A stretch of 64,000 bases of DNA from Demequina gelatinilytica (GTDB lineage Bacteria > Actinomycetota > Actinomycetes > Actinomycetales > Demequinaceae): assembly GCF_000971115.1 (NCBI RefSeq), contig NZ_BBLV01000007.1, positions 124,001 to 188,000 of the forward strand, written 5' to 3'. Made by a program: the position numbers and the translations under genes. Of the stretch, positions 1 through 64,000 are shown piece by piece; the first letter of the stretch is position 1; every line of letters starts with the position of its first letter. A model generated the notes under the pieces. It saw only the letters and a program-made list of their open reading frames with translations, was not told where the DNA came from and searched no databases.

Positions 1-261
1 GGCGTGCTCGCGGCTCACCGTGACGTCGTCGAGGAAGATGTCGGAGCTCACGGAGCGGCCGACCGTGGTGACGTCGACGTCGAGGAGGAACCGGGCGCCG
101 AGGTTGGGACCGTGGTGCACGATCAGCAGCGCGTGGTCGGGGCCCAGCGCCTCGATGGCGACGTTGTCCTGCTGGCTGGGCGCGGCGGGCCCGCCATCCT
201 CGATGGCTGCCGCCGAGTCGAGCGACATCGTGCGCTCTGCGGGGCTCTCGTCATACGTCAT
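1..261 (-). CDS. garA: FHA-domain protein, GarA/OdhI type (C-terminus beyond window)
   Basis: The minus-strand frame opens at 261 (ATG after GGAGG) and runs off the left edge after 87 codons. The first 45 residues are acidic and low in complexity; then a forkhead-associated fold begins, with the phosphothreonine-binding core GRSVSSDIFLDD followed by VSREHA, both hallmarks of FHA domains. GarA/OdhI proteins are phosphorylated by Ser/Thr kinases and bind 2-oxoglutarate dehydrogenase and glutamate enzymes to set flux at the 2-oxoglutarate node. The neighbouring CDP-alcohol phosphatidyltransferase supports this, because in mycobacteria pgsA2 lies a few genes from garA. The classical N-terminal ETTxETTS phosphosite of GarA is not visible here, so the symbol is tentative. 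Confidence 0.75.
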   Translation of the reverse strand, partial: MTYDESPAERTMSLDSAAAIEDGGPAAPSQQDNVAIEALGPDHALLIVHHGPNLGARFLLDVDVTTVGRSVSSDIFLDDVTVSREHA

Positions 262-319
262 GACGCCTCCTTCGGCTCGAACAGTCGCCCCTCATCCTAG
301 GCCTGTCGCGCCCTCATGC

Positions 320-937
320 CTAACGCCGCGACGCGCGTCGCGCGATCGACGTCCTGGCACGCAGATCCCGGACGTAGCCGATCCCCGCGTACCAGTAGAG
401 CACCGCCGCGAACGAGGCTCCCACCAGGGCGACGACGCCCACGGCGGGCGTGTCGGGGAAGGCCACCACCTGGAGGTAGGCGAGCGGCAGGAACACGTAC
501 AGCATCGCCGTGGCCGTCTTGCCGATGAAGGTGACCTGCGGGGACTCGACGTGGTGATGGTGCCCGATGAGCAGCCACGTCCCCACCATCAGGTCGCGCG
601 CGAGAAGGACCGCGACCAGCCACCACGGGATGATGTCGCGGAAGGCGAGCCCGAGGACCACGGCGACCGTGAGAAGCCTGTCGGCGGCGGGGTCGAGCAG
701 GCGGCCCAGGCGGGTCACCTGACCCCAGCGCCGCGCAAGGAAGCCGTCGAGGAAGTCGGTGACGCCGGCCGCGCCGAGCGCCACGATCGCCCAGGCATCC
801 CGTTCCGTCGCGAGCAACGTGCCGAACACGACGATGAGCACCAGGCGTCCCGCGCTGATCGCGTTGGGGACGGTCCACACCGCTGTCACAGGCACAGGAT
901 GGATGGGCCCGGAGTGAGGGTGCTCGATCGCTTCCAC
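320..937 (-). CDS. pgsA2: CDP-alcohol phosphatidyltransferase (PgsA family)
   Basis: A 205-residue integral membrane enzyme that transfers a phosphatidyl group from CDP-diacylglycerol to an alcohol, releasing CMP. The complete family signature is present: D61, D64, G65, A68, R69, G78, D82 and D86, in the spacing DxxDGxxAR(x8)GxxxDxxxD. About six hydrophobic segments follow. A second histidine-rich patch, GHHHH, lies near residue 124. The GTG start at 937 sits 7 nt from a TAGACT -10 box with no Shine-Dalgarno sequence, so the mRNA is probably leaderless. It precedes the FHA gene on the same strand, as in the mycobacterial pgsA2-garA region. The acceptor alcohol (glycerol-3-phosphate, inositol phosphate or other) cannot be read from the sequence. 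Confidence 0.85.
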   Translation of the reverse strand: MEAIEHPHSGPIHPVPVTAVWTVPNAISAGRLVLIVVFGTLLATERDAWAIVALGAAGVTDFLDGFLARRWGQVTRLGRLLDPAADRLLTVAVVLGLAFRDIIPWWLVAVLLARDLMVGTWLLIGHHHHVESPQVTFIGKTATAMLYVFLPLAYLQVVAFPDTPAVGVVALVGASFAAVLYWYAGIGYVRDLRARTSIARRASRR

Positions 938-944
938 GCGCGCC

Positions 945-950
945 AGTCTA
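945..950 (-). promoter_or_regulatory. -10 box of pgsA2, leaderless start
   Basis: On the minus strand TAGACT is followed by 7 nt and then the GTG start. No Shine-Dalgarno sequence lies between them. Confidence 0.55.
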
Positions 951-958
951 GAGGGACG

Positions 959-1108
959 TCACGACGGCGAGTCCTGCTCCATCACCTTGTCGACCATCGC
1001 CGTCGCGATCCTGGTGGCCTCATCCTCGCTCGCGCCGCGTGCGAGCTCCTTGGCCTTGATCTGCTCGAACTTGTAGTGACGCGTGTCCGTCACCTTCTCA
1101 TCGCTCAC
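959..1108 (-). CDS. small acidic protein of 49 residues, unknown function
   Basis: The frame can be extended upstream to 1168, but the best start is the GTG at 1108, preceded by AGGAGGTG at ideal distance. The product is 49 residues, highly charged and helical in character, with no cysteines and no membrane segment: it begins VSDEKVTDTRHYKFEQIKAK and ends with a probable amphipathic helix (ATRIATAMVDKVMEQ). I do not recognise a family. Its strong ribosome site and coding-like codon use argue that it is real. It is upstream of pgsA2 on the same strand, but pgsA2 appears to have its own promoter, so an operon is not required. Confidence 0.6.
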   Translation of the reverse strand: MSDEKVTDTRHYKFEQIKAKELARGASEDEATRIATAMVDKVMEQDSPS

Positions 1109-1203
1109 GATGCACCTCCTGGAACCGAGGGACACCTCCAGCCTAGGCGCGCCCGCGCCGCCACGCACGACCGAGGGCCTGGTTGCCGCGCCGCCGCGCC
1201 CTC

Positions 1204-1209
1204 TACGAT
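1204..1209 (+). promoter_or_regulatory. -10 box of the MarR gene, leaderless start
   Basis: TACGAT lies 6 nt before the ATG at 1216, with no ribosome binding site between. Confidence 0.55.
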
Positions 1210-1215
1210 GAGTGC

Positions 1216-1746
1216 ATGCACGCCCCTGAGCTCGAGCCGCGAGACGCCGCGCTGTGGCGCGCCCTCACCCTCATGGGCCGGCGTCTGGTCGCGGGCCTCG
1301 AGCAGCGGCTGCAGGCGTCGGTGGGCATCTCGGTGCCCGACCTCGACATCCTCATGGCGCTCGACGCCGCGCCTGAGGGCCGCCTGCGCGCCGGATCGCT
1401 CGGCGAGATGCTCGGCTGGGAGAAGTCGCGCATCTCGCATCACGTGGCGCGTATGGAGACCCGCGGGCTCGTGACGCGCGTGACGTGCGTCGAGGACCTG
1501 CGGGGCACCTGGATCGAGATCGACCACGAGGGCCGTGTCGCGCTCATGCGGGCGCTTCCCGTGTTCTCCTCGCACGTGCAGTCGGGGCTCGTGGAGCTCC
1601 TTCCTCGCGAGGAGGCCGAGGTCGTCGGCCGCGCCGCGCTCCGGATCCTCGACGCCTCGCCTGCGACGTCGTGCAAGGCCGAGATCGACAGGCTGGGGGC
1701 GGACCTCGGGCTCCGCGCCGTCGACGGCAGCGCCGCATCATCCTGA
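1216..1746 (+). CDS. MarR-family transcriptional regulator
   Basis: A 176-residue winged-helix regulator. An N-terminal dimerisation helix (about residues 10-40) is followed by the DNA-binding region (about 40-110), including SLGEMLGWEKSRISHHVARM as helix-turn-helix and the wing VTRVTCVEDLRGTWIEI. A C-terminal dimerisation helix pair closes the protein. MarR proteins are usually repressors released by phenolic or oxidant ligands; no ligand can be inferred. The start was placed at ATG 1216 rather than an upstream in-frame ATG at 1183 because of the -10 box just before it. A conserved-looking cysteine (C153, in ATSCKAE) near the C-terminus could allow redox sensing, which is speculative. The next gene downstream is a flavoprotein on the same strand with its own promoter. 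Confidence 0.85.
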   Translation: MHAPELEPRDAALWRALTLMGRRLVAGLEQRLQASVGISVPDLDILMALDAAPEGRLRAGSLGEMLGWEKSRISHHVARMETRGLVTRVTCVEDLRGTWIEIDHEGRVALMRALPVFSSHVQSGLVELLPREEAEVVGRAALRILDASPATSCKAEIDRLGADLGLRAVDGSAASS

Positions 1747-1781
1747 GCCGCGCGCCGTCCGATGCGCGAGCGTCCAGACCC

Positions 1782-1787
1782 TAGGGT
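1782..1787 (+). promoter_or_regulatory. -10 box of the flavoprotein gene, leaderless start
   Basis: TAGGGT sits 7 nt upstream of ATG 1795; the same TAGGGT-N7-ATG arrangement recurs at 17712 and 40318. Confidence 0.6.
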
Positions 1788-1794
1788 GGAGCCC

Positions 1795-2892
1795 ATGCCC
1801 GACCCCTCCGATCGCACCGCCGACGTCGTCATCATCGGTGCCGGCCAGGCCGGCCTGGCGGTCGCGTACCACCTGGGCCGTCGCGGACTTGCGCTCGGCG
1901 AGGACGTCCTGGTGCTCGACCGGGGCCCGGGCCCGGGCGGTGCCTGGCAGCACCGCTGGGAGTCGCTGACGCTGGGGGGGACGCATCATCTGCACGACCT
2001 TCCCGGGATGGCGGAGACCGGGCTCTCCTTCGCCTCCGCGCCCGGCGACGTGCCTGCGCGCGCCCTGGTCCCCAGCTACTACGGCACCTATGAGGAGCGT
2101 CACGGCATCGAGGTGCTGCGTCCGGTCACCGTCACGAACGTCTCGCGCACCGTCGACGGCTACAGCGTGAGCGCGGCCCCCGGATCCGCCGTCGAGCGCG
2201 TCCACGCCCGCGTCGTGGTGTCGGCGACCGGGACGTGGACCAGCCCGCGCGTGCCGTTCGTGCCGGGACGGGAGCACTTCCAGGGGCGCCAGCTCACCAC
2301 GGCGGACTTCAGCTCCGCCGCGGAGCTCGCCGGGCTGCGCGTCGCGGTGGTCGGTGGCGGCACCTCCGCCCTCACCTTCCTCGACGAGGTCGGGGACGTC
2401 GCGGACGAGGTGCTGTGGTTCACGCGCAGGCCGCCGACCTTCCACGACGAGGAGATCGAGCTCTCCCCCGAGCGCGGTCGCGTCGCGGTCGCGATCCAGG
2501 ACGACGCCGCGCGCGCCGGACGGCCCCTGCCGTCCATCGTCTCCGTGACGGGCCTGCCACGGTCGCCGCTGGTGCGGCGCCTGGAGGCGGCGGGGCGCCT
2601 GGAGCGCATGCCGATGTTCGCGCAGATGACCGCCGACGGCGTGGTGACCCGGGAGGGCGCGACCATCCCCGTGGACGCCGTGATCTGGGCGACGGGCTTC
2701 CGTCCCGAGATCGCTCACCTGCGGCCGCTGGGCGTGGTGGGCGAGGACGGCGGGATCGTGGTCGAGGACGGGCGCGTCCCCGCGGAGCCGGGCCTGTTCC
2801 TCGCGGGCTACGGCCCCCAGGCGAGCACGCTGTCCTCGAACCGTGCGGCGCGCGTCACCGCCAAGGCGATCACGGATCTCCTGGTTCGGTGA
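1795..2892 (+). CDS. FAD/NAD(P)-binding oxidoreductase (CzcO/flavin monooxygenase-like)
   Basis: A 365-residue two-dinucleotide-binding-domain flavoprotein. The FAD site is VVIIGAGQAGLA (GxGxxG at 15-20). A second Rossmann motif, VAVVGGGTSALT, near residue 185 should bind NAD(P)H. The closing ATG motif (WATGFRPEIAHL) near residue 305 is typical of flavin monooxygenases and thioredoxin reductase-like enzymes. It lacks the CxxC of thioredoxin reductase. The complete Baeyer-Villiger fingerprint is not evident, so the reaction is uncertain; a monooxygenase or quinone/thiol-related oxidoreductase is plausible. It follows the MarR regulator in the same orientation and might be its target, which is an inference from position only. 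Confidence 0.8.
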   Translation: MPDPSDRTADVVIIGAGQAGLAVAYHLGRRGLALGEDVLVLDRGPGPGGAWQHRWESLTLGGTHHLHDLPGMAETGLSFASAPGDVPARALVPSYYGTYEERHGIEVLRPVTVTNVSRTVDGYSVSAAPGSAVERVHARVVVSATGTWTSPRVPFVPGREHFQGRQLTTADFSSAAELAGLRVAVVGGGTSALTFLDEVGDVADEVLWFTRRPPTFHDEEIELSPERGRVAVAIQDDAARAGRPLPSIVSVTGLPRSPLVRRLEAAGRLERMPMFAQMTADGVVTREGATIPVDAVIWATGFRPEIAHLRPLGVVGEDGGIVVEDGRVPAEPGLFLAGYGPQASTLSSNRAARVTAKAITDLLVR

Positions 2893-2907
2893 CGCGCCGC
2901 GCCGGGC

Positions 2908-5900
2908 TCAGGAGAGCCCGGCGACCACCGCATCGGCCACCGGCCACGGCGTCCCGAACCTGTGCGCCGTGACGGACACCGCCTGCTCCCGCACGAACGG
3001 GAGCAGCTCGAGCTCGGGAGCGGACGTCACCGCCGCGTCGTACACCGCGAGATCGGGCCGCTGCGCCGGCGCGTGGCCGACGGCACGCACGCGCGCGCCG
3101 TCGCCCGCGAGCCGCTGCGTCATGGTGCGCTCGTCCTCGACGGTCCACCGCAGCCCGAGCGACGCCACCGCGGCGCGGACGTCGTCCGGCGCGGGCTCGT
3201 CAGCCGAGATGCCACCGGTGCCGCCCGCCCGATGGCGCGCGGCGCAGACACGCAGCAGCGCCTCCTGGTCGACGCCGTCCCACCGGATCTCGGTGGTCGC
3301 CGGGACATACCTCAGGGCGTTGTGCTCGGACTCCAGCCCGGTGCGGTCGAGGGCGACGCCGAGCATCGTGCTCCACGCCTCCGCGTCCGCGGCCGCCGCC
3401 GCACGCACCCACGCGGGAGCCCCCGGCATGGCGGGCAGGTCCGCGTGGACGTCGCCCGGCACCTCCGCACGCTCCCATCCGGTGAGCGCGACGAGGTAGG
3501 AGGGCCCGCCCGCCTTGGCCGTCGGCCCGACCACGGAGCGCTTCCAGCCGCCGAAGGGCTGGCGCTGCACGATCGCACCGGTGATGCCGCGGTTGACGTA
3601 GAGGTTGCCGGCCTCGACCCGCGAGAGCCAGTGGTGGATCTCCGACTCCTCGAGGCTGTGCAGCCCTGCCGTGAGCCCGTAGTCCACCGCGTTCTGGAGG
3701 GAGATCGCCTCGTCGAGCGTGGAGGCGGTCATGATGCCCAGCACCGGCCCGAAGCACTCGGTGGTGTGGAACCAGGACCCGCGTGCGACGCCGATGCGCA
3801 CGCCGGGCGACCAGGACCTGCCGTCGGTGTCGAGCACGCGTGGCTCGACCAGCCACCGCTCCCCCGTCTCGAGCGACGTCAGGGCGCGCTCGAGCTTCCC
3901 GGACGCGGGCGAGATGAGCGGACCCATCTGCGTCCGTGGGTCGTCCGCGCGGCCCGCGCTGAGCGAGCGCACCGCGTCCTCGAGCTGCGTGAGGAAGCGC
4001 CGCGAGGTCGCCACGGAGCCCACCAGGATCACCAAGGAGGCGGCGGAGCACTTCTGGCCCGCGTGCCCGAAGGCCGACTGCACCACGTCGCGCACCGCGA
4101 GGTCGAGGTCGGCGCTCGGGGTCACGACGATCGCGTTCTTCCCGGAGGTCTCCGCGAAGAGGCGGACGCCGGGTCGGATGCGATGGAACAGCTCGGCGGT
4201 CTCGTAGGCGCCGGTGAGGATCACCTGGTCGACGCGCGGATCCCGCAGGAGCACATCGCCCAGACCGCCCTCGATGCCCGCCTCGTCGATGTCGATCAGC
4301 CGCAGCGCGTCGCGCGGGATGCCGGCATCCCACAGGATCTCCGCGAGCAGCGCACCGCAGCGCGCCGACTGCTCCGCGGGCTTGAGCACCACGGACGATG
4401 CCGCAGCGAGAGCCGCGAGCGTCGAGCCTGCCGGGATCGCGACGGGGAAGTTCCACGGCGGCGTCACCACCGTGACGTCCCTGGGCCGGGGGCGGGCGCC
4501 GCGAAGGCCGTGGAGCTCGAGGGAGCGCTCCGCGTAGTAGTGCGCGAAGTCGACGGCCTCCGACACCTCGGGATCGGCCTGATCGATGGTCTTGCCGGCC
4601 TCCGCCATCATCACCGCGACGAGCTCGGAGCGACGCGCCTCGAGTGCGCGACCCGCGGCGTGCAGGAGCGCCGCGCGGTCCTCGGGGCTGAGCGCCTGCC
4701 ATCCCTCCGCACCCGCCTTCGCGGCGCCCACCTCGGCGGACACCGCCGCCTCGTCGCGGACGCGTGCGGCCGCGAGCGTGGCCTGTCCCGCATCGGTCAC
4801 GGCGGCCGACGTGCGCACCGCGGCCGCCCACGCTCGGCTCGCCGGCAGCGACGGGTCCGTGTCCGGGGTGTTCGAGAAGCCGGTGGCCGCGGTGCGGACA
4901 GGGGCCGTCTGCCGATACGAGGCCGCGGCGGGTGCGGCGGCCCGCGCGAGCGAGGCACGGAAGCGCTCCTCCTCGCGCGCGAAGGTCTCCGCGTCGTCGA
5001 GGTCGTACAGCGCGGACATGAAGTTCGCGGGGCTCGCGACCTCCTCGAGGCGGCGCACCAGGTAGGCCAGCGCGACATCGAACTCGGTCGGGTGCACCAC
5101 GGGCGTGTAGAGGCGCAGCGGCCCGGTGTCCTGGGCGACCGCCCGCGCCACGTGCTCGCCCATCCCCAGCAGCATCTCGAAGTCCAGGCCGTCCTCGACG
5201 CCGCGGTCGCGTGCGGTGAGAAGCGTGTGGGCGATGTCGAAGAGGTTGTGGCCCGCGACGCCCAGCCGCACGCTTGCGATCCGCTCGGGGGTGAGCGCGA
5301 AGTCGAGGATGCGCTTGTAGTGGGCGTCGGACTCCTCCTTCGAGCCCCACGTCGCGAGCGGCCAGCCGTGCGTCTCGGCGTCCACGCGCTCCATCGACAG
5401 GTTGGCGCCCTTGACCAGCCGCACCTTGATGGGCGCGCCGCCTGCGTCGACGCGCGCGGCTGCCCACTCCTGCAGACGATGCATCGCCGTGAGCGAGTCC
5501 GGCAGGTACGCCTGAAGCACGATGCCGGCGCTCAGGCGCTCCAGCCCGGGGCGCTCGAGCAGTCGCGTGAAGACGGCGACCGTGACATCGAGGTCCCGGT
5601 ACTCCTCCATGTCGAGGTTGACGAAGGCACCGTCCTTGCGTGCCGCGAGCTCGTACAGCGGCGCGAGCCGCTCGACCACCGATGCGACGGTCTCCTCGAA
5701 GGCCCATGGCGAGTGCGGCGCGACGGCGGCGGACACCTTGAGAGAGACGTAGTCGACGTCGTCGCGCTCGAGCAGGGCGACGGTCCGCTCGAGCCTGCGG
5801 TCGGCCTCGGCGGAACCCAGCACCGCCTCGCCGAGCAGGTTGAGGTTGAGCCGGCTGCCCTGCGCGCGCAGCCGTGCGAGCGCGCGGCCCAGCCGGGCCT

Positions 5901-6279
5901 CGGACGCATCGACCACGAGGTGGCCGACCATCGCCCGCACCACACGGCGGCAGGTCGCGACCACGAGGCCCGGGAGGACGCGTGAGACCGCACCGCCGAG
6001 CACGAGCGCCGCACGCTGGTACGCCGGAAGGAACGCGTGGTCGCGTGCGGCCATCCTGCGCAGGCTCGCCGCCGCGACGGACGTGTCCTCGGGGCGGACG
6101 ATGCCGTCGACGAAGTCGGTGAGGAAGGCGAGGCCCTGCGGGTCGCGAAGCATGCGCGCGAGCAGCCGCGCGGAACCGTCGATGCGGTTGGTCCGCGCCG
6201 CGTCGAGCCACGTGCGGACCTGGGCGACGGTGTCGTCGGACGTGTGGGTGCGCTGAGGCGCGACCGGGGACATGGTCAT
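2908..6279 (-). CDS. putA: bifunctional proline dehydrogenase / glutamate-semialdehyde dehydrogenase PutA
   Basis: A 1,123-residue enzyme that oxidises proline to glutamate in two steps. The FAD-dependent proline dehydrogenase barrel covers roughly residues 120-460 (landmarks YVSLKVSA, NLDMEEYRD, RLVKGANL). The aldehyde dehydrogenase module spans about 500-950, with the cofactor loop TPPWNFPVAIPAG, the general-base region LFAETSGKNA and the catalytic cysteine in GHAGQKCSAA. A further extension of about 170 residues follows, as in long PutA proteins. No N-terminal ribbon-helix-helix DNA-binding domain is present, so this PutA is not its own repressor. The ATG at 6279 has AAGGAG in front. It is divergent from a LysR regulator, which probably controls it in response to proline. 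Confidence 0.95.
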   Translation of the reverse strand: MTMSPVAPQRTHTSDDTVAQVRTWLDAARTNRIDGSARLLARMLRDPQGLAFLTDFVDGIVRPEDTSVAAASLRRMAARDHAFLPAYQRAALVLGGAVSRVLPGLVVATCRRVVRAMVGHLVVDASEARLGRALARLRAQGSRLNLNLLGEAVLGSAEADRRLERTVALLERDDVDYVSLKVSAAVAPHSPWAFEETVASVVERLAPLYELAARKDGAFVNLDMEEYRDLDVTVAVFTRLLERPGLERLSAGIVLQAYLPDSLTAMHRLQEWAAARVDAGGAPIKVRLVKGANLSMERVDAETHGWPLATWGSKEESDAHYKRILDFALTPERIASVRLGVAGHNLFDIAHTLLTARDRGVEDGLDFEMLLGMGEHVARAVAQDTGPLRLYTPVVHPTEFDVALAYLVRRLEEVASPANFMSALYDLDDAETFAREEERFRASLARAAAPAAASYRQTAPVRTAATGFSNTPDTDPSLPASRAWAAAVRTSAAVTDAGQATLAAARVRDEAAVSAEVGAAKAGAEGWQALSPEDRAALLHAAGRALEARRSELVAVMMAEAGKTIDQADPEVSEAVDFAHYYAERSLELHGLRGARPRPRDVTVVTPPWNFPVAIPAGSTLAALAAASSVVLKPAEQSARCGALLAEILWDAGIPRDALRLIDIDEAGIEGGLGDVLLRDPRVDQVILTGAYETAELFHRIRPGVRLFAETSGKNAIVVTPSADLDLAVRDVVQSAFGHAGQKCSAASLVILVGSVATSRRFLTQLEDAVRSLSAGRADDPRTQMGPLISPASGKLERALTSLETGERWLVEPRVLDTDGRSWSPGVRIGVARGSWFHTTECFGPVLGIMTASTLDEAISLQNAVDYGLTAGLHSLEESEIHHWLSRVEAGNLYVNRGITGAIVQRQPFGGWKRSVVGPTAKAGGPSYLVALTGWERAEVPGDVHADLPAMPGAPAWVRAAAAADAEAWSTMLGVALDRTGLESEHNALRYVPATTEIRWDGVDQEALLRVCAARHRAGGTGGISADEPAPDDVRAAVASLGLRWTVEDERTMTQRLAGDGARVRAVGHAPAQRPDLAVYDAAVTSAPELELLPFVREQAVSVTAHRFGTPWPVADAVVAGLS

Positions 6280-6340
6280 GACGCTCCTTTATTCGCGGAT
6301 CATTGTGGGCTCCGCCAAGCATCACCACCAGCGCGCTCAA

Positions 6341-6367
6341 CTTACGCAGATACGTAAGCGCTGCTTA
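6341..6367. promoter_or_regulatory. nested inverted repeats, probable LysR operator between putA and its regulator
   Basis: CTTACG (6341-6346) is repeated inverted as CGTAAG (6353-6358) with a 6-nt spacer. Overlapping it, TAAGC (6355-6359) is inverted as GCTTA (6363-6367) with a 3-nt spacer. Both lie in the divergent region and the second touches the -10 box of the LysR gene. LysR proteins typically bind such imperfect dyads and repress themselves. Confidence 0.65.
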
Positions 6368-6371
6368 TCAT
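6366..6371 (+). promoter_or_regulatory. -10 box of the LysR gene, leaderless start
   Basis: TATCAT lies 6 nt before ATG 6378. The last arm of the inverted repeat overlaps it, so a bound regulator would block initiation. Confidence 0.6.
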
Positions 6372-6377
6372 TTGGGC

Positions 6378-7271
6378 ATGCTTGATCTGACCCGCCTGGT
6401 GGCGCTGCGCGAGCTCGCGTTGCGCGGCACCATCGCCGCCGCCGCCGATGCGCTGGGCTACACGGCGTCCGCCGTCTCGCAGCAGGTCGCGGCGCTCGAG
6501 CGCGAGACCGGCGTGCGCCTCACCATCCGCGCCGGGCGCCGGCTGGTGCTGACGCCCGCCGGCGAACGTCTGGTCGCGCGTACCCACGACCTCCTCGACA
6601 CCATGGAGATCGCCGAGGCGGAGCTCCACGCGGAGACCGAGGGCGTCACCGGCACCGTGCGGCTCGCGGTGTTCCAGTCCGCGGCGCTGACGCTGGTCAC
6701 GGGCGCGTTGCTGCGGCTGCGCGAGACGCACCCCGACATCCGGGTCAAGGTGACGCAGACGGAGCCCGAGGAGGCGTTCGCCGACACGTGGGCGCGCGAG
6801 TACGACCTCGTCGTGGCCGAGGAGTACCCGCAGCATTCCGCGCCGCACTACCCCGGGGTGGTGCGGCGCCCGCTCGTGAGGGACGAGCTGCTGCTGGCCG
6901 TGGGCGGCGAGTGGGCCGGCGCCACGAGCGTGGCCGAGCTCGCGACCGCGCCCTGGGTGATGGAGCCGCCCGGCACCGCGACTCGGCACTTCGCGGAGCA
7001 GACCTGTCGCCTGGCAGGCTTCGAGCCCGACGTGCGCTTCGCCTCGTCCGACCTCCAGGCGCATGTGCAGCTGGTGCAGAAGGGCCTTGCCGTCGCGATC
7101 CTGCCCGGGCTCATGGTCGCCTACGCCCGCATCGACGCGCGCGTCATCCCGCTCGACGGCGGTCCCCGCCGCACGGTGTTCGCGGCGATGCGCGCCACGT
7201 CACGCCTCGATCCCGCGGTCGAGGCGGTGCGGCTGGCGCTCGAGGCCGAGGGCGGGCTCGCGACCGCCTGA
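6378..7271 (+). CDS. LysR-family transcriptional regulator, likely regulator of putA
   Basis: A 297-residue protein with the classic LysR plan. The N-terminal winged helix-turn-helix spans residues 1-60 (MLDLTRLVALRELA, then GYTASAVSQQVAALERETG). A linker helix follows, and a periplasmic-binding-protein-like effector domain runs from about 90 to 290. The start at 6378 gives the usual LysR N-terminus; an upstream in-frame extension to 6303 would place codons across the operator and was rejected. Divergent placement against putA is the standard arrangement for an activator of proline catabolism. The effector could be proline or a downstream amino acid; the sequence does not decide this. Confidence 0.9.
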   Translation: MLDLTRLVALRELALRGTIAAAADALGYTASAVSQQVAALERETGVRLTIRAGRRLVLTPAGERLVARTHDLLDTMEIAEAELHAETEGVTGTVRLAVFQSAALTLVTGALLRLRETHPDIRVKVTQTEPEEAFADTWAREYDLVVAEEYPQHSAPHYPGVVRRPLVRDELLLAVGGEWAGATSVAELATAPWVMEPPGTATRHFAEQTCRLAGFEPDVRFASSDLQAHVQLVQKGLAVAILPGLMVAYARIDARVIPLDGGPRRTVFAAMRATSRLDPAVEAVRLALEAEGGLATA

Positions 7272-7280
7272 ACGGAGCCG

Positions 7281-8051
7281 CTACCGGTCCCTGCAGTCCC
7301 GGACCAGGAGGGTCGCGCCGACCACGGCCGTGGGCATGGCCAGCAGCGCGCCCAGGGGCAGCAGGAACACCAGGAAGACCGTCGTTCCGAAGGCGATCAC
7401 CCGGGGACGATGCGGCCGTAGCGCCGCGATCCGGTCGCGCCTCGCGACGATCCCCCGGCGCGCCATCGGATACGCCGTGAGCTCGATCGCGAGCAGCCGC
7501 CCACCCAGGAGCGCGCCGCACGCGAACGCCGCGACCGAGCCCACGAGCGGCACCAGACCCACCACGAGGAGCCCGATGGACAGCCCGAGCGAGATCCCGA
7601 CGGTGACCGCGCCCTCTCGGAGGCCGCGCGCCACCGCGGCGGTCCACGCCTCCTCGACCTCCTCGCCCTCGTACCCGAGCGTCGCGTCGACGCGTCGCGA
7701 GATCGCCTCGAAGAAGGGCTGACCGATCGCGAGCGTGAGCGCGGTGAAGAGCGCCACGGAGACGAGCGCTGCGGCCCCCATCACGGCGGCTGCCGCCGTT
7801 GCCGCGACCAGACCGTGCGCCCAGCCGTCCTCGAACCCGAAGGCATCGGCGAGACCCGAGCCGATCGTGCTCAGGTTCAGCGCCAGGACCCCGAGCGCGA
7901 TCCCGAGCCCGGCCGCGACGATGACCCCGGGGAGCGCTCCGAGGGCGAGCAGCCGCGGTTCGCGCGCCCAGCCCCGCAGGCCTTGGACGGCGGTGCGGAC
8001 GCCGGCGGCAACCTCGGCGGCGGCATGAGGGCGGGTGGGCGTCGGGGTCAC
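7281..8051 (-). CDS. EI24-domain (CysZ-like) integral membrane protein
   Basis: A 256-residue protein with about six hydrophobic segments and the EI24/CysZ layout: two long N-terminal helices, the amphipathic cytosolic stretch IGQPFFEAISRRVDATLGYE, a second membrane pair, then the ELTAYPMARRG motif and a final helical hairpin. In E. coli CysZ imports sulfate; most actinobacterial EI24 proteins are uncharacterised and there is no sulfate gene nearby, so transport of sulfate should not be assumed. The GTG start at 8051 lies 8 nt from a TAGCAT -10 box. It converges with the LysR gene, leaving a 9-bp gap. Confidence 0.8.
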   Translation of the reverse strand: MTPTPTRPHAAAEVAAGVRTAVQGLRGWAREPRLLALGALPGVIVAAGLGIALGVLALNLSTIGSGLADAFGFEDGWAHGLVAATAAAAVMGAAALVSVALFTALTLAIGQPFFEAISRRVDATLGYEGEEVEEAWTAAVARGLREGAVTVGISLGLSIGLLVVGLVPLVGSVAAFACGALLGGRLLAIELTAYPMARRGIVARRDRIAALRPHRPRVIAFGTTVFLVFLLPLGALLAMPTAVVGATLLVRDCRDR

Positions 8052-8059
8052 AACCGCCG

Positions 8060-8065
8060 ATGCTA
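8060..8065 (-). promoter_or_regulatory. -10 box of the EI24 gene, leaderless start
   Basis: On the minus strand TAGCAT is 8 nt from the GTG at 8051 and no Shine-Dalgarno sequence intervenes. Confidence 0.45.
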
Positions 8066-8134
8066 ACGATGCCGCACGCGTGGGGCTACAGTGACGCGCG
8101 TCGCACCTCCCGCGACGCCCAGCGAGGAGCCCTC

Positions 8135-9547
8135 ATGCACGATCTGATCCTGCGCCACGCACGCGTACGCGGCTTCGACCGGCCGGTCGACATCGCGATC
8201 GACGGCGGCGTCATCACGCGGGTGGGCGCCGTCGAACGCCGCGCGGCCGAGGAGATCGTGCTCGAAGGGCGCGCGGTGGTGCCTGGCCTGTGGGACGGGC
8301 ACGTCCACTTCTCCCAGTGGGCTCGCACCCGTGGGCGGTTGGACGTCTCGGCAGCCGCGTCCGTCGACCACGTCTCCGTGCTGGTGCGTGAGGCCGAGCC
8401 CACGGGGATGCTGGTCGGCTTCGGGTTCCGGTGGGCGACGTGGGGCGAGACGCCCACCGCGGAGGCGCTCGATCGGGCACGCGTGGCGCCCACCGTGCTC
8501 CTGAGCGGAGATCTGCACTCGTCGTGGGTCAACACCGCCGCGGCGCGTGCGCTCGGATGCGCCCCGGGCCTGCTGCGGGAGGACGAGGCGTTCGCGGTGC
8601 AGGTCGCGCTCGGTGCGCTCCCGCTGCCCGACGCCGAGGTGGCCGATGCCGTGCGCGCCGCCGGGGCGCGCGGCGTGGTCGGCATCGTCGACCTCGAGAT
8701 GGACGATGCGCTCGAGACCTGGGGGGCGCGCATCGCGCGAGGGATCGACGGCCTCCGGGTGGATGCCGGGTTCTACGCACCGCTGCTCGACGCGCGCGTC
8801 GAGGCCGGGGCTGCGAGCGGGACGGCCGTCGCGGGCACGCGAGGCCTCCTGCGCCACGGTCCGCTCAAGATCATCACGGACGGCTCTCTCAACACCCGCA
8901 CCGCCCACTGCATCGATCCCTACCCCGGAGGTGGGCACGGGACCCAGAACGTGCCGCCGGCGGAGCTGGCCGACCTCATGCGCACGGCGACGCGAGCCGG
9001 CATCGCATGCGCGATCCATGCGATCGGCGACCATGCCAACGACATCGCGCTCGGCGCCTTCGAGCAGTCCGGTGCGCGCGGCAGCATCGAGCACGCGCAG
9101 CTGCTCGCGGACGGGGACGCGGACAGGTTCGCGGGGCTCGGCGTGATCGCGAGCGTGCAACCCGAGCACGCGCTCGACGATCGCGACGTGGCGGACGTGC
9201 TCTGGGAGGGCCGCACCCACCGCGCGTTCCCGCTGCGGGCCCTGATCGATGCGGGTGCCACGCTGGCTCTCGGCTCGGACGCGCCCGTCGCGCCGCTCGA
9301 CCCGTGGATCGCGATCTCGGCGGCCGTGCACCGGACGCGCGACGGCCGCCCCGGCTGGCACCCCGAGCAGTCGATCACGCTGGACGAGGCGATCGCCGCG
9401 AGCACGCGCTCGCGCGTCGCGCCCGGGAACCCCGCCGACCTCGCCGTGCTCGATGCCGAACCTGGGACGGCCGATGCCGCCGCGCTGCGTGCGCTCCCGG
9501 TCGCCCTCACCCTGATGGGCGGACGCGTCACGCACGCAGCGCTCTAG
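8135..9547 (+). CDS. YtcJ-like metal-dependent amidohydrolase
   Basis: A 470-residue amidohydrolase-superfamily enzyme of the Amidohydro_3 type. The first metal-binding motif DGHVHFS follows the small N-terminal beta-sandwich. The barrel continues with the HAIGDHAND histidine motif, the IEHAQLL motif and the final metal-ligand aspartate in LGSDAPVAPLDP. These enzymes hydrolyse amide or N-formyl bonds of small molecules; no substrate is predictable here. The ATG at 8135 is preceded by CGAGGAGCC; an upstream in-frame ATG at 8060 lies in the probable promoter (TACAGT at 8087-8092) and was rejected. It is a single-gene unit, divergent from EI24 and convergent with osmC. Confidence 0.85.
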   Translation: MHDLILRHARVRGFDRPVDIAIDGGVITRVGAVERRAAEEIVLEGRAVVPGLWDGHVHFSQWARTRGRLDVSAAASVDHVSVLVREAEPTGMLVGFGFRWATWGETPTAEALDRARVAPTVLLSGDLHSSWVNTAAARALGCAPGLLREDEAFAVQVALGALPLPDAEVADAVRAAGARGVVGIVDLEMDDALETWGARIARGIDGLRVDAGFYAPLLDARVEAGAASGTAVAGTRGLLRHGPLKIITDGSLNTRTAHCIDPYPGGGHGTQNVPPAELADLMRTATRAGIACAIHAIGDHANDIALGAFEQSGARGSIEHAQLLADGDADRFAGLGVIASVQPEHALDDRDVADVLWEGRTHRAFPLRALIDAGATLALGSDAPVAPLDPWIAISAAVHRTRDGRPGWHPEQSITLDEAIAASTRSRVAPGNPADLAVLDAEPGTADAAALRALPVALTLMGGRVTHAAL

Positions 9548-9548
9548 G

Positions 9549-9977
9549 TCACGCGACGAGCGTGGCGCTCTCGAGAGAGATGTCCACGCCCGCGAGCGCC
9601 TTCGACACCGGGCAGTTCTCCTTGGCGTCCTCGGCGAAGCGCGAGAACTCGAGCTGGTCGATCCCGTCGACCTTCGCATGCACCGTGAGCATGCTCGACT
9701 TCACGCCCACGCCGGCCTCGAACTTGACCTCCGCGTCGACCTTGACCCAATGCGGCGGCGTGCCGTTCTGCTCGAGCGCGAACGACAACGCCATCGAGTA
9801 GCACGAGGCGTGCGCCGCGGCGAGGAGCTCCTCGGGGGTCGTCACGCCGGCCTCGCCCTCGGACCGCGCCTTCCAGTTGACGTCGAAGCTCCCGTTGCCC
9901 GACTCGAGGTGGGCCTTGCCCTGCCCCGTCGTGAGACCGCTGTACCACTCCGCCTTCGCCTTGCTCGAGACCTCCAT
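9549..9977 (-). CDS. osmC: OsmC-family peroxiredoxin
   Basis: A 142-residue thiol peroxidase for organic hydroperoxides. Both redox cysteines are present: C59 in AAHASCYSMALS (peroxidatic) and C122 in AKENCPVSKAL (resolving). The N-terminus WYSGLTTGQGK followed by TTPEELLAAAHASC matches the OsmC rather than the Ohr subgroup. Length is normal for the family. The ATG at 9977 has GGAGGAGCC in front. The upstream region holds a perfect inverted repeat (10027-10043) just downstream of a TAACGT -10 candidate, so a repressor is likely, though which one is not known. The gene stops within a few bases of the convergent amidohydrolase gene. Confidence 0.92.
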   Translation of the reverse strand: MEVSSKAKAEWYSGLTTGQGKAHLESGNGSFDVNWKARSEGEAGVTTPEELLAAAHASCYSMALSFALEQNGTPPHWVKVDAEVKFEAGVGVKSSMLTVHAKVDGIDQLEFSRFAEDAKENCPVSKALAGVDISLESATLVA

Positions 9978-10026
9978 GGCTCCTCCTTCGCTCGCAGTGC
10001 CGGCGACGTGGTTCCCCGCCGATCCC

Positions 10027-10043
10027 AGGTGGGAGTCCCACCT
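10027..10043. promoter_or_regulatory. perfect inverted repeat upstream of osmC, candidate operator
   Basis: AGGTGGGA-G-TCCCACCT has perfect 8-bp arms around one base. It begins 50 bp upstream of the osmC start and about 10 bp downstream of a TAACGT -10 candidate on the minus strand (10054-10059), a place where a bound protein would block transcription. No regulator gene with an obvious link lies nearby. Confidence 0.5.
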
Positions 10044-10124
10044 CCAAGGTCCACGTTACGGCCCTGTAAAACCTTCCCGCACGCCCTTGCGCGTGCAGAC
10101 GCCGGGTGGGACCGTCGGCACCAG

Positions 10125-10140
10125 TTGGACGAACGTCCAA
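10125..10140. promoter_or_regulatory. TetR-type operator palindrome
   Basis: TTGGACGAACGTCCAA has perfect 7-bp arms with a two-base centre. It lies 25 bp upstream of the first gene of a five-gene unit that encodes a TetR regulator as its second gene, so autoregulation of the whole unit is likely. Confidence 0.75.
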
Positions 10141-10165
10141 GTAGGTGAGCGAGCGAGGAGCGGTG

Positions 10166-10954
10166 ATGCGCACTCCCCCGTCATGCGTGGTGGTCACCGG
10201 GGCCAGCTCGGGCTTCGGTGCCGAGTTCGCGCGCAGGTTCGCGGCCGAGGGCTCCGATGTGGTGCTCGTGGCGCGCCGCCTGGATCGGCTCGAGAGCCTT
10301 GCCGCCGAGATCGAGAGCGCTCATGACGTGCGCGCGACGCCGATCGCCGCCGACCTCTCCCTGCCCGGTGCCGCTGCTGCTCTTGTCGACGAGGTCGTGG
10401 CCCAGGACCTCCACGTCGACGGGCTCGTCGCGAACGCCGGCCTCGGGATCGAGGGGCCGTTCGTCGATGCCGATCCCGACCGCATCCATCAGCTTCTGGC
10501 CGTGAACGTGGTCGCGGTCACGGAGCTCACCCGCCTGCTGCTGCCGCGCCTCATGGGGTCGCGCGCGGGGGTGCTGGTCACGGTGACCAGCACCGCCGCG
10601 TACCAGGCGATCCCCACCATGGCGCTGTACGCGGCCTCCAAGGCCTACGTCCGTTCGCTCACGGAGGCGCTGTGGCATGAGACACGGGGAACGCGTCTGC
10701 GTGTGCTTGCAGTCGCGCCCGGCCCCTCGGAGACGGAGTTCTTCACCGCGGCAGGCTCGGATCGCTTCAAGGTGGGCCAGGTCGTGGGGATCGCCGATGT
10801 GGTCGAGGCGGCGCTCAGCGAGCTCGACCGGGGCGCCCCACGCCCATCGCGCATCGTCGGCTGGCGCAACGCGGTCCAGTCCCATGCGGCCCGGGTCGCG
10901 CCGGCGCGGCTGTCGCTCGCCGTCGCGGCCAAGGCGACAGGCGGCGCACGTTGA
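10166..10954 (+). CDS. short-chain dehydrogenase/reductase (first gene of TetR-controlled unit)
   Basis: A 262-residue classical SDR. The NAD(P)-binding motif TGASSGFG is at residues 11-18, NAG at 90-92, and the catalytic Ser142, Tyr155 and Lys159 are all present (YAASK). R37-R38 after the second strand (VLVARR) favour NADPH. Substrate specificity cannot be read. The ATG at 10166 follows GAGGAG; an upstream in-frame GTG at 10145 is possible but lacks a ribosome site. The gene begins the block SDR-TetR-SCP2-like-aminotransferase-MFS, in which every junction is an overlap or a gap of at most 5 nt. This predicts one mRNA and a shared pathway, perhaps converting an alcohol to a ketone or aldehyde ahead of the aminotransferase. 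Confidence 0.85.
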   Translation: MRTPPSCVVVTGASSGFGAEFARRFAAEGSDVVLVARRLDRLESLAAEIESAHDVRATPIAADLSLPGAAAALVDEVVAQDLHVDGLVANAGLGIEGPFVDADPDRIHQLLAVNVVAVTELTRLLLPRLMGSRAGVLVTVTSTAAYQAIPTMALYAASKAYVRSLTEALWHETRGTRLRVLAVAPGPSETEFFTAAGSDRFKVGQVVGIADVVEAALSELDRGAPRPSRIVGWRNAVQSHAARVAPARLSLAVAAKATGGAR

Positions 10955-10959
10955 CCCGG

Positions 10960-11556
10960 ATGACCCGCGAGGAGCGGCGCGAGGCCCTGGTGGCGGCCGC
11001 TCTGGTGGTGGTCGAGCGTGAGGGGCTCGGGGGCGCCTCGGCGCGGGCGATCGTCGCCGAGGCGGGCATGCCTCTCGGCGCGCTGCACTACGCCTTCGCC
11101 TCGCTGGACCACCTGCTCGCGGCGACCCTCGATGCCGTCACCGACCAGGAGCGCCTCGCGGCGGAGGCGCCCATCAGCGCGGGGGTCGACGCCGGGCTCG
11201 AGGCGACGCTCGCGGCAGGCCTCGACGCCTACGTCTCGCTCCTCGTGGCGCGACCGGCACGCGAGCTCGCGTATCTCGAGCTCATGCTCCACGCCTCGCG
11301 CGACAGGCTCGACCTCCCACCCGCGCCCGGCCGCTACGAGCGTTCGTACGGCCTGGTCGCCGCACTCCTCGAGGAGGCTGCCGCGGCCACGGGCTGCACA
11401 TGGACCACCCCGCCGCCCGTTCTCGCACGTCACACCGTCGCGATGCTCGACGGCATCACCACCACCTGGCTCGCCGACCACGACGACCAGGCCGCACATG
11501 CCAGCGCGCGCTTCCTCGCCGCGTCGCTCGCCGCTCGATCCCTCAAGGAGGACTGA
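10960..11556 (+). CDS. TetR-family repressor of the SDR-aminotransferase unit
   Basis: A 198-residue TetR protein. The N-terminal helix-turn-helix is typical: EALVAAALVVVEREGLGGAS, then VAEAGMPLGALHYAFASLDHLLAA. The C-terminal ligand-binding helices are rich in alanine and leucine, consistent with a hydrophobic effector. The start could also be TTG at 10951, overlapping the stop of the SDR gene; ATG 10960 is preferred on codon grounds. Its stop overlaps the next start (TGATG at 11554-11558), which couples translation. The perfect palindrome upstream of the unit is a plausible binding site, so it probably represses its own operon until a substrate of the pathway appears. Confidence 0.85.
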   Translation: MTREERREALVAAALVVVEREGLGGASARAIVAEAGMPLGALHYAFASLDHLLAATLDAVTDQERLAAEAPISAGVDAGLEATLAAGLDAYVSLLVARPARELAYLELMLHASRDRLDLPPAPGRYERSYGLVAALLEEAAAATGCTWTTPPPVLARHTVAMLDGITTTWLADHDDQAAHASARFLAASLAARSLKED

Positions 11557-12332
11557 TGCTCACCGACACCGATCCCGGGGTGCTCGCCCGGGTCAACATG
11601 CATGCGGTCCTCGGGGCCCTCCCAGTGCTCGCCGAGCGCGCGCCCGAGGCCCCGCCGCTGCTCGCACGCATCGACAGGCCGACCGTGCTGCGCCTGCGCG
11701 TCCCGGGCCTGCCCGGCCACGCGCTGCGCTTCGACACGGACGGGATCGAGGCGGGCGAACGAGGAGGCGAGCGCGTGGTGACGCTGATGCTTCGCTCCCC
11801 GGCCCATCTCAACGCGATGGTCGAAGGCGACGCCCAGCCGATCCCCGTCGCAGGTCCCGCCGGCCTGCGCTTCCTCACGCAGGTCTTCGCGCCGCTCGCC
11901 GACCTGCTGGGGCGCTACCTCAAGCCCTCCGACGCCGACCTCGAGGACGCCGCCTTCCGGGGCGTCAGCGCGCTCCTCACGCTCCACGTCGCGATCGCGG
12001 CGGTCGCGCAGGTCGCGAACGCCGACCGCGCGGGCCGGTTCTCCGCCTCGCACATCCCCGACGGGCAGATCGGGGTCGAGGTGGGCGACGGGATCGACCT
12101 GCGCCTCGACGCACGGGACTCCGTGCTCACGTTCGACGCGAGCCCCGCATCGTCCCCCGCCAGGGCCGTCCTGGCCTTCCGCGACCTCGACGTCGCCGGC
12201 GACGTGCTCGCCGGCCGCACCAGCGCGCTGTCCTGCATCGGCGACGGCTCGATGGCGATGCGCGGCTTCATCCCCATGATCGACAACGTCAGCCGGATCC
12301 TCGACCGCGTCGGCTGCTACCTCGGAGGCTGA
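11556..12332 (+). CDS. tandem SCP2-like (sterol-carrier-type) lipid-binding protein, putative
   Basis: A 258-residue soluble protein without a signal peptide. Two halves resemble each other and the sterol carrier protein 2 fold. Residues about 60-130 and 185-258 each have an LRxD strand, then an RSPAHLNAMVEGD or RDLDVAGDVLAGR segment, a small-residue loop, and a helix ending LLGRYLKP or ILDRVGCYLGG. SCP2 domains bind lipids, CoA thioesters or other hydrophobic ligands. The strong ribosome site AAGGAGG at 11544 lies inside the end of the TetR gene. Its place between regulator and aminotransferase suggests it binds or presents the hydrophobic substrate. The assignment rests on pattern recognition of a weak family and should be treated as probable only. 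Confidence 0.55.
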   Translation: MLTDTDPGVLARVNMHAVLGALPVLAERAPEAPPLLARIDRPTVLRLRVPGLPGHALRFDTDGIEAGERGGERVVTLMLRSPAHLNAMVEGDAQPIPVAGPAGLRFLTQVFAPLADLLGRYLKPSDADLEDAAFRGVSALLTLHVAIAAVAQVANADRAGRFSASHIPDGQIGVEVGDGIDLRLDARDSVLTFDASPASSPARAVLAFRDLDVAGDVLAGRTSALSCIGDGSMAMRGFIPMIDNVSRILDRVGCYLGG

Positions 12333-12335
12333 CCC

Positions 12336-13592
12336 ATGACCACCACCGCCACCACGCCGTTCATCTACGCGAAGAGCCTCGAGGCCTTCGATCGCGCACG
12401 CCGCGTGATCCCCGCCGGCATCCCCGGTCATCAGGGCCCCACCGAGGGCTGCTACATCCCGCGCGACGCCTTCCCGCTGTTCAGCTCGCACGCGGAGGGC
12501 ACCCGCTTCTGGGACCTCGACGGCAACGAGTACCTCGACTACATGTGCGGCTACGGCCCCAACGTGCTGGGCTACGGCGACCCCGTGGTCGACGAGGCGG
12601 CGCGTCGCCAGGCCGCGCTCGAGGACGTGGTCACCATCCCCTCATCGGTCATGGTCGACCTTGCCGAGCTGCTGGTCGACACCGTCGCGAGCGCCGACTG
12701 GGCGTTCTTCGCGAAGAACGGAGGCGACACCACCACCCTGGCGGTGATGACCGCGCGCGCGGCCACGATGCGCAAGAAGGTCGTGTTCGTGAAGGGGTAC
12801 TACCACGGCGTCGCACCGTGGACGCAGAAGCTCGACTACCCGGGCGTCCTCGAGGAGGACGTCGCGCACAACCTGTACGTGCCGTGGAACGACCTGGATG
12901 CGCTCGACGCGATGCTCCGCGAGCACCGCGGCGAGGTCGCGGCGTTCATCTCGACGCCGTACATGCACGGGAACTTCGTCGACAACGTGCTCCCGGCACC
13001 CGGCTACTGGGAAGGGGTGCGACGCCTGTGCGACGAGCACGGGGTGGTCCTCATCATGGACGATGTGCGCGCCGGGTGGCGGCTCGACCTCGCCGGCTCG
13101 GACCATCACTACGGCATCGAGGCCGACCTCGTGTGCTTCTGCAAGGCGATCGGCAACGGGTACAACCTCGCCGCGCTCACCGGGCGCGAGAGCCTGCGGG
13201 AGACCGTCGCATCGCTCACCTACACGGGTTCCTACTGGATGAGCGCGGTGCCGTTCGCGGCCTCGATCGCGACCATCTCGAGGCTCAAGGAGCTCGATGC
13301 GCCCGCCATGTTCCGGTCCCTGGGCACCGAGCTCACCAGCGGCCTGGTCGAGGCGGCCGCCGGCCACGGGCTCACGCTCGTGACCTCCGGCGAGCCCGCG
13401 CTCTTCTACCTCAGGATCGCGGACGACGACTCGCTCATGCTGCACCAGCGGTGGATCGCCGAATGCGTCCGGCGGGGCGTGTGGTTCACCTCCCACCACA
13501 ACCACTTCCTCAACGCCGCGCTCACGCGCTCGGACGTCCGCCGCACCCTCGAGATCGCCGACGAGGCGTTCGGGATCGTCGCGGCGGGCTAG
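12336..13592 (+). CDS. class III PLP-dependent aminotransferase (glutamate-1-semialdehyde aminomutase-like)
   Basis: A 418-residue fold-type I PLP enzyme. The PLP lysine is K270 (FCKAIGNGYN) and the pyridine-nitrogen aspartate is D242 in IMDDVRAGWR, where most relatives read DEV. The start region (ARRVIPAGIPGHQGP) and FWDLDGNEYLDYMCGYGPNVLGY match the aminomutase-like subgroup. The phosphate-binding segment reads FAKNGGDTTTLA. It is not HemL: it lacks heme-gene neighbours, and it has lipid-handling and export partners instead. It probably transaminates an aldehyde or keto acid made by the upstream dehydrogenase, or a hydrophobic amino compound. GGAGG precedes the ATG by 9 nt, and only 3 nt separate it from the previous stop. 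Confidence 0.85.
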   Translation: MTTTATTPFIYAKSLEAFDRARRVIPAGIPGHQGPTEGCYIPRDAFPLFSSHAEGTRFWDLDGNEYLDYMCGYGPNVLGYGDPVVDEAARRQAALEDVVTIPSSVMVDLAELLVDTVASADWAFFAKNGGDTTTLAVMTARAATMRKKVVFVKGYYHGVAPWTQKLDYPGVLEEDVAHNLYVPWNDLDALDAMLREHRGEVAAFISTPYMHGNFVDNVLPAPGYWEGVRRLCDEHGVVLIMDDVRAGWRLDLAGSDHHYGIEADLVCFCKAIGNGYNLAALTGRESLRETVASLTYTGSYWMSAVPFAASIATISRLKELDAPAMFRSLGTELTSGLVEAAAGHGLTLVTSGEPALFYLRIADDDSLMLHQRWIAECVRRGVWFTSHHNHFLNAALTRSDVRRTLEIADEAFGIVAAG

Positions 13593-13596
13593 CGTC

Positions 13597-14790
13597 ATGG
13601 CCGACCTTGTCCCCACCCCCGTCGCGCTGCGCACCGAGCGGCTCGGCGTCGGCGCGGTCTACGCCGCGCACGGCCTCAGCTACGCGACCATCGTGACGGC
13701 GCTGCCCCAGTTCAGGGATCGGTACGGCCTCTCGGAGGACACGGTCTCGCTCGTCACGCTCACCGTGGTGATCGGGGCGGCGCTCGGCTCCGTCCTCGCG
13801 GACCGCGTGGCCGTGAGGCTCGGCTCCCGCGCGGGAGTGGTGCTCGGGCTGACGCTCCAGGGCCTCGGGCTGCTCACCGTCGCCCTGCAGGTGCCGTTCG
13901 CGGCCTTCTGGGTCGCGATGGCGCTCTACGGCGTGGGGCTCGGATGCATCGACGCCTCGGCCGCGATGCAGGGATCCCTGGTCCAGCGGCGCCTGGGCAC
14001 CTCGGTGATGGCGTCCTTCTTCGCGGCCAACACCGCCGCCGCGGTCGTCGGGGCGCTCGCGATGTCCGCCAGCGCCGCGACGCCGGTCGGCGCCTCTCTC
14101 GCGCTCGGGCTCGCGGGACTCGTCGCCGGCGGTGTGGCTCTCGTGGCTCCGCGGCTGCTCGACCCCGCGCGCGAGCGCGCGGTCGCGCCCGGCGTCAGAC
14201 GCCCGCCGCTGCCCAGGCACGGCGTCGCGGTGGTGGGCTTCGTGGTGTTCGCGGCCTTCACGGCGGACTCCACCGTCGCCACGTGGTCGTCGTCGCACCT
14301 CGCCGACGGTCTCCACGCCTCGGCCACGGTGGTGCCCCTCGGGTACGCGGTCTACGCCGGAGCCACCCTGGTGACCCGGCTCCTCGCGGACCGCGTGGTG
14401 CGCCGGTACGGGCGCGGCCACCTCGCGGTCGCCACGGTCGCGATCGCCGCGGCCGGGCTCGTGCTCGCGGGGCTCGTCCCCACGGTGTGGTCCACGCTGC
14501 TCGGGTTCGGGCTCGCGGGGCTCGGCGTGGGCGCGCTCGTCCCTCTCGCCTTCTCGGCCGCGGGCGACCTCGACCATGGCCGCTCGGACGAGGTGATCGC
14601 CCGCGTCAACCTCTTCAACTACCCCGGCGCCGTCATCGGCGCCGTGGTGCCCGGGCTCATCGCCACGGGGAACGGGCACGGCGCGTCGTTCCTCCTCGCG
14701 GCCGTCCTGCTGCTCCCCGCGCTCGGTGCGGTGCGGATGTTCCGCACGCACGACGAGGCGCGGGTAGGCGCCCGCGCGGTCAGCGGGTGA
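13597..14790 (+). CDS. MFS transporter (last gene of the TetR-controlled unit)
   Basis: A 397-residue permease with 12 predicted membrane helices in two halves of six, joined by a loop rich in arginine and proline near residue 195-210. The loop 2-3 motif is ADRVAVRLGSRAG and its counterpart in the second half is ADRVVRRYGRGH, the usual MFS signature. It starts 4 nt after the aminotransferase stop, so it belongs to the same mRNA. It could export the product or a toxic intermediate, or import the substrate; position last in a TetR-controlled unit mildly favours efflux. Its 3' end overlaps the convergent membrane-protein gene by 11 bp. Confidence 0.85.
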   Translation: MADLVPTPVALRTERLGVGAVYAAHGLSYATIVTALPQFRDRYGLSEDTVSLVTLTVVIGAALGSVLADRVAVRLGSRAGVVLGLTLQGLGLLTVALQVPFAAFWVAMALYGVGLGCIDASAAMQGSLVQRRLGTSVMASFFAANTAAAVVGALAMSASAATPVGASLALGLAGLVAGGVALVAPRLLDPARERAVAPGVRRPPLPRHGVAVVGFVVFAAFTADSTVATWSSSHLADGLHASATVVPLGYAVYAGATLVTRLLADRVVRRYGRGHLAVATVAIAAAGLVLAGLVPTVWSTLLGFGLAGLGVGALVPLAFSAAGDLDHGRSDEVIARVNLFNYPGAVIGAVVPGLIATGNGHGASFLLAAVLLLPALGAVRMFRTHDEARVGARAVSG

Positions 14791-15241
14791 CCGGCAGGGA
14801 GCACGCGCGCTCGCGACGCACCCGCGCGACGAGGGCCCACGCCAGCAGGGCGATCGCACCGGCCGCCAGGTAGGGCTGGATCGGCTCGAAGAACTCGATC
14901 GCGCCGGTGTACCCGAGCGCGACGAGCACCAGCTTGTTGCAGACGGGGCACCCGACGGCGAAGAACGTGACGAAGGCGCCCGCCGCGCCGATCCGGCCCT
15001 CGCGCTCCACGCGTGCCGCCTCGGGGGTGGCCACGTACGTGGCCGTCACCAGGCCGGAGAGGACCGCGGTGGCCGCGAGCGCCCAGTACGACCAGGCCGT
15101 CGGCGGGATCTCCCGTCCGAACACGGGATTGTCGATGAGGTCCGTCGGCAGGGCGATCGCCAGGTAGGTGGCCGCGGCCGTCCCGAGGGCGACGAGCCAG
15201 CGTCGCGCGGGCCATGCGGCGATCAGCGTCAGGGCTTCCAT
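14780..15241 (-). CDS. small membrane protein with Cys-x2-Cys, under a CsoR/CstR-type operator
   Basis: A 153-residue protein with four predicted membrane helices. The charged cytosolic stretch EAARVEREGRIG precedes the third helix, which carries GCPVCNKLVLVALG (C98, C101). A CPxC pair in a membrane helix can bind copper or exchange thiols. I do not recognise a named family. The ATG at 15241 was chosen because the upstream in-frame ATG at 15259 lies inside the operator palindrome; a TATTGT -10 box 6 nt before 15241 suggests a leaderless mRNA. The operator type predicts induction by copper or by sulfide/persulfide through a CsoR-family repressor encoded elsewhere. Confidence 0.7.
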   Translation of the reverse strand: MEALTLIAAWPARRWLVALGTAAATYLAIALPTDLIDNPVFGREIPPTAWSYWALAATAVLSGLVTATYVATPEAARVEREGRIGAAGAFVTFFAVGCPVCNKLVLVALGYTGAIEFFEPIQPYLAAGAIALLAWALVARVRRERACSLPVTR

Positions 15242-15247
15242 GCGGGA

Positions 15248-15253
15248 ACAATA
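15248..15253 (-). promoter_or_regulatory. -10 box overlapping the CsoR-type operator
   Basis: On the minus strand TATTGT lies 6 nt from ATG 15241. Its first three bases are the end of the palindrome at 15251-15266, so repressor binding would block polymerase directly. Confidence 0.55.
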
Positions 15254-15266
15254 CCCCATGGGGTAT
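15251..15266. promoter_or_regulatory. CsoR/CstR-type operator, perfect palindrome
   Basis: ATACCCCATGGGGTAT is a perfect 16-bp palindrome matching the ATACCCC...GGGGTAT form bound by copper-sensing CsoR and persulfide-sensing CstR repressors. It overlaps the stop codon of the upstream HAD gene and the promoter of the membrane-protein gene. Confidence 0.7.
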
Positions 15267-16114
15267 CAGGCGACCGGATGCTCCAGCAGTCGACGCAGCG
15301 TCACCACCACGCCGTGGTCGACGTTCGACGGCGCCGTGTAGCGCGCTCGCGCGGCGACCTTGGGATGCGCGTTCGCCATCGCGAACGACAGCTCGGAGGC
15401 ATCCATCATCTCGAGGTCGTTGAGGTAGTCGCCGAACACCACCGTCTGCGACGGGGTCACGCCGAGCGACTCCTGCAGCGCGCGCACCGCCACGCCCTTG
15501 TTGACGCCCGGCGCCATGAGGTCGATCCAATGCCTGTCGGACACGACCACCTGGAGCTCGTCGGCGAGGTGCGCGAGCGCCGGCTGGGTGTCGTGCGCCG
15601 CGTCGCCGAAGTCGTAGACCGCGACCTTGAGGATGTCGTCCTCCACCGCGGTGAGGTCCTCCACCACCTCGAGGGCGGCGTAGTAGGGCTCGACCTTGCT
15701 CATGAACGCGGGGTCGTCGCGTTCGACGTAGGCCGATCGCAGGCCGCACACCACCGTGCCGACGTCGAAGCCGGCGACCGCGTGACCGCGGACGGCCGCC
15801 ACGATGCGAGCCATGGCCCCCGCCGGCAGGGGCGAGCACGACACGATGTCACCGCCGTCGACCACGAGCGAGCCGTTCTCAGCGATCACCACGAGCGAGG
15901 ACCCCAGGCGCGCGAACTGGCCCGCGAGCGTCGCGTGCTGCCGCCCCGACGCCGGGGCGAACACGATGCCGCGCTCGCGCATGACGTCGACGAGCGGCCA
16001 GAGCGCGTCCGGGATGCGCTTCGCAGCATCGAGCAGCGTCCCGTCCATGTCGCACACCACCAGGCGGATGTCGTGGCGTACGGAAGGCGCATGGAACGCG
16101 TCGGTGGGGGTCAT
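15266..16114 (-). CDS. Cof-type HAD-IIB sugar-phosphate phosphatase family
   Basis: A 282-residue haloacid dehalogenase-superfamily phosphatase. The nucleophile and acid/base aspartates are D22 and D24 in VVCDMDGTLLD. The second motif is FAPASGRQHATL and the metal motif near residue 225 is FGDYLNDLEMM, preceded by the GVNKGVAV lysine motif of the Cof subfamily. The central cap domain is type IIB. Such enzymes dephosphorylate sugar phosphates or cofactors such as FMN or PLP, with broad specificity. The ATG at 16114 follows GGAGG; a longer reading from 16177 is less likely. The stop lies inside the palindrome of the next gene, so the two genes are probably separate transcripts under repression. 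Confidence 0.88.
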   Translation of the reverse strand: MTPTDAFHAPSVRHDIRLVVCDMDGTLLDAAKRIPDALWPLVDVMRERGIVFAPASGRQHATLAGQFARLGSSLVVIAENGSLVVDGGDIVSCSPLPAGAMARIVAAVRGHAVAGFDVGTVVCGLRSAYVERDDPAFMSKVEPYYAALEVVEDLTAVEDDILKVAVYDFGDAAHDTQPALAHLADELQVVVSDRHWIDLMAPGVNKGVAVRALQESLGVTPSQTVVFGDYLNDLEMMDASELSFAMANAHPKVAARARYTAPSNVDHGVVVTLRRLLEHPVA

Positions 16115-16266
16115 CCTGCCTCCTGAGGTGGGCCTCGACCAGAGTAGCGGGGTACGCGGATGGGCCTCGCCCCCCACCTTGCGGCAAAGGGGTGGTCAAG
16201 GAAGCAGCCGGATCGGCGCTACATTCTCGCCAGGGGCGGGGCAGCCCCGGGGAGCACGGGGGGATC

Positions 16267-16980
16267 ATGAGCGCGCCGGTGATCGGGGTGACGTCGTACG
16301 TCGAGGAGTCGAGCACGGGCATCTGGCACGACCAGCATGCGGTCTGGCTCCCTGACGCCTACATCGCGCCGTTGCGCGCCGCCGGTGCAGTGATCGCGGT
16401 GCTTCCCGAGCAGGACCCTGCGCTGGCCGCCGATGCGCTGGCGCGCGTGGATGCCCTCTACCTCACGGGTGGCTACGACGTAGACCCGGCGAGCTACGGT
16501 GCCGCGGCGCACGGCGAGACCGACGCGCCACGGGCCGCGCGCGACGCATGGGAGCTCGCGCTCGTGGGAGCCGCCTGCGAGGCGGGCATGCCCGTGCTGG
16601 GCGTGTGCCGCGGCGCGCAGGTCATGAACGTCGCACGTGGCGGCACGCTCCACCAGCATGTCCCCGACGTGGTCGGCCACGACGAGTACCAGATGGGCGA
16701 CGCGATCTTCCGCGAGCTCGGCGTGAGCGTCCTGCCCGACACCCTGCTCGCGTCCCTGCATCCGCTCGAGCGCGAGGTGCCCATGTACCACCACCAGGCG
16801 ATCGACGCGGTCGGCGAGGGACTGGTGGTGTCCGCGCGCAGCGTCCACGGCCTGGTGGAGGCCGTCGAGGACCCCAGCCGGGCCTTCTGCCTGGGGCTCC
16901 AGTGGCACCCCGAGCTCGACGGCCTCACCGCGGTGTGGGAGGCGTTCGCCGCCGCCGCCCGGGCCTACGGGACCCGCTGA
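16267..16980 (+). CDS. gamma-glutamyl-gamma-aminobutyrate hydrolase-like class I glutamine amidotransferase (PuuD family)
   Basis: A 237-residue peptidase C26-family protein. The nucleophile elbow is LGVCRGAQVMN (C114) and the His-Glu pair lies in LQWHPELDG near residue 216. LTGGYDVDPASYG is the characteristic family motif after the second strand. Members cleave gamma-glutamyl-GABA or polyglutamyl tails; the true substrate here is not fixed by context. The ATG at 16267 has a run of G (GGGGGG) three bases upstream that can act as ribosome site. A TACATT -10 candidate is at 16220. The divergent region to the HAD gene holds an imperfect inverted repeat (16174-16195, CCACC/GGTGG arms). Confidence 0.85.
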   Translation: MSAPVIGVTSYVEESSTGIWHDQHAVWLPDAYIAPLRAAGAVIAVLPEQDPALAADALARVDALYLTGGYDVDPASYGAAAHGETDAPRAARDAWELALVGAACEAGMPVLGVCRGAQVMNVARGGTLHQHVPDVVGHDEYQMGDAIFRELGVSVLPDTLLASLHPLEREVPMYHHQAIDAVGEGLVVSARSVHGLVEAVEDPSRAFCLGLQWHPELDGLTAVWEAFAAAARAYGTR

Positions 16981-16999
16981 GCTCGGTTCGCGCCCACGG

Positions 17000-17704
17000 T
17001 CAGAGCGCGAGCGCGATCCTCACCGCCGCGTCGAACTGCGTCTCCCGCTCCTCCGACGACATGCTCTCGCCGGTCAGGAGATGGTCCGACACGGTCACGA
17101 TCGCGAGGGTGCGGATGCGCTCGGCCGCTCCCACCGCGTAGAGGGCGGCTGCCTCCATCTCGACCGCCAGCGTGCCGTGCGCCGTCAGCGCGGCGGAGAG
17201 CTCGGGGCGCTCGAGGTAGAAGTGGTCGGACGTGAAGAGGGTCCCGGCGTGCACCCTCGCGTCGCCCCCGAGGCGGGAGGCCTCCGCGACCGCGGCGCTC
17301 GCCAGACCGAAGTCCGGCACATGGCTGAAGCTCACGCCGGGGATCCGGCTCGCCGTCGTGGCCGAGTCGGTGTGGGCGCCGGTCGCGATGATCACGTCCC
17401 GCACGCCCACCTCCGTGCTCATCCCGCCGGCCGTGCCGACGCGGACGATCTGCGTGACCCCGTACTCGCGAGCGAGCTCGGTGGCGTAGATGGTGATCGA
17501 GGGCGCCCCCATCCCCGAGGCCATCGCGGTGACCCGCCGGCCGTCCCAGGTGCCCGTGAAGCCGAGGATCCCCCGCACATCGGTCACGAGCTCGGCGCCC
17601 TCGAGGTACTCCGTCGCGATCCGCTCGGCGCGCTTGGGATCGCCCGGCATGATGACGCGCTCGGCGATCTGGCCGCGCTCGGCGCGGATGTGGGGTGTAG
17701 GCAT
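17000..17704 (-). CDS. deoD: purine-nucleoside phosphorylase, DeoD type
   Basis: A 234-residue enzyme that phosphorolyses purine (deoxy)nucleosides to base and (deoxy)ribose-1-phosphate. The N-terminus MPTPHIRAERG and the motifs VIMPGDPKRAERIA, GFTGTWDGRRVT, RVGTAGGM, EMEAAALYAVGA and VSDHLLTGE align with hexameric DeoD. The nucleobase aspartate of E. coli DeoD is retained in VSDH. The ATG at 17704 reproduces the family N-terminus exactly, and a TAGGGT -10 box lies 7 nt upstream, so the mRNA is leaderless. It is followed by a PfkB-family gene in the same direction, hinting at nucleoside salvage. Confidence 0.95.
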   Translation of the reverse strand: MPTPHIRAERGQIAERVIMPGDPKRAERIATEYLEGAELVTDVRGILGFTGTWDGRRVTAMASGMGAPSITIYATELAREYGVTQIVRVGTAGGMSTEVGVRDVIIATGAHTDSATTASRIPGVSFSHVPDFGLASAAVAEASRLGGDARVHAGTLFTSDHFYLERPELSAALTAHGTLAVEMEAAALYAVGAAERIRTLAIVTVSDHLLTGESMSSEERETQFDAAVRIALAL

Positions 17705-17711
17705 GGGCCTC

Positions 17712-17717
17712 ACCCTA
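17712..17717 (-). promoter_or_regulatory. -10 box of deoD, leaderless start
   Basis: On the minus strand TAGGGT lies 7 nt from the deoD ATG. Confidence 0.6.
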
Positions 17718-17737
17718 ACGTCCGCTGGTGGCGCGGC

Positions 17738-18643
17738 TCATGCATCGCGCAGGGCGAGGAAGGCCTCGACATCCGCGCCGCTCGGGATCGACTGGGCGGA
17801 ACCCGGGCGCTGCAACGCGAGGGCGGCCGCCGCGGCGGCCCTGGCCGCCGCGGAGTCGATCCCCTCCCCTGCGGACAGCCCTTGTGCGAAGGCGCCGCAG
17901 AAGGTGTCCGTCACCGCGGAGCTGTCGAGCGCATGCGCGACGATCGCGGGCAGCGACCGCACGCCCGCGCCGTCCGCGAGGACGGTGACGCGATCGGCCC
18001 CCAGCACCACAGCGGCGGGCACGCGCTGCGCGAGGGCGGCGGCGAGCGTCTCCGGGGAGGCACCGGGCAGGTCGGTGATCGCCGCCGCCTGGGGCTCGTC
18101 CGCCACCACCACATCGACCAGCGGCAGCAGCGCCTCCGCCTCGTCGGCTGTCGGCACCGCGTTGAGCACCACGGACCCGCCCTGTCCCTTCACGATCCTG
18201 GCGGCGGCCCGGGACCCGGCGACGGGGACCTCGAGCTGCACGAGCAGCACACCCGTGTGCGCAAGCACATGCCGGGCACGATCCGACAGGACGTCGAGCG
18301 TCGCGTTCGCCCCAGGGATCTCGATCACGGTGATCTGTCCCTCGGCATCGAGCGCGATCATCGCGGCACCGGTCGCGCCCTCGACCTCGTCCACGCATGG
18401 CTCGACCCCGGCCTCGACCAGGCACCGCACCAGCATGGCGCCGTGGTCGTCGAGCCCCACCGCTCCGATAAAGGTGGTGCGCGCGCCCATGCGCGCCGCG
18501 GCGACGGCCTGGTTGAGGCCGATGCCGCCGGGACCCACCTCGAGGTCGTGCGCCACGGTCGCGGTACCCCGCTCGGGCGGTCGGTCCACCACCACGCGGA
18601 TGTCCGCGTTGGCGCTGCCGAGCACCGTCACATCGCGATCCAC
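17738..18643 (-). CDS. PfkB/ribokinase-family protein with degenerate active-site motifs
   Basis: A 301-residue carbohydrate-kinase fold protein starting at GTG 18643, four bases after AGGAGG. The overall pattern is ribokinase-like: VTVLGSANADIRVVVDRPP, then GPGGIGLNQAVAAARMGA, then DTFCGAFAQGLSAGE near the C-terminus. Two functional motifs deviate. The substrate-binding GGKGAN reads GGIGLN, and the anion hole plus catalytic-base motif DTTGAGDTF reads DSSAVTDTF, so the two glycines that bind the transition-state phosphate are missing while the aspartate remains. It may be an inactive or altered kinase. It lies upstream of deoD, where a ribokinase would make sense for salvage of pentose. Confidence 0.8.
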   Translation of the reverse strand: MDRDVTVLGSANADIRVVVDRPPERGTATVAHDLEVGPGGIGLNQAVAAARMGARTTFIGAVGLDDHGAMLVRCLVEAGVEPCVDEVEGATGAAMIALDAEGQITVIEIPGANATLDVLSDRARHVLAHTGVLLVQLEVPVAGSRAAARIVKGQGGSVVLNAVPTADEAEALLPLVDVVVADEPQAAAITDLPGASPETLAAALAQRVPAAVVLGADRVTVLADGAGVRSLPAIVAHALDSSAVTDTFCGAFAQGLSAGEGIDSAAARAAAAAALALQRPGSAQSIPSGADVEAFLALRDA

Positions 18644-18755
18644 GCGGCCTCCTGTGGTGTGGTCACGCCACGTCGCGTGAATGCCCGCCACTGCTGTTCC
18701 TCTGGACACTATGAGGCCGTGACCGGCCGTGCAACGCGGCACGCCTGCGGGCCGG

Positions 18756-18761
18756 GATACT
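18756..18761 (+). promoter_or_regulatory. possible -10 box of the esterase gene
   Basis: GATACT lies 6 nt before the GTG at 18768; it deviates from TAnnnT at the first base. No ribosome site is visible. Confidence 0.35.
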
Positions 18762-18767
18762 GGGCGG

Positions 18768-19394
18768 GTGACCACGCTGCGCTCCGTCCTCTCCCCCGTC
18801 GCACCGACCGCCGACAGCCCGACGGTCGCCCTGCTGCTGCACGGGTTCGGCTCCCACGAGCACGATCTCCCGGGCATCGCTCGGTGGCTGCCTGCCGGCC
18901 TGCCGTGGGCCTCGCTCCGGGCACCGCTCGAGATGGGCTACGGCGCCGCAGCCTGGTTCCCGCTGTCCCCGGACGGCGGGATGGACCAGCCCTCGATCAC
19001 GGCGGCCACCCAGGCGGTGTGGGACTGGGTCGACGCGCATCTCGGGTCCCACGCGCGCATCGTCCCCGTCGGCTTCTCGCAGGGCGGTCTCATGGCGCTC
19101 CAGCTCCTGCGCACGCGGCCCGACCGCGTGGTCGCGCCCGTGGTGCTGGCCGGCTTCGTGCCGGTCGATCCGCAGGACGCGGACGCCGCCCTCGCCGCCT
19201 CCCGTCCTCCCGTGTTCTGGGGCCGCGGCGACGCCGACCCCGTGATCTGGGCCGATGCCCTCGCCCGCACGCGTGGCTTCCTCGCCACGCATGCATCGGC
19301 CGTGACGCGCGTCTATCCCGGGCTCGGGCACTCGATCACCGAGGAGGAGATGGAGGACGTGCGCGCGTTCCTCGAGGCGCAGCTGCGACCTTGA
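18768..19394 (+). CDS. alpha/beta-hydrolase, phospholipase/carboxylesterase family
   Basis: A 208-residue serine hydrolase of the small carboxylesterase type. The oxyanion HG motif is LLLHGFGSHEHD, the nucleophile elbow VGFSQGG (S104), the acid D157 in GRGDADPV and the histidine H188 in GLGHSIT. No signal peptide is present, so it acts in the cytosol on short-chain or lysophospholipid esters. The GTG at 18768 fits both the family N-terminus and a -10-like sequence upstream. It is divergent from the PfkB-family gene, with 124 bp between them, and sits 46 bp before a methyltransferase gene. Confidence 0.85.
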   Translation: MTTLRSVLSPVAPTADSPTVALLLHGFGSHEHDLPGIARWLPAGLPWASLRAPLEMGYGAAAWFPLSPDGGMDQPSITAATQAVWDWVDAHLGSHARIVPVGFSQGGLMALQLLRTRPDRVVAPVVLAGFVPVDPQDADAALAASRPPVFWGRGDADPVIWADALARTRGFLATHASAVTRVYPGLGHSITEEEMEDVRAFLEAQLRP

Positions 19395-19440
19395 CGGACG
19401 GGCCCTCCGGGGTTCCCATGGTGGGGACGGGAGGAGCCGG

Positions 19441-20511
19441 ATGTCCCCGCACGCGCATGCCTCGGCGGACGAGTGGGCGGAGCACGTGCTCACGGCCGCG
19501 CTGGGCGCGATGGATACCCTTGCGATCCACCTGGGCGACAGGCTCGGGTGGTACCGGAAGCTCGCGAGCGACGGCCCGATGACGCCGGAGGCGCTCGCGG
19601 ACCGGACCGGCACCCACCCGCGCTACGCGCGAGAGTGGCTCGCGCATCAGGCCGCCGCCGGCTTCGTCGTCGAGGCCGAGATCGATTGCGAGGCGGTCTA
19701 CTCGCTCCCCCCGGGCGCCGCCGAGGCGCTGACCGACGGCGGCTCCCTCGCGTACGTCGCACCCATCGCACGCATCCTCGCGGCGGCGGCCACGCAGATG
19801 CCCGCGCTGCTCGAGGCGTACCGGACGGGCGGCGGCGTGAGCTGGGCGCAGCTCGGCGACGATGCGCGCTGGGCTCAGGGCGATGTGAACCGGCCATGGT
19901 TCGAGACGATGCTGGCACCGGCGCTGGCGAGCGTGCCCGATCTCCACGCGGTGCTCTCCCGGCCGGGGGCCCGCATCGCCGACATCGCGTGCGGGGCGGG
20001 GTGGTCGGCCATCGCCCTGGCGCGCGCCTACCCCACCGCCAAGGTGACCGCCGTCGACGTCGACGGACCGTCGATCGATCGTGCACGGGAGCACGTGCGT
20101 GCCGCCGGGCTCCAGGACCGGGTCACGCTGCTCCACTCCGACGGGGGCGCCCTCGCGGGAGGCTTCGACGCGGCCTTCGTCTTCGAGGCGCTGCACGACA
20201 TGCCGCAGCCGGTCGAGGTGCTCGCGGCGATCCGCGACGCCGTGCAGGACGACGGCGCGGTGATCATCATGGACGAGGGCGTGGCGGATCATCCGCCTGC
20301 GCCGGGCGACACCGTCGAGAGGCTGATGTACGGCTACAGCGTCCTCATCTGCCTCCCCGACAGCATGGCCAGCACCCCCACCGCCGCGACGGGTACGGTC
20401 ATGCGCGCCCCCGTGCTGCGGGAGTATGCGGCACAGGCCGGGTTCAGCGAGGTGGAGGTCCTGCCGATCGAGGACTTCGCGTTCTTCCGGTTCTACCGCC
20501 TGCGTCACTGA
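19441..20511 (+). CDS. SAM-dependent methyltransferase with N-terminal winged-helix domain
   Basis: A 356-residue protein. Residues about 20-90 form a winged helix-like dimerisation domain (MTPEALADRTGTHPRYAREW). Residues about 175-320 are a Rossmann methyltransferase with the SAM motif ADIACGAGWSAIALARAYP and the acidic residue after the second strand in TAVDVDGPS. The arrangement resembles Rv2258c-like methyltransferases of actinobacteria. A small-molecule O- or C-methyl acceptor is likely but unidentified. Its stop overlaps the convergent Nudix-NYN gene by 7 bp. GGGAGGAGCCGG precedes the ATG. Confidence 0.85.
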   Translation: MSPHAHASADEWAEHVLTAALGAMDTLAIHLGDRLGWYRKLASDGPMTPEALADRTGTHPRYAREWLAHQAAAGFVVEAEIDCEAVYSLPPGAAEALTDGGSLAYVAPIARILAAAATQMPALLEAYRTGGGVSWAQLGDDARWAQGDVNRPWFETMLAPALASVPDLHAVLSRPGARIADIACGAGWSAIALARAYPTAKVTAVDVDGPSIDRAREHVRAAGLQDRVTLLHSDGGALAGGFDAAFVFEALHDMPQPVEVLAAIRDAVQDDGAVIIMDEGVADHPPAPGDTVERLMYGYSVLICLPDSMASTPTAATGTVMRAPVLREYAAQAGFSEVEVLPIEDFAFFRFYRLRH

Positions 20512-21389
20512 CGCGGTGCGACCGCATCCAGGTGCGCGAGCAGCCAGCCCGCACCCCGGACCTCGGCTCGCCCGGCGACCCGCTCCGCGAGCCTCCGGTC
20601 CGAGGTCACCACCGTGACGGCGTGACCCGCGGACGTCAGCGCGGCCGCCTCCGCGACCACGGCATCGTCCCCGGATCCGGGCGCGTCACGCACCTCGACG
20701 CCCGCCGCGCCCTGGACCCCGCGCGCGGCGCCCTCGACGACCGCGACGATGCGGGGGAACCAGAGGTGGAGACCGCGGGCGGGCTCCGGGACCCCGGCCT
20801 CCGCAAGCGTCGCGAGGCGCGCGACAAGGCGCGCGGCGGCGCCGTGGCGGTCGCGCCACCACCCGTCGGGCACGGACCCGACCACGTTGGCGGCGTCCAC
20901 CACGAGCGCGGGACGATGCGCGAGGGCCGCCCGGAGCGTGGGCCACGAGCCCGCGAAGCCCGGGTGGAGGGCGCGGCTCTCGACCTCGTCCACCGGGATC
21001 CACGCCAGCTCGAGGCTCTCGCTGTCATCCGCGACGGGGTCGAACGGCTCGATCACGTGCGCGACCACGGTGGCGTAGGTCCACACCTCGAGGTCGAGCA
21101 CGTGCACGCCGGCGGCCCGGATCGCGGACGCGGGCACGCCCGCCTCCTCACCGGCCTCCCGCAACGCCGCAGCGATGGCCTGCTCGCCTGCGTGGCGGGC
21201 GCCGCCAGGGATCCCCCAGGTCCCGCCGTGGTGGCTCCACTCGGCCCGATGCTGGAGCAGCACGCCCCGGCCGGTGGCATGCACCAGGAGGCCGGCGGCG
21301 CCGAAGGCACCCCAGTAGCGCGTGCCGTCCGCCGCATAGGCCCAGTTGTCGCCCGGATCGCGGTCCGCCGGGAGACGGGGTGCGCTCAT
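20505..21389 (-). CDS. Nudix hydrolase fused to a C-terminal NYN/PIN-like nuclease domain
   Basis: A 294-residue two-domain protein. Residues about 25-155 are a Nudix domain with a complete Nudix box at 63-85 (G, E, RE, EE and G in canonical spacing, ending REAGEEAGV). Residues about 158-294 look like a NYN/PIN-like ribonuclease fold: the first acidic strand PALVVDAANVVGS, then SGDDAVVAEAA and VVTSDRRLAERV carry the expected metal-binding aspartates. Nudix enzymes hydrolyse nucleoside diphosphate derivatives; pairing with an RNA-cutting domain suggests RNA-cap or nucleotide-linked RNA processing, which is inference. Its ATG overlaps the stop of the upstream DUF2254 gene (ATGA), so translation is coupled. 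Confidence 0.8.
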   Translation of the reverse strand: MSAPRLPADRDPGDNWAYAADGTRYWGAFGAAGLLVHATGRGVLLQHRAEWSHHGGTWGIPGGARHAGEQAIAAALREAGEEAGVPASAIRAAGVHVLDLEVWTYATVVAHVIEPFDPVADDSESLELAWIPVDEVESRALHPGFAGSWPTLRAALAHRPALVVDAANVVGSVPDGWWRDRHGAAARLVARLATLAEAGVPEPARGLHLWFPRIVAVVEGAARGVQGAAGVEVRDAPGSGDDAVVAEAAALTSAGHAVTVVTSDRRLAERVAGRAEVRGAGWLLAHLDAVAPRQ

Positions 21390-22642
21390 GACGCCTGTCC
21401 GCGGCGCGCGTTCGCGGCGGCGTCCCGCACCAGCGCGACATCCCGCGGATGCGCGAGGGCGTCGACAGCACGGTCCTCGGCGCTCTCCGACGCGTGCAGC
21501 AGCGTGGCCCGCTCGTCACCGTCGGCGACCGTCGCAAGCCCCGCGAGCACCCGCTGGACCCGGATCGCGACCTCGACCAGGTGCGCGCCGTCGCGGGCCA
21601 CGGGTCGGATGCCGTCCTCGACGAGGTCGGCGAAGGCCACCTCGGGGACATGCACGCGAGGGTGGTCGACCGTGGGGTCCGGCCGTGCGACCAGGTGTGC
21701 GGTGAGGACCCGCTGGATCGAGTTGAGCACCTCGACCGCTGTCCCGGGATCGTTCGTCGACGGGGAGAGGGCCCGGCTGCCGATCTCCCCGAGCGCGACC
21801 AGGCCGAGCCGCGGATCCTGGTCGTAGGTGCGGTGCCGCGCGATGGTGAAGGCGTCGCGGATCGCGTCGATCGCGGCATCGTCGTGCACGCCGCCCACCC
21901 TGGCGAGGGCCTCGCCGCGCGCGACCGGCGCTCCGGCGCGCACCAGCACGTGCACCTCGCCGTGCGCGCGCTCCGCCGCGCGGTCGAGCGCCGCGATGTC
22001 GACCCGGGTGATCACGCCTGCCCGGTCCGCGAGGACCGGCCGGGCGTCGGCGGGGATCTCCACGACCGGGGCACCACCGAGCCGGGGCCTGCAGGCCGAC
22101 GCCGAGACCGTCTCGCACGCGACATCCTCGATGCGATCGACCACGTCGGCCATCCGCCCGAAGGTGACAAGGTGCTGGATCCAATGCAGGAGCGTGAGGA
22201 CCACGCTCGCGATGACCACCAAGGTGCCTGCATAGAGCACGATGCGGCCGTCGTCACCGTAGTAGTCCGTGGACAGGGCCGCGATCCCGACGATCGCGAA
22301 GACGAAGGCTCCGAGGAACGTGGACAGCGCCTGCTGGGAGGTCTGATCCTCGATGAGCAGCTGCGTGGCGCGGGGCGTCGCGACCGCCGCCGCCGATGCG
22401 TAGACGGACACCATCACGGTGAGCGAGAAGGTGGTGACCGCGAGCATCGACGTGGCGAGGATCTGGAGGAGCGTCTGCACGGATCCCTGCCCCAGGTCGA
22501 GCTCCACGAGCCCACCCAGCGCGGAGCCGGCGGTGCGTGCGAGGAGCGCGAGGAGCACGGCGCCCGCGGTGAACAGCGCGAGGCGGAACCACACGCGCCT
22601 GCGCAGCGACGCGACGGCCATCCGCCAGCCTTCTCGACCCAC
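21386..22642 (-). CDS. DUF2254 integral membrane protein
   Basis: A 418-residue protein with four membrane helices in the first 150 residues (RLALFTAGAVLLALLA; ILATSMLAVTTFSLTVM; ALSTFLGAFVFAIVGIAAL; LYAGTLVVIASVVLTLLHW) followed by a soluble cytoplasmic domain. The TFSLTVM-VSVYASAAAVATPR segment and the ALSPSTNDPGTAVEVLNS motif are the DUF2254 hallmarks. No function is established for the family. GTG 22642 is preferred because GGGGAGGAC lies just upstream; ATG 22621 is the alternative. It is translationally coupled to the Nudix-NYN gene. Confidence 0.85.
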   Translation of the reverse strand: MGREGWRMAVASLRRRVWFRLALFTAGAVLLALLARTAGSALGGLVELDLGQGSVQTLLQILATSMLAVTTFSLTVMVSVYASAAAVATPRATQLLIEDQTSQQALSTFLGAFVFAIVGIAALSTDYYGDDGRIVLYAGTLVVIASVVLTLLHWIQHLVTFGRMADVVDRIEDVACETVSASACRPRLGGAPVVEIPADARPVLADRAGVITRVDIAALDRAAERAHGEVHVLVRAGAPVARGEALARVGGVHDDAAIDAIRDAFTIARHRTYDQDPRLGLVALGEIGSRALSPSTNDPGTAVEVLNSIQRVLTAHLVARPDPTVDHPRVHVPEVAFADLVEDGIRPVARDGAHLVEVAIRVQRVLAGLATVADGDERATLLHASESAEDRAVDALAHPRDVALVRDAAANARRGQAS

Positions 22643-22714
22643 GCGTCCTCCCCGTTCCTCCTGGAGACCATCCTGCCGGTGCCGGGCGGGCTCGTGCCCT
22701 CCGCCGCGCCGGGT

Positions 22715-22720
22715 CACAAT
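22715..22720 (+). promoter_or_regulatory. possible -10 box of the glutathione peroxidase gene
   Basis: CACAAT lies 6 nt before ATG 22727 with no ribosome site; it matches TAnnnT only at the second and last bases. Confidence 0.35.
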
Positions 22721-22726
22721 GGCTCC

Positions 22727-23209
22727 ATGCCCACGTTGCACGACTTCAGCGCCACCGCCCTCGACGGGCGGACCCAGGACCTCGCCGAGTACGAGGGCAA
22801 GGTGGTGCTCGTGGTCAACACCGCCTCGCGGTGCGGGCTCACCCCCCAGCTCGAAGGGCTCGAGGCGCTGCATCGCGAGCTCGGTCCGGAGGGACTCGTG
22901 GTCGCGGGCTTCCCGTGCAACCAGTTCGCCCGCCAGGAGCCAGGCACGTCCGAGGAGATCGGCGACTTCTGCAGCCGGAACTACGGCGTGACGTTCCCGA
23001 TGTTCGCGCGCATCGACGTCAACGGCCGGGGCGCGCATCCGCTCTACCGGTGGCTCAGGTCGCAGACCCGATCGGTCACGGGAAGCTCGATCAAGTGGAA
23101 CTTCACCAAGTTCCTGGTGGGCCGCGACGGGCGGGTGCTCGCGCGCTACTCCCCCGCCACCGAGCCGGCCGCGCTGGCCGCCGACATCCGGGTGGCGCTC
23201 GCCGCGTGA
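22727..23209 (+). CDS. glutathione peroxidase-family thiol peroxidase
   Basis: A 160-residue peroxidase. The peroxidatic cysteine is C36 in VNTASRCGLTPQ, a cysteine rather than selenocysteine. The second motif GFPCNQFARQEPGT carries Q66 and the resolving C64, and the tryptophan-asparagine pair lies in IKWNFTKFLV. Bacterial enzymes of this type generally use thioredoxin or mycothiol systems and not glutathione. The cysteine in the GFPCNQF motif is the usual resolving residue of atypical 2-Cys members. It converges with the YitT gene, 6 bp apart. Confidence 0.93.
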   Translation: MPTLHDFSATALDGRTQDLAEYEGKVVLVVNTASRCGLTPQLEGLEALHRELGPEGLVVAGFPCNQFARQEPGTSEEIGDFCSRNYGVTFPMFARIDVNGRGAHPLYRWLRSQTRSVTGSSIKWNFTKFLVGRDGRVLARYSPATEPAALAADIRVALAA

Positions 23210-23215
23210 GGCGGG

Positions 23216-23833
23216 TCAGCCGAAGTAGCGTCCGGGTCGGTGGTTGATCGCGACCACCAGGTTGAGCAGGACGCCGCCGACGATCGACACGAGCAGGATG
23301 CGCCAGTCGACCAGGGCGACCGAGGCCGCGATCACGCACAGATCGAGCGCGAGCTGGACGTAGCCCGCACGCCAGCCGCGCGTCTTCTGGAGGAACTGGG
23401 CGAGGATGCCGAAGCCTCCCGCGCTCGCGCCGTGACGGAACAGCACGATCATGCCGGTGCCGATGGTGAGGCCCGCGAAGATCGCGGCGTACATCGGCTG
23501 GATGCCGCTCACGTCGATGTAGTGGGGGTGCAGGCCCACACCGACGGAGATCAGGCCGACCGCGATGAGGGTCTTGACGGTGAACGCCCACCCCATCCGG
23601 CGCACCGCGAGCCAGTAGAACGGCACATTGATGAGGAAGTAGACGAGCCCGAGGGACCAGCCCGTCACGTACGTCGTGAGGAACGAGACACCCGCGAGCC
23701 CGCCCGTGACGCCGTCGATGGCGCTGAGCAGGTACATGCCCCAGGACATGAGGAACGCACCCGTGGGGATCGCGAGCACGTCCTCCCACACCGCGTGGGG
23801 CTTGATCTCGGCGGGCGGCTCGACGACGGTCAC
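23216..23833 (-). CDS. YitT-family membrane protein
   Basis: A 205-residue protein with five to six membrane helices. The family features are PTGAFLMSWGMYLLSA, the GVTGGLAGVSFLTTY loop, NVPFYWLAVRRMGWAFTVKT and the RHGASAGGFGILAQFLQKTRGW loop. It starts at GTG 23833 after AGGAGGAGC. The C-terminal YitT cytosolic domain (DUF2179) found in longer homologues is absent; this short form consists only of the membrane part. Function is unknown, with transport of a small solute a general suggestion for the family. Confidence 0.8.
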   Translation of the reverse strand: MTVVEPPAEIKPHAVWEDVLAIPTGAFLMSWGMYLLSAIDGVTGGLAGVSFLTTYVTGWSLGLVYFLINVPFYWLAVRRMGWAFTVKTLIAVGLISVGVGLHPHYIDVSGIQPMYAAIFAGLTIGTGMIVLFRHGASAGGFGILAQFLQKTRGWRAGYVQLALDLCVIAASVALVDWRILLVSIVGGVLLNLVVAINHRPGRYFG

Positions 23834-23864
23834 GGTGCTCCTCCTGGGACGGTGCGGGGCCGCG

Positions 23865-25121
23865 TCAGCGCCCGGGCCGCAGCGCGACACGGTCGTCATC
23901 GGCCGCCAAGGAGGGTACCGCATCGTCCGCACCTGGCCGTGTGACGGCCCACCCCGCGACGGCCGCGAGCACCCCGGGCACGCACAGCGCGAGACCTACC
24001 CACGTGGGCGCGACATAGCCGAGCCCCGCAGCGATGACCGCGCCTCCCAGGAAGGCGCCGAGGCTGTTGCCGATGTTGAGCGCGGAGTGGTTGAGGGCCG
24101 CGGCGATGGTCTGGCTGTCGCCCGCGACGTCCATGAGGCGGGTCTGGATGGCAGGCGAGATCGCCGCCGCGGAGGCGCCCACCATGAACAGGCCCACGAG
24201 GAGGCCCGGCACCGTGCTCGCCGACAACGCGAGCATGAGGAGCGAGGCGGCGAAGACGCCGAACAGCGTGAAGACCGCGCGCACCGCGCCCTGATCCGCC
24301 ATGCGTCCACCCACCACGTTGCCGGCGGTCATGCCGAGGCCGAGCACCACGAGCGCGACGGGCACGAACGACTCGGGCTTCCCCGTCACCTCGGTCGCGA
24401 GCGGCGACACGTACGAGTAGACCGCGAAGAGGCCGCCGAAGCCGAGCGAACCCGTGGCGAGCGCGAGCCACACCGCGGGGCGACGGAAGGCACGCAGCTC
24501 CCGCCGCACGGTCGCGTGGGGGTCGCCTGCAGTGCGTGGCACCCAGAGCACGATCGCGACGGTGGTGAGCGCGAAGAGCACCGCGACGCCCAGGTATGCG
24601 ACGCGCCATCCGGTGTGCTGACCAAGCCATGTGATGGCGGGCACACCGACGACGTTGGCGATGGTGAGACCGGACAGCACGAACGCGGCGGCACGGCCGC
24701 GCCTGCCCGGGCCGAGCAGGTCCGCCGCCGCGAGCGCGGCGACCCCGAAGTACGCGCCATGCGGCAGCCCGGCGAGCACCCGGGCCGCGACCACCGTCTC
24801 GAACGTCGGCGCGAGCGCCGAGGCGAGCGTGCCGAGGGTGAAGGCAGCCGCGAGCGCGGTCAGCAGCCGCTTGCGCGGGAAGCGTGCGGCAGCGGCGGCG
24901 ATGGTGGGGGCTCCGATCACCACGCCGGCGGCGTAGGCGGAGATCACGAGCCCCGCCCGGGCGACCGCAGCCTCGGGATCCTGGCCGTAGAGCTCGGGAA
25001 GCAGGTCGCGCGCGATGTCCGGGAGCAGGCCCATCGCGACGAACTCCGTGGTGCCGATGCCGAACCCGCCGCAGGCGAGGGCGAGGAGCGCGAGCCGGGT
25101 GCGCGCGGGGGTGAGCTGCAT
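23865..25121 (-). CDS. MFS transporter, AraJ/DHA1 type
   Basis: A 418-residue permease with 12 predicted helices. The start ARTRLALLALACGGFGIGTTEFVAMG and the loop ARFPRKRLLTALAAA match the arabinose-efflux/drug-efflux group. RVLAGLPHGAYFGVAAL forms the conserved helix 4 signature of this subfamily. It likely exports a small organic compound, but specificity is unknown. ATG 25121 is chosen with AGAAGG 7 nt upstream; an in-frame ATG further upstream remains possible. It is separated from the acyl-CoA oxidase gene by 120 bp and is not clearly part of that operon. Confidence 0.83.
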   Translation of the reverse strand: MQLTPARTRLALLALACGGFGIGTTEFVAMGLLPDIARDLLPELYGQDPEAAVARAGLVISAYAAGVVIGAPTIAAAAARFPRKRLLTALAAAFTLGTLASALAPTFETVVAARVLAGLPHGAYFGVAALAAADLLGPGRRGRAAAFVLSGLTIANVVGVPAITWLGQHTGWRVAYLGVAVLFALTTVAIVLWVPRTAGDPHATVRRELRAFRRPAVWLALATGSLGFGGLFAVYSYVSPLATEVTGKPESFVPVALVVLGLGMTAGNVVGGRMADQGAVRAVFTLFGVFAASLLMLALSASTVPGLLVGLFMVGASAAAISPAIQTRLMDVAGDSQTIAAALNHSALNIGNSLGAFLGGAVIAAGLGYVAPTWVGLALCVPGVLAAVAGWAVTRPGADDAVPSLAADDDRVALRPGR

Positions 25122-25241
25122 GGAGGCGCCTTCTGTGATGAGCCGTCGGGGACCGCTCATCGTCGAGCGCGCCAGGGCGCATGGCCCTGATCGACACCAG
25201 TCAACCACTCCTCCCGCGCCGGCATTCCGCCGCGCCGGGCG

Positions 25242-27197
25242 TCAGTCGTGCAGCATCCGGGCCCCGAGCCACGACTCGGGGATGCCGAGCCCCTCGACCA
25301 GCGCGAGCGCGTGCGGCCGCAGCTCGCGGCACAGGGCCTCGATCTGGTCGGAGATCACCTTGGACCGCGCCGTGGTGATGCGGCTGTGCTCGAGGAACCA
25401 CGCGCGATCCTCCGCGATGGAGCTCAGGGCGTAGAGCGCACGCACCTTCTCGAGCACCTCCCGCGCCTCGCGGTCGTCGCACGCGGCGACCAGCTCCACC
25501 AGCGCCGCGAGCGTCACCCGCTCGAGGTGCGCGCGCGCGACGAACTGCACGTGGGGTCCCAGCCGGTTGAACCCCTCGAAGGTGTCGCCGCCGCTCCTGC
25601 CCGCGGCGCGCATGCGGCGAGCGAGCGACTCGAGCGCGTGGCGCTCCCGCTCCTCGAACATCAGCGCATGCCAGCCGGCATCCACGAGCGTGGTCTCCTC
25701 GGGACGCCGGCGCGCGGTGGCCGCGAGCCGGTCGAACAGCAGCCCCGCGGAGGTCCTCTCCATCACCATGCCGCCCACGGCGCGCGTGGTCGCCTGGACC
25801 ACGCCCGAGCGGTCGAGCGCGCTCCACGCCTGCTTGTAGTCGGTGAGGAGAGCCTTGGTCACCAGCTGCATGAGAACGGTGTTGTCGCCCTCGAAGGTCG
25901 CGAAGATGTCGACGTCCCCGCGCAGCGCCGTGAGCTCGTTCTCACTGATGTAGCCCGCGCCGCCGCATGCCTCCCGCGCCTCCTGCACCGCGCGGTTCGC
26001 GAACCAGGTCTGCATCGCCTTCATGCCGGCCGCGAAGGTCTCGAGCTCGCGCTGGTCCCGCTCGGAGCTGGGCTGGTCGCCCTGGACGTGCACGAGCGCC
26101 TCGATGAGGCGGTTCTGGGCGGCGCCGAACGCGTACGACCGCGCGATCAAGGGGAGCAGGCGCCGCTGATGGACCACGTAGTCGAGGAGAAGGACGCCGT
26201 CGGGGCGTCCGGGCGCCGGGAACTGCCGGCGACGGAGCGCGTGGCGGGTCGCGATCGAGAGGGCTCGCCGCGCGGCCATCGCACCTCCGCCCCCCACGCA
26301 CACCCGTCCGCGCACGAGCGTGCCGAGCATCGTGAAGAAGCGCCTGTTCGGATCGGGGATGGGCGAGGAGTACACCCCGTCCTCCCCCACGCCGCCGTAG
26401 CGGTCGAGGAGCATCCGGCGGGGCACCCGCACCCGATCGAATCGGATGGTGCCGTTGTCGATGCCGAGCAGCCCGCCCTTGTGCCCGTGGTCGCCGGTCG
26501 TGACGCCGGGGAGATCCTCCCCTGCCTCGTCCCGGATGGGGACCAGGATGGTGTGCACCCCGTGGCGCTCGCCGTCGACCACCAGCTGTCCGAAGACCGC
26601 GGCCATCCGCCCGTCGCGTGCGGCGTTGCCGATGTAGGCCTTGGTGGCCGCCTCCGAGGGGGTGTGGACCTCGTACTCGTCGGAGGAGGGCAGGTACGTG
26701 ACGGTCGTCTCGAGGCTCGCGACGTCGGAGCCGTGGCCGAGCTCCGTCATGGCGAAGCACCCGAGCAGCTCCATCGACGTGACGCCGGGCAGGAACGTGT
26801 CGTGATGCCAGGCCGTGCCCAGGTTGGTGATGGCGCCGCCGAACAGCCCGAACTGCACGCCCGACTTGATCGTGACGGACAGGTCGCACATGGCGAGCGT
26901 CTCGAAGGTGAGCGCGGCCTCGAGCGGCGAGGCGTGCGCACCCGCCCGGTCGGGCACGCCTGCCGAGCCGAAGCCGGCCTCCTGGAGCTCGAGCAGCCGG
27001 GCGAGCGTCCAGTCCCGCGACGCCTCGATGCCCAGCTCGGCCGGCCGCAGCGCGCCTGCTGCCGGGAACGTGGCGCGGGCCACGGAGCGCTCCGCCGCGT
27101 AGGGCCCGTCGAGCGCGATGCGGAGCGCGGCCCCGACGGTGGTGAGGCGCTCATGCGCGAGCGGGCTGGGCGTCTGGTCGGTCAACGTCATTGTCAA
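25242..27197 (-). CDS. acyl-CoA oxidase/dehydrogenase (ACOX type)
   Basis: A 651-residue flavoenzyme that introduces the alpha-beta double bond of acyl-CoA. The length and the extra C-terminal helical domain mark it as an acyl-CoA oxidase-type protein, not a 380-residue dehydrogenase. Landmarks are ELLGCFAMTELGHGSDV (FAD/substrate loop), EACGGAGYISENELTALRGDVDIFATFEGDNTVL in two pieces, the latter carrying the likely catalytic glutamate in TFEGDN, and RVCVGGGG. It is transcribed with the upstream TetR gene (10-bp gap; AAGGAG before ATG). In mycobacteria an acyl-CoA dehydrogenase, fadE5, occupies the equivalent place beside fadA2-fabG4-htdX. Confidence 0.9.
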   Translation of the reverse strand: MTMTLTDQTPSPLAHERLTTVGAALRIALDGPYAAERSVARATFPAAGALRPAELGIEASRDWTLARLLELQEAGFGSAGVPDRAGAHASPLEAALTFETLAMCDLSVTIKSGVQFGLFGGAITNLGTAWHHDTFLPGVTSMELLGCFAMTELGHGSDVASLETTVTYLPSSDEYEVHTPSEAATKAYIGNAARDGRMAAVFGQLVVDGERHGVHTILVPIRDEAGEDLPGVTTGDHGHKGGLLGIDNGTIRFDRVRVPRRMLLDRYGGVGEDGVYSSPIPDPNRRFFTMLGTLVRGRVCVGGGGAMAARRALSIATRHALRRRQFPAPGRPDGVLLLDYVVHQRRLLPLIARSYAFGAAQNRLIEALVHVQGDQPSSERDQRELETFAAGMKAMQTWFANRAVQEAREACGGAGYISENELTALRGDVDIFATFEGDNTVLMQLVTKALLTDYKQAWSALDRSGVVQATTRAVGGMVMERTSAGLLFDRLAATARRRPEETTLVDAGWHALMFEERERHALESLARRMRAAGRSGGDTFEGFNRLGPHVQFVARAHLERVTLAALVELVAACDDREAREVLEKVRALYALSSIAEDRAWFLEHSRITTARSKVISDQIEALCRELRPHALALVEGLGIPESWLGARMLHD

Positions 27198-27207
27198 CTC
27201 CTTCGGT

Positions 27208-27858
27208 TCAGGCAGGTTCGAGGCCGAGCGCGGGGCTGGGACTCAGCGCTCCGGTGAAGCCGGGCGCGAAGATCGCGGTGATGTGGGCCACCACGTCCGC
27301 ACGCGGGGGGCGCGGCGAGGCGTCCATCCACTGGTCCGCCGCGGCCCTGATGAAGCCCACGAGGCCGTGGCCCCAGATCGATGCGGAGGACGCGTCCGCT
27401 CCCGTGCGCTCGAGATGGGCGCCGATCGCCGCCGAGACATGCGTGCCCATGATCGCGGGGAGGTTGCCCGCGGGGTCGGGCGCGCCCGCGGGGGTCGCCA
27501 CCGGCACGGCGAGCACGAACCGGTAGATGTGCGGGTCCCGCTCCACCAGGCTCAGGTAGGCGTCCGCGAGGTCCCCGGCCATGCGCCCCAGGTCCTCCGT
27601 GTCGGTGAGCTCGAGCGCCGTCGTCAACCCCGCGTGGATGTACGCGTGGACGGACTCGACCACCGCGGCGTACAGGCCGGCCCGATCGCCGAAGTGCCGG
27701 TAGATGACGGTCTTGGAGGTGCCCGCGCGCGTCGCGATGTCCTCGAGCGCGACACCGGGCCCGTGGACGCGGATGGCGCGCAGCGCGTGGGAGACCAGCT
27801 CGCGGCGTCGATCGGCGCGATGCTGCTCCCACCTGGTATCCCGGCCATCGGAGGACAT
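27208..27858 (-). CDS. TetR-family regulator of the fatty-acid locus
   Basis: A 216-residue TetR protein. The DNA-binding domain at residues 15-65 contains RRRELVSHALRAIRVHGPG, EDIATRAGTSKTVIYRHFGD and the usual helix 4. The C-terminal half resembles TetR_C domains of lipid regulators and is rich in aromatic and small residues. It starts at ATG 27858, 6 nt from a TATAGT -10 box. It heads the acyl-CoA oxidase gene and faces the thiolase-FabG4-MaoC operon across 74 bp, so it probably represses both arms until an acyl-CoA accumulates. Confidence 0.85.
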   Translation of the reverse strand: MSSDGRDTRWEQHRADRRRELVSHALRAIRVHGPGVALEDIATRAGTSKTVIYRHFGDRAGLYAAVVESVHAYIHAGLTTALELTDTEDLGRMAGDLADAYLSLVERDPHIYRFVLAVPVATPAGAPDPAGNLPAIMGTHVSAAIGAHLERTGADASSASIWGHGLVGFIRAAADQWMDASPRPPRADVVAHITAIFAPGFTGALSPSPALGLEPA

Positions 27859-27864
27859 GCCCCG

Positions 27865-27870
27865 ACTATA
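27865..27870 (-). promoter_or_regulatory. -10 box of the TetR gene, leaderless start
   Basis: On the minus strand TATAGT lies 6 nt from ATG 27858. In the same divergent region AGGTA (27874-onward half) is inverted as TACCT after five bases, a weak operator candidate. Confidence 0.5.
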
Positions 27871-27932
27871 TCCAGTACTCGAGGTATCTGCTACCTTCAG
27901 TATCGGATAACCACCGAATCCCCGGAGGAGAC

Positions 27933-29201
27933 ATGCACCACAAGGTCGTGGTCGTCGGAGGGAACCGCATCCCCTTCGCGAAGGCGGGAGGACCCTACGC
28001 ACAGGCGTCCAACCATGACATGCTGACCGCCGCCCTGGACGGGCTCGTCGCACGCACGGGGTTGTCGGGCTCCCGCGTGGGCGAGGTCGCGGGCGGCGCG
28101 GTCCTCAAGCACCCCAACGACTTCAACCTGACTCGCGAGGCCGTGCTCAGCTCGGCGCTGTCACCGTCGACCCCCGCGTGCGACCTTCAGCAGGCCTGCG
28201 CGACGGGCCTCGAGACCACCATGTACATCGCGAACAAGATCGCCCTGGGGCAGCTGGACAGCGGCATCGCCGCCGGCGCCGACTCCGCCTCGGACGCTCC
28301 CATCGCGGTCAGCGACCCGCTGCGTCGGATCCTCCTGGAGGCCAGCCGTGCGCGCAGCGCGAAGCAGCGCATCGCAGCCTTCGCCAAGATCCGTCCGGGC
28401 CACCTTGCGCCGCTCGCACCGCGCGTCGCCGAGCCCCGCACCGGGCTGTCGATGGGTGAGCATCAGGCGCTCACCACCACCCGCTGGGGGATCACGCGCG
28501 AGGCCCAGGACGAGCTCGCGGCGGCGAGCCATCACCGGCTCGCCGAGGCGTGGGACCGGGGCTTCTTCGACGACCTGGTGACGCCGTACCTGCGCGTCGC
28601 GAAGGACGCGCTGCTCCGCCCCGACACGAGCGTCGAGCGCCTCGCCGCCCTCAAGCCCGCCTTCGGGGGCCCGGAGGGCACCATGACCGCGGGAAACTCC
28701 ACCGCGCTGTCCGACGGCGCCGCGGCCACGCTGCTCGCCACCGAGGAGTGGGCGGCCGAGCACCACCTCACCCCGTGGGCGCGCATCGTCGACGCCGAGG
28801 TCGCCGCCGTCGACCACCCGGCTGGCGAGGACCTGCTGCTCGCGCCGGTGGGCGCCACCGGCCGTCTGCTCGCGCGGCAGGGCCTCACGGTCGCCGACAT
28901 CGACCTGTTCGAGATCCACGAGGCGTTCGCCTCGACCGTCCTCGCGACGCTCGCCGCGTGGCAGGACGAGGACTACTGCCGCTCCCTCGGGCTGGACGGG
29001 GCGATCGGCACGCTCGACCGTGCGCGGCTGAACGTCACCGGCTCGTCTCTCGCCGTCGGCCACCCGTTCGCCGCGACTGGCGCCCGCATCGTCCCGACGC
29101 TCGCGAAGCTGCTCCACGAGCGCGGCCCCGGGTCGCGAGGGCTGATCTCCGTGTGCGCGGCCGGCGGCCAGGGCGTGGTCGCGATCCTGGAAGCGGTGTG
29201 A
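27933..29201 (+). CDS. fadA2: acetyl-CoA acyltransferase (thiolase), FadA2/FadI type
   Basis: A 422-residue thiolase for the last step of beta-oxidation. The nucleophilic cysteine lies in DLQQACATGLET near residue 92, the histidine in VGHPFAATGAR and the second cysteine in SVCAAGGQG near the C-terminus. The FadI-like feature is a longer central region (RSAKQRIAAFAKIRPGH). GGAGGAG precedes the ATG. Its stop TGA shares the A with the next ATG (29199-29203), so fabG4 is translationally coupled. The gene order thiolase-FabG4-MaoC equals Rv0243-Rv0242c-Rv0241c in content. Confidence 0.92.
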   Translation: MHHKVVVVGGNRIPFAKAGGPYAQASNHDMLTAALDGLVARTGLSGSRVGEVAGGAVLKHPNDFNLTREAVLSSALSPSTPACDLQQACATGLETTMYIANKIALGQLDSGIAAGADSASDAPIAVSDPLRRILLEASRARSAKQRIAAFAKIRPGHLAPLAPRVAEPRTGLSMGEHQALTTTRWGITREAQDELAAASHHRLAEAWDRGFFDDLVTPYLRVAKDALLRPDTSVERLAALKPAFGGPEGTMTAGNSTALSDGAAATLLATEEWAAEHHLTPWARIVDAEVAAVDHPAGEDLLLAPVGATGRLLARQGLTVADIDLFEIHEAFASTVLATLAAWQDEDYCRSLGLDGAIGTLDRARLNVTGSSLAVGHPFAATGARIVPTLAKLLHERGPGSRGLISVCAAGGQGVVAILEAV

Positions 29202-30553
29202 TGAGCGCGCTCGAGAAGGCCTTCTACTCCCCCGTCGGGCGCAAGGTCGCCGCGAAGGCCGGGCTCGCCGAGCCTCCGCGCCTGCGCCGAGGCCGGGACT
29301 TCCCGCGCGGCCCGCTCGTGCTCGCCCCGCTCGGGCCCTCCACGCTCGTGGAGCGGACCCTCGCGCTCGTGGGCCGCGCGTTCGAGGCGCCCGTGGTCGA
29401 TGCGGGCGAGGAGGCCCCGGGCTACGGCGACCGGATCGGGGCGCTCATCGTGGACGCGACCGACGTGTCCACGGTCGCCGAGCTCGAGGGCCTCCGTGCG
29501 GTCCTGCGGCCCGCCGTGCGCGGCGTCGAGCGCTCGGGACGCATCATCGTGGTCGCGCGGCCCGGTGGCGCCGGGGGCGGCTGGGAGGCCGATGCTGTCG
29601 CACGAGCCCTCGACGGCATCAACCGGACGGTCGCGAAGGAGCTGCGGGGCGGTGCGACCTCGACGCTGATCTACGTGCACCAGGGCGCGACCCCCGCGGA
29701 CCTGGTGTCGACGCTCGGCTTCGTGCTCCAGGGACGCAGCGCATTCGTCGACGGGCAGGCGTGGCACGTGCGACCCGCCTCGACTCCCGAGGCGTCGCTC
29801 GCCGAGCGTCCCCTCGAGGGCAGGATCTGCGTGGTGACGGGTGCGGCCCGAGGCATCGGCGCCGCGATCGCGCGCACGCTCGCGCGCGACGGCGCCGTCG
29901 TGGTCGCCGTCGACATCCCCCAGGCGGGCGAGGGGCTCGCCGCGGTCGCGAACGAGATCGGTGGGACCGCGCTCCAGCTCGACATCACGGCGGACGATGC
30001 GGGCGCGCGCATCGCGGCGCACGTCGCCGCGCGGGGCGAGAGGATCCACGCGATGATCCACAACGCCGGCATCACGCGCGACAAGATGCTCGTCAACACC
30101 GATGCCGCCCGTTGGGGCGCGGTCGTGGACGTCAACCTCGCGGCTCAGATGCGCATCAACGAGGTGCTGCTCGCCCCCGACATGCCCGGCGGCATGGCTG
30201 ACGACGGCCGCATCATCGGCGTCGCCTCGACGTCGGGGCTCGCGGGCAACAAGGGGCAGACCAACTATGCGGCCTCGAAGGCCGGCGTGGCGGGCCTGGT
30301 GATCGCGATGGCCCCCGACCTCGGCGCGCGCGGGATCACGGTCAACGCCGTCGCGCCGGGCTTCATCGAGACCGACATGACGGCCAAGATCCCGTTCGTG
30401 CAGCGCGAGGTGTTCCGCCGCAGCAACAGCCTCAGCCAGGGCGGCAGCCCCGTCGACGTCGCCGAGACCATCGGGTACCTCATCGATCCCGCATCGAGAG
30501 GCGTGACCGGCCAGGTGGTGCGCGTCTGCGGTCAGAACCTGGTCGGCGCGTGA
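29201..30553 (+). CDS. fabG4: high-molecular-weight 3-oxoacyl-ACP/CoA reductase (FabG4)
   Basis: A 450-residue protein twice the size of ordinary FabG. Residues 1-205 form a degenerate N-terminal flavodoxin-like Rossmann domain without a dinucleotide motif. Residues 206-450 are the active SDR domain with VVTGAARGIGAAIA, the NAG in IHNAGITRDKM, and the catalytic Ser and YAASK (TNYAASKAGVAG). This split is diagnostic of FabG4 (Rv0242c), an NADH-dependent 3-oxoacyl-CoA reductase. It overlaps its neighbours at both ends (ATGA/TGATG), so the three-gene operon is tightly coupled. Confidence 0.93.
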   Translation: MSALEKAFYSPVGRKVAAKAGLAEPPRLRRGRDFPRGPLVLAPLGPSTLVERTLALVGRAFEAPVVDAGEEAPGYGDRIGALIVDATDVSTVAELEGLRAVLRPAVRGVERSGRIIVVARPGGAGGGWEADAVARALDGINRTVAKELRGGATSTLIYVHQGATPADLVSTLGFVLQGRSAFVDGQAWHVRPASTPEASLAERPLEGRICVVTGAARGIGAAIARTLARDGAVVVAVDIPQAGEGLAAVANEIGGTALQLDITADDAGARIAAHVAARGERIHAMIHNAGITRDKMLVNTDAARWGAVVDVNLAAQMRINEVLLAPDMPGGMADDGRIIGVASTSGLAGNKGQTNYAASKAGVAGLVIAMAPDLGARGITVNAVAPGFIETDMTAKIPFVQREVFRRSNSLSQGGSPVDVAETIGYLIDPASRGVTGQVVRVCGQNLVGA

Positions 30554-31422
30554 TGCCCGCCGCGGATGCGCGCGCTGTCGAGACGCTCGACACGCTCCCC
30601 GCGATGGGGACCGCCTTCGCACGCGCGCTCGTGCCTGCCCGCAAGGGCGAGGCGCGGGTCCCGTCCCACGCGGTCCGCGTCGACGGCGTCCGGCAGGACC
30701 TCGACCGGCTCGCGGCGTACACGCGGGTGTGCGGCTACACGCTGCGCGACGCGGTGCCCGCGACGTGGATCCACGTGCTCACCTTCCCGCTCCACGTGAG
30801 CCTGCTGGGCGACCGCCGGTCCTCCGTGCGCCTGGTCGGCGCGGTGCATGCGTCCAACGCGATGACCCTGCACCGTCCGGTCGCCTCCGACGAGCGTCTC
30901 GCGCTCGAGGTCCATGCGGAGGCGCTCCGTCCGCACGCGCGTGGCGCGATGCTCGATCTGGTGGGCACGGCCCGCGTCGACGGCGAGACCGTGTGGGAGG
31001 GCGTGAGCACCTACCTCGTCGCGGGCCTGCGGGCGCCCGGCGAGCCTGTCCCGGTCCCCCGGGAGCCGTTCGAGCCGCACGCGCCGCAGGCCGTGTGGCG
31101 CCTCGCGCCCGATCTGGGGCGCCGCTACCGCGCGGTCTCGCACGACCCGAACCCGATCCACACCAACCGTGCCGCGGCGAAGGCCTTCGGCTTCGCGCGG
31201 CCGATCATCCACGGGATGTGGACGCACGCACGCGCCCTCGCCGCGCTCGAGGGACGCTTCGGGGACGCCTACAGCACCCACGTCTCCTTTGTGAAGCCCG
31301 TGCTGCTGCCGGCGACCATCGGCTTCCGCGCCACCGCCGTCGACGCCGGCCTCGACGCGGCGGTCACCACGCGCGATGGCGTGAAGCCGCACCTCCTCAT
31401 GAGCGTCCGCAGCGCGTCGTAG
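30553..31422 (+). CDS. htdX: MaoC-like double hot-dog 3-hydroxyacyl-CoA dehydratase (HtdX)
   Basis: A 289-residue hydratase with two hot-dog folds; the active one is C-terminal, with the signature YRAVSHDPNPIHTNRAAAKAFGF (Asp and His catalytic) and the glycine-rich IIHGMWTHARAL. The N-terminal hot-dog lacks these residues. It hydrates or dehydrates 2-enoyl/3-hydroxyacyl thioesters. Start is ATG 30553, which overlaps the FabG4 stop. A GTG at 30550 is a less likely alternative. Together with thiolase and FabG4 it supplies three of the four beta-oxidation or chain-modifying reactions, with the oxidase on the divergent arm providing the fourth. Confidence 0.9.
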   Translation: MPAADARAVETLDTLPAMGTAFARALVPARKGEARVPSHAVRVDGVRQDLDRLAAYTRVCGYTLRDAVPATWIHVLTFPLHVSLLGDRRSSVRLVGAVHASNAMTLHRPVASDERLALEVHAEALRPHARGAMLDLVGTARVDGETVWEGVSTYLVAGLRAPGEPVPVPREPFEPHAPQAVWRLAPDLGRRYRAVSHDPNPIHTNRAAAKAFGFARPIIHGMWTHARALAALEGRFGDAYSTHVSFVKPVLLPATIGFRATAVDAGLDAAVTTRDGVKPHLLMSVRSAS

Positions 31423-31494
31423 TCGCGCGGTACCGCCCGGACAGGGAACAATCGTCCCCGAAACAGATCCGCCCATCGATGAGGATGTGACGCC

Positions 31495-33234
31495 ATGTCC
31501 CCCCACGCCCGCCCCGCCCACGACCCCGTCGGCGGCGAGGACCGACCCTGGTACCAGTACTACGGCCCGGGCGTCCCGCGAGCCATCGAGCCCGTCGAGG
31601 ACCGGTCCCTGGGCGAGATGGTGGCGCGCGCCGCGCACGAGCACGGCGACAACGTGGCGTTCTCCAACCTGGGAGGCACGCTCACCTTCCGTCAGGTCGA
31701 CCAGCTCGCGACCCGCTTCGCGGCGTTCCTCCAGCAGGACCTGGGCCTCGCCAAGGGCGACCGCATCGTGATCCAGATGCCGAACCTGCTCCAGTACCCG
31801 GTCGCGCTCTACGGCGCGCTCCGCGCGGGGCTCATCGTGGTCAACGCGAACCCGCTGTACACGTCGCGGGAGATGGAGGGCGTGTTCCGCGATGCCAAGC
31901 CGCGCGCGATCGTGGTCATGGCCAACTTCGCGGACAAGGTGGCCGGCATCCTCGGCGCGACGAGCATCGAGCACGTGATCATCACGCAGGCGGGCGACCT
32001 GCTCCCCCAGCCCAAGCGGGCCCTCACCAACTTCGTGGCCGCCAAGATCAAGAAGATGGTGCCCGAGTACCACCTGCCCGAGGCGATCGGCTTCCGTGCC
32101 GCGCTCGCACGGGGGCGCGGCCGCACGCTCGCCGCGCCCGAGCTCACGCAGGACGACGTCGCCTTCCTGCAGTACACCGGCGGCACCACGGGCGGCGCGA
32201 AGGCCGCGGTGCTCACCCACGGCAACCTCCTGGCCAACCAGGAGCAGTTCATGGCGCAGATCCGGAACACGCTCGGTGAGGAGCGGCAGTCCGTGATCAT
32301 CGCGGCCCTGCCGCTCTACCACGTGTTCTCCCTCACGGTGAACTGCATCGGATTCTTCAAGTTCGGCTCGCACAACGTCCTCATCACCAACCCGCGCGAC
32401 CTCAAGGGCTTCGTCAAGACGCTGGACGCCACCAAGCCCGACGGCCTGATCCTGGTGAGCACCCTCGCGGGCGGCCTGCTCGACACGGAGGGCTTCGCGG
32501 ACGTCGACTTCGGCCGGCTCAAGCTCACGGTCGGCGGTGGCATGGCCGTGCGCTCGGCGGTCTCCGACCGCTGGAAGCGCGTGACCGGCCACGACATCAC
32601 GGAGGGCTACGGCCTCACCGAGGCGTCCCCCGTGGTGTCGGTCAACCCGACCCACATGCCGCCGCGCATCGGCACCATCGGCGTGCCGCTGCCCTCGACG
32701 GACGTGCGCATCGTCGACGACGAGGCCAGGCCGCTGCCGCTGGGCGAGCGGGGCGAGCTCGCGGTCCGGGGCCCGCAGGTGATGCGCGGCTACTGGAACA
32801 ACGACGCGGAGACGGCGCGCGTCCTCACCGAGGACGGCTGGCTCCTCACGGGCGACATCGCGGTGGAGGACGAGGACGGCTTCTTCCGCATCGTCGACCG
32901 CAAGAAGGAGATCATCGTCTGCGGAGGCTTCAACGTCTACCCCGGCGAGATCGAGGACGCCGCGATGCTGCACCCGCTGGTGGTCGAGGCGGGCGCGATC
33001 CCGATCCCGAACGAGCACTCCGGGGAGGTCCCCAAGCTGTTCGTGGTCCGACGCGACGACACGCTGACCGAGGACGCGCTGCGGGCGTTCCTCAAGGAGC
33101 GGCTCACGGGGTACAAGCGCCCGCGCGTCATCGAGTTCATCGACGTGCTTCCCAAGAACAACGTGGGCAAGGTGCTGCGCCGGGAGCTGCGCGAGCTCGA
33201 GGCGTCCCGCTCGGAGGACGCGGACGCATCGTGA
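31495..33234 (+). CDS. fadD: long-chain fatty-acid--CoA ligase (FadD)
   Basis: A 579-residue adenylate-forming enzyme. The P-loop-like motif YTGGTTGGAKAAVLTHGN, the GYGLTEASPVVS core motif, the hinge aspartate region LLTGDIAVEDEDG followed by DRKKEII, and the C-terminal lysine region (PKNNVGKVLRRELR) are all present. It activates fatty acids to acyl-CoA with ATP and feeds the preceding beta-oxidation operon. A 72-bp gap separates it from htdX, so it may share that transcript or have its own promoter. Its stop overlaps the start of the glutaminase gene. Confidence 0.94.
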   Translation: MSPHARPAHDPVGGEDRPWYQYYGPGVPRAIEPVEDRSLGEMVARAAHEHGDNVAFSNLGGTLTFRQVDQLATRFAAFLQQDLGLAKGDRIVIQMPNLLQYPVALYGALRAGLIVVNANPLYTSREMEGVFRDAKPRAIVVMANFADKVAGILGATSIEHVIITQAGDLLPQPKRALTNFVAAKIKKMVPEYHLPEAIGFRAALARGRGRTLAAPELTQDDVAFLQYTGGTTGGAKAAVLTHGNLLANQEQFMAQIRNTLGEERQSVIIAALPLYHVFSLTVNCIGFFKFGSHNVLITNPRDLKGFVKTLDATKPDGLILVSTLAGGLLDTEGFADVDFGRLKLTVGGGMAVRSAVSDRWKRVTGHDITEGYGLTEASPVVSVNPTHMPPRIGTIGVPLPSTDVRIVDDEARPLPLGERGELAVRGPQVMRGYWNNDAETARVLTEDGWLLTGDIAVEDEDGFFRIVDRKKEIIVCGGFNVYPGEIEDAAMLHPLVVEAGAIPIPNEHSGEVPKLFVVRRDDTLTEDALRAFLKERLTGYKRPRVIEFIDVLPKNNVGKVLRRELRELEASRSEDADAS

Positions 33235-34118
33235 TGCTCGCGGCGGCGCTCGCCACCGCTCTGGACGATGCGCGGCACGGGCCGACCGGCGACGTCACGC
33301 AGGTGTATCCCGCGCTCGCGGCGATCGAGCCCGCGCTCCTCGCCGCGGCGGTGCGTCCGCTTGCCGGCGCGGCGGTGGAGGTCGGTCATGCGGACGCGCG
33401 CTTCATCCTCATGAGCGTCGCCAAGCCGTTCACGCTGGCGCTCGCGGTCGACGCGCACGGCGCGGACCACGTGCTCGCACGCACGGGTCTCGAGGCGACG
33501 GGGCTGCCGTTCAACGATCCCGCAGCGATCACCGGCGCCGCCGACGGTCGCACCAACCCCATGGTCAACCCTGGCGCGATCACCGTCTCGAGCCTGCTGA
33601 GCGAGGACGCGATCCGAGACGGGTTGTCCCGCTTCGCGGGCCGTCCGCTGGCCGCGGACGCCGTCATGGTCGAGGCGATCCAGGCCACCAACCACCGCAA
33701 CAGGCTCCTGGCGGGCCTGCTCGACTCGAGAGGCCTGCTCGCCGCGCCGATCGAGGATGCGCTGCACCGGTACACCTTGCAGTCGTGCATGGGTCTCACC
33801 ATCGGCGACCTCGCGCGCATGGGCGCGGTGCTGGCCGCCGGCGGCGTCGACCCCGTCACCGGTGCGCGGGTGGTGAGCGCGCACGCAGCCGAGGTCGCTG
33901 TGCGTGCGATGGCGCTCGCGGGCCTCTACGAGGCGACCGACTCCTGGATGGAGCGGATCGGGCTTCCCGCCAAGAGCGGCATCGCAGGGGGCCTGGTGAT
34001 GGGCGCTCCGGGCCGGGGCGCGCTTGCCGCCTACTCCCCCGGCTTGGACATCACCGGCAACCCGGTGCGCGCGCAGGTGGTCGCCGGCGCCATGGCACCC
34101 CTGCTCGCGCCGCGCTGA
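33234..34118 (+). CDS. glsA: glutaminase, divergent GlsA-type
   Basis: A 294-residue serine-dependent glutaminase that converts glutamine to glutamate and ammonia. The catalytic SxxK is SVAK in FILMSVAKPFTLAL, and the asparagine loops read TNPMVNPGAI and NHRN. The tyrosine lies in HRYTLQSCM and the oxyanion region in IGLPAKSGIAGG. These match GlsA (family norm about 305 residues) but several positions differ from the E. coli form (NAGAI reads NPGAI, GVGGG reads GIAGG). The ATG at 33234 overlaps the FadD stop codon, which implies translational coupling. Why a glutaminase is coupled to a fatty-acid ligase is unclear; ammonia for acid resistance beside gadB is one idea. Confidence 0.85.
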   Translation: MLAAALATALDDARHGPTGDVTQVYPALAAIEPALLAAAVRPLAGAAVEVGHADARFILMSVAKPFTLALAVDAHGADHVLARTGLEATGLPFNDPAAITGAADGRTNPMVNPGAITVSSLLSEDAIRDGLSRFAGRPLAADAVMVEAIQATNHRNRLLAGLLDSRGLLAAPIEDALHRYTLQSCMGLTIGDLARMGAVLAAGGVDPVTGARVVSAHAAEVAVRAMALAGLYEATDSWMERIGLPAKSGIAGGLVMGAPGRGALAAYSPGLDITGNPVRAQVVAGAMAPLLAPR

Positions 34119-34124
34119 CCCGGT

Positions 34125-34688
34125 TCAGCGCCCCTTCAGCCCCGCCCACTCCACGGCATGCCCCGCCGCGAGCGAGGCGGTCACGTCGAGCACGCGCTGG
34201 TTGAGGCTGCCGCGGAAGGCGAGCGACAGGTCGCGCTGCGCGTTGTCGAAGGGCCCGTCCACCAGCACGTCCACCAGCTCGAGGAGCTCGCGCTTGTCGC
34301 CGGGCTCGGCCATGAGCTGCTCGAAGGTGTACCCGGTCCAGCACCACACGTCCTTGCCCGGGAGCTCGGCACGCATGCGCCGTACCACGGCGAGGCAGGT
34401 GCCGGTGTTGAGGAAGGGCTCGCCGCCCAGCAGCGAGAGCCCCTGGACGGCCTCGTGGCGGAGGTCGCCCAGGATGCGGTCCTCCAGGTCCTCGGTGAAG
34501 CGCTCGCCGCAGCGGAAGCTCCACGCGTCCTCGTTGAAGCAGCCTTCGCACGCGAAGAGGCATCCGCTCACGTAGAGGCTGCACCGCACCCCCTCGCCGT
34601 CCACGAACACGAACGGCTTGTAGTCGGCGACGAATCCCTGGCTGACCTTCGCGGCCTGCCAGGTGTCGCGCACGGGGGCGCGGTGCAT
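34125..34688 (-). CDS. nrdG: anaerobic ribonucleotide reductase-activating protein NrdG
   Basis: A 187-residue radical-SAM enzyme. The iron-sulfur motif is C43xxxC47xxC50 (SGCLFACEGC), with the GGEPFLN motif downstream. It uses SAM to create the glycyl radical on NrdD. The ATG at 34688 lies 5 bp after the nrdD stop, so both are one operon in the usual order nrdD-nrdG. The N-terminus contains VSQGFVADYKPFVFVDGEG, typical of actinobacterial NrdG. It converges with glsA, leaving 6 bp. Confidence 0.95.
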   Translation of the reverse strand: MHRAPVRDTWQAAKVSQGFVADYKPFVFVDGEGVRCSLYVSGCLFACEGCFNEDAWSFRCGERFTEDLEDRILGDLRHEAVQGLSLLGGEPFLNTGTCLAVVRRMRAELPGKDVWCWTGYTFEQLMAEPGDKRELLELVDVLVDGPFDNAQRDLSLAFRGSLNQRVLDVTASLAAGHAVEWAGLKGR

Positions 34689-34693
34689 CGGCG

Positions 34694-36940
34694 TCAGCGC
34701 TCCGGGACGGTGAGCCGGTCGACCAGGGCGGGAGGCACGCGCACATCGCCGGGGAGGTGCTTGACGCGTGCCGCGATCTCCTGGTGGCGGCCGTGGACCA
34801 TCGGTCGCTGCTGCGGGTTGCCCAGGTACCCGCACGTGCGCTTGACCACATCGCACGTGCGCGGGTCCTCGTTGCCGCACGCCGGGCAGGCGAAGCCGCG
34901 CGCCGTGGGGTCGAAGTCGCCGGCGTACCCGCACTCGAAGCAGCGGTCGATCGGCGTATTGGTGCCCAGGTAGCCCACGCGGTCGTAGGCGTAGTCCCAG
35001 ACCGCCTCGAGCGCCTTCGGGTTCTGCTGCAGCACGGGGTACTCGCAGTAGTGGATGAAGCCGCCCGACGTGTGCTGCGCGTACTCGGCCTCGAAGTCGA
35101 GCTTCTCGAACGGCGTGGGGTTCTTGCGCACGTCGTAGTGGAACGAGTTGGTGTAGTAGTCCTTGTCGGTGATGTCCTTCACCGAGCCGAAGCGCTCCTT
35201 GTCGAGCCTGCAGAACCGGTCGGTCAGGCTCTCGGAAGGCGTCGAGTACACGCTGAAGTGGTACCCGGTCGCCGCCTTCCACGCCGCGGCGCGCTCGCGC
35301 AGGGTCCGCAGCACCCGCAGGGTGAGCTCCTTCGCCTCGGGGTCGGACTCCCACTCGCCGCCGAAGAACGCCGCCGCGACCTCGTACAAGCCGATGTACC
35401 CGAGCGACACGGTCGCGCGTCCGTCGCGGAACAGGGTGTCGACCTCGTCGGCCGGGCCGAGCCGCTTGCCGAAGGCGCCGTGGATGTACAGGATCGGCGC
35501 GTTGCCGGGCACGGCCTCCTTGCACCGCTCGATGCGGAACGTCAGCGCATCGTGCATCGTCTCGAGGCGCTCGTCGAGCAGCCGCCAGAAGACCTCCTGG
35601 TCGCCGGCCGCCTCGAGCGCGATGCGCGGCAGGTTGAGCGTCACGACGCCGAGGTTCATGCGCCCCTCGACCACGTCGTCGCCGTCCGCGTCCTCCCAGC
35701 CCTGCAGGAAGGAGCGGCACCCCATGGGGGCCTTGAACGAGCCGGTGAGCTCGACGATCTTGTCGTAGCTCAGCACGTCCGGGTACATACGCTTGGTGGC
35801 GCACTCGAGGGCGAGCTGCTTGACGTCGTAGTTCGGGTCGTCCTCCCGGAGGTTGAGGCCGCGCTTCACCGTGAACAGCAGCTTGGGGAAGATCGCGGTG
35901 CGACCCTCACGCCCCAGGCCCCGGATGCGGATCTGGAGGATCGCCTTCTGGATCTCGCGCTCGTACCAACCGGTGCCGAGCCCGAAGCCGATCGACGTGA
36001 AAGGCGTCTGCCCGTTGGACGTGAAGAGCGTGTTGATCTCGTACTCGAGCGACTGCATCGCGTCGTAGATGTCCTTGCGCGTCTTGTCCTGCACGTAGGC
36101 CTCGCGGCGCGCCGGATCGTCGATCCACTCCGCGGCGTCCCGCTCGTGCTTGGCGCGGTTGAGCGCGGCGTACGGGGCCAGCAGCTCGTCGATGCGGTTG
36201 ACGGTGCAACCGCCGTACTGGCTCGACGAGACGTTGGCGATGATCTGCGAGATCTGGGCCGTCGCGGTCTGGATCGACCGGGGCGGCTCGACCTGCGCGT
36301 TGCCGATGCGGAAGCCGGTGGACAGCATCGTGTGGAAGTCGATGAGGCAGCAGTTGGTCATGGGCGCATACGGGTGGTAGTCGAGGTCGTGGTAGTGGAT
36401 GTCGCCCTTCTGATGCGCGTTCGCCACGTGCGCGGGGAGCATGCGCAGGCCGATCGCCTTGCCGACCATGCCCGCGGTGAGGTCGCGCTGGGTGTTGTAG
36501 ACCTCGGCGTCCTTGTTCGCGTTCTCATGGACCACGGCCGAGTCCTTGCTCATCAGGCGCGTGATCGAGTGGTTGAGATCCATCGCCTTGGAGCGCGCGA
36601 AGTCGCGGTCGACGCGGTAGTCGATGTAGGCGCGGGCGACCTCGTACTCCCCCGCCTCGAGAAGCTCATGCTCGACCACGCTCTGGATCTCGTAGATCTT
36701 GACCGCGCCGGAGTAGCGCGACGCGAGCTCGGCGTCGATGCGCGACACGAGCGCGTCGACAGCCTGCTCATGCGCAGGCGCGAGCTCGCCGTGCACGGCG
36801 GCGAAGGCCTTCGCGAGCGCGGCGCCGATGCGGCGGTCGTCGAAGAGGAGCGTGCGCCCGTCGCGCTTCACCACGCGCAGGGCGGTAGCGTTCTCCCCGT
36901 TCCTCGCGGTGGTCGTGCGCTCCTGCTCCGTGATGCTCAT
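34694..36940 (-). CDS. nrdD: anaerobic (class III) ribonucleoside-triphosphate reductase NrdD
   Basis: A 748-residue glycyl-radical enzyme that makes dNTPs from NTPs without oxygen. An ATP-cone regulatory domain fills residues about 18-115 (LRVVKRDGRTLLFDDRRI). The barrel follows, and near the C-terminus a four-cysteine zinc site (CFECGY... ACPACGN...) precedes RTCGYLGN, in which G704 is the likely radical site. Length is slightly above the E. coli protein (712). GGGGAG lies before the ATG. Two NrdR boxes are placed upstream, so expression should rise when dNTP levels fall. Its presence implies growth or survival at low oxygen. Confidence 0.96.
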   Translation of the reverse strand: MSITEQERTTTARNGENATALRVVKRDGRTLLFDDRRIGAALAKAFAAVHGELAPAHEQAVDALVSRIDAELASRYSGAVKIYEIQSVVEHELLEAGEYEVARAYIDYRVDRDFARSKAMDLNHSITRLMSKDSAVVHENANKDAEVYNTQRDLTAGMVGKAIGLRMLPAHVANAHQKGDIHYHDLDYHPYAPMTNCCLIDFHTMLSTGFRIGNAQVEPPRSIQTATAQISQIIANVSSSQYGGCTVNRIDELLAPYAALNRAKHERDAAEWIDDPARREAYVQDKTRKDIYDAMQSLEYEINTLFTSNGQTPFTSIGFGLGTGWYEREIQKAILQIRIRGLGREGRTAIFPKLLFTVKRGLNLREDDPNYDVKQLALECATKRMYPDVLSYDKIVELTGSFKAPMGCRSFLQGWEDADGDDVVEGRMNLGVVTLNLPRIALEAAGDQEVFWRLLDERLETMHDALTFRIERCKEAVPGNAPILYIHGAFGKRLGPADEVDTLFRDGRATVSLGYIGLYEVAAAFFGGEWESDPEAKELTLRVLRTLRERAAAWKAATGYHFSVYSTPSESLTDRFCRLDKERFGSVKDITDKDYYTNSFHYDVRKNPTPFEKLDFEAEYAQHTSGGFIHYCEYPVLQQNPKALEAVWDYAYDRVGYLGTNTPIDRCFECGYAGDFDPTARGFACPACGNEDPRTCDVVKRTCGYLGNPQQRPMVHGRHQEIAARVKHLPGDVRVPPALVDRLTVPER

Positions 36941-36970
36941 GGCGGCTCCCCTTCGTGTCCCGTGATGCCC

Positions 36971-36989
36971 GCCGGCCTCGCAGGCCGGC
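36971..36989 (-). other. hairpin in the nrdD leader
   Basis: GCCGGCCT and AGGCCGGC pair with a three-base loop. The position, about 30-50 nt before the nrdD start and downstream of the NrdR boxes, puts it in the untranslated leader; without a T tract it is not an obvious terminator. Confidence 0.5.
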
Positions 36990-37007
36990 CCCGTCGCGCA
37001 GCCGCCA

Positions 37008-37023
37008 CCACAAGATGTAGTGG
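37008..37023. promoter_or_regulatory. NrdR box 1
   Basis: CCACAAGATGTAGTGG matches the NrdR consensus CACwATATATwGTG at 12 of 14 core positions. It is the copy closer to nrdD. Confidence 0.75.
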
Positions 37024-37039
37024 TGTGGGCTATGGATCA

Positions 37040-37055
37040 ACACTAGATCTCGTGG
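37040..37055. promoter_or_regulatory. NrdR box 2
   Basis: ACACTAGATCTCGTGG is a slightly weaker match. Its centre is exactly 32 bp (three helical turns) from that of box 1, the spacing at which NrdR tetramers bind paired boxes. Confidence 0.7.
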
Positions 37056-37442
37056 TCGGGACGGCCTGGGCCCTAGGTCCCATCCGGCGTCCCGCCAGCG
37101 CCCGTCCACCGCGACACATGCACACATGCGCGCCCCAGATCCATGCAGGAATGTCGCGCCCATCGGCGTGTCGCGCGCACAGAGGCGCCGGAGTGAGACG
37201 GAATTCACACTCAATTCCCAGGATCGGGCCCACGCGGGCGACTCCCCTGGTGCCGCCGGGTACCGGCGGGGGTACCACCCGGGCGCGGCGGCAGCCTCCA
37301 CCCCTCGGGGACGATGTGCGCATCGCGGCGTCGCATAGCGCAGTTATGGTTCTGCGAGTGCCTGGACGGCCTACCGCTGCTGGTGGCCACGCGCCCCGCA
37401 GCGCCGTCCGAGGCCAGTCCTTGTCGCCTGCCCTGGAGATCC

Positions 37443-39125
37443 GTGCGCCAGAACCGTAAGAGCCTCACCTGGCAGACCGCGTCCACGTTCGCGGTCTGCT
37501 GCTTCCTCGGCGGAGTCGCCGTGTCCCTCGGCGTGCACGAGCACCGCGTGGGCGCGGCCGTGGAGCAGGCGCGCGAGCAGGCGCGCGTGCTCGACGAGGA
37601 GCGCACCAAGCTCGAGGAGACGCTTGCGAAGGCCCGTGAGGTGTCGGAGGTGTCCGGCGCCGTCTCGGACGAGCAGGTGGTGGCCGAGGCTGCCGCGCAG
37701 CTCACCCAGGCAGCGAGCGCCGCGGCGTACGCCGCCGAGCAGCACAACATCACGGTGAGCGCGGCGGTCGTCGCGCCGCCGACGTTCCTCAACCCCGAGG
37801 CCAGCACGTCCACGCTCCGCGGCCCCTACGCCACGTCGCCCGTCCTCACCGTCGATGCGACCGCGGTGCTCGACGAGGTCGAGGACATCGAGGCCGACGG
37901 CACGACCTCGGCCTCCGCCGAGCCCACCACCTCGCCGAGCACGGAGCCGAGCGCCTCCGCCTCCGCCACGCCCGAGGCCTCCGCGAGCACCGAGGCCTCC
38001 GCGGAGCCCGAGGCCGACGAGGCGAGCCCGGAGACCGCGCCGACATCGGCGGAGGAGGCCGAGGCCCTCGCGCAGATCGTCGACGAGGCCGAGGTGGCCC
38101 AGGTCCTCCGGGGCGAGGTCGACGACCTCGAGACGGTCGCCGCCACGGTCGCGCGCCTCGAGCAGGCCACGGCCCAGCTCGACGACGCGACGCGACGCAT
38201 CGAGGGCACCACGGCCGTCCTGGAGGCCGCCACGGCGGAGGCCACGCTCGAGCTGGCGAACGTCTCGCTGGACAAGCGCATCGACTCGGTGGAGGCCCTC
38301 GCGGACGCCGCCACGTCCATGGTCGACGCCGTCGACGGCAAGGTGGTCGACGACTCGGCCATCACGGACGTGACGCAGGCGCGCAAGGCCCTGCAGGAGC
38401 TCAAGAGCAGCGACGTGGACCGCGACGACGCGGAGGCGGTCGAGGCGCTCAAGGCCAGCATCGTGGACGCTGTCGACACCCTCGAGCAGACCGAGGAGGC
38501 GCTCTACGACTCGCACCAGGCGTGGGTGAAGAAGGAGAACAAGCGGCGCGACGCCGTGAACGCCGAGCGCACCGCGGCCTACGAGGCCGCCGTGGAGGCG
38601 GCCTACGACGCCCTCACCGCGGACTACCGGACCGCCGCCAACCTCCGCCAAAGCGGCTGGTCCGGCGCTCCGACCGGCGCGTCGTACAGCAACGGCTACC
38701 TCCCGAGCAGCAGCCTCTGCACGCTCTCGTTCGCGAGCGGCCAGACCCTCCAGTGCTCGGCCGCCAAGGCCCTCGAAGCGGCGGACGACGACTACTACGC
38801 CCAGACCGGCAGCCACCTCGGGATCGTGTCGTCGTACCGGTCCTACTCCGCGCAGGTCGCCACCAAGGCCTCACGCGGCTACTTCGCGGCAGCGCCCGGC
38901 TCGTCGAACCACGGCTGGGGCATGGCGGCGGACTTCTCGCCGGCCTCGGCCACGTGGATGCGCACCCACGGCGAGGACTACGGATGGGTCCATCCGACGT
39001 GGGCACGTCCGGGCGGCAGCAAGCCGGAGTCCTGGCACCTCGAGTTCGTGGCGCCCGGCGTCGAGGTCTCCCTGCCCGACGAGCCGAACATGCTGGCGCA
39101 CGTCAAGAGCTCGCTGACCGCGTGA
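37443..39125 (+). CDS. membrane-anchored protein with long helical spacer and C-terminal VanY-type D-Ala-D-Ala carboxypeptidase domain
   Basis: A 560-residue envelope protein starting at GTG 37443 (GGAG upstream). A signal anchor at about residues 10-32 (TWQTASTFAVCCFLGGVAVSLG) is followed by a coiled-coil, a Ser/Pro/Ala/Glu-rich linker (about 155-205) and a second long coiled coil to about 400. The C-terminal peptidase M15 domain carries the zinc motif SSNHGWGMAADFS (SxHxxGxAxD) and ESWHLEF near residue 535. Such enzymes trim D-Ala or pentapeptide stems in peptidoglycan outside the cell. Low-complexity Glu/Ala codons make it compositionally distinct. It converges with the dihydroorotate dehydrogenase gene. 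Confidence 0.8.
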   Translation: MRQNRKSLTWQTASTFAVCCFLGGVAVSLGVHEHRVGAAVEQAREQARVLDEERTKLEETLAKAREVSEVSGAVSDEQVVAEAAAQLTQAASAAAYAAEQHNITVSAAVVAPPTFLNPEASTSTLRGPYATSPVLTVDATAVLDEVEDIEADGTTSASAEPTTSPSTEPSASASATPEASASTEASAEPEADEASPETAPTSAEEAEALAQIVDEAEVAQVLRGEVDDLETVAATVARLEQATAQLDDATRRIEGTTAVLEAATAEATLELANVSLDKRIDSVEALADAATSMVDAVDGKVVDDSAITDVTQARKALQELKSSDVDRDDAEAVEALKASIVDAVDTLEQTEEALYDSHQAWVKKENKRRDAVNAERTAAYEAAVEAAYDALTADYRTAANLRQSGWSGAPTGASYSNGYLPSSSLCTLSFASGQTLQCSAAKALEAADDDYYAQTGSHLGIVSSYRSYSAQVATKASRGYFAAAPGSSNHGWGMAADFSPASATWMRTHGEDYGWVHPTWARPGGSKPESWHLEFVAPGVEVSLPDEPNMLAHVKSSLTA

Positions 39126-39146
39126 CCGAGGGCGGAGCGTGCGCCG

Positions 39147-40208
39147 TCAGGAATCGAGCGCGCGCACGCTCCGGCCGAGCCCTGCGTCGAGCATCGCGCC
39201 CGTCGCGCACATGACCGCGTCCGCACCCGCGGCGCGGTAGGACGCGTAATGGGACGCGTCGAGCACGCCTCCCACGCCGACGATCGCGAAGGCTTGCCCG
39301 AGCTCCTCGCGGTGCCGTGCGAGCCGCTGCGTCATCTCGAGGCCCGCCCACCGGATCGCGTCGCCGCACACGCCCGCGACCTCCCGTCCCTCGCCGGGCA
39401 GCGCCGGGCCGCCATCCCTGTCGACCAGCCGAGCCGGCAGGGTGTTGATGGCCGCATACCCGTCGACGATGCCGGCCGTCGCCTCCACGAAGGCGCGCAG
39501 TGCCGCATCGTCGCGGAAGTACGCGAGCTTGAGCACCAGCGGCAGGTCGCCGATCGCGTCCTTGACCGCGCCCGCGATCCGCGCGACCGCAGCGGTGTCG
39601 AAGCACAGGAGAGCGCCGGTGCCCTCGTTGGGGCAGCTGAGGTTCATCTCGAGCACGCGCGCGCCCGTCTCCGCCACGAGCCGGGCGGTCGCCGCGTGGT
39701 CGGCCGTGTACGCAGCCATGCCGCCCGAGCGCTGCCGTGTGCCCTGGAACGACGCGAGCAGCAGCTGGCCGTCCCCTGCCGCGGCCACGGCCTGCGCCAT
39801 GTCCGGCTGCCAGGCGTCGGGGTCCTGCGACGGCACGCCGAACGAGTTCGAGATGCTCGTCGCGTGCTCGAGCTCCGAGTCGGCGAGCAACGGCTCGGCA
39901 CGGTCCGCCTCGAGCCGTCCACGGACATGGACCGCGAGGGTGTTGGGGAACGGATGCGAGGCGTGCGCCGCGCTGCGGACCGTCTTGTAGGCCGCGATGT
40001 CGAAGCCGTGCCTCAACGCGGCGGTGGTGTACGCGGAATCGAGCAGCGGGCCGGCGGCGATGCCGAACGGGCTGTGGAGCATCTCGCCCAGGAAGGCATG
40101 ACGCGGAGGCGCCTCCGGCACGGGCACACCGGGTCCGGCCATGGGCCCCGAGGGGCCGTGCGCGAGGTTGTGCTCGTAGGACTGTCGGGGGTCGTAGCAC
40201 CAGGTCAC
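39147..40208 (-). CDS. dihydroorotate dehydrogenase-like flavoenzyme (PyrD family)
   Basis: A 353-residue FMN barrel protein. The landmarks are SPFGIAAGPLLDS, the substrate loop SISNSFGVPSQDP, NLSCPNEGTGALLCFD with the class 1 active-site cysteine, the FMN lysine in LVLKLAYF and VGVGGVLDASHYASY. These match the dihydroorotate dehydrogenase superfamily, but it is longer than class 1A enzymes and lacks the N-terminal membrane helix of class 2. No other pyrimidine gene is near, so a different substrate (for example dihydropyrimidine) is possible. GTG 40208 lies 8 nt after a TAGCCT -10 box. Confidence 0.7.
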   Translation of the reverse strand: MTWCYDPRQSYEHNLAHGPSGPMAGPGVPVPEAPPRHAFLGEMLHSPFGIAAGPLLDSAYTTAALRHGFDIAAYKTVRSAAHASHPFPNTLAVHVRGRLEADRAEPLLADSELEHATSISNSFGVPSQDPDAWQPDMAQAVAAAGDGQLLLASFQGTRQRSGGMAAYTADHAATARLVAETGARVLEMNLSCPNEGTGALLCFDTAAVARIAGAVKDAIGDLPLVLKLAYFRDDAALRAFVEATAGIVDGYAAINTLPARLVDRDGGPALPGEGREVAGVCGDAIRWAGLEMTQRLARHREELGQAFAIVGVGGVLDASHYASYRAAGADAVMCATGAMLDAGLGRSVRALDS

Positions 40209-40216
40209 AGTGCCCG

Positions 40217-40222
40217 AGGCTA
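40217..40222 (-). promoter_or_regulatory. -10 box of the PyrD-like gene
   Basis: On the minus strand TAGCCT lies 8 nt from the GTG start; no ribosome site is visible. Confidence 0.45.
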
Positions 40223-40317
40223 GCCCCGCCCACGGCGTCGGGGCGGGGACCTTCGGCCGCCGGCCGCTCCCGGCCAATCCTGAGCCGTCTCCCAGCAGAA
40301 CCACCGGGCTCGCTCCC

Positions 40318-40323
40318 TAGGGT
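40318..40323 (+). promoter_or_regulatory. -10 box of the phosphodiester glycosidase gene
   Basis: TAGGGT is followed by 7 nt and ATG 40331. Confidence 0.6.
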
Positions 40324-40330
40324 CGCCTCC

Positions 40331-41275
40331 ATGAGCACCTCGCCCCGCACGCCCCGCACGCCCCGCACGCGCCGACGCCGCCTGCGCACCGTCATCGCGT
40401 CGATCGCGGCCCTGCTCGCGCTCGTGGCAGGCGTGGTCGGCTGGGCGCTCGACCGCTACGTGATCGACCATGTCGAGATCGCCGACGCGTCGGCGTACGA
40501 GGCGGCGCTGAGCGAGGACGCAGGGACGGCTGAGAGCGCCACCGACGAGGCCGCGGGCGAGGCGCAGATCAGCCTCTCGCAGCACACGTACGGCACCGGC
40601 GACGACGCGGCGACCTACTACGTGGCGGATATCGAGATGACGGACATCACGCAGCTCCGCTCCGCCTTCGCGGAGGACGCCTTCGGCGAGAACATCATCG
40701 CCGACCCCTCCGAGATCGCCGAGGAGGTGGGCGCGGCGCTCGCGATCAACGGCGACTACTACGGCTTCCGCTCGGACGGCATCGAGATCCGCAACGGCGT
40801 CGTCTATCGCGACGAGCCTGCGCGCGAGGGCGCCGTGATCTACAGGGACGGCACCATGGAGGTGTACGACGAGACGACCACGAGCGCCCAGGAGCTTCTC
40901 GACGCCGGCGCCTGGCAGACGCTCTCGTTCGGGCCCGCTCTGGTCGACGACGGCAGCATCGTCGACGGGATCGACCAGGTCGAGGCGGACACCAACGTCG
41001 GCAACCACTCGATCCAAGGGGATCAGCCCCGCACCGCGATCGGGATGATCGAGGCGAACCACTACGTCCTGGTGGTCGTCGACGGACGCTCGGACTCGAG
41101 CGCAGGCGTCACCCTCGACGAGCTCGCGCAGATCATGATCGACCTGGGCGCCACGGAGGCGTACAACCTCGATGGCGGCGGCTCCTCCACGATGGTGAGC
41201 GACGGCGACGTGGTCAACGTGCCGGGCGGACGCGGCCACGAGCGCGGCACGTCCGACATCCTGTGGGTGGGCTGA
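40331..41275 (+). CDS. exported phosphodiester glycosidase (NAGPA-type)
   Basis: A 314-residue protein with a basic N-terminus and one membrane segment (VIASIAALLALVAGVVGWALD) that tethers it outside the membrane. The catalytic-type domain from about residue 85 includes the NAGPA signatures ALAINGDYYGF, TAIGMIEANHYVLVVVDGR and YNLDGGGSSTMV. These enzymes cleave phosphodiester-linked N-acetylglucosamine or similar sugars from glycans, such as teichoic acid. The leaderless ATG at 40331 is preferred. The glycosyltransferase-GtrA gene starts 3 nt after its stop, so both probably belong to one envelope-glycan module. Confidence 0.85.
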   Translation: MSTSPRTPRTPRTRRRRLRTVIASIAALLALVAGVVGWALDRYVIDHVEIADASAYEAALSEDAGTAESATDEAAGEAQISLSQHTYGTGDDAATYYVADIEMTDITQLRSAFAEDAFGENIIADPSEIAEEVGAALAINGDYYGFRSDGIEIRNGVVYRDEPAREGAVIYRDGTMEVYDETTTSAQELLDAGAWQTLSFGPALVDDGSIVDGIDQVEADTNVGNHSIQGDQPRTAIGMIEANHYVLVVVDGRSDSSAGVTLDELAQIMIDLGATEAYNLDGGGSSTMVSDGDVVNVPGGRGHERGTSDILWVG

Positions 41276-41278
41276 ACG

Positions 41279-42358
41279 ATGTGGGTGCTCATCGCCGCCT
41301 ACGAGCCCGGCCCACGCCTGGTGGAGCTCGTCGACGCGTTGCGACCCCGTCACCGCGTCCTCGTGGTCGACGACGGGTCCGGTCAGGCGTTCGCGGCGGT
41401 CTTCGCAGCTGCGGCCCACGCGGGCGCGCACGTGCTCGCGCATGACGCCAACCAGGGCAAGGCCGCTGCCTTGCGGACCGGCATGGCGTGGCTTCACCGC
41501 CACCACCCCACCGAGGCCCTCGTGTGCGCCGACTCCGACGGTCAGCATCGTCCCGACGACATCGAGGCGGTGGCGCGCGTGCTCGCGGACCGCGAGGCAT
41601 CCGGCCTGCAGCCCGCACTTGTGCTCGGAGCCCGAGGGTTCGACGGCGAGGTCCCGCTGCGCTCCCGCGTGGGCAACCGCACCGTGTCCGCCGCGACCGC
41701 GATGGTGACCGGGCTGCGCCTCGACGACACGCAGACGGGGCTGCGCGGCTACCCCGCAGCCCTGGTGCCCTGGGCGATCGGCGTGCACGGCGAGCGGTTC
41801 GCCTACGAGATGCGCGTGCTGCTCGAGGCGTCGCGTGCGGGGATCCCGGTGGTCGAGGTCCGCATCGGGACGGTCTACCTCGACGGCAACGTCGGCTCGC
41901 ACTTCCGGCCCGTCGCCGACTCCCTCCGCGTGCTCGCGCCGGTCGCCGTCTTCGCGGCCTCCTCGCTCGGCGCCTTCGCGCTCGACACCGCGGTGCTGCT
42001 CGCGCTGGCGGATCTGACAGGCTCGCTCGCCGTGGCGGTGGTGGGAGCTCGCCTCCTCTCGGGCTCCGTGAACTTCCTCATCAACCGCCGCGCGGTGTTC
42101 GCCTCGCGAGACTCCGTCGCGCGCGAGGCCTCCCGGTATCTCGCGCTGGCGCTCGCGCTGGTCGGAGCGAGCTACGTGTCCCTCACGCTTCTCACGGCGC
42201 TCGGCACGCCGCTCCTGCTCGCGAAGGTCACGACCGACGTGGGGCTGTGGGCGCTCTCGTTCGGCATCCAGCGCGCCGTGGTGTTCGGGCGCCGCGCGCC
42301 GAGCGCCCGTCGCACCGCTCTCGTGTCGACGTCCACGGCCAAGCCGATGCCGAAGTGA
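41279..42358 (+). CDS. GT2 glycosyltransferase fused to GtrA membrane domain
   Basis: A 359-residue fusion. Residues 1-220 are a family 2 glycosyltransferase related to dolichyl-phosphate mannose synthase: WVLIAAYEPGP, VVDDGSG, and the metal site VCADSDGQHRP. Residues about 225-340 are a GtrA-type domain with four membrane helices (including FLINRRAVF). GtrA proteins move or present polyprenol-linked sugars, so this protein likely makes and flips a sugar-phosphate-polyprenol used by envelope glycosyltransferases. It begins 3 nt after the phosphodiester glycosidase gene. Confidence 0.88.
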   Translation: MWVLIAAYEPGPRLVELVDALRPRHRVLVVDDGSGQAFAAVFAAAAHAGAHVLAHDANQGKAAALRTGMAWLHRHHPTEALVCADSDGQHRPDDIEAVARVLADREASGLQPALVLGARGFDGEVPLRSRVGNRTVSAATAMVTGLRLDDTQTGLRGYPAALVPWAIGVHGERFAYEMRVLLEASRAGIPVVEVRIGTVYLDGNVGSHFRPVADSLRVLAPVAVFAASSLGAFALDTAVLLALADLTGSLAVAVVGARLLSGSVNFLINRRAVFASRDSVAREASRYLALALALVGASYVSLTLLTALGTPLLLAKVTTDVGLWALSFGIQRAVVFGRRAPSARRTALVSTSTAKPMPK

Positions 42359-42399
42359 AGACACGCGCGAAATTGGACCAAGCAAGCGCCACGGTTTGG

Positions 42400-42405
42400 T
42401 AAAGT
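42400..42405 (+). promoter_or_regulatory. -10 box before the Pr6Pr-like membrane protein gene
   Basis: TAAAGT lies 8 nt before GTG 42414. A TTGGAC at 42373 is too far upstream (21 nt) to be a normal -35 element. Confidence 0.5.
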
Positions 42406-42413
42406 CTCGAAGC

Positions 42414-43088
42414 GTGAGCAAAGACGCCACGATCCGCATCCTGCGCCTCTTCGGCGCGTCCGTGATCGCGTCCGCCCTGGGGTTCCAGGCATGGGCCGAT
42501 CTCACCTTCGGCACGTTCACCTGGGGACAGCTGCCGGGGTACTTCACGCCGCTCGCGAACCTCGCCGGGATCATCGCGCTGCTGGCCTCCGCACGCGTCA
42601 CCAGGCCCGAGCGACGGTGGGTGACCCTGCTGCGCGTGAACTCGGCGACCTACCTGGTGGTGGTCGGCGCGGTCTACTGGGCGCTGCTCGCGCCGTACAC
42701 CACGCCGTACTTCCCCTGGGCGAACGCCGTGCTCCACGGCGGCGCGGGCGCCATCCTGGTCGCCGACTGGGTCCTCATCGGGGGACGCAGGCGCCTGCCG
42801 CTCGGCACGCTCTGGAGCGTCCTGAGCCTTCCCGCCATCTGGGTGTCGTACCTGTTCGTACGCGCCTTCCTCGACGGATGGGTCCCCTACCCGTTCCTGG
42901 ATCCGGCCCGCGGCGCGGCCGCGATCGTCGCCACCCTCGGTGCGATCTCCGCGGTCGGCCTCGCCGTCTCGGGGCTGCTGCGCGTGCTCGCGGTGCTGCG
43001 GCCGGCCACGTTCTGGCCCGGGCCCGCACGGCGCACGGCGGTCGCCACCGTCCCGCCGCGCACGCGCGACGGCGCTTCGGTACGTTGA
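42414..43088 (+). CDS. Pr6Pr-like integral membrane protein
   Basis: A 224-residue protein with six predicted membrane helices and few charged residues between them. The pattern LRLFGASVIASALGFQAWADLTFGTFTW, NLAGIIALL, YWALLAPY, VLHGGAGAILVADWVL and WVPYPFLDPA matches the Pr6Pr/FAR-17a-like membrane family common in actinobacteria. Function is unknown. GTG 42414 fits the -10 spacing and the usual N-terminus; an upstream TTG at 42396 is possible. A TACGTT motif overlapping its stop may be the promoter of gadB. Confidence 0.75.
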   Translation: MSKDATIRILRLFGASVIASALGFQAWADLTFGTFTWGQLPGYFTPLANLAGIIALLASARVTRPERRWVTLLRVNSATYLVVVGAVYWALLAPYTTPYFPWANAVLHGGAGAILVADWVLIGGRRRLPLGTLWSVLSLPAIWVSYLFVRAFLDGWVPYPFLDPARGAAAIVATLGAISAVGLAVSGLLRVLAVLRPATFWPGPARRTAVATVPPRTRDGASVR

Positions 43089-43133
43089 GGACGGGAGGGT
43101 GCACCTGATCACGCGTACCTGAGGAGGACGGTG

Positions 43134-44489
43134 ATGGAGCTCGACGCCCACGCTGGCACCGACGACTTCGACGACTTCGCGACACCGTGGTTCCGGCTCC
43201 CCGACGGGGCGATGACGCCGGACATGGCCTACCAGATAGTCCACGACGAGGCCATGCTCGACGGCAACGCACGCCTCAACCTCGCGACCTTCGTAGGCAC
43301 GTGGATGGACGAGCATGCGAACCGGCTCTACGCCGAGACCGTCGACAAGAACATGATCGACAAGGACGAGTACCCGAAGACGGCGGAGATCGAGACACGC
43401 TGCTGGCGGATCCTCGCCGACCTGTGGCACGCGCCCGATCCCTCGCACGCGATCGGCACCTCGACCATCGGCTCCTCCGAGGCCGCGATGCTCGCCGGCC
43501 TCGCACTCATGCGGCGCTGGCGCGCCCGGCGCCAGGCGGAGGGTCTCCCGATCGACCGGCCCAACCTGGTGATGAGCTCCGCCGTCCAGGTGTGCTGGGA
43601 GAAGTTCTGCAACTACTGGGATGTCGAGATGCGGCTCGTGCCCGTCTCGCTCGAGCACCCCACGCTCGACGGCACCGACCTCGAACGCTGGGTGGACGAG
43701 CGGACCATCGGCGTGGTGGCCATCCTCGGCGTCACGTACACCGGCGTGTACGAGCCCGTCGCGGCCATCGCCGCGGCCCTGGACCGCCTCCAGGCCGCAA
43801 CCGGGCTCGACGTGCCCATCCACGTCGACGGCGCCTCGGGCGCCATGGTCGCGCCGTTCGTGCAGCCCGACCTCGTCTGGGACTTCCGACTCGACCGGGT
43901 GGTCTCCATCAACACCTCGGGCCACAAGTACGGGCTCGTCTACCCCGGCCTCGGCTGGGCGGTCTGGCGCTCCGAGGAGCACCTTCCGGAGGACATGATC
44001 TTCCGCGTGAGCTACCTGGGCGGCGACATGCCGACCCTCGCGCTCAACTTCTCCCGTCCGGGTGCGCAGGTGCTGCTCCAGTACTACCTGTTCCTGCGGC
44101 TCGGACGGGAGGGCTACACCGCGGTGCACTCGCACACGCGCGCGGTCGCGATGGAGGTGGCACGGCAGATCGCCGCGATGGGCCCGTTCGAGCTGGTGAG
44201 CGACGGCAGCGACATCCCGGTCTTCGCGTACCGCCTCAAGGACGGGTACACGGACAACTGGACGCTGTACCACCTGTCCGACCGGCTACGTGCGCGCGGC
44301 TGGCAGGTGCCGTCCTACCCGATGCCCGAGGACCTCCAGGAGGTGACGGTCCAGAGGCTCGTGATCCGCCGTGGGAGACGCGCCCTGAGCCGGGACTTCC
44401 TCGAGGACATGCGGGCATGCGTGGAGTACCTCGAGGCGCTGTCCGGGCCGATCCCGATCGAGCGTGAGGGCTCCGCCTTCCACCACTAG
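43134..44489 (+). CDS. gadB: glutamate decarboxylase
   Basis: A 451-residue PLP enzyme that converts glutamate to GABA, consuming a proton. The PLP lysine is K265 in TSGHKYGLVYPGLGW and the supporting aspartate D232 in HVDGASG. SEAAMLAGLALMRRW and VCWEKFCNYWDVEMR are typical GadA/B motifs. Length (E. coli 466) is normal. GAGGAGG lies before the ATG. No GadC antiporter is in the window, so the system may be for GABA shunt use or a distant transporter completes acid resistance. Its TAG stop overlaps the TAG stop of the convergent membrane gene in CTAG. Confidence 0.95.
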   Translation: MELDAHAGTDDFDDFATPWFRLPDGAMTPDMAYQIVHDEAMLDGNARLNLATFVGTWMDEHANRLYAETVDKNMIDKDEYPKTAEIETRCWRILADLWHAPDPSHAIGTSTIGSSEAAMLAGLALMRRWRARRQAEGLPIDRPNLVMSSAVQVCWEKFCNYWDVEMRLVPVSLEHPTLDGTDLERWVDERTIGVVAILGVTYTGVYEPVAAIAAALDRLQAATGLDVPIHVDGASGAMVAPFVQPDLVWDFRLDRVVSINTSGHKYGLVYPGLGWAVWRSEEHLPEDMIFRVSYLGGDMPTLALNFSRPGAQVLLQYYLFLRLGREGYTAVHSHTRAVAMEVARQIAAMGPFELVSDGSDIPVFAYRLKDGYTDNWTLYHLSDRLRARGWQVPSYPMPEDLQEVTVQRLVIRRGRRALSRDFLEDMRACVEYLEALSGPIPIEREGSAFHH

Positions 44490-45148
44490 CGGGACGATGC
44501 GGGCACCGTCGCCGCGGGACGGACCAGCACGGCGGCGGCCAGGAAGCACAGCGCCCCCAGGAACGTCCCCAGGTTCGCCCAGAACAGGCTCACGAACGTG
44601 TCCGTCGCCGGCATCACGTACGCGCCGACGGCCGACGCGCCGAAGGCGAGGGACCCGAGCATCGTGAGCCATGCGGCCCCGGGGGTACGGGCGTCGAGCC
44701 GCCACAGCTCGTGACGCCGACGCACCGCCGCGAGAGCGAGCGCACCGGACACGAGGAACGCCGCCGAGCCCCATGCATCCGAACGCCATCCGGCGCCCAC
44801 GGCGTCAGGGGTGCGCACAGCGGCGAGGAGCGCCGCGAGCGTGCTGACGTTGAAGAGCACCGTGCCGAAGGACTGCACCGCCGCCGACCACCAGTCGTAC
44901 GCATCGGCGCGCGCCGCACCCGCGCGAGGCGGGCGGCGACCGCTCAGCAGCAGCTGGATCGCGCCCGCGCCGGTGAAGCAAAGCGAGCCGATGAAGAAGG
45001 TCGCCCCCGTCGCCACCGCGCCGACGGCATCGGAATACCACGGGAGCGCGCCGAGCGCGAAGAGGAGCGAGCCGACCGCGAAGCCCCAGGCCTCCGCGCG
45101 CAGGCGGATGTACCTGCGATGGGAGGTGCCTGCGGGGTCGGCCGACAT
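44486..45148 (-). CDS. polytopic membrane protein, YrhK-like, unknown function
   Basis: A 220-residue protein with six predicted membrane helices and short loops. Helices read GFAVGSLLFALGALPWY, GATFFIGSLCFTGAGAIQLLL, GTVLFNVSTLAALLA, SAAFLVSGALALAAV, AWLTMLGSLAFGASAV and FLGALCFLAAAVLV. Pairs resemble one another and the YrhK-type FxxGSxxF hairpin. The ATG at 45148 is 7 nt from a TAGCGT -10 box; the intervening GGAGG is too close to act as a ribosome site. No function can be inferred from context. Confidence 0.7.
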   Translation of the reverse strand: MSADPAGTSHRRYIRLRAEAWGFAVGSLLFALGALPWYSDAVGAVATGATFFIGSLCFTGAGAIQLLLSGRRPPRAGAARADAYDWWSAAVQSFGTVLFNVSTLAALLAAVRTPDAVGAGWRSDAWGSAAFLVSGALALAAVRRRHELWRLDARTPGAAWLTMLGSLAFGASAVGAYVMPATDTFVSLFWANLGTFLGALCFLAAAVLVRPAATVPASSR

Positions 45149-45155
45149 GCCTCCT

Positions 45156-45161
45156 ACGCTA
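45156..45161 (-). promoter_or_regulatory. -10 box of the YrhK-like gene
   Basis: On the minus strand TAGCGT is 7 nt from ATG 45148. Confidence 0.5.
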
Positions 45162-45229
45162 CGGCCGACCCGCCGCGCCGCGCCGGGTGGGGCCACGTTC
45201 GCTCTCCCAACGGGTAACCGGGCCCGTCG

Positions 45230-45279
45230 CGACCCCGGAGACGCCACGGCCCCGGCCCCCTCACGGGAGACCGGGGTCG
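45230..45279. terminator. possible terminator after the MetE-like gene
   Basis: CGACCCCGG (45230-45238) and CCGGGGTCG (45271-45279) pair across a 32-nt GC-rich loop that can fold further. It lies 12 bp beyond the stop at 45291. No T tract is present. Confidence 0.4.
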
Positions 45280-45290
45280 TCGTCCTCGCG

Positions 45291-46508
45291 TCAGCCGTTC
45301 AGGAGCGCCGCGGCGCGGCGCGCGCCCTCGCCGAGCGACTCGAGCTTCGCCCACGCGATCTGCGGGTGGATGCGGCCGCCGAGCCCGCAGTCGGTCGAGG
45401 CGACCACGTTCTCCGGTCCCACGATCTCCGCGAAGCGCACGATGCGGTCCGCGACCAGGTCGGGGTGCTCGACCACGTTGGTCGCGTGGCTGACGACGCC
45501 CGGCAGCAGCGTGGTCCCCGCGGGAAGATCGACGTCGCGCCACACCTTCCACTCGTGCTCGTGGCGCACGTTCCCCGCCTCGAACGAGATCTCGGCCGCG
45601 TCGATCTGCGCGACGAGGTCGACGATGTGGCGCAGTTCGAGGTCCGTGGTGTGAGGGCCGTGCCACGATCCCCAGCACAGGTGGATCCGGACCTGCTCGC
45701 GCGGCAGGCCGGCGATGGCGTGGTTGATCGCGTCGATGCGCGTCTGGATGAATGCGCGGTAGTCGGCCACCGTGGGCTCGGGGTTGATCTGGTCCCAGCT
45801 CTCCGCGAGGGACGGATCGTCGATCTGCACGGTCAGGCCCGCGTCGACGATCGCCTTGTACTCCTCGCGCATCACGTCGGCCCACGCCCAGATGTGCTCC
45901 TCCTCGGTGGCGTAGTAGGAGTTGCCGATGCGCGCTGCGCTGCCAGGAGCGAGCGAGGTGATGAACCCCGTCTCGAGGCCGGCAGCGTCGAGACCGGCAC
46001 GCAGGTTCGCGATGTCCGACGCGATCGCGTCCTGGCCGCGGTAGGTCAGCGGGGCGACGGCCTCGGGCCAGAACGGCGGCTCGCCCATGAGCACGCCCGA
46101 CGTCGGGTCGAAGTAGGCGGCGGCGAAGCGGACCCAGTCGCGGCGGTCCTCCATCGTCGTCAGGTGGACATTCCCGGGTGACGAGCGCACAGGCTGAGGG
46201 CGGGGCGCGTCCTTCGACGGGAGTGCGAGGCCCGCGGTCCGCTGGAACGAGTACGACCACCACGCGCCGAAGTCGGCCGAGGCTGTCATCGCCTTGCCGA
46301 ACTCGCCGTCGCCGACGATCGTGAGGCCCACCTCGATCTGCTTGCGCACCAGCTCCGCGACGGCCTGAGCTGCGCGCTCACGGTACTCGTCGGTCGGGAT
46401 GAGCGTGAAGCCGTCCTCCGCGACCTGGAGGGCCTTGGTCGCCTCGACGAGCTCGGCAGAGCGCGGCAGCGATCCCGAGGTGGTGGTCTGGATGGTCAGC
46501 TCGGTCAT
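45291..46508 (-). CDS. MetE-like cobalamin-independent methionine synthase, catalytic half only
   Basis: A 405-residue zinc methyltransferase related to the C-terminal domain of MetE (COG0620). The zinc ligands are suggested by IHLCWGSWHG (His and Cys), the glutamate in EISFEAGN and the cysteine in VASTDCGLGGR. TTTSGSLPR, TIVGDGEFGK and QIDDPSLAESWD are further family marks. The N-terminal half of full-length MetE (about 350 residues) is absent, as in archaeal core MetE and in methyltransferases with other methyl donors. The ATG at 46508 follows a GAGGAGCC site. The upstream 90 nt can fold into three hairpins. Methionine synthesis is the best guess. Confidence 0.8.
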   Translation of the reverse strand: MTELTIQTTTSGSLPRSAELVEATKALQVAEDGFTLIPTDEYRERAAQAVAELVRKQIEVGLTIVGDGEFGKAMTASADFGAWWSYSFQRTAGLALPSKDAPRPQPVRSSPGNVHLTTMEDRRDWVRFAAAYFDPTSGVLMGEPPFWPEAVAPLTYRGQDAIASDIANLRAGLDAAGLETGFITSLAPGSAARIGNSYYATEEEHIWAWADVMREEYKAIVDAGLTVQIDDPSLAESWDQINPEPTVADYRAFIQTRIDAINHAIAGLPREQVRIHLCWGSWHGPHTTDLELRHIVDLVAQIDAAEISFEAGNVRHEHEWKVWRDVDLPAGTTLLPGVVSHATNVVEHPDLVADRIVRFAEIVGPENVVASTDCGLGGRIHPQIAWAKLESLGEGARRAAALLNG

Positions 46509-46803
46509 CGAGGCTCCTCTGGTCGCGGGCACATCACCCGCACGGTTGCAGGGACAGCCCGCCGGCAATGCCCACCCTGGGTGGATCCGAGGCCTCGTTT
46601 GATGCGCGGCGGTGGGCCACAGTCTGCCGCGTTGGGCTCGGCACCGCAAACCAGGTGCGCGCGGCACCGCGGCCTCAAGTGAGAAATCGCACACCATGCC
46701 GAAAGTCGGGGCGTCAAATGCCTACACTTCTGGATCTGGCCGCCGATGGTGGTCACTAGCAACCGCGCCCGGGCCCGGGCCGGGGCGACTCGAGGAGGAC
46801 CGG
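46509..46803. other. 295-bp divergent region with structured leader of the MetE-like gene
   Basis: On the minus strand three hairpins lie in order: arms at 46572-46577/46579-46584, 46546-46549/46565-46568 with an inner GGG/CCC pair, and 46525-46529/46537-46541. Toward the right, TACACT at 46723-46728 is a -10 candidate for the plus-strand LRV gene, whose leader would be about 70 nt. No gene is seen. Confidence 0.5.
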
Positions 46804-47637
46804 GTGGACTCGCAGGATCTGGGCGGCATGCCGACCGTGGCCGTTGACCGTGACCGCGTGGTGAGCGCGGCTCAGCAGACGATCGGCGATCATTCGTGCG
46901 CCACATGCGACTCCGGTCGGGTCTGCGACACCATGTTCTTCGCCGCCGCGGTGGTGGAGCTCGACCACGAGCTTCGCGAGGTCATCGCGGTGCGCGATGG
47001 CGACGAGGTGCTCCAGCGCGCGGTGGACCGCGGTCGCCACGAGGCCGTCGCGCAGTCGCTCGCGGTGCTCGGCCGCACCGAGGGCCAGTACCGCACCGAG
47101 GCGGACGGCGACACGTCGCACCTCTCCTTCGCCCTCGCAGAGGCCCTCCGCAGCACGGCGCTCGTCATCCGCTCCGAGGTGCACAACCCGACGTCCCGCA
47201 CGGCGCTCGAGATCATGGCGCGCGCGGACGAGGCCTACGAGCTCGCCGAGTACGTCCGCGACGTCTCGACGCGCTACCGCGACACCAAGTCCGACGTCGC
47301 GGAGGCGCTGTCGAGCGTCGCCGGCGACATCGAGAAGGGCACCGAGGGCGTCAGCCGCCTGCAGCGCGCCTCCGACATCTCCACCCCCGTGGACGAGCTG
47401 TCCTCCCTCGCGCGGGATGCCGACCCGGATGTGCGGTGGTGGGTCGCCCAGAACCCGTCGACGGCCGCCGAGGATCTTGCCGGTGCCGCGATGACCGAGC
47501 GCCATCCGCTGGTGCTGACCGCGCTCCTGCGGAACCCGCGTCTCCCGGAGGACCGCGTGCGCCTCTTCACTGAGCACCCCCACCATGACGTGGCGGTCGC
47601 GGCCCGGCGCCGCATCGCCGAGTCGTCCGGTCGCTGA
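46804..47637 (+). CDS. leucine-rich-repeat-variant (LRV/HEAT-like) protein with N-terminal Cys cluster
   Basis: A 277-residue soluble protein. Near the N-terminus DHSCATCDSGRVC gives C32-xx-C35-x5-C41, a possible metal or iron-sulfur site. A helical middle follows. From about residue 200 come LRV-type repeats: ARDADPDVRWWVAQNP, MTERHPLVLTALLRNP and TEHPHHDVAVAARRRIAE. LRV proteins of other bacteria pair an N-terminal iron-sulfur cluster with such repeats. GTG 46804 follows GAGGAGG; a longer reading from 46612 is unlikely. Function is unknown. A strong hairpin ends the transcript. Confidence 0.75.
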   Translation: MDSQDLGGMPTVAVDRDRVVSAAQQTIGDHSCATCDSGRVCDTMFFAAAVVELDHELREVIAVRDGDEVLQRAVDRGRHEAVAQSLAVLGRTEGQYRTEADGDTSHLSFALAEALRSTALVIRSEVHNPTSRTALEIMARADEAYELAEYVRDVSTRYRDTKSDVAEALSSVAGDIEKGTEGVSRLQRASDISTPVDELSSLARDADPDVRWWVAQNPSTAAEDLAGAAMTERHPLVLTALLRNPRLPEDRVRLFTEHPHHDVAVAARRRIAESSGR

Positions 47638-47653
47638 CCCGCGACCGAGCGAC

Positions 47654-47692
47654 GCAAGGCCCCGTCGTCCCACCCGGACGACGGGGCCTTGC
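47654..47692 (+). terminator. strong hairpin terminator after the LRV gene
   Basis: Perfect 17-bp arms (47654-47670 and 47676-47692) enclose a five-base loop, 17 bp after the stop codon. No T tract follows, which is common in actinobacteria. Confidence 0.8.
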
Positions 47693-47815
47693 CGTGTCCG
47701 TCGCGATACCTTGTGCCCGCCCGGCATGCTCGTTCCGTGCATCTGAAGCGCATCTGCACAGGATTCCATCGAGGACGCGGCGCTTTCGCGCCCGGTTCCT
47801 GCAGCCACAGCGCCC

Positions 47816-47821
47816 TATCCT
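47816..47821 (+). promoter_or_regulatory. -10 box of the PLP decarboxylase gene
   Basis: TATCCT lies 6 nt before GTG 47828. Confidence 0.55.
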
Positions 47822-47827
47822 GACCGG

Positions 47828-49222
47828 GTGATCCCCGTCCCCAGGATGAACAGCGCCTCGCGCATGCACGACGTGTCCCCCGAGAGCCACGCGATCGTCG
47901 ACCACGTCCTCGAGTACACGCGCCGACGCGCGCTGTGGGAGGACATCCCGCTCGACACCCCTGCGAGCCCCGAGGAGCTCGCACGCATCGCGCCGATGTC
48001 GATCACGCCCCAGGGCATCGGTGCCGAGCAGGCCCTCGCGCTCTTCGGCGACGTGCTCGCACCGACCTGCCTGTCGACGGACCATCCCGGCTACCTCGCC
48101 TTCATCCCCTCGGCGCCCAGCAAGGCCGCCACGGCCTTCGACCTGGTGGTCTCCGCGTCGTCGATCTACGGCGGATCCTGGCTCGAGGGTGCGGGCGCGG
48201 TGCATGCGGAGAACGAGGTGCTGACCTGGCTCGCATCCGAGTTCGGCCTTCCCGGCACCTCCTGCGGCGTGTTCGTCCAGGGGGGCACCATCGGCAACCT
48301 GTCGGCCCTGGTCACGGCTCGTGACGAGGCGCGACGGCGCCTCACCGAGCAGGGGCGCCCGCACCCGCCGCGCTGGGCGGTGGTGGCCAGCATCGAGTCG
48401 CATTCCTCGATCGCCTCCGCGGCGTCCGTCATGGACATCGACGTGATCGACGTGCACCCCGACGGCGACGGCCGCCTGCGCGGACACGCGGTCGAGGACG
48501 CGCTCGCGACGCACGGCGACGCCGTCCTCGCGGTGGTCGCGACGGCTGGGACCACCAACTTCGGGATCATCGACGACCTCGAGGGAATCGCGGACGTCAC
48601 CCGCAGGCACGGCGTCTGGCTGCACATCGACGGCGCGTACGGCCTCGCGGGGGCGCTCGTGCCGCAGATGCGTCCGGCCTACACGGGGATCGAGCATGCC
48701 GACTCGCTGATCGTCGATCCCCACAAGTGGCTGTTCGCCCCGTTCGACGCGTGCGCCCTCATCTACCGCGAGCCCATGGCTGCGCTGCGCGCCCACACCC
48801 AGCACGCCGCCTACCTCGACACGCTTGCCGGCTCCGCCGCACCCAACCCGTCCGATCTCGCGGTCCAGCTCACGCGGCGGGCCCGGGGGCTGCCCCTGTG
48901 GTTCTCGCTCGCCACCTACGGGACCGACGAGTACCGCGCGGCGATCGCGCATGGCATCGACCTCGCGCATCGTCTTGCGACGGAGGTCGAGAGGCGGCCC
49001 GGGCTGTCCCTGGTCCGCCGTCCGCAGCTGTCCGTGGTCGTGCTCCGCCGAGATGGCTGGGCGCAGCATGACTACGAGGCATGGTGCGACCACCTGCTCG
49101 CGTCGCAGAAGGCGTTCGTGGTCCCGAGCTCGCATGAGGGCGAACCCGTCCTCCGGCTCGCGATCATCAACCCGCTCACCACCTTCGAGCTGCTGTGCGA
49201 GGTTCTCGACACGCTCGGCTGA
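47828..49222 (+). CDS. PLP-dependent amino-acid decarboxylase (aromatic-L-amino-acid/DOPA type)
   Basis: A 464-residue group II decarboxylase. The PLP lysine is K300 in SLIVDPHKWLFAPFD and the aspartate D268 in HIDGAYGLAG. FVQGGTIGNLSALVTARDEA contains the T(G/I)GN motif usual for the family, and ATAGTTNFGIIDD is the phosphate-loop motif. Substrate cannot be fixed; relatives act on aromatic amino acids, DOPA, glutamate or 2,4-diaminobutyrate. It is distinct from gadB in sequence. GTG 47828 is leaderless by position. A bidirectional hairpin separates it from pntB. Confidence 0.88.
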   Translation: MIPVPRMNSASRMHDVSPESHAIVDHVLEYTRRRALWEDIPLDTPASPEELARIAPMSITPQGIGAEQALALFGDVLAPTCLSTDHPGYLAFIPSAPSKAATAFDLVVSASSIYGGSWLEGAGAVHAENEVLTWLASEFGLPGTSCGVFVQGGTIGNLSALVTARDEARRRLTEQGRPHPPRWAVVASIESHSSIASAASVMDIDVIDVHPDGDGRLRGHAVEDALATHGDAVLAVVATAGTTNFGIIDDLEGIADVTRRHGVWLHIDGAYGLAGALVPQMRPAYTGIEHADSLIVDPHKWLFAPFDACALIYREPMAALRAHTQHAAYLDTLAGSAAPNPSDLAVQLTRRARGLPLWFSLATYGTDEYRAAIAHGIDLAHRLATEVERRPGLSLVRRPQLSVVVLRRDGWAQHDYEAWCDHLLASQKAFVVPSSHEGEPVLRLAIINPLTTFELLCEVLDTLG

Positions 49223-49244
49223 CGGCTCCCGCGAGCCACGGACG

Positions 49245-49281
49245 CACCACGGCCCCCGGGGTCTCCCCGGGGGCCGTGGTG
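49245..49281. terminator. bidirectional hairpin terminator
   Basis: Perfect 17-bp arms (49245-49261 and 49265-49281) with a three-base loop lie between the convergent decarboxylase and pntB genes and could serve both. Confidence 0.85.
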
Positions 49282-49294
49282 ACGCGGGGCCCGA

Positions 49295-50701
49295 TCAGGC
49301 GGAGGCGCCCTCGCTCACGCGGAGCGCGGTGAGGATCTCCTCGACCTGGGCCTTGGCGTCACCGAAGAGCATCGCCGAGTTCTCGCGGAAGAACAGCGGG
49401 TTCTGCACGCCCGCGTAGCCGGTCGCCATGGAGCGCTTGAACACGATGCACTGCTTCGCGTTCCACACCTCGAGCACGGGCATGCCCGCGAGCGGCGATC
49501 CCGGGTCCTCCATGGCGGAGGGGTTGACCACGTCGTTGGCCCCGATGACGAGCACCACGTCCGTCTCGGCGAAGTCGTCGTTGATCTCGTCCATCTCCAG
49601 GACGATGTCGTACGGCACCTTCGCCTCCGCGAGGAGCACGTTCATGTGCCCGGGCAGACGACCGGCGACGGGGTGGACCCCGAAGCGGACCTCGACACCG
49701 TGGTGGCGGAGCATGGCCACCATGTCGGCGACCGGGTACTGCGCCTTGGCGACGGCCATCCCGTAGCCGGGCACGATGATGACGCGGCCGGCCGCCTCGA
49801 GCATCGCCGCGACCTCGGGCGCCTTGACCTCGCGGTGCTCGCCCTGCTCCCCCGCTGCGCTGGACGTGCCGCCCTCGGCGCCGAAGCCGCCCAGGATCAC
49901 GGAGATGAACGAGCGGTTCATCGCCTTGCACATGAGGTACGAGAGGATCGCACCCGAGGAGCCGACGAGCGCGCCGGTCACGATGAGCAGGTCGTTGCTC
50001 AGCATGAGGCCCGCCGCTGCGGCCGCCCAGCCCGAGTACGAGTTGAGCATCGAGACGACGACCGGCATGTCGCCGCCGCCGATCGCGGCGACCAGGTGGA
50101 ACCCGAGCGCGAGCGCGATCACGGTCATGATGACGAGCGGCACGATGCTTCCGGTCGCGATGTACACGGCCAGCAGGACCGCGCTCACCACGATCGCGCC
50201 CAGGTTGAGCCAGTTCCGGCCCGGGAGCGTGAGCGGCTTCGACTTCATCTTCGCGGAGAGCTTGAGGTACGCCACGATGGACCCGGTGAAGGTGACGGCA
50301 CCGATGAGCACCCCGAGGAACACCTCGACCTGGTGGACCGCGTCCGCCTCCTCGGTGAGGTGCGAGTTGAAGCCCACGAGCACGGCGGCGAGGCCTACGA
50401 AGCTGTGGAGCATCGCGATGAGCTCCGGCATCTGCGTCATCTCGACGGTCCGTGCGCGCCACACGCCCACGCCCGCGCCGATCGCGAACACGCACGCGAT
50501 GAGGAGCGCGGTGGTGAGCGCCGAGCGCTCGGAGCTGTCGAGCGCGAGCACCACGGTCGCCGCCAGCGCGAGCACCATGCCCACCATGCCGAGGATGTTG
50601 CCGCGTCGGGCCGTCTCCTGCTGGGAGAGCCCCGCGAGCGAGAGGATGAACAGCACCGCCGCGACCACGTAGGTCGCCTGTGCGAGGGAGACGAGGGTCA
50701 T
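49295..50701 (-). CDS. pntB: NAD(P) transhydrogenase subunit beta PntB
   Basis: A 468-residue membrane subunit. Nine or so membrane helices occupy residues 1-270, including proton-channel helices ([31 protein letters not shown]). The C-terminal NADP(H)-binding domain III carries [43 protein letters not shown] and [11 protein letters not shown]. The enzyme uses the proton gradient to reduce NADP with NADH. Its ATG overlaps the pntA stop (ATGA at 50698-50701), so the two subunits are coupled. Confidence 0.97.
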
Positions 50702-52260
50702 GACGCGTCCTTCCGGAACATGCCGAGCATGCGGTAGGTGACGAGGAATCCACCGAAGATGTTGATGCTGGCCACCGAGGCCGCGATGAAGGCGAAGGTG
50801 GCGACCAGCGTGTCCTCCGAGCCGATCTGCAGCAGCGCGCCCACCAGGATGATCCCCGAGATCGCGTTCGTCTGTGCCATGAGCGGCGTGTGGAGCGAGT
50901 GCTTGACGTTGGAGATCACGTAGAAGCCCACGATCACCGCGAGGGCGAACACCGTGAGGTGCGCGACGGTGGCCGAGTCCGCGAACGCGAGCAGCAGCAG
51001 CGACGCCACCGCGCCCGCGCCGTACAGCCAGTTGCGACGACGCTGCCTCGCGACGGCGGCCTCCGCGTCGAGCCGCGCCTTCTCGGCGAGCTCCTCGGCG
51101 GTCGGGGCCGGCGGGCCGGACGATGCCGGGGCGGCGGAGACGTTGACGGGCGGCGGCGGCCACATGATCTCGCCGCCGTGGGTCACGGTCATGCCGCGCT
51201 GGACCGGATCCTCGAGGTCGAGCACCAGCGTGCCGTCCTTCGCGGGCGTCACGAGCGCCATGAGGTGCACGATGTTGGTGCCGAACAGCTGCGACGTGTG
51301 GCGCGGCATACGGCTCGTGAGATCCGTGTAGCCCACCACGGTCACGCCGTTGTCGGAGACGACCACCTCGCCGGGCTCGGTGAGCTCGCAGTTGCCGCCT
51401 CCCGAGGCCGCGAGGTCGACGATGACGGAGCCGGGCCGCATCCCGGCGACCATGTCCGCCGTGATCGTCGTGGGGGCGGTACCGCGCACGAGCGCCGTGG
51501 TGATCACCACATCGGCCTTGGCGGCCTCTGCGGCGTACACGCGCATCGCCGCGGCCTGCTGCTCCTCGGTGAGGGGCTTGGCGTACCCGTCCGCGCTGAT
51601 CTCCTGCTGCGCCTCGGGCGCGTGCACGAAGGTGCCGCCCATCGACTCGATCTGCTCGGCCACCTCGGGGCGGACGTCGAAGGCACGCACCTGGGCACCC
51701 AGGGAGCTCGCCGCACCGATCGCGGCGAGGCCGGCGACCCCTGCGCCGATGATGAAGACCGTCGCGGGCGTCGTCTTGCCTGCCGCGGTGACCTGTCCGG
51801 TGAACATGCCCCCGTACTGCTCGGCGGCCTCGATGACCGCTCGGTAGCCGGCGACGTTGGAGAGGGTGCTGAGCACGTCGATCGCCTGGGCGCGGGAGAT
51901 GCGCGGCACGGCATCGAGCGCGAGGGCCGTGACGTCCCGCCCGTTGAGCGCGTCGAGCAGGGCGGGGTTGGACTGCGGCGCCATCATCGACACCAGCGTC
52001 GCGCCCTCGGCGAGCGCCGCCACCTGGGCGTCGCCGGGGGCGTTGACGCACGTGACGACGTCCGCCCCCCACGCCTCCGCCGCTGTACCGAGCGTCGCGC
52101 CCGCCTCCTCGTACTGGTGGTCCAGGAAGGCCGCGTGCGTTCCCGCACCGCGCTCCACCACCACCTCGTAGCCCAGCTTGATCAGCCCCGCGACGGAGGC
52201 CGGGCTCGCGGCTACCAGCCTCTCGCCCGGACGCGTCTCCATGGGAACGCCGATGCGCAT
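50698..52260 (-). CDS. pntA: NAD(P) transhydrogenase subunit alpha PntA
   Basis: A 520-residue subunit in one piece. Residues 1-380 are the NAD(H)-binding domain I ([18 protein letters not shown], then [20 protein letters not shown] and [17 protein letters not shown]). A proline-rich hinge (about 385-410) leads to four membrane helices with [21 protein letters not shown]. Some actinobacteria split this subunit into PntAA and PntAB; here it is fused as in enterobacteria. AAGGA lies before the ATG. With pntB it supplies NADPH for lipid synthesis and redox defence. Confidence 0.97.
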
Positions 52261-52440
52261 CGTTCATCCTTGTCCGCCGCAGCGCCACCCGGGCCGGGGA
52301 CGCGGCAGGCTTGTCGGTCGGCGGCGCGCGGACCGCCCCGTGAGGACGGTGACCGCGATCCGGGATCGTGTTCACCCGCCTCGCACTCTAGCGGCGCGGA
52401 CCCGGGACCTTCCTGGTGCGAAAGGCCCGGTACCGTCGCC

Positions 52441-55400
52441 TCACCGCGCCCCGAGGCGACGACGCTGCCAGGCGCCCGTGCCGTACACCGCCGCGCCCGC
52501 TCCGAGCAGCACCGCAGCGAGCGCCGCCCAGAGTCCCACGCGCTCGGGACCTGTGCTGCCGAGCACGCCCCCATCACCGCCCGCGCCTCCGACGTCGCTG
52601 GTGTCCACGGTGGTCTCTGTGGAGCATGCGTCCTCGCTCACGCACGACCCGCCGACCTCGCCATCGGGCGTCACCAGGTTCAGCAGGGTGCCGTCCCCCG
52701 TCACGGGATCATCGATGGTCACGGAGTACAGCACGGAGACCGTGCCTCCGACCTCGAGCGGTCCGGTCCACGTGAGCGTGGGCTCGGACACCGTGACGGT
52801 GCCGGCCGAGGCCTCGGCATCGCCGTTGTAGGTCGCATCGTCGAGGACGTCGCTGAGATCGTCGGTGAACGATGCCGGGTCATCGTCCGTGTACGCGGCG
52901 GTGCCCGTCGAGGTCACCGTCACGAGGTAGCGGACCTCGTCGCCCGGGGACGCGACCGTCGTGTCGACGATCTTCTCGACCTCGAAGAGGCGGATCGGGG
53001 TGATCACCTGGCAGCCCTCGGGCATGTCCGGGATCGCCGCTGCGACCGGGGCGGACTGACGGAGGAAGCCGAGCGGCATCACCACCGGGCAGTTGGACTC
53101 GGGCGGGCCGAGGACGGCGTTGGCGAGCGTGATGTCACCATTCGGCGGGTCGTCGACCGTCACGGAGTAGGTGATGGTCGCTGACTCCCCCGCCGCGAGC
53201 GGTCCCGACCAGGACAGCACCGGCTCAGCGTAGGACACCGCGCCGCTGTCCGCGGCGGCGTCGCCGTTGTACGTCGCATCGTCCAGCACGCCCGTGAGGT
53301 CGTCGGTGAAGGCGGCGGGGTCCTCCTCCGTGTAGTCGCCCGTCCCCGTGGACGTCACCGTGATGCTGTACGTCACCACGTCGCCGGGCTCGGCGGCGTC
53401 GACGTCGGCGACCTTCTCGATCTGGAGGAGGCGGATGGGTGTCACCACGTGGCACTCGTCAGGGAGCTGGGCCTCGCCGTCGTCGCGCGGCGTCGCCACG
53501 AAGCAGTTGGACTCGGGCGGACCCAGCACCGCGTTGTCGAGCGAGGCGTCGCCCCCCGGGGGGTCGTCCACCGTGACCGAGTAGGTGATGGTGGCGGTCT
53601 CCCCCACGCCGAGCGAACCGGTCCACGTCAGGGTCGGCTCCGCGTAGGACACGGAGCCGGTGTCTGCCGTCGCGTCGTCGTTGTAGGTCGCGTCATCGAG
53701 GATCTCCGTGAGGTCGTCGTCGATCCGCGCCGGGAACAGGAAGGTGTACGGCACGGAGCCCGCGTTGGTCACCTCGATGGTGTAGGTCACCGTGTCCCCG
53801 ACCGTGACGGCGCCCTCCGGGTCCGCGGTCTTGACGATCTCCATGGCGCGGAGCGTGTGGTGCTCGATGCAGTCGGGGTCCTCCGACTCGGGATCGGTGC
53901 AGTTCGACTCCTCCGGACCGATCACCACGTTGTCGATCTCGCCGTCGCCCGTGACGGGCTCGTTGACGGTGACGGTGTACGTGATCGTCGCGGTCTCCCC
54001 CGGCTCGAGCGACCCGGACCAGCTGAGCTCGGAACCCGCGACGGAGGCGTCACCGATGTCCGCGGTCGGGCCGTCGGTGAGCGTGGCGTCGTCGAGGACG
54101 TTCGTGAGATCGTCCGTGAACGCCGCAGGCTGATCCTCGGTGTACGGCACCTGACCGGTGTTGGTCACGGTGATGGCGTACGTGATCGTGTCGCCCGGCT
54201 GCACCCGGACCCCGCGATCGGAGGTCTTCTCGAGCGCGAGCGCCTTGATGGGCACCTCGACGATGCAGCCCGTCTCCGTGCCGTCGTCGCAGTTCGACTC
54301 CGGCGGACCCACCACCGCGTTGCCCAGCACGCCGTCCCCGGTGAGCGGATCGTTCACCGTGGCCGAGTACGTGAGGGTCACCGTCTCCCCGACACCGATC
54401 GGCCCGAACCAGCTCAGGACCGGCGCGGCGTAGGTGAACCCTCCTGCCGACGCCGTGAAGTCGCTGTTGAGCGTCGCGTCATCGAGCATCTCGCTCATGT
54501 CATCGGTGAACGTCGCCTGCGTGTAGTCGACCTGGCCGATGTTCGTCAGGGTGATCGTGTAGGTGATCGTCTCGCCGGGCAGCATCTCGTCGTCCGGGTC
54601 GGCCACCTTGGTGATCTCGAGCGCCTTGACGGGCACCTCCGTGGTGCAGCGCTCCACGCCGTCCTCAGCGGCGCCGTCGTCGCAGTTGGACTCCGGCGGA
54701 CCCACCACCGCGTTGTCGAGCAGCCCGTCACCGGTCAGGGGCTCGTTCACCGTCACCGAGTACGTGATGGTGGCGGACTCGCCCGCCGCGAGAGCGCCCT
54801 CCCAGCTGAGGAGGGGTGCCGCGTAGGACGGCGTCCCCACGTCTGCCGCCTCGTCGTCGTTGTAGGTCGCATCGTCGAGCACCGCCGTGAGGTCGTCCTC
54901 GAAGCCCGCGGGCGCATCGTCTGTGTAGTCCGCCTGACCGATGTTCTCCACCGTCACCGTGTACGTCACCGTCTCGCCGGGCAGGACCTCGTTGTCCGGA
55001 TCGGCGACCTTGGTGATCTCGAGCGCCTTGATGGGCACCTCCGTGGTGCAGCCCTCTTCTGTGCCATCGTCGCAGTTCGACTCCGGCGGACCCACCACCG
55101 CGTTGTCCAGCAGCCCGTCGCCCGTGAGCGGATCGTTCACCGTCACCGAGTACGTGATGGTCGCGGACTCGCCCGCCGCGAGCGCCCCCTCCCAGCTGAG
55201 GATCGGTGCGGCGTAGGACGGCGTCCCCACGTCTGCCGCCTCGTCGTCGTTGTACGTCGCATCGTCGAGCACCGCCGTGAGATCGTCCTCGAAGCTCGCC
55301 GGATCCTCATCCGTGTAGTCGGTCTGCCCGGTGTTGGTCACGGTCACGGTGTACGTGACCACATTTCCCGGGAGGACCTCCGCGGCCGGCGCCGCCTGCT

Positions 55401-58400
55401 TGGTGATCTCGAGCGCCCGGATCGGGTTGGGCTCGACGCAGTCCGGATCCGTGGAGTCCACGCTGTCGCAGTTGGACTCGGGCGGCCCCACCACCACGTT
55501 GTCGAGCACGCCGTCGCCGCTCAGCGGCTCGTTGATGGTCACCGAGTAGGTGAGCGTCACGCTCTCCCCGACGTCCAGCGGCCCCTCCCAGCTGAGCACC
55601 GGCTCGGTGTAGGAGGGGGTCCCTCCCGTCGCCGTCGCATCGTCGTTGTACGTGGCGTCGTCGAGCAGATCGGAGAGGTCGTCCTCGAGGCTCGCGGGCG
55701 CATCCGCGGTGTAGTCCACCTGTCCGGTGTTCGTCACGGTGATCGTGTAGGTGACCACGTCGCCGGGCAGCACCTGTCCGTCGCTGTCCGAGGACTTCAC
55801 CAGCTCGAGCTCGCGCACGGGCACCTCGGTGGTGCAGCCCGTCTCCGTACCGTCGTCGCAGCTCGACTCGGGCGGACCCACCACCGCGTTGTCCAGCAGC
55901 CCGTCACCCGTCGGCGGATCGTTCACCGTCACCGAGTACGTCACCGTCACCGTCTCGCCAGCAGCAAGCGCCCCCTCCCAGCTGAGGATCGGTGCGGCGT
56001 AGGAGGGCGTGCCGGAGTCGGCCGCCTCGTCGTTGTTGTAGGTCGCGTCGTCGAGCACCGCCGTGAGGTCGTCCTCGAAGCTCGCGGGCGCATCGTCCGT
56101 GTAGTCGACCTGGCCGATGTTCTCGACCGTCACCGTGTACGTCACGGTCTCGCCGGGCAGCACCTCGTCGGCCGGGTCTGCGACCTTGGTGATCTCGAGT
56201 GCCTTGACGGGCACCTCCGTGGTGCAGCCCACTTCCGTGCCGTCGTCGCAGTTCGACTCCGGCGGACCCACCACCGCGTTGTCCAGCAGCCCGTCGCCCG
56301 TGAGCGGTTCGTTCACCGTCACCGAGTACGTGATGGTCGCGGACGCGCCTGCCACGAGAGCGCCCTCCCAGCTGAGGATCGGTGCCGCGTAGGACGGCGT
56401 CCCCACGTCTGCCGCCTCGTCGTCGTTGTAGGTCGCATCGTCGAGCACCGCGCTCAGGTCGTCCTCGAAGCTCGCCGGATCGTCATCCGTGTAGTCCGCC
56501 TGGCCGATGTTCTCCACCGTCACCGTGTACGTCACGGTCTCGCCGGGCAGCACCTCGTCGTCCGGATCGGCGACCTTGGTGATCTCGAGCGCCTTGACGG
56601 GCACCTCCGTGGTGCAGCCCTCTTCTGTGCCGTCGTCGCAGTTCGACTCCGGCGGACCCACCACCGCGTTGTCCAGCAGCCCGTCGCCCGTGAGCGGATC
56701 GTTCACCGTCACCGAGTAGGTGATGGTGACGCTCTCACCGGCGGCGACCGGCCCCGTCCAGCTCAGCGTCGGTGCGGCGTAGGACGGCGTCCCCACGTCT
56801 GCCGCCTCGTCGTTGTTGTACGTCGCGTCGTCGAGGACCTCGCTGAGGTCGTCCGTGAACGTGGCGTCGAAGTAGTCCACCTGCCCCGTGTTGGTGACGG
56901 TCACCGTGTAGGAGACTGTCCCTCCGGGCAGCACCTCGCCTGCGGGATCCGCGGTCTTCTCGATCTCGAGCGAGGCGATCGGCACCGTGACCTCGCACTC
57001 CGGCCCCGCGTCGTCCGCATCGCAGTTGGACTCAGGCGGCCCCACCACGGCGTTGGTCAGCAACCCGTCTCCGCTCGGCGGGTCGTTGACGGTCACGGTG
57101 TACGTGACGACCACGGTCTCGCCCACGTCGAGCGGCCCCGACCAGGACAGGACGGGCTCCGCGTAGCTGGTGCTTCCGCCCGTGGCCGACGCGTCGTCGT
57201 TGTAGACCGCGTCGTCGAGGACGTCGGAGAGGTCGTCGGTGATCGAGGCGGGGTCCTCCGCCGTGTACGGCGCCTGGCCCGTGTTGGTGACGGTGATCGT
57301 GTAGGTGATCTCGTCCCCGGGCTCCGCGCTTCCCACCGCGTCGGAGTACTTGACGATCGCGACGGCCTTGACCGGCACCTCCGTGGTGCAGCCCTCTTCT
57401 GTGCCGTCGTCGCAGTTCGACTCCGGCGGACCCACCACCGCGTTGTCCAGCAGCCCGTCGCCCGTCGGCGGATCGTCGACCGTCACCGAGTACGTGACGG
57501 TGACGCTCTCGCCTGCGGCGAGCGCACCCTCCCAGGACAGCACAGGCTCGGCGTAGGACGGCGTGCCCGAGGATGCCGCCTCGTCGTTGTTGTAGGTCGC
57601 GTCATCGAGGACGGCAGTGAGGTCGTCCTCGAAGCTCGCGGGCGCATCGTCCGTGTAGTCGACCTGGCCGATGTTCTCCACCGTCACCGTGTAGGTCACG
57701 GTGCCACCCGCGGGCACCTCACCGGTGGGGTCGGCGACCTTGGAGATCTCGAGCGCCCTGACCGGCACCTCCGTGGTGCACGGGTCCTCCGTGCCGTCGT
57801 CGCAGTTCGACTCCGGCGGACCCACCACCGCGTTGTCGAGCAGGCCGTCGCCGCTCATCGGGTCGTTCACCGTGACGGAGTAGGTCACGGTGACGGTCTC
57901 ACCGACCGCGAGGGCGCCCTCCCACGACAGGACCGGCGCGGCGTAGGACGGCGTCCCCCCGTCCGCAGCCTCGTCGTTGTTGTAGGTCGCGTCATCGAGC
58001 ACCGCCGTGAGGTCGTCCTCGAAACTCGCCGGAGCATCGTCCGTGTAGTCGACCTGACCCGTGTTGGTCACGGTGACGGTGTACGTGACCACGTCACCGG
58101 GGAGGGCCTCGTCCTCGGGGTCCGCCGTCTTGGAGATCTCGAGCGCCTGCACGGGGTTCGGCTCGACGCAGTCGGGGTCCGTGGTGTCGGCGCTGTCGCA
58201 GTTCGACTCGGGCGGACCGACCACCACATTGGCGAGGATGCCGTCGCCGCCCGGCGGGTCATCCACCGTGACCGAGTAGGTGATGGTGACGGTCTCGCCG
58301 GCCGCGAGCGCTCCCTCCCAGCTCAGGATCGGGTCGGCGAAACCGACCGACCCCGAGCTCGCCGCGGCGTCGCCGTTGTACGTCGCGTCATCGAGAACAT

Positions 58401-61400
58401 CGGAGAGGTCGTCGGTGATCGACGCCGGATCGTCGACGGTGTAGTCGGTCTGTCCCGAGTTGGTCACGGTGATGGAGTAGGTGACCACGTCGCCCGGGAG
58501 GGAGCTGCCGTCCCCATCCGAGGACTTGACGATCTCCAGGGCGCGCACGGGGACCTCGGTGGTGCAGCCCTGCTCCGTCCCGTCGTCGCAGTTCGACTCC
58601 GGCGGACCCACCACCGCGTTGTCCAGCAGCCCGTCGCCCGTCGGCGGATCGTTCACCGTCACCGAGTACGTGATGGTCGCGGACTCGCCCGCCGCGAGAG
58701 CGCCCTCCCAGCTGATGAGGGGTGCCGCGTAGGACGGCGTGCCGGAGTCGGCCGCCTCGTCGTTGTTGTAGGTCGCGTCGTCGAGCACCGCGGTGAGGTC
58801 GTCCTCGAAGCTCGCCGGGTCATCGGCCGTGTAGTCCGTCTGCCCGGTGTTCGTCACCGTGACCGTGTACGTCACCACGTCGCCCGGGAGCGCCTGATCC
58901 GCGGGGTCGGCGGTCTTGAGGATCTCAAGAGCGCGCACGGGAACCTCGGTGGTGCAGCCCTCCTCTGTGCCGTCGTCGCAGTTCGACTCCGGCGGACCCA
59001 CCACCGCGTTGTCCAGCAAGCCGTCACCCGTCAGCGGATCGTTCACCGTCACCGAGTACGTCACGGTCACGCTCTCACCTGCCGCGAGCGCCCCCTCCCA
59101 GGACAGGACCGGCGCGCTGTACGAGGCCGTCCCGGAGGACGCCGCCTCGTCGTCGTTGTAGGTCGCGTCGTCGAGCACCGCGCTCAGGTCGTCCTCGAAG
59201 CTCGCCGGGTCATCGGCCGTGTAGTCCGTCTGCCCGGTGTTCGTCACGGTCACCGTGTACGTCACCGTGTCTCCGGGCGCCACGGCGTCCGCAGGCGAGG
59301 CCGTCTTGACGATCTCGAGCGAGCCGATGGGCACGGTGGTGGTGCAGTCCGGATCCGTCGAGTCCAGCTCGCAGTTGGACTCGATCGGCCCGACCACCGC
59401 GTTGGTGAGCAGCCCGTCACCCGAGGGCGGATCGTTCACGGTGACCGAGTAGGTGATGGTGACGCTCGCGCCGACCGCGAGCGGCCCGTACCAGCGCACC
59501 TCGGGGGCGGCGTAGTTGGGGACGCCGCTGGTGGCCGCGAGGTCGCCGTTGTACGTCGCGTCGTCGAGGACATCCGAGAGGTCGTCCTCGAAGTAGGCGA
59601 GCAGGTAGTCCGCCTGACCGGTGTTGGTGAGGGTGACGGTGTAGCTGACGGTGTCGCCGGGCACCACCTCGCCCGTCGGCGAGGCCGTCTTGACCATCTC
59701 GAGCTGGCGTACGGGCACCTCGGTGGTGCAGCCCTCCACGCCTGCCTCAGCGGCGCCGTCGTCGCAGTTGGACTCCGGCGGACCCACCACCGCGTTGTCG
59801 AGCAGCCCGTCACCGCTGATCGGGTCGTTCACGGTGACCGAGTACGTGATCTCGATGCTGTCACCGGCGGAGAGCGCTCCCTCCCAGGACAGGATCGGGT
59901 CGGTGAACCCGACGGTCCCCGACGGTGCGGCACCGTCGCCGTTGTACGTCGCGTCGTCGAGCACCGCCGTGAGATCGTCCTCGAAGCTCGCGGGGGCATC
60001 GTCCGTGTAGTCGACCTGGCCGATGTTGTCGACCGTCACCGTGTACGTCACGGTGTCGCCCGGGCGGACGGCGCCTCCGGGGTCGCTCACCTTGGTGATC
60101 TCGAGCGCACGGACCGGCACCTCGGTGGTGCAGCCTTGCTCCGTGCCGTCGTCGCAGTTCGACTCCGGCGGACCCACCACCGCGTTGTCCAGCAAGCCGT
60201 CACCCGAGAGCGGATCGTTCACCGTCACCGAGTAGGTGATGGTGACGCTCTCCCCCGCCTCGAGCGGCCCCTCCCACGACAGCACCGGGTCGGAGAAGGA
60301 CACGGAGCCGGAGCCCGCCGAGCCGTCGCCGTTGTACGTCGCATCGTCGAGCACCGCGCTGAGATCGTCCTCGAACGATGCAGGGTCGCCGACGGTGTAG
60401 TTGAAGGTCCCGGTGTTCTCGACGGTGACGGTGTAGGTCACGGTGTCGCCCGGCAGCACCTCGTCCACGGGGTCGGCGGACTTGGTGATCTCGAGCCCGC
60501 GGATCGGGTCCGGCTCGATGCAGTCCGCGTCCTGCGTCTCAGCCGGGTCGGTGCAGTTGGACTCCGGCGGCCCGACCACCACGTTGTAGAGGTTCCCGTC
60601 GCCGCTCACGGGGTCGTTCACCGTCACGGAGTAGGTGATGGTCACCGACTCGCCCGGCTCGAGCGCGCCCTCCCAATGCAGGGTGGTGCCGGCGACGGTC
60701 ACCGTGCCGCCCGTCGCCGAGGCGTCGCCGTTGTAGGTCGCGTCGTCGAGGACGTCGCTGAGGTCGTCGTCGATCGCGGCCGGGGAGTCGGCGGTGTACG
60801 CCACCTCGCCGTTGTTGGTGACCGTGACCTCGTAGGTGATGGTGTCGCCGGGCAGCGCGCTGTCCGTGCCGTCGGAGCTCTTGACGATGTCGAGCGCACG
60901 GATGGGCACCTCGGTGGTGCAGCCCTCCTCGGTCCCCGTGTCGCAGTTGGATTCGGGCGGGCCCACCACCGCATTGTCGAGCAGCCCGTCGCCGGACGGC
61001 GGCGAGTTCACGGTCACGGAGTACGTGACCGTCACGGAGTCGCCCGCAGCGAGGGCGCCCTCCCAGTGCAGGGTCGGGGACGTGAACGATGCGGTCCCGG
61101 AGGAGGCCGTCGCGTCACCGTTGTACGTCGCATCGTCCAGCACGCCCGAGAGGTCGTCGTCGAACGACGCCGGCGCATCGGTCGTGTAGTCGGCAGGACC
61201 CGGGTTGGTCACGGTGACCGTGTAGGTGACGGTGTCCCCGGGCGCGGCCTCGTCGTCCGGGGACACGGTCTTGAGGATCTCGAGCGCTCGGATGGGGAGC
61301 TCGACGGTGCAGTCGGGGTCGCTCGAGCCGTCGGCACAGTTGGACTCCTCCGGCCCGACCACGGTGTTGCTCAGCAGCCCGTCGCCCGAGACCGGGTCGT

Positions 61401-63021
61401 TCACCGTGACCGAGTACGTGATGTCCGCGGACTCGCCGATCGCGAGCGCGCCGGTCCAGCTGAGAACCGGGTCCGCGTAGCTCGCCGTACCCGAGGACGC
61501 GGCCTCATCGTTGTTGTAGACGGCGTCGTCGAGCACGTCGCTGAGGTTGTCGGTGATCGATGCGAGGCCGTTCTCGTCGTTGTAGTCGACCTCGCCCGTG
61601 TTGGTGACCGTGATGGTGTAATCGACGGTGTCGCCGGGCAGCGCGGAGTCCGCGGGGTCGGCGCTCTTGGTGATGGTGAGACCCGGGTCGGGGAGGTCGA
61701 CGTAGATGGTGTAGTCCTCGACCTCGCCGCGGCCGGTGATCCCGTCCGGGTTCTCGGACAGGTTCGCGCCGGGTGTGGTGCGCAGCCGCAGGTAGGTCGG
61801 ATCGTCCACGGTCTGGACGGCATCGTCCGGCACGATCCAGGACAGGTGCGCGTTGCCGTCCACGCACTCGACGGCGCCGGCCCGCTCCGAGCCCTGGAAC
61901 GTGCCGTCGAAGTTCCAATCGACCCAACCAGAGACATAGCCCGGTCCCACGCACGCGACATCGAGGTCGTACGGCTCTCCGTAATCGGTGTCGAGCACGC
62001 CAGGAGGCGAGATGCCGTCCTCGTCCGTCGCTGGATTTCCCGTGTTGTCGTCGTAGTCGGCGCCGGGGCTGCCGAGGTAGAGCGCATCCGAGTCGACGGT
62101 GGAGCCGAGGATGGGGACGTAGCCGCCCGGGGTGCCGAGCACGAACGACTCGTCGGAGACGTTGGTGTCGCCGCCTCCCACCGTCCCCCCGCTCCAGGTG
62201 GACTGGAGCAGCGAGCCCGCCGAGCCGTAGCTGAGGGGCGCGTCGCCGAAGTCGGCCTCGAAGACCACGCCCAGGGCCACGGCGCTGTAGCCGCCGCCGT
62301 GCATCTGGACGTGCGCCCCCGTCGCGCCCTCCATGAACCCGACCGCGATCGGGCCGTAGGTGTTGTTGACCTCGGAGCACTGGGTGTCATCCGAGGCCAG
62401 GCGAAGCGTGTTGCCCGACACGGTCGCGATCGTGGAGGTGTCGCACGCGCGCGTGCGGTCGATCACACGCCAGGTCGCGTTCTGGTTGGGCGTCGCCTCG
62501 ACGTACTCGCCCTGGCGGAAGTTGTTGCTCTCCGCATCGGCGACCACGAGCCCCCGGACCTCGACCTCCTCGTCTCCCAAGAAGACCGAGCAGTCGAAGT
62601 CGAAGTCGACCGTGCCGGCGTTGTCGACGTTGGCGATGCCCGAGACCAGCTGGTTCGCCCCGTCGATCCCTCCGATGTTGTACAGGTTGTCGAGCGCGTC
62701 GCCACGATAGTTGCCCGGGCGGTATGCACGGATGGGCCCGACCACGTTGGTGATGGTGCAGGTGGTGGTGAGGGTCTGGAGGCCGATCGTCCTCGTGTTG
62801 CTCCTGGTGGTGCCGGACGGGATCGACTCGCCGTCCGCGCCCCACTCGAACCAGTCGATGTAGCCCGGGTAGAGCCCATCGCCGCCCTCGGCATAGCGCG
62901 CCTCCGAGGGCGCACCCACGGTGACGAGCGTGGTCACCGCGAGCACGAGCAGCACCCCTAGCGAAGCGAGCATGCGCTGCGGCGTCCGCAGCGCAAGCGC
63001 TCTCCTGTTGTTGCGGTTCAC
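52441..63021 (-). CDS. giant CshA-type adhesin with 23 DUF11-like repeats and LGSTG cell-wall sorting signal
   Basis: About 3,526 residues starting at GTG 63021, with GGGGGA upstream; a longer reading from 63078 has no ribosome site. A basic N-terminus and hydrophobic segment (RMLASLGVLLVLAVTTLVTVG) form the signal peptide. Then comes a CshA-like adhesive head of about 240 residues (begins with YAEGGDGLYPGYIDWFEWG and contains the FGDAP-SYG motif), then a GEVED region (RGEVEDYTIYVDLPDPG). Twenty-three tandem DUF11-like repeats of about 130 residues follow, each ending in ESNC...C...VP. The tail reads VLGSTGPERVGLW, a membrane helix and WQRRRLGAR: a degenerate LPxTG sorting signal. The predicted role is a long surface fibril for attachment; each repeat can form an intradomain disulfide. 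Confidence 0.9.
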   Translation of the reverse strand: MNRNNRRALALRTPQRMLASLGVLLVLAVTTLVTVGAPSEARYAEGGDGLYPGYIDWFEWGADGESIPSGTTRSNTRTIGLQTLTTTCTITNVVGPIRAYRPGNYRGDALDNLYNIGGIDGANQLVSGIANVDNAGTVDFDFDCSVFLGDEEVEVRGLVVADAESNNFRQGEYVEATPNQNATWRVIDRTRACDTSTIATVSGNTLRLASDDTQCSEVNNTYGPIAVGFMEGATGAHVQMHGGGYSAVALGVVFEADFGDAPLSYGSAGSLLQSTWSGGTVGGGDTNVSDESFVLGTPGGYVPILGSTVDSDALYLGSPGADYDDNTGNPATDEDGISPPGVLDTDYGEPYDLDVACVGPGYVSGWVDWNFDGTFQGSERAGAVECVDGNAHLSWIVPDDAVQTVDDPTYLRLRTTPGANLSENPDGITGRGEVEDYTIYVDLPDPGLTITKSADPADSALPGDTVDYTITVTNTGEVDYNDENGLASITDNLSDVLDDAVYNNDEAASSGTASYADPVLSWTGALAIGESADITYSVTVNDPVSGDGLLSNTVVGPEESNCADGSSDPDCTVELPIRALEILKTVSPDDEAAPGDTVTYTVTVTNPGPADYTTDAPASFDDDLSGVLDDATYNGDATASSGTASFTSPTLHWEGALAAGDSVTVTYSVTVNSPPSGDGLLDNAVVGPPESNCDTGTEEGCTTEVPIRALDIVKSSDGTDSALPGDTITYEVTVTNNGEVAYTADSPAAIDDDLSDVLDDATYNGDASATGGTVTVAGTTLHWEGALEPGESVTITYSVTVNDPVSGDGNLYNVVVGPPESNCTDPAETQDADCIEPDPIRGLEITKSADPVDEVLPGDTVTYTVTVENTGTFNYTVGDPASFEDDLSAVLDDATYNGDGSAGSGSVSFSDPVLSWEGPLEAGESVTITYSVTVNDPLSGDGLLDNAVVGPPESNCDDGTEQGCTTEVPVRALEITKVSDPGGAVRPGDTVTYTVTVDNIGQVDYTDDAPASFEDDLTAVLDDATYNGDGAAPSGTVGFTDPILSWEGALSAGDSIEITYSVTVNDPISGDGLLDNAVVGPPESNCDDGAAEAGVEGCTTEVPVRQLEMVKTASPTGEVVPGDTVSYTVTLTNTGQADYLLAYFEDDLSDVLDDATYNGDLAATSGVPNYAAPEVRWYGPLAVGASVTITYSVTVNDPPSGDGLLTNAVVGPIESNCELDSTDPDCTTTVPIGSLEIVKTASPADAVAPGDTVTYTVTVTNTGQTDYTADDPASFEDDLSAVLDDATYNDDEAASSGTASYSAPVLSWEGALAAGESVTVTYSVTVNDPLTGDGLLDNAVVGPPESNCDDGTEEGCTTEVPVRALEILKTADPADQALPGDVVTYTVTVTNTGQTDYTADDPASFEDDLTAVLDDATYNNDEAADSGTPSYAAPLISWEGALAAGESATITYSVTVNDPPTGDGLLDNAVVGPPESNCDDGTEQGCTTEVPVRALEIVKSSDGDGSSLPGDVVTYSITVTNSGQTDYTVDDPASITDDLSDVLDDATYNGDAAASSGSVGFADPILSWEGALAAGETVTITYSVTVDDPPGGDGILANVVVGPPESNCDSADTTDPDCVEPNPVQALEISKTADPEDEALPGDVVTYTVTVTNTGQVDYTDDAPASFEDDLTAVLDDATYNNDEAADGGTPSYAAPVLSWEGALAVGETVTVTYSVTVNDPMSGDGLLDNAVVGPPESNCDDGTEDPCTTEVPVRALEISKVADPTGEVPAGGTVTYTVTVENIGQVDYTDDAPASFEDDLTAVLDDATYNNDEAASSGTPSYAEPVLSWEGALAAGESVTVTYSVTVDDPPTGDGLLDNAVVGPPESNCDDGTEEGCTTEVPVKAVAIVKYSDAVGSAEPGDEITYTITVTNTGQAPYTAEDPASITDDLSDVLDDAVYNDDASATGGSTSYAEPVLSWSGPLDVGETVVVTYTVTVNDPPSGDGLLTNAVVGPPESNCDADDAGPECEVTVPIASLEIEKTADPAGEVLPGGTVSYTVTVTNTGQVDYFDATFTDDLSEVLDDATYNNDEAADVGTPSYAAPTLSWTGPVAAGESVTITYSVTVNDPLTGDGLLDNAVVGPPESNCDDGTEEGCTTEVPVKALEITKVADPDDEVLPGETVTYTVTVENIGQADYTDDDPASFEDDLSAVLDDATYNDDEAADVGTPSYAAPILSWEGALVAGASATITYSVTVNEPLTGDGLLDNAVVGPPESNCDDGTEVGCTTEVPVKALEITKVADPADEVLPGETVTYTVTVENIGQVDYTDDAPASFEDDLTAVLDDATYNNDEAADSGTPSYAAPILSWEGALAAGETVTVTYSVTVNDPPTGDGLLDNAVVGPPESSCDDGTETGCTTEVPVRELELVKSSDSDGQVLPGDVVTYTITVTNTGQVDYTADAPASLEDDLSDLLDDATYNDDATATGGTPSYTEPVLSWEGPLDVGESVTLTYSVTINEPLSGDGVLDNVVVGPPESNCDSVDSTDPDCVEPNPIRALEITKQAAPAAEVLPGNVVTYTVTVTNTGQTDYTDEDPASFEDDLTAVLDDATYNDDEAADVGTPSYAAPILSWEGALAAGESATITYSVTVNDPLTGDGLLDNAVVGPPESNCDDGTEEGCTTEVPIKALEITKVADPDNEVLPGETVTYTVTVENIGQADYTDDAPAGFEDDLTAVLDDATYNDDEAADVGTPSYAAPLLSWEGALAAGESATITYSVTVNEPLTGDGLLDNAVVGPPESNCDDGAAEDGVERCTTEVPVKALEITKVADPDDEMLPGETITYTITLTNIGQVDYTQATFTDDMSEMLDDATLNSDFTASAGGFTYAAPVLSWFGPIGVGETVTLTYSATVNDPLTGDGVLGNAVVGPPESNCDDGTETGCIVEVPIKALALEKTSDRGVRVQPGDTITYAITVTNTGQVPYTEDQPAAFTDDLTNVLDDATLTDGPTADIGDASVAGSELSWSGSLEPGETATITYTVTVNEPVTGDGEIDNVVIGPEESNCTDPESEDPDCIEHHTLRAMEIVKTADPEGAVTVGDTVTYTIEVTNAGSVPYTFLFPARIDDDLTEILDDATYNDDATADTGSVSYAEPTLTWTGSLGVGETATITYSVTVDDPPGGDASLDNAVLGPPESNCFVATPRDDGEAQLPDECHVVTPIRLLQIEKVADVDAAEPGDVVTYSITVTSTGTGDYTEEDPAAFTDDLTGVLDDATYNGDAAADSGAVSYAEPVLSWSGPLAAGESATITYSVTVDDPPNGDITLANAVLGPPESNCPVVMPLGFLRQSAPVAAAIPDMPEGCQVITPIRLFEVEKIVDTTVASPGDEVRYLVTVTSTGTAAYTDDDPASFTDDLSDVLDDATYNGDAEASAGTVTVSEPTLTWTGPLEVGGTVSVLYSVTIDDPVTGDGTLLNLVTPDGEVGGSCVSEDACSTETTVDTSDVGGAGGDGGVLGSTGPERVGLWAALAAVLLGAGAAVYGTGAWQRRRLGAR
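52600..61690 (-). repeat. 23 tandem ~390-bp coding repeats of the adhesin
   Basis: The units are similar at DNA level, above all in the block encoding GDGLLDNAVVGPPESNC, which recurs nearly base for base in more than half of the units. Central units are most alike, while the first three and last four are more divergent. Three subtypes recur in order (see findings). The period is about 394 bp. Confidence 0.9.
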
Positions 63022-63255
63022 GCTGATCCCCCTGCACCTTCGGCGGAATTCATCAACCGTAAGTCGGGGTGTGGACAACTGCGAGTTTTAGGACAATCAG
63101 GTATAACCGCACCATTGCGGCGCGCGAGAGGGGCGCGGCGCGCCCACGTTCCGACGCGCAGCCTCGACCTCGGACGCGCTCAAGCGCCGCGGCGTGCGTC
63201 GAAGGCGATCAGCGTGCAGAGACGGCTCGCAGCATGGCCCGTCGGAGACGCGACC
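63022..63255. promoter_or_regulatory. AT-rich promoter region of the adhesin gene
   Basis: About 230 bp without a gene. Around 63080-63108 the sequence becomes AT-rich in a 70% GC background and contains TAAAACT and TTATACC on the minus strand, either of which could be a -10 element. A CCGCA/TGCGG hairpin lies at 63107-63120. The adhesin leader would be 50-90 nt long. Confidence 0.45.
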
Positions 63256-63768
63256 TCAGTCGCGCTCGACCCATCGGTCGATGGCCCAGACGATGGCGAA
63301 CGCAAGGCCCGGCTCGACGCCGTCGCGCACGTCGATCGTGTACTTGTCGCGCACGGTGAGCCACTTCTGCGTGATCTGCGCCACCAGCCGGCCCGCCTCA
63401 TCCCGGAGCGAGTAGTCCTTCTCGATGACGTTGCCCTCGAGCAGCCACTGCTGCCCGGAGGCGAGCGTGACGTCGATCTTGTCCTTGATGAACTTGAACG
63501 GCTGGGCGTGCAGGTGCGCGACCTGCGCGCCTGCGGCGTCGGTGACGTCCATCCGCTTGGGGATCCCCATCATCCGTCCGGTGACGTCGAAGAGCTTGGT
63601 CCCCGATGCGTCGAGCACGTCCGCGCGGGGCCGCGGCCCCATCTTGCCGTCGACCAGGAACAGCTCAGCCTCCGTCGTCGGCTCGAGGATGCGGAAGTCG
63701 CGCCCCGCGCCGAACCTGCTCTTCATCAGGAACCGGGTGAAGCCCTCCGGTACGACGACCTCGGACAT
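63256..63768 (-). CDS. LURP-one-related (Tubby C-terminal-like) protein
   Basis: A 170-residue beta-barrel protein of the LURP-one family. Motifs in order are FLMKSRFGAGRDFRI, KLFDVTGRMMGIPKRMDVTDA, AHLHAQPFKFIKDKIDV, WLLEGNVIEKDYSLRD and LVAQITQKWLTVRDKYTIDV. These match the bacterial LURP-one/scramblase-like group. The plant namesake is pathogen-induced; the bacterial role is unknown, with a lipid-binding or scaffold function suggested from the fold. GAGGAGG lies before ATG 63768. Confidence 0.85.
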   Translation of the reverse strand: MSEVVVPEGFTRFLMKSRFGAGRDFRILEPTTEAELFLVDGKMGPRPRADVLDASGTKLFDVTGRMMGIPKRMDVTDAAGAQVAHLHAQPFKFIKDKIDVTLASGQQWLLEGNVIEKDYSLRDEAGRLVAQITQKWLTVRDKYTIDVRDGVEPGLAFAIVWAIDRWVERD

Positions 63769-63929
63769 GTGGCCTCCTCGAGCGCGGGTGGTCCCACTCT
63801 AGGACGCCATCGCACCTGATGGACAGGCTCAAGCGGCGTTGCCGAGGTGCCCGGCGATGCGGTCGAGGCGCGCCGCCACGAACGTCCAGACGCAGACATC
63901 GAGGCGCATGACGACCGGCGGGCGGCTCG

Positions 63930-64000
63930 CTAGACCTCCTCGAGCCTCAGCCCGTCGATGGGCTGCTCCTCCCACACCGCGAAGGGATCACCGGCGACCG
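63930..64000 (-). CDS. C-terminal end of an unidentified gene (partial)
   Basis: The minus-strand frame enters from the right edge and ends at a TAG at 63930-63932. The visible 23 residues end in VAGDPFAVWEEQPIDGLRLE plus two further residues (E, V). The stretch is acidic and coding-like, but too short to assign. It would run toward the LURP-one gene in the same direction. Confidence 0.4.
   Translation of the reverse strand, partial: VAGDPFAVWEEQPIDGLRLEEV

Follow-up and report, generated by a model that had tools for sequence, protein, structure and literature searches.

The SpaA shaft pilin of Corynebacterium diphtheriae reportedly, going by the title of a 2009 paper by Kang, is built of Ig-like modules in tandem that carry both isopeptide and disulfide bonds. 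Tips made of CshA_NR2 and GEVED domains sit on varied stalks, which is described in PMC10952558 as domain shuffling. In a 2025 survey of isopeptide domains (PMC12617251), the crystal structure of a CLIPPER (DUF11) domain, 9IFR, shows a Lys715-Asn806 bond, and DUF7927 appears in Table 1 among the predicted isopeptide families, with Lys125/Asp161/Asn225. According to the same survey, predicted disulfides accompany isopeptide bonds in 29.7% of CLIPPER domains and in 41.3% of Actinomycetota isopeptide domains.

The locus described here lies in a 64,000-nucleotide stretch of Demequina gelatinilytica DNA (the window; contig NZ_BBLV01000007.1, positions 124,001 to 188,000). Its product is confirmed as a striking yet ordinary, well-built representative of a known, only recently described kind of adhesin, in which a CshA-type head tops a stalk made of predicted isopeptide domains. 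We consider it very probable that it is a single-chain, wall-anchored fibrillar adhesin with covalently closed stalk domains. The parts deserving specialist attention are the strict double signature of its repeats and the missing oxidase.

Gene, head and C-terminal tail

The minus-strand open frame at 52441-63078, started at TTG in the open-reading-frame translation, is a single gene, annotated here at 52441..63021 with a GTG start, a TGA stop and 3526 codons. The GTG at 63021 appears to be the likeliest start, because a putative Shine-Dalgarno sequence, AGGGGGA (63027..63033, minus strand), ends five bases before it and a signal peptide-like N terminus, VNRNNRRALALRTPQRM-LASLGVLLVLAVTTLVTVG-APSEA (62899..63021, minus strand, read from the translation), follows it; this peptide would export the adhesin. 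The computed mass is ~358 kDa, with the first 40 residues left off, and the computed pI is 4.05. A scan for promoters and terminators gave no signal exceeding chance, and a plasmid search with the head region as query returned zero matches.

The tip of the protein is composed of a CshA_NR2 domain (62263..62862, minus strand; PF18651, residues 73-272 of the TTG-started frame, 184.7 bits) followed by a GEVED domain that includes the GEVED motif (61705..61938, minus strand; PF20009, residues 381-458, 46.9 bits, E 5e-12), the order found in CshA-related fibrillar adhesins. The E-value of the CshA_NR2 match is 2.9e-54 with Pfam on the window protein and 1.5e-56 in the search across the genus. The remaining elements of a CshA-related fibrillar adhesin are also present, namely a long tandem stalk (52606..61680, minus strand; 23 stretches of PF25549, DUF7927, 1486.6 bits in total) and a sorting-signal-like tail (52444..52563, minus strand) consisting of LGSTG, a hydrophobic stretch and QRRRLGAR, which was read by eye from the translation. 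The NR1 segment of CshA proper was not found, the NR2 match starting 12 residues past the likely signal peptide; with this "catch" segment missing, fibronectin binding is not to be assumed. Neither is the stalk that of CshA proper, as no CshA-repeat family was found in it among 25 of the 26 Pfam families listed. Modelling the head from six sequences gave a poor result (pLDDT 58), and two comparisons of the head with PDB sequences returned antibody chains only (5 rows, best E 0.014; 9 rows, best E 0.004).

The sequence-only reading had placed the gene at 52441-63021, and one minus-strand frame with its GTG at 63021, the end coordinate proposed, is indeed what we find. Its CshA-type head and GEVED region agree with the Pfam matches, and its long repeat stalk and wall anchor with the 23 repeats and the LGSTG tail. 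The description of the stalk as 23 DUF11-like repeats is right in number and needs refinement in name: DUF11 likewise scores with 23 stretches in Pfam, and DUF7927, a DUF11 relative, scores best.

Stalk repeats and their double signature

Motif segmentation divides the stalk into 23 units of 127-147 aa with pairwise identities of 41-92% (median 62%). On the minus strand, repeats 1 to 6 occupy 61285-61680, 60895-61284, 60496-60894, 60106-60495, 59704-60105 and 59320-59703; repeats 7 to 12 occupy 58930-59319, 58540-58929, 58144-58539, 57754-58143, 57364-57753 and 56971-57363; repeats 13 to 18 occupy 56590-56970, 56200-56589, 55810-56199, 55414-55809, 55024-55413 and 54622-55023; and repeats 19 to 23 occupy 54241-54621, 53845-54240, 53428-53844, 52987-53427 and 52606-52986. 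They belong to DUF7927, with individual repeats at 71-98 bits among the matches listed for the organism's own genome, where the Pfam cut-off is 31 bits. NCBIfam reports TIGR01451 matches as well as TIGR04226, the isopeptide-forming fimbrial domain, in 21 stretches. The array is also visible to TRF at the DNA level (period 390, score 5160, span 54086-61551), with repeats 21-23 and portions of repeats 1 and 20 falling outside the span. A higher-order periodicity of 6-7 repeats was considered and rejected, since the mean identity by lag has no clear peak.

The stalk is strongly acidic, with 375 Asp and 209 Glu versus 29 Lys and 22 Arg, in a count that has the boundary of one repeat off by one residue. 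The use of lysine within 52606-61680 is largely confined to the putative cross-link: 23 of the 29 are the Lys5 discussed below, in a protein with a pI of ~4.

A long plus-strand frame opposite the gene (53449-62961, 3170 aa) was rejected as a gene and mostly reflects how codons are used in a repetitive gene rich in GC. It is in phase with the adhesin gene, whose third positions are 93% G or C, and synonymous shuffles of the adhesin's own codons give a mean longest antisense run of 2136 codons, 6 of 300 reaching the observed 3258; this leaves a mild surplus over the shuffles. Among the relatives, the antisense strand is open over 3524 of the 3524 codons of the D. iriomotensis gene; the corresponding longest runs are 3404 of 3412 codons (Nocardioides), 3543 of 4316 (D. 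subtropica), 1816 of 4186 (D. mangrovi) and 781 of 2724 (Demequina sp. NBRC 110051).

Three residues, Lys5, Asp43 and Asn104 (numbered after repeat 15), are invariant in 23/23 window repeats and in 140/140 repeats of six CshA-headed proteins, the window's included. The same triad is found in 78/78 more divergent repeats from six loci in five further Demequina genomes, all lacking a CshA_NR2 match; 2 of the 80 hits in this set were dropped for scoring below 25 bits or spanning no more than 100 profile positions. In a sample of the phylum (the window's genome included), 89 of 396 genomes had a DUF7927 match, 35 of them above cut-off. Among 29 loci fetched from other genera, the triad is kept in 56 of 58 full-length hits, the other two aligning Gly or Ala to the Lys; 14 of 72 hits, with a missing triad column or shorter than 105 aa, had been dropped. 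Many of the matches from these other genera are weak and DUF11-like.

The sequence-only reading had suggested modelling two neighbouring repeats, and an AF2 model of repeats 14-15 (59 aligned sequences) gives a confident fold, with a pLDDT of 97.3 and a pTM of 0.87. The triad lies in model strands 2-8 (Lys), 39-44 (Asp) and 101-107 (Asn), and these positions, the pLDDT and the match to 9ifr assign the repeat to the CnaA-like fold. In VIA-align, the CLIPPER domain 9ifr is the best single-domain match at rank 2 (Z 14.2, rmsd 2.1 Å, 118 residues, 25% identity), PrgB being rank 1 (Z 14.3). They are followed at ranks 3-11 by C-terminal domains of the antigen I/II type (SspB, SpaP, AspA, BspA), including 2wza, 3opu and 5dz9, which carry isopeptide bonds according to their titles or to Table 1 of PMC12617251. 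Integrin Ig-like domains match the model too (Z ~11-12 in VIA-align, and the first seven rows of Foldseek), so that the bond is not proven by fold alone. The narrow repeat profile gave no match among PDB sequences. A broad profile built from 27 repeats has 9ifr first, weak taken alone with E 0.014 for the sequence and 0.1 for the stretch, and aligns the repeats' Lys, Asp, Asn and second Cys with 9ifr Lys10, Asp44, Asn101 and Cys116. We note that Asp44 of 9ifr chain A, aligned with Asp43, becomes 749 by the offset of Lys715 and Asn806, and the catalytic residue is given as Asp748 in PMC12617251.

It had been proposed, speculatively, that a conserved lysine (LEITK) and asparagine (DNAVVGP) form isopeptide bonds. 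Both residues were well chosen, being invariant and aligned with the bond residues of 9IFR; the equally invariant Asp43 had been missed. As judged from these alignments, the idea is well supported and right in substance, and at family level it is already published as a prediction. Each domain would thus hold an intramolecular Lys5-Asn104 bond, formed with the assistance of Asp43, and 23 such CnaA-like domains would make a stiff stalk that holds the CshA_NR2 and GEVED head off the wall.

The second part of the signature is a pair of cysteines. Exactly two are present in 23/23 window repeats, the literal motif ESNC in 21 (repeat 15 has ESSC and repeat 23 is without the motif), which agrees with the conserved cysteine pair first described. 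Among the six CshA-headed proteins, exactly two follow Asn104 in 140/140 repeats, 6-26 residues apart, most often 8 (65 repeats) or 9 (30 repeats). Two cysteines are also found in 77/78 divergent repeats, the exception being a single Cys in a matched stretch that ends before the region of the second. The second Cys aligns with 9ifr Cys116, which is Cys821 of the CTTC disulfide given in PMC12617251. Beyond the genus, the 56 triad hits comprise 27 with two Cys, 8 with one and 21 with none; two are present in 18/19 hits of five loci (L043-L047) and in 9/37 of the others (L048-L071), so the pair tracks the closer DUF7927 members more than the wider fold.

The pair had been called unusual for fibrillar stalks, a claim that finds no support in the share of Actinomycetota isopeptide domains with predicted disulfides quoted above from PMC12617251; the pair itself appears not to be unusual, yet its strictness in these repeats is notable. 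Taken together, the conserved residues suggest that each repeat is probably locked twice, by an isopeptide bond and by a disulfide that would close the loop at the end of the domain. Force or proteases at the surface would then meet a chain with every stalk domain covalently closed.

Possible disulfide oxidation and anchoring

Searches in which control genomes were positive, Corynebacterium glutamicum among them for VKOR, detected neither VKOR nor DsbB in the genome, and VKOR was found in only one of the 44 genomes of the genus. This speaks for a stalk with isopeptide bonds only, its cysteines being reduced or otherwise engaged, for example between chains. We regard that alternative as improbable: the strict two cysteines per repeat and their 6-26 residue spacing fit an intradomain pair, the second aligns with a Cys of the 9IFR disulfide (PMC12617251), and, according to PMC9974433, C. 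diphtheriae oxidises its pilins despite having no VKOR homologue. Against it stands also a candidate oxidant in the window's own genome, where one Thioredoxin_4/DsbA-like protein with CPIC has a MauE/DoxX protein with a CGC motif directly upstream (gene pair at L042:1381-2925, contig G000:C31).

MauE was found in 43/44 genomes of the genus, and a DsbA-like relative lies beside it in 10/10 MauE loci fetched, nine with CPxC; the tenth (L073) has CVHC. G034, the sole VKOR-bearing genome of the 44, contributes one of these loci (L078), and the pair is therefore not limited to VKOR-less genomes. A literature search found no paper that, judging by title, ties MauE/DoxX to disulfide formation. The possible replacement of VKOR by the MauE-DsbA-like pair in Demequina is a lead rather than a demonstration. 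We hold only tentatively, as a doubtful proposal, that the fibre has both bonds in every stalk domain and that its disulfides are made by this membrane pair in place of the missing VKOR and DsbB. If true, the stalk would offer a natural substrate for probing a little-studied oxidative route, each chain of the CshA-headed relatives bearing as many as 28 Cys pairs.

Two sortases were found in the genome, both on contigs other than the adhesin's. One is class E (239.1 bits, cut-off 160) and the other is closest to class F, below its cut-off. The class E motif is LAXTG according to PMC5148588, and the window tail, LGSTG, does not conform to it; the tails of the relatives are LGSTG, LGSTG, LGETG and LGTSG in four Demequina and LPGTG in Nocardioides. 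Despite this mismatch, the class E enzyme, as the genome's one clear sortase, is likely to attach the C terminus of the adhesin to the wall.

The TIGR04226 matches, and the pilin domains among the structural matches of the repeat model, could instead point to the shaft subunit of a sortase-assembled pilus. Such an assembly is very improbable here: neither sortase reaches the cut-off of class C, the pilus class, or is encoded on the adhesin's contig. In addition, the neighbouring window genes tested, four in all, encode a LURP-one-related protein, a decarboxylase and the two subunits of transhydrogenase, and a head with 23 repeats would already make a complete fibril. A single chain, most likely anchored by the class E sortase, is the reading we retain.

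Relatives and comparison with known adhesins

CshA_NR2 was found in 8/44 genomes of the genus and DUF7927 in 13/44 (12 above cut-off), the two occurring within one frame in 5/44, the window's genome counted. Identity of the head to that of the window is 95% in D. subtropica, 80% in D. mangrovi, 78% in D. iriomotensis, 72% in Nocardioides sp. GY 10113 and 71% in Demequina sp. NBRC 110051, and mean repeat identity is 92%, 80%, 81%, 69% and 65%, respectively. Other genomes of the genus, in which CshA_NR2 was not matched (loci L027 on G016:C8, L028, L029 and L030-L031), have DUF7927 arrays too, each locus holding 8-31 repeats and the longest frame running to 5690 codons.

The head conservation bears on a further explanation, in which the protein serves mainly as a structural coat or as part of the biofilm matrix, its head no longer binding. 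The lack of a known ligand and the missing NR1 would suit this, and we give it a small but real chance. The head is conserved about as well as the stalk in all five relatives and shows no decay, though binding is not thereby proven, and CshA_NR2 heads occur at the tips of varied stalks (PMC10952558).

The number of repeats is 23 in the window, 28 in D. subtropica, 28 in D. mangrovi, 23 in D. iriomotensis, 16 in NBRC 110051 and 22 in Nocardioides. The repeats of the window and D. subtropica are collinear at 85-97% identity (mean 0.918), with five extra, unpaired repeats in D. subtropica (repeats 18-22 of L025) at a site between window repeats 17 and 18; the borders of this block are uncertain because neighbouring repeats resemble one another. 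All 28 D. mangrovi repeats pair in order with those of D. subtropica, and the D. iriomotensis array has a gap in the same part as the window's. The distribution of the block, present in D. subtropica and D. mangrovi and absent in the window and D. iriomotensis, does not follow head similarity. The window's closest relative is D. subtropica, yet its repeat count equals that of D. iriomotensis, which leaves three possibilities: repeated loss or gain of the block, recombination of genes, or collapse of the draft assemblies.

PntA, encoding NAD(P) transhydrogenase, adjoins the adhesin gene in D. mangrovi, and both PntA and the LURP-one-related gene do so in D. subtropica and D. iriomotensis; the flanks fetched from NBRC 110051 and Nocardioides yielded no match to any of the four neighbours tested. 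The relative in Nocardioides sp. GY 10113 (L035) has 22 repeats, an LPGTG tail and a head as close to the window's as that of NBRC 110051 (72% vs 71%). From its sequence, this relative possibly stems from transfer between families.

These comparisons give DUF7927, a family named by a single paper in the literature searched, a strict signature, with the triad in 218/218 repeats and two Cys in 217/218, which helps the selection of stable protein scaffolds. With 16, 22, 23, 23, 28 and 28 domains, the six proteins offer a natural range of stalk lengths for a single head type, and the locus points toward a possible VKOR replacement in an actinobacterial genus.

With the 9IFR CLIPPER domain, the repeats have in common the fold, the Lys/Asp/Asn columns and a disulfide (predicted here) at the end of the domain with its second Cys aligned; they differ from it in sharing only 25% sequence identity, in a Cys spacing of 6-26 residues instead of CxxC, and in that the host of 9IFR is Gram-negative. 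The SpaA shaft pilin of C. diphtheriae is likewise actinobacterial, with tandem Ig-like modules and both kinds of bond, which in our case are predicted, but SpaA polymerises into a pilus whereas the Demequina protein is apparently one long chain. As in Periscope proteins such as Sgo_0707 (PMC8201768), repeat number sets the length of the stalk, here 16 to 28 repeats. According to the same paper, adjacent SHIRT domains are 82-100% identical, compared with a median of 62% in the window, and our variation in number is seen between species, with one protein per species. CshA of Streptococcus gordonii has the same overall plan of a CshA_NR2 and GEVED head, a long repeat stalk and a C-terminal anchor. 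Its stalk comprises 17 repeats of ~100 aa (PMC10952558), whereas the Demequina protein carries no NR1 before NR2 and has 23 DUF7927 repeats that bear the isopeptide triad and the Cys pair.
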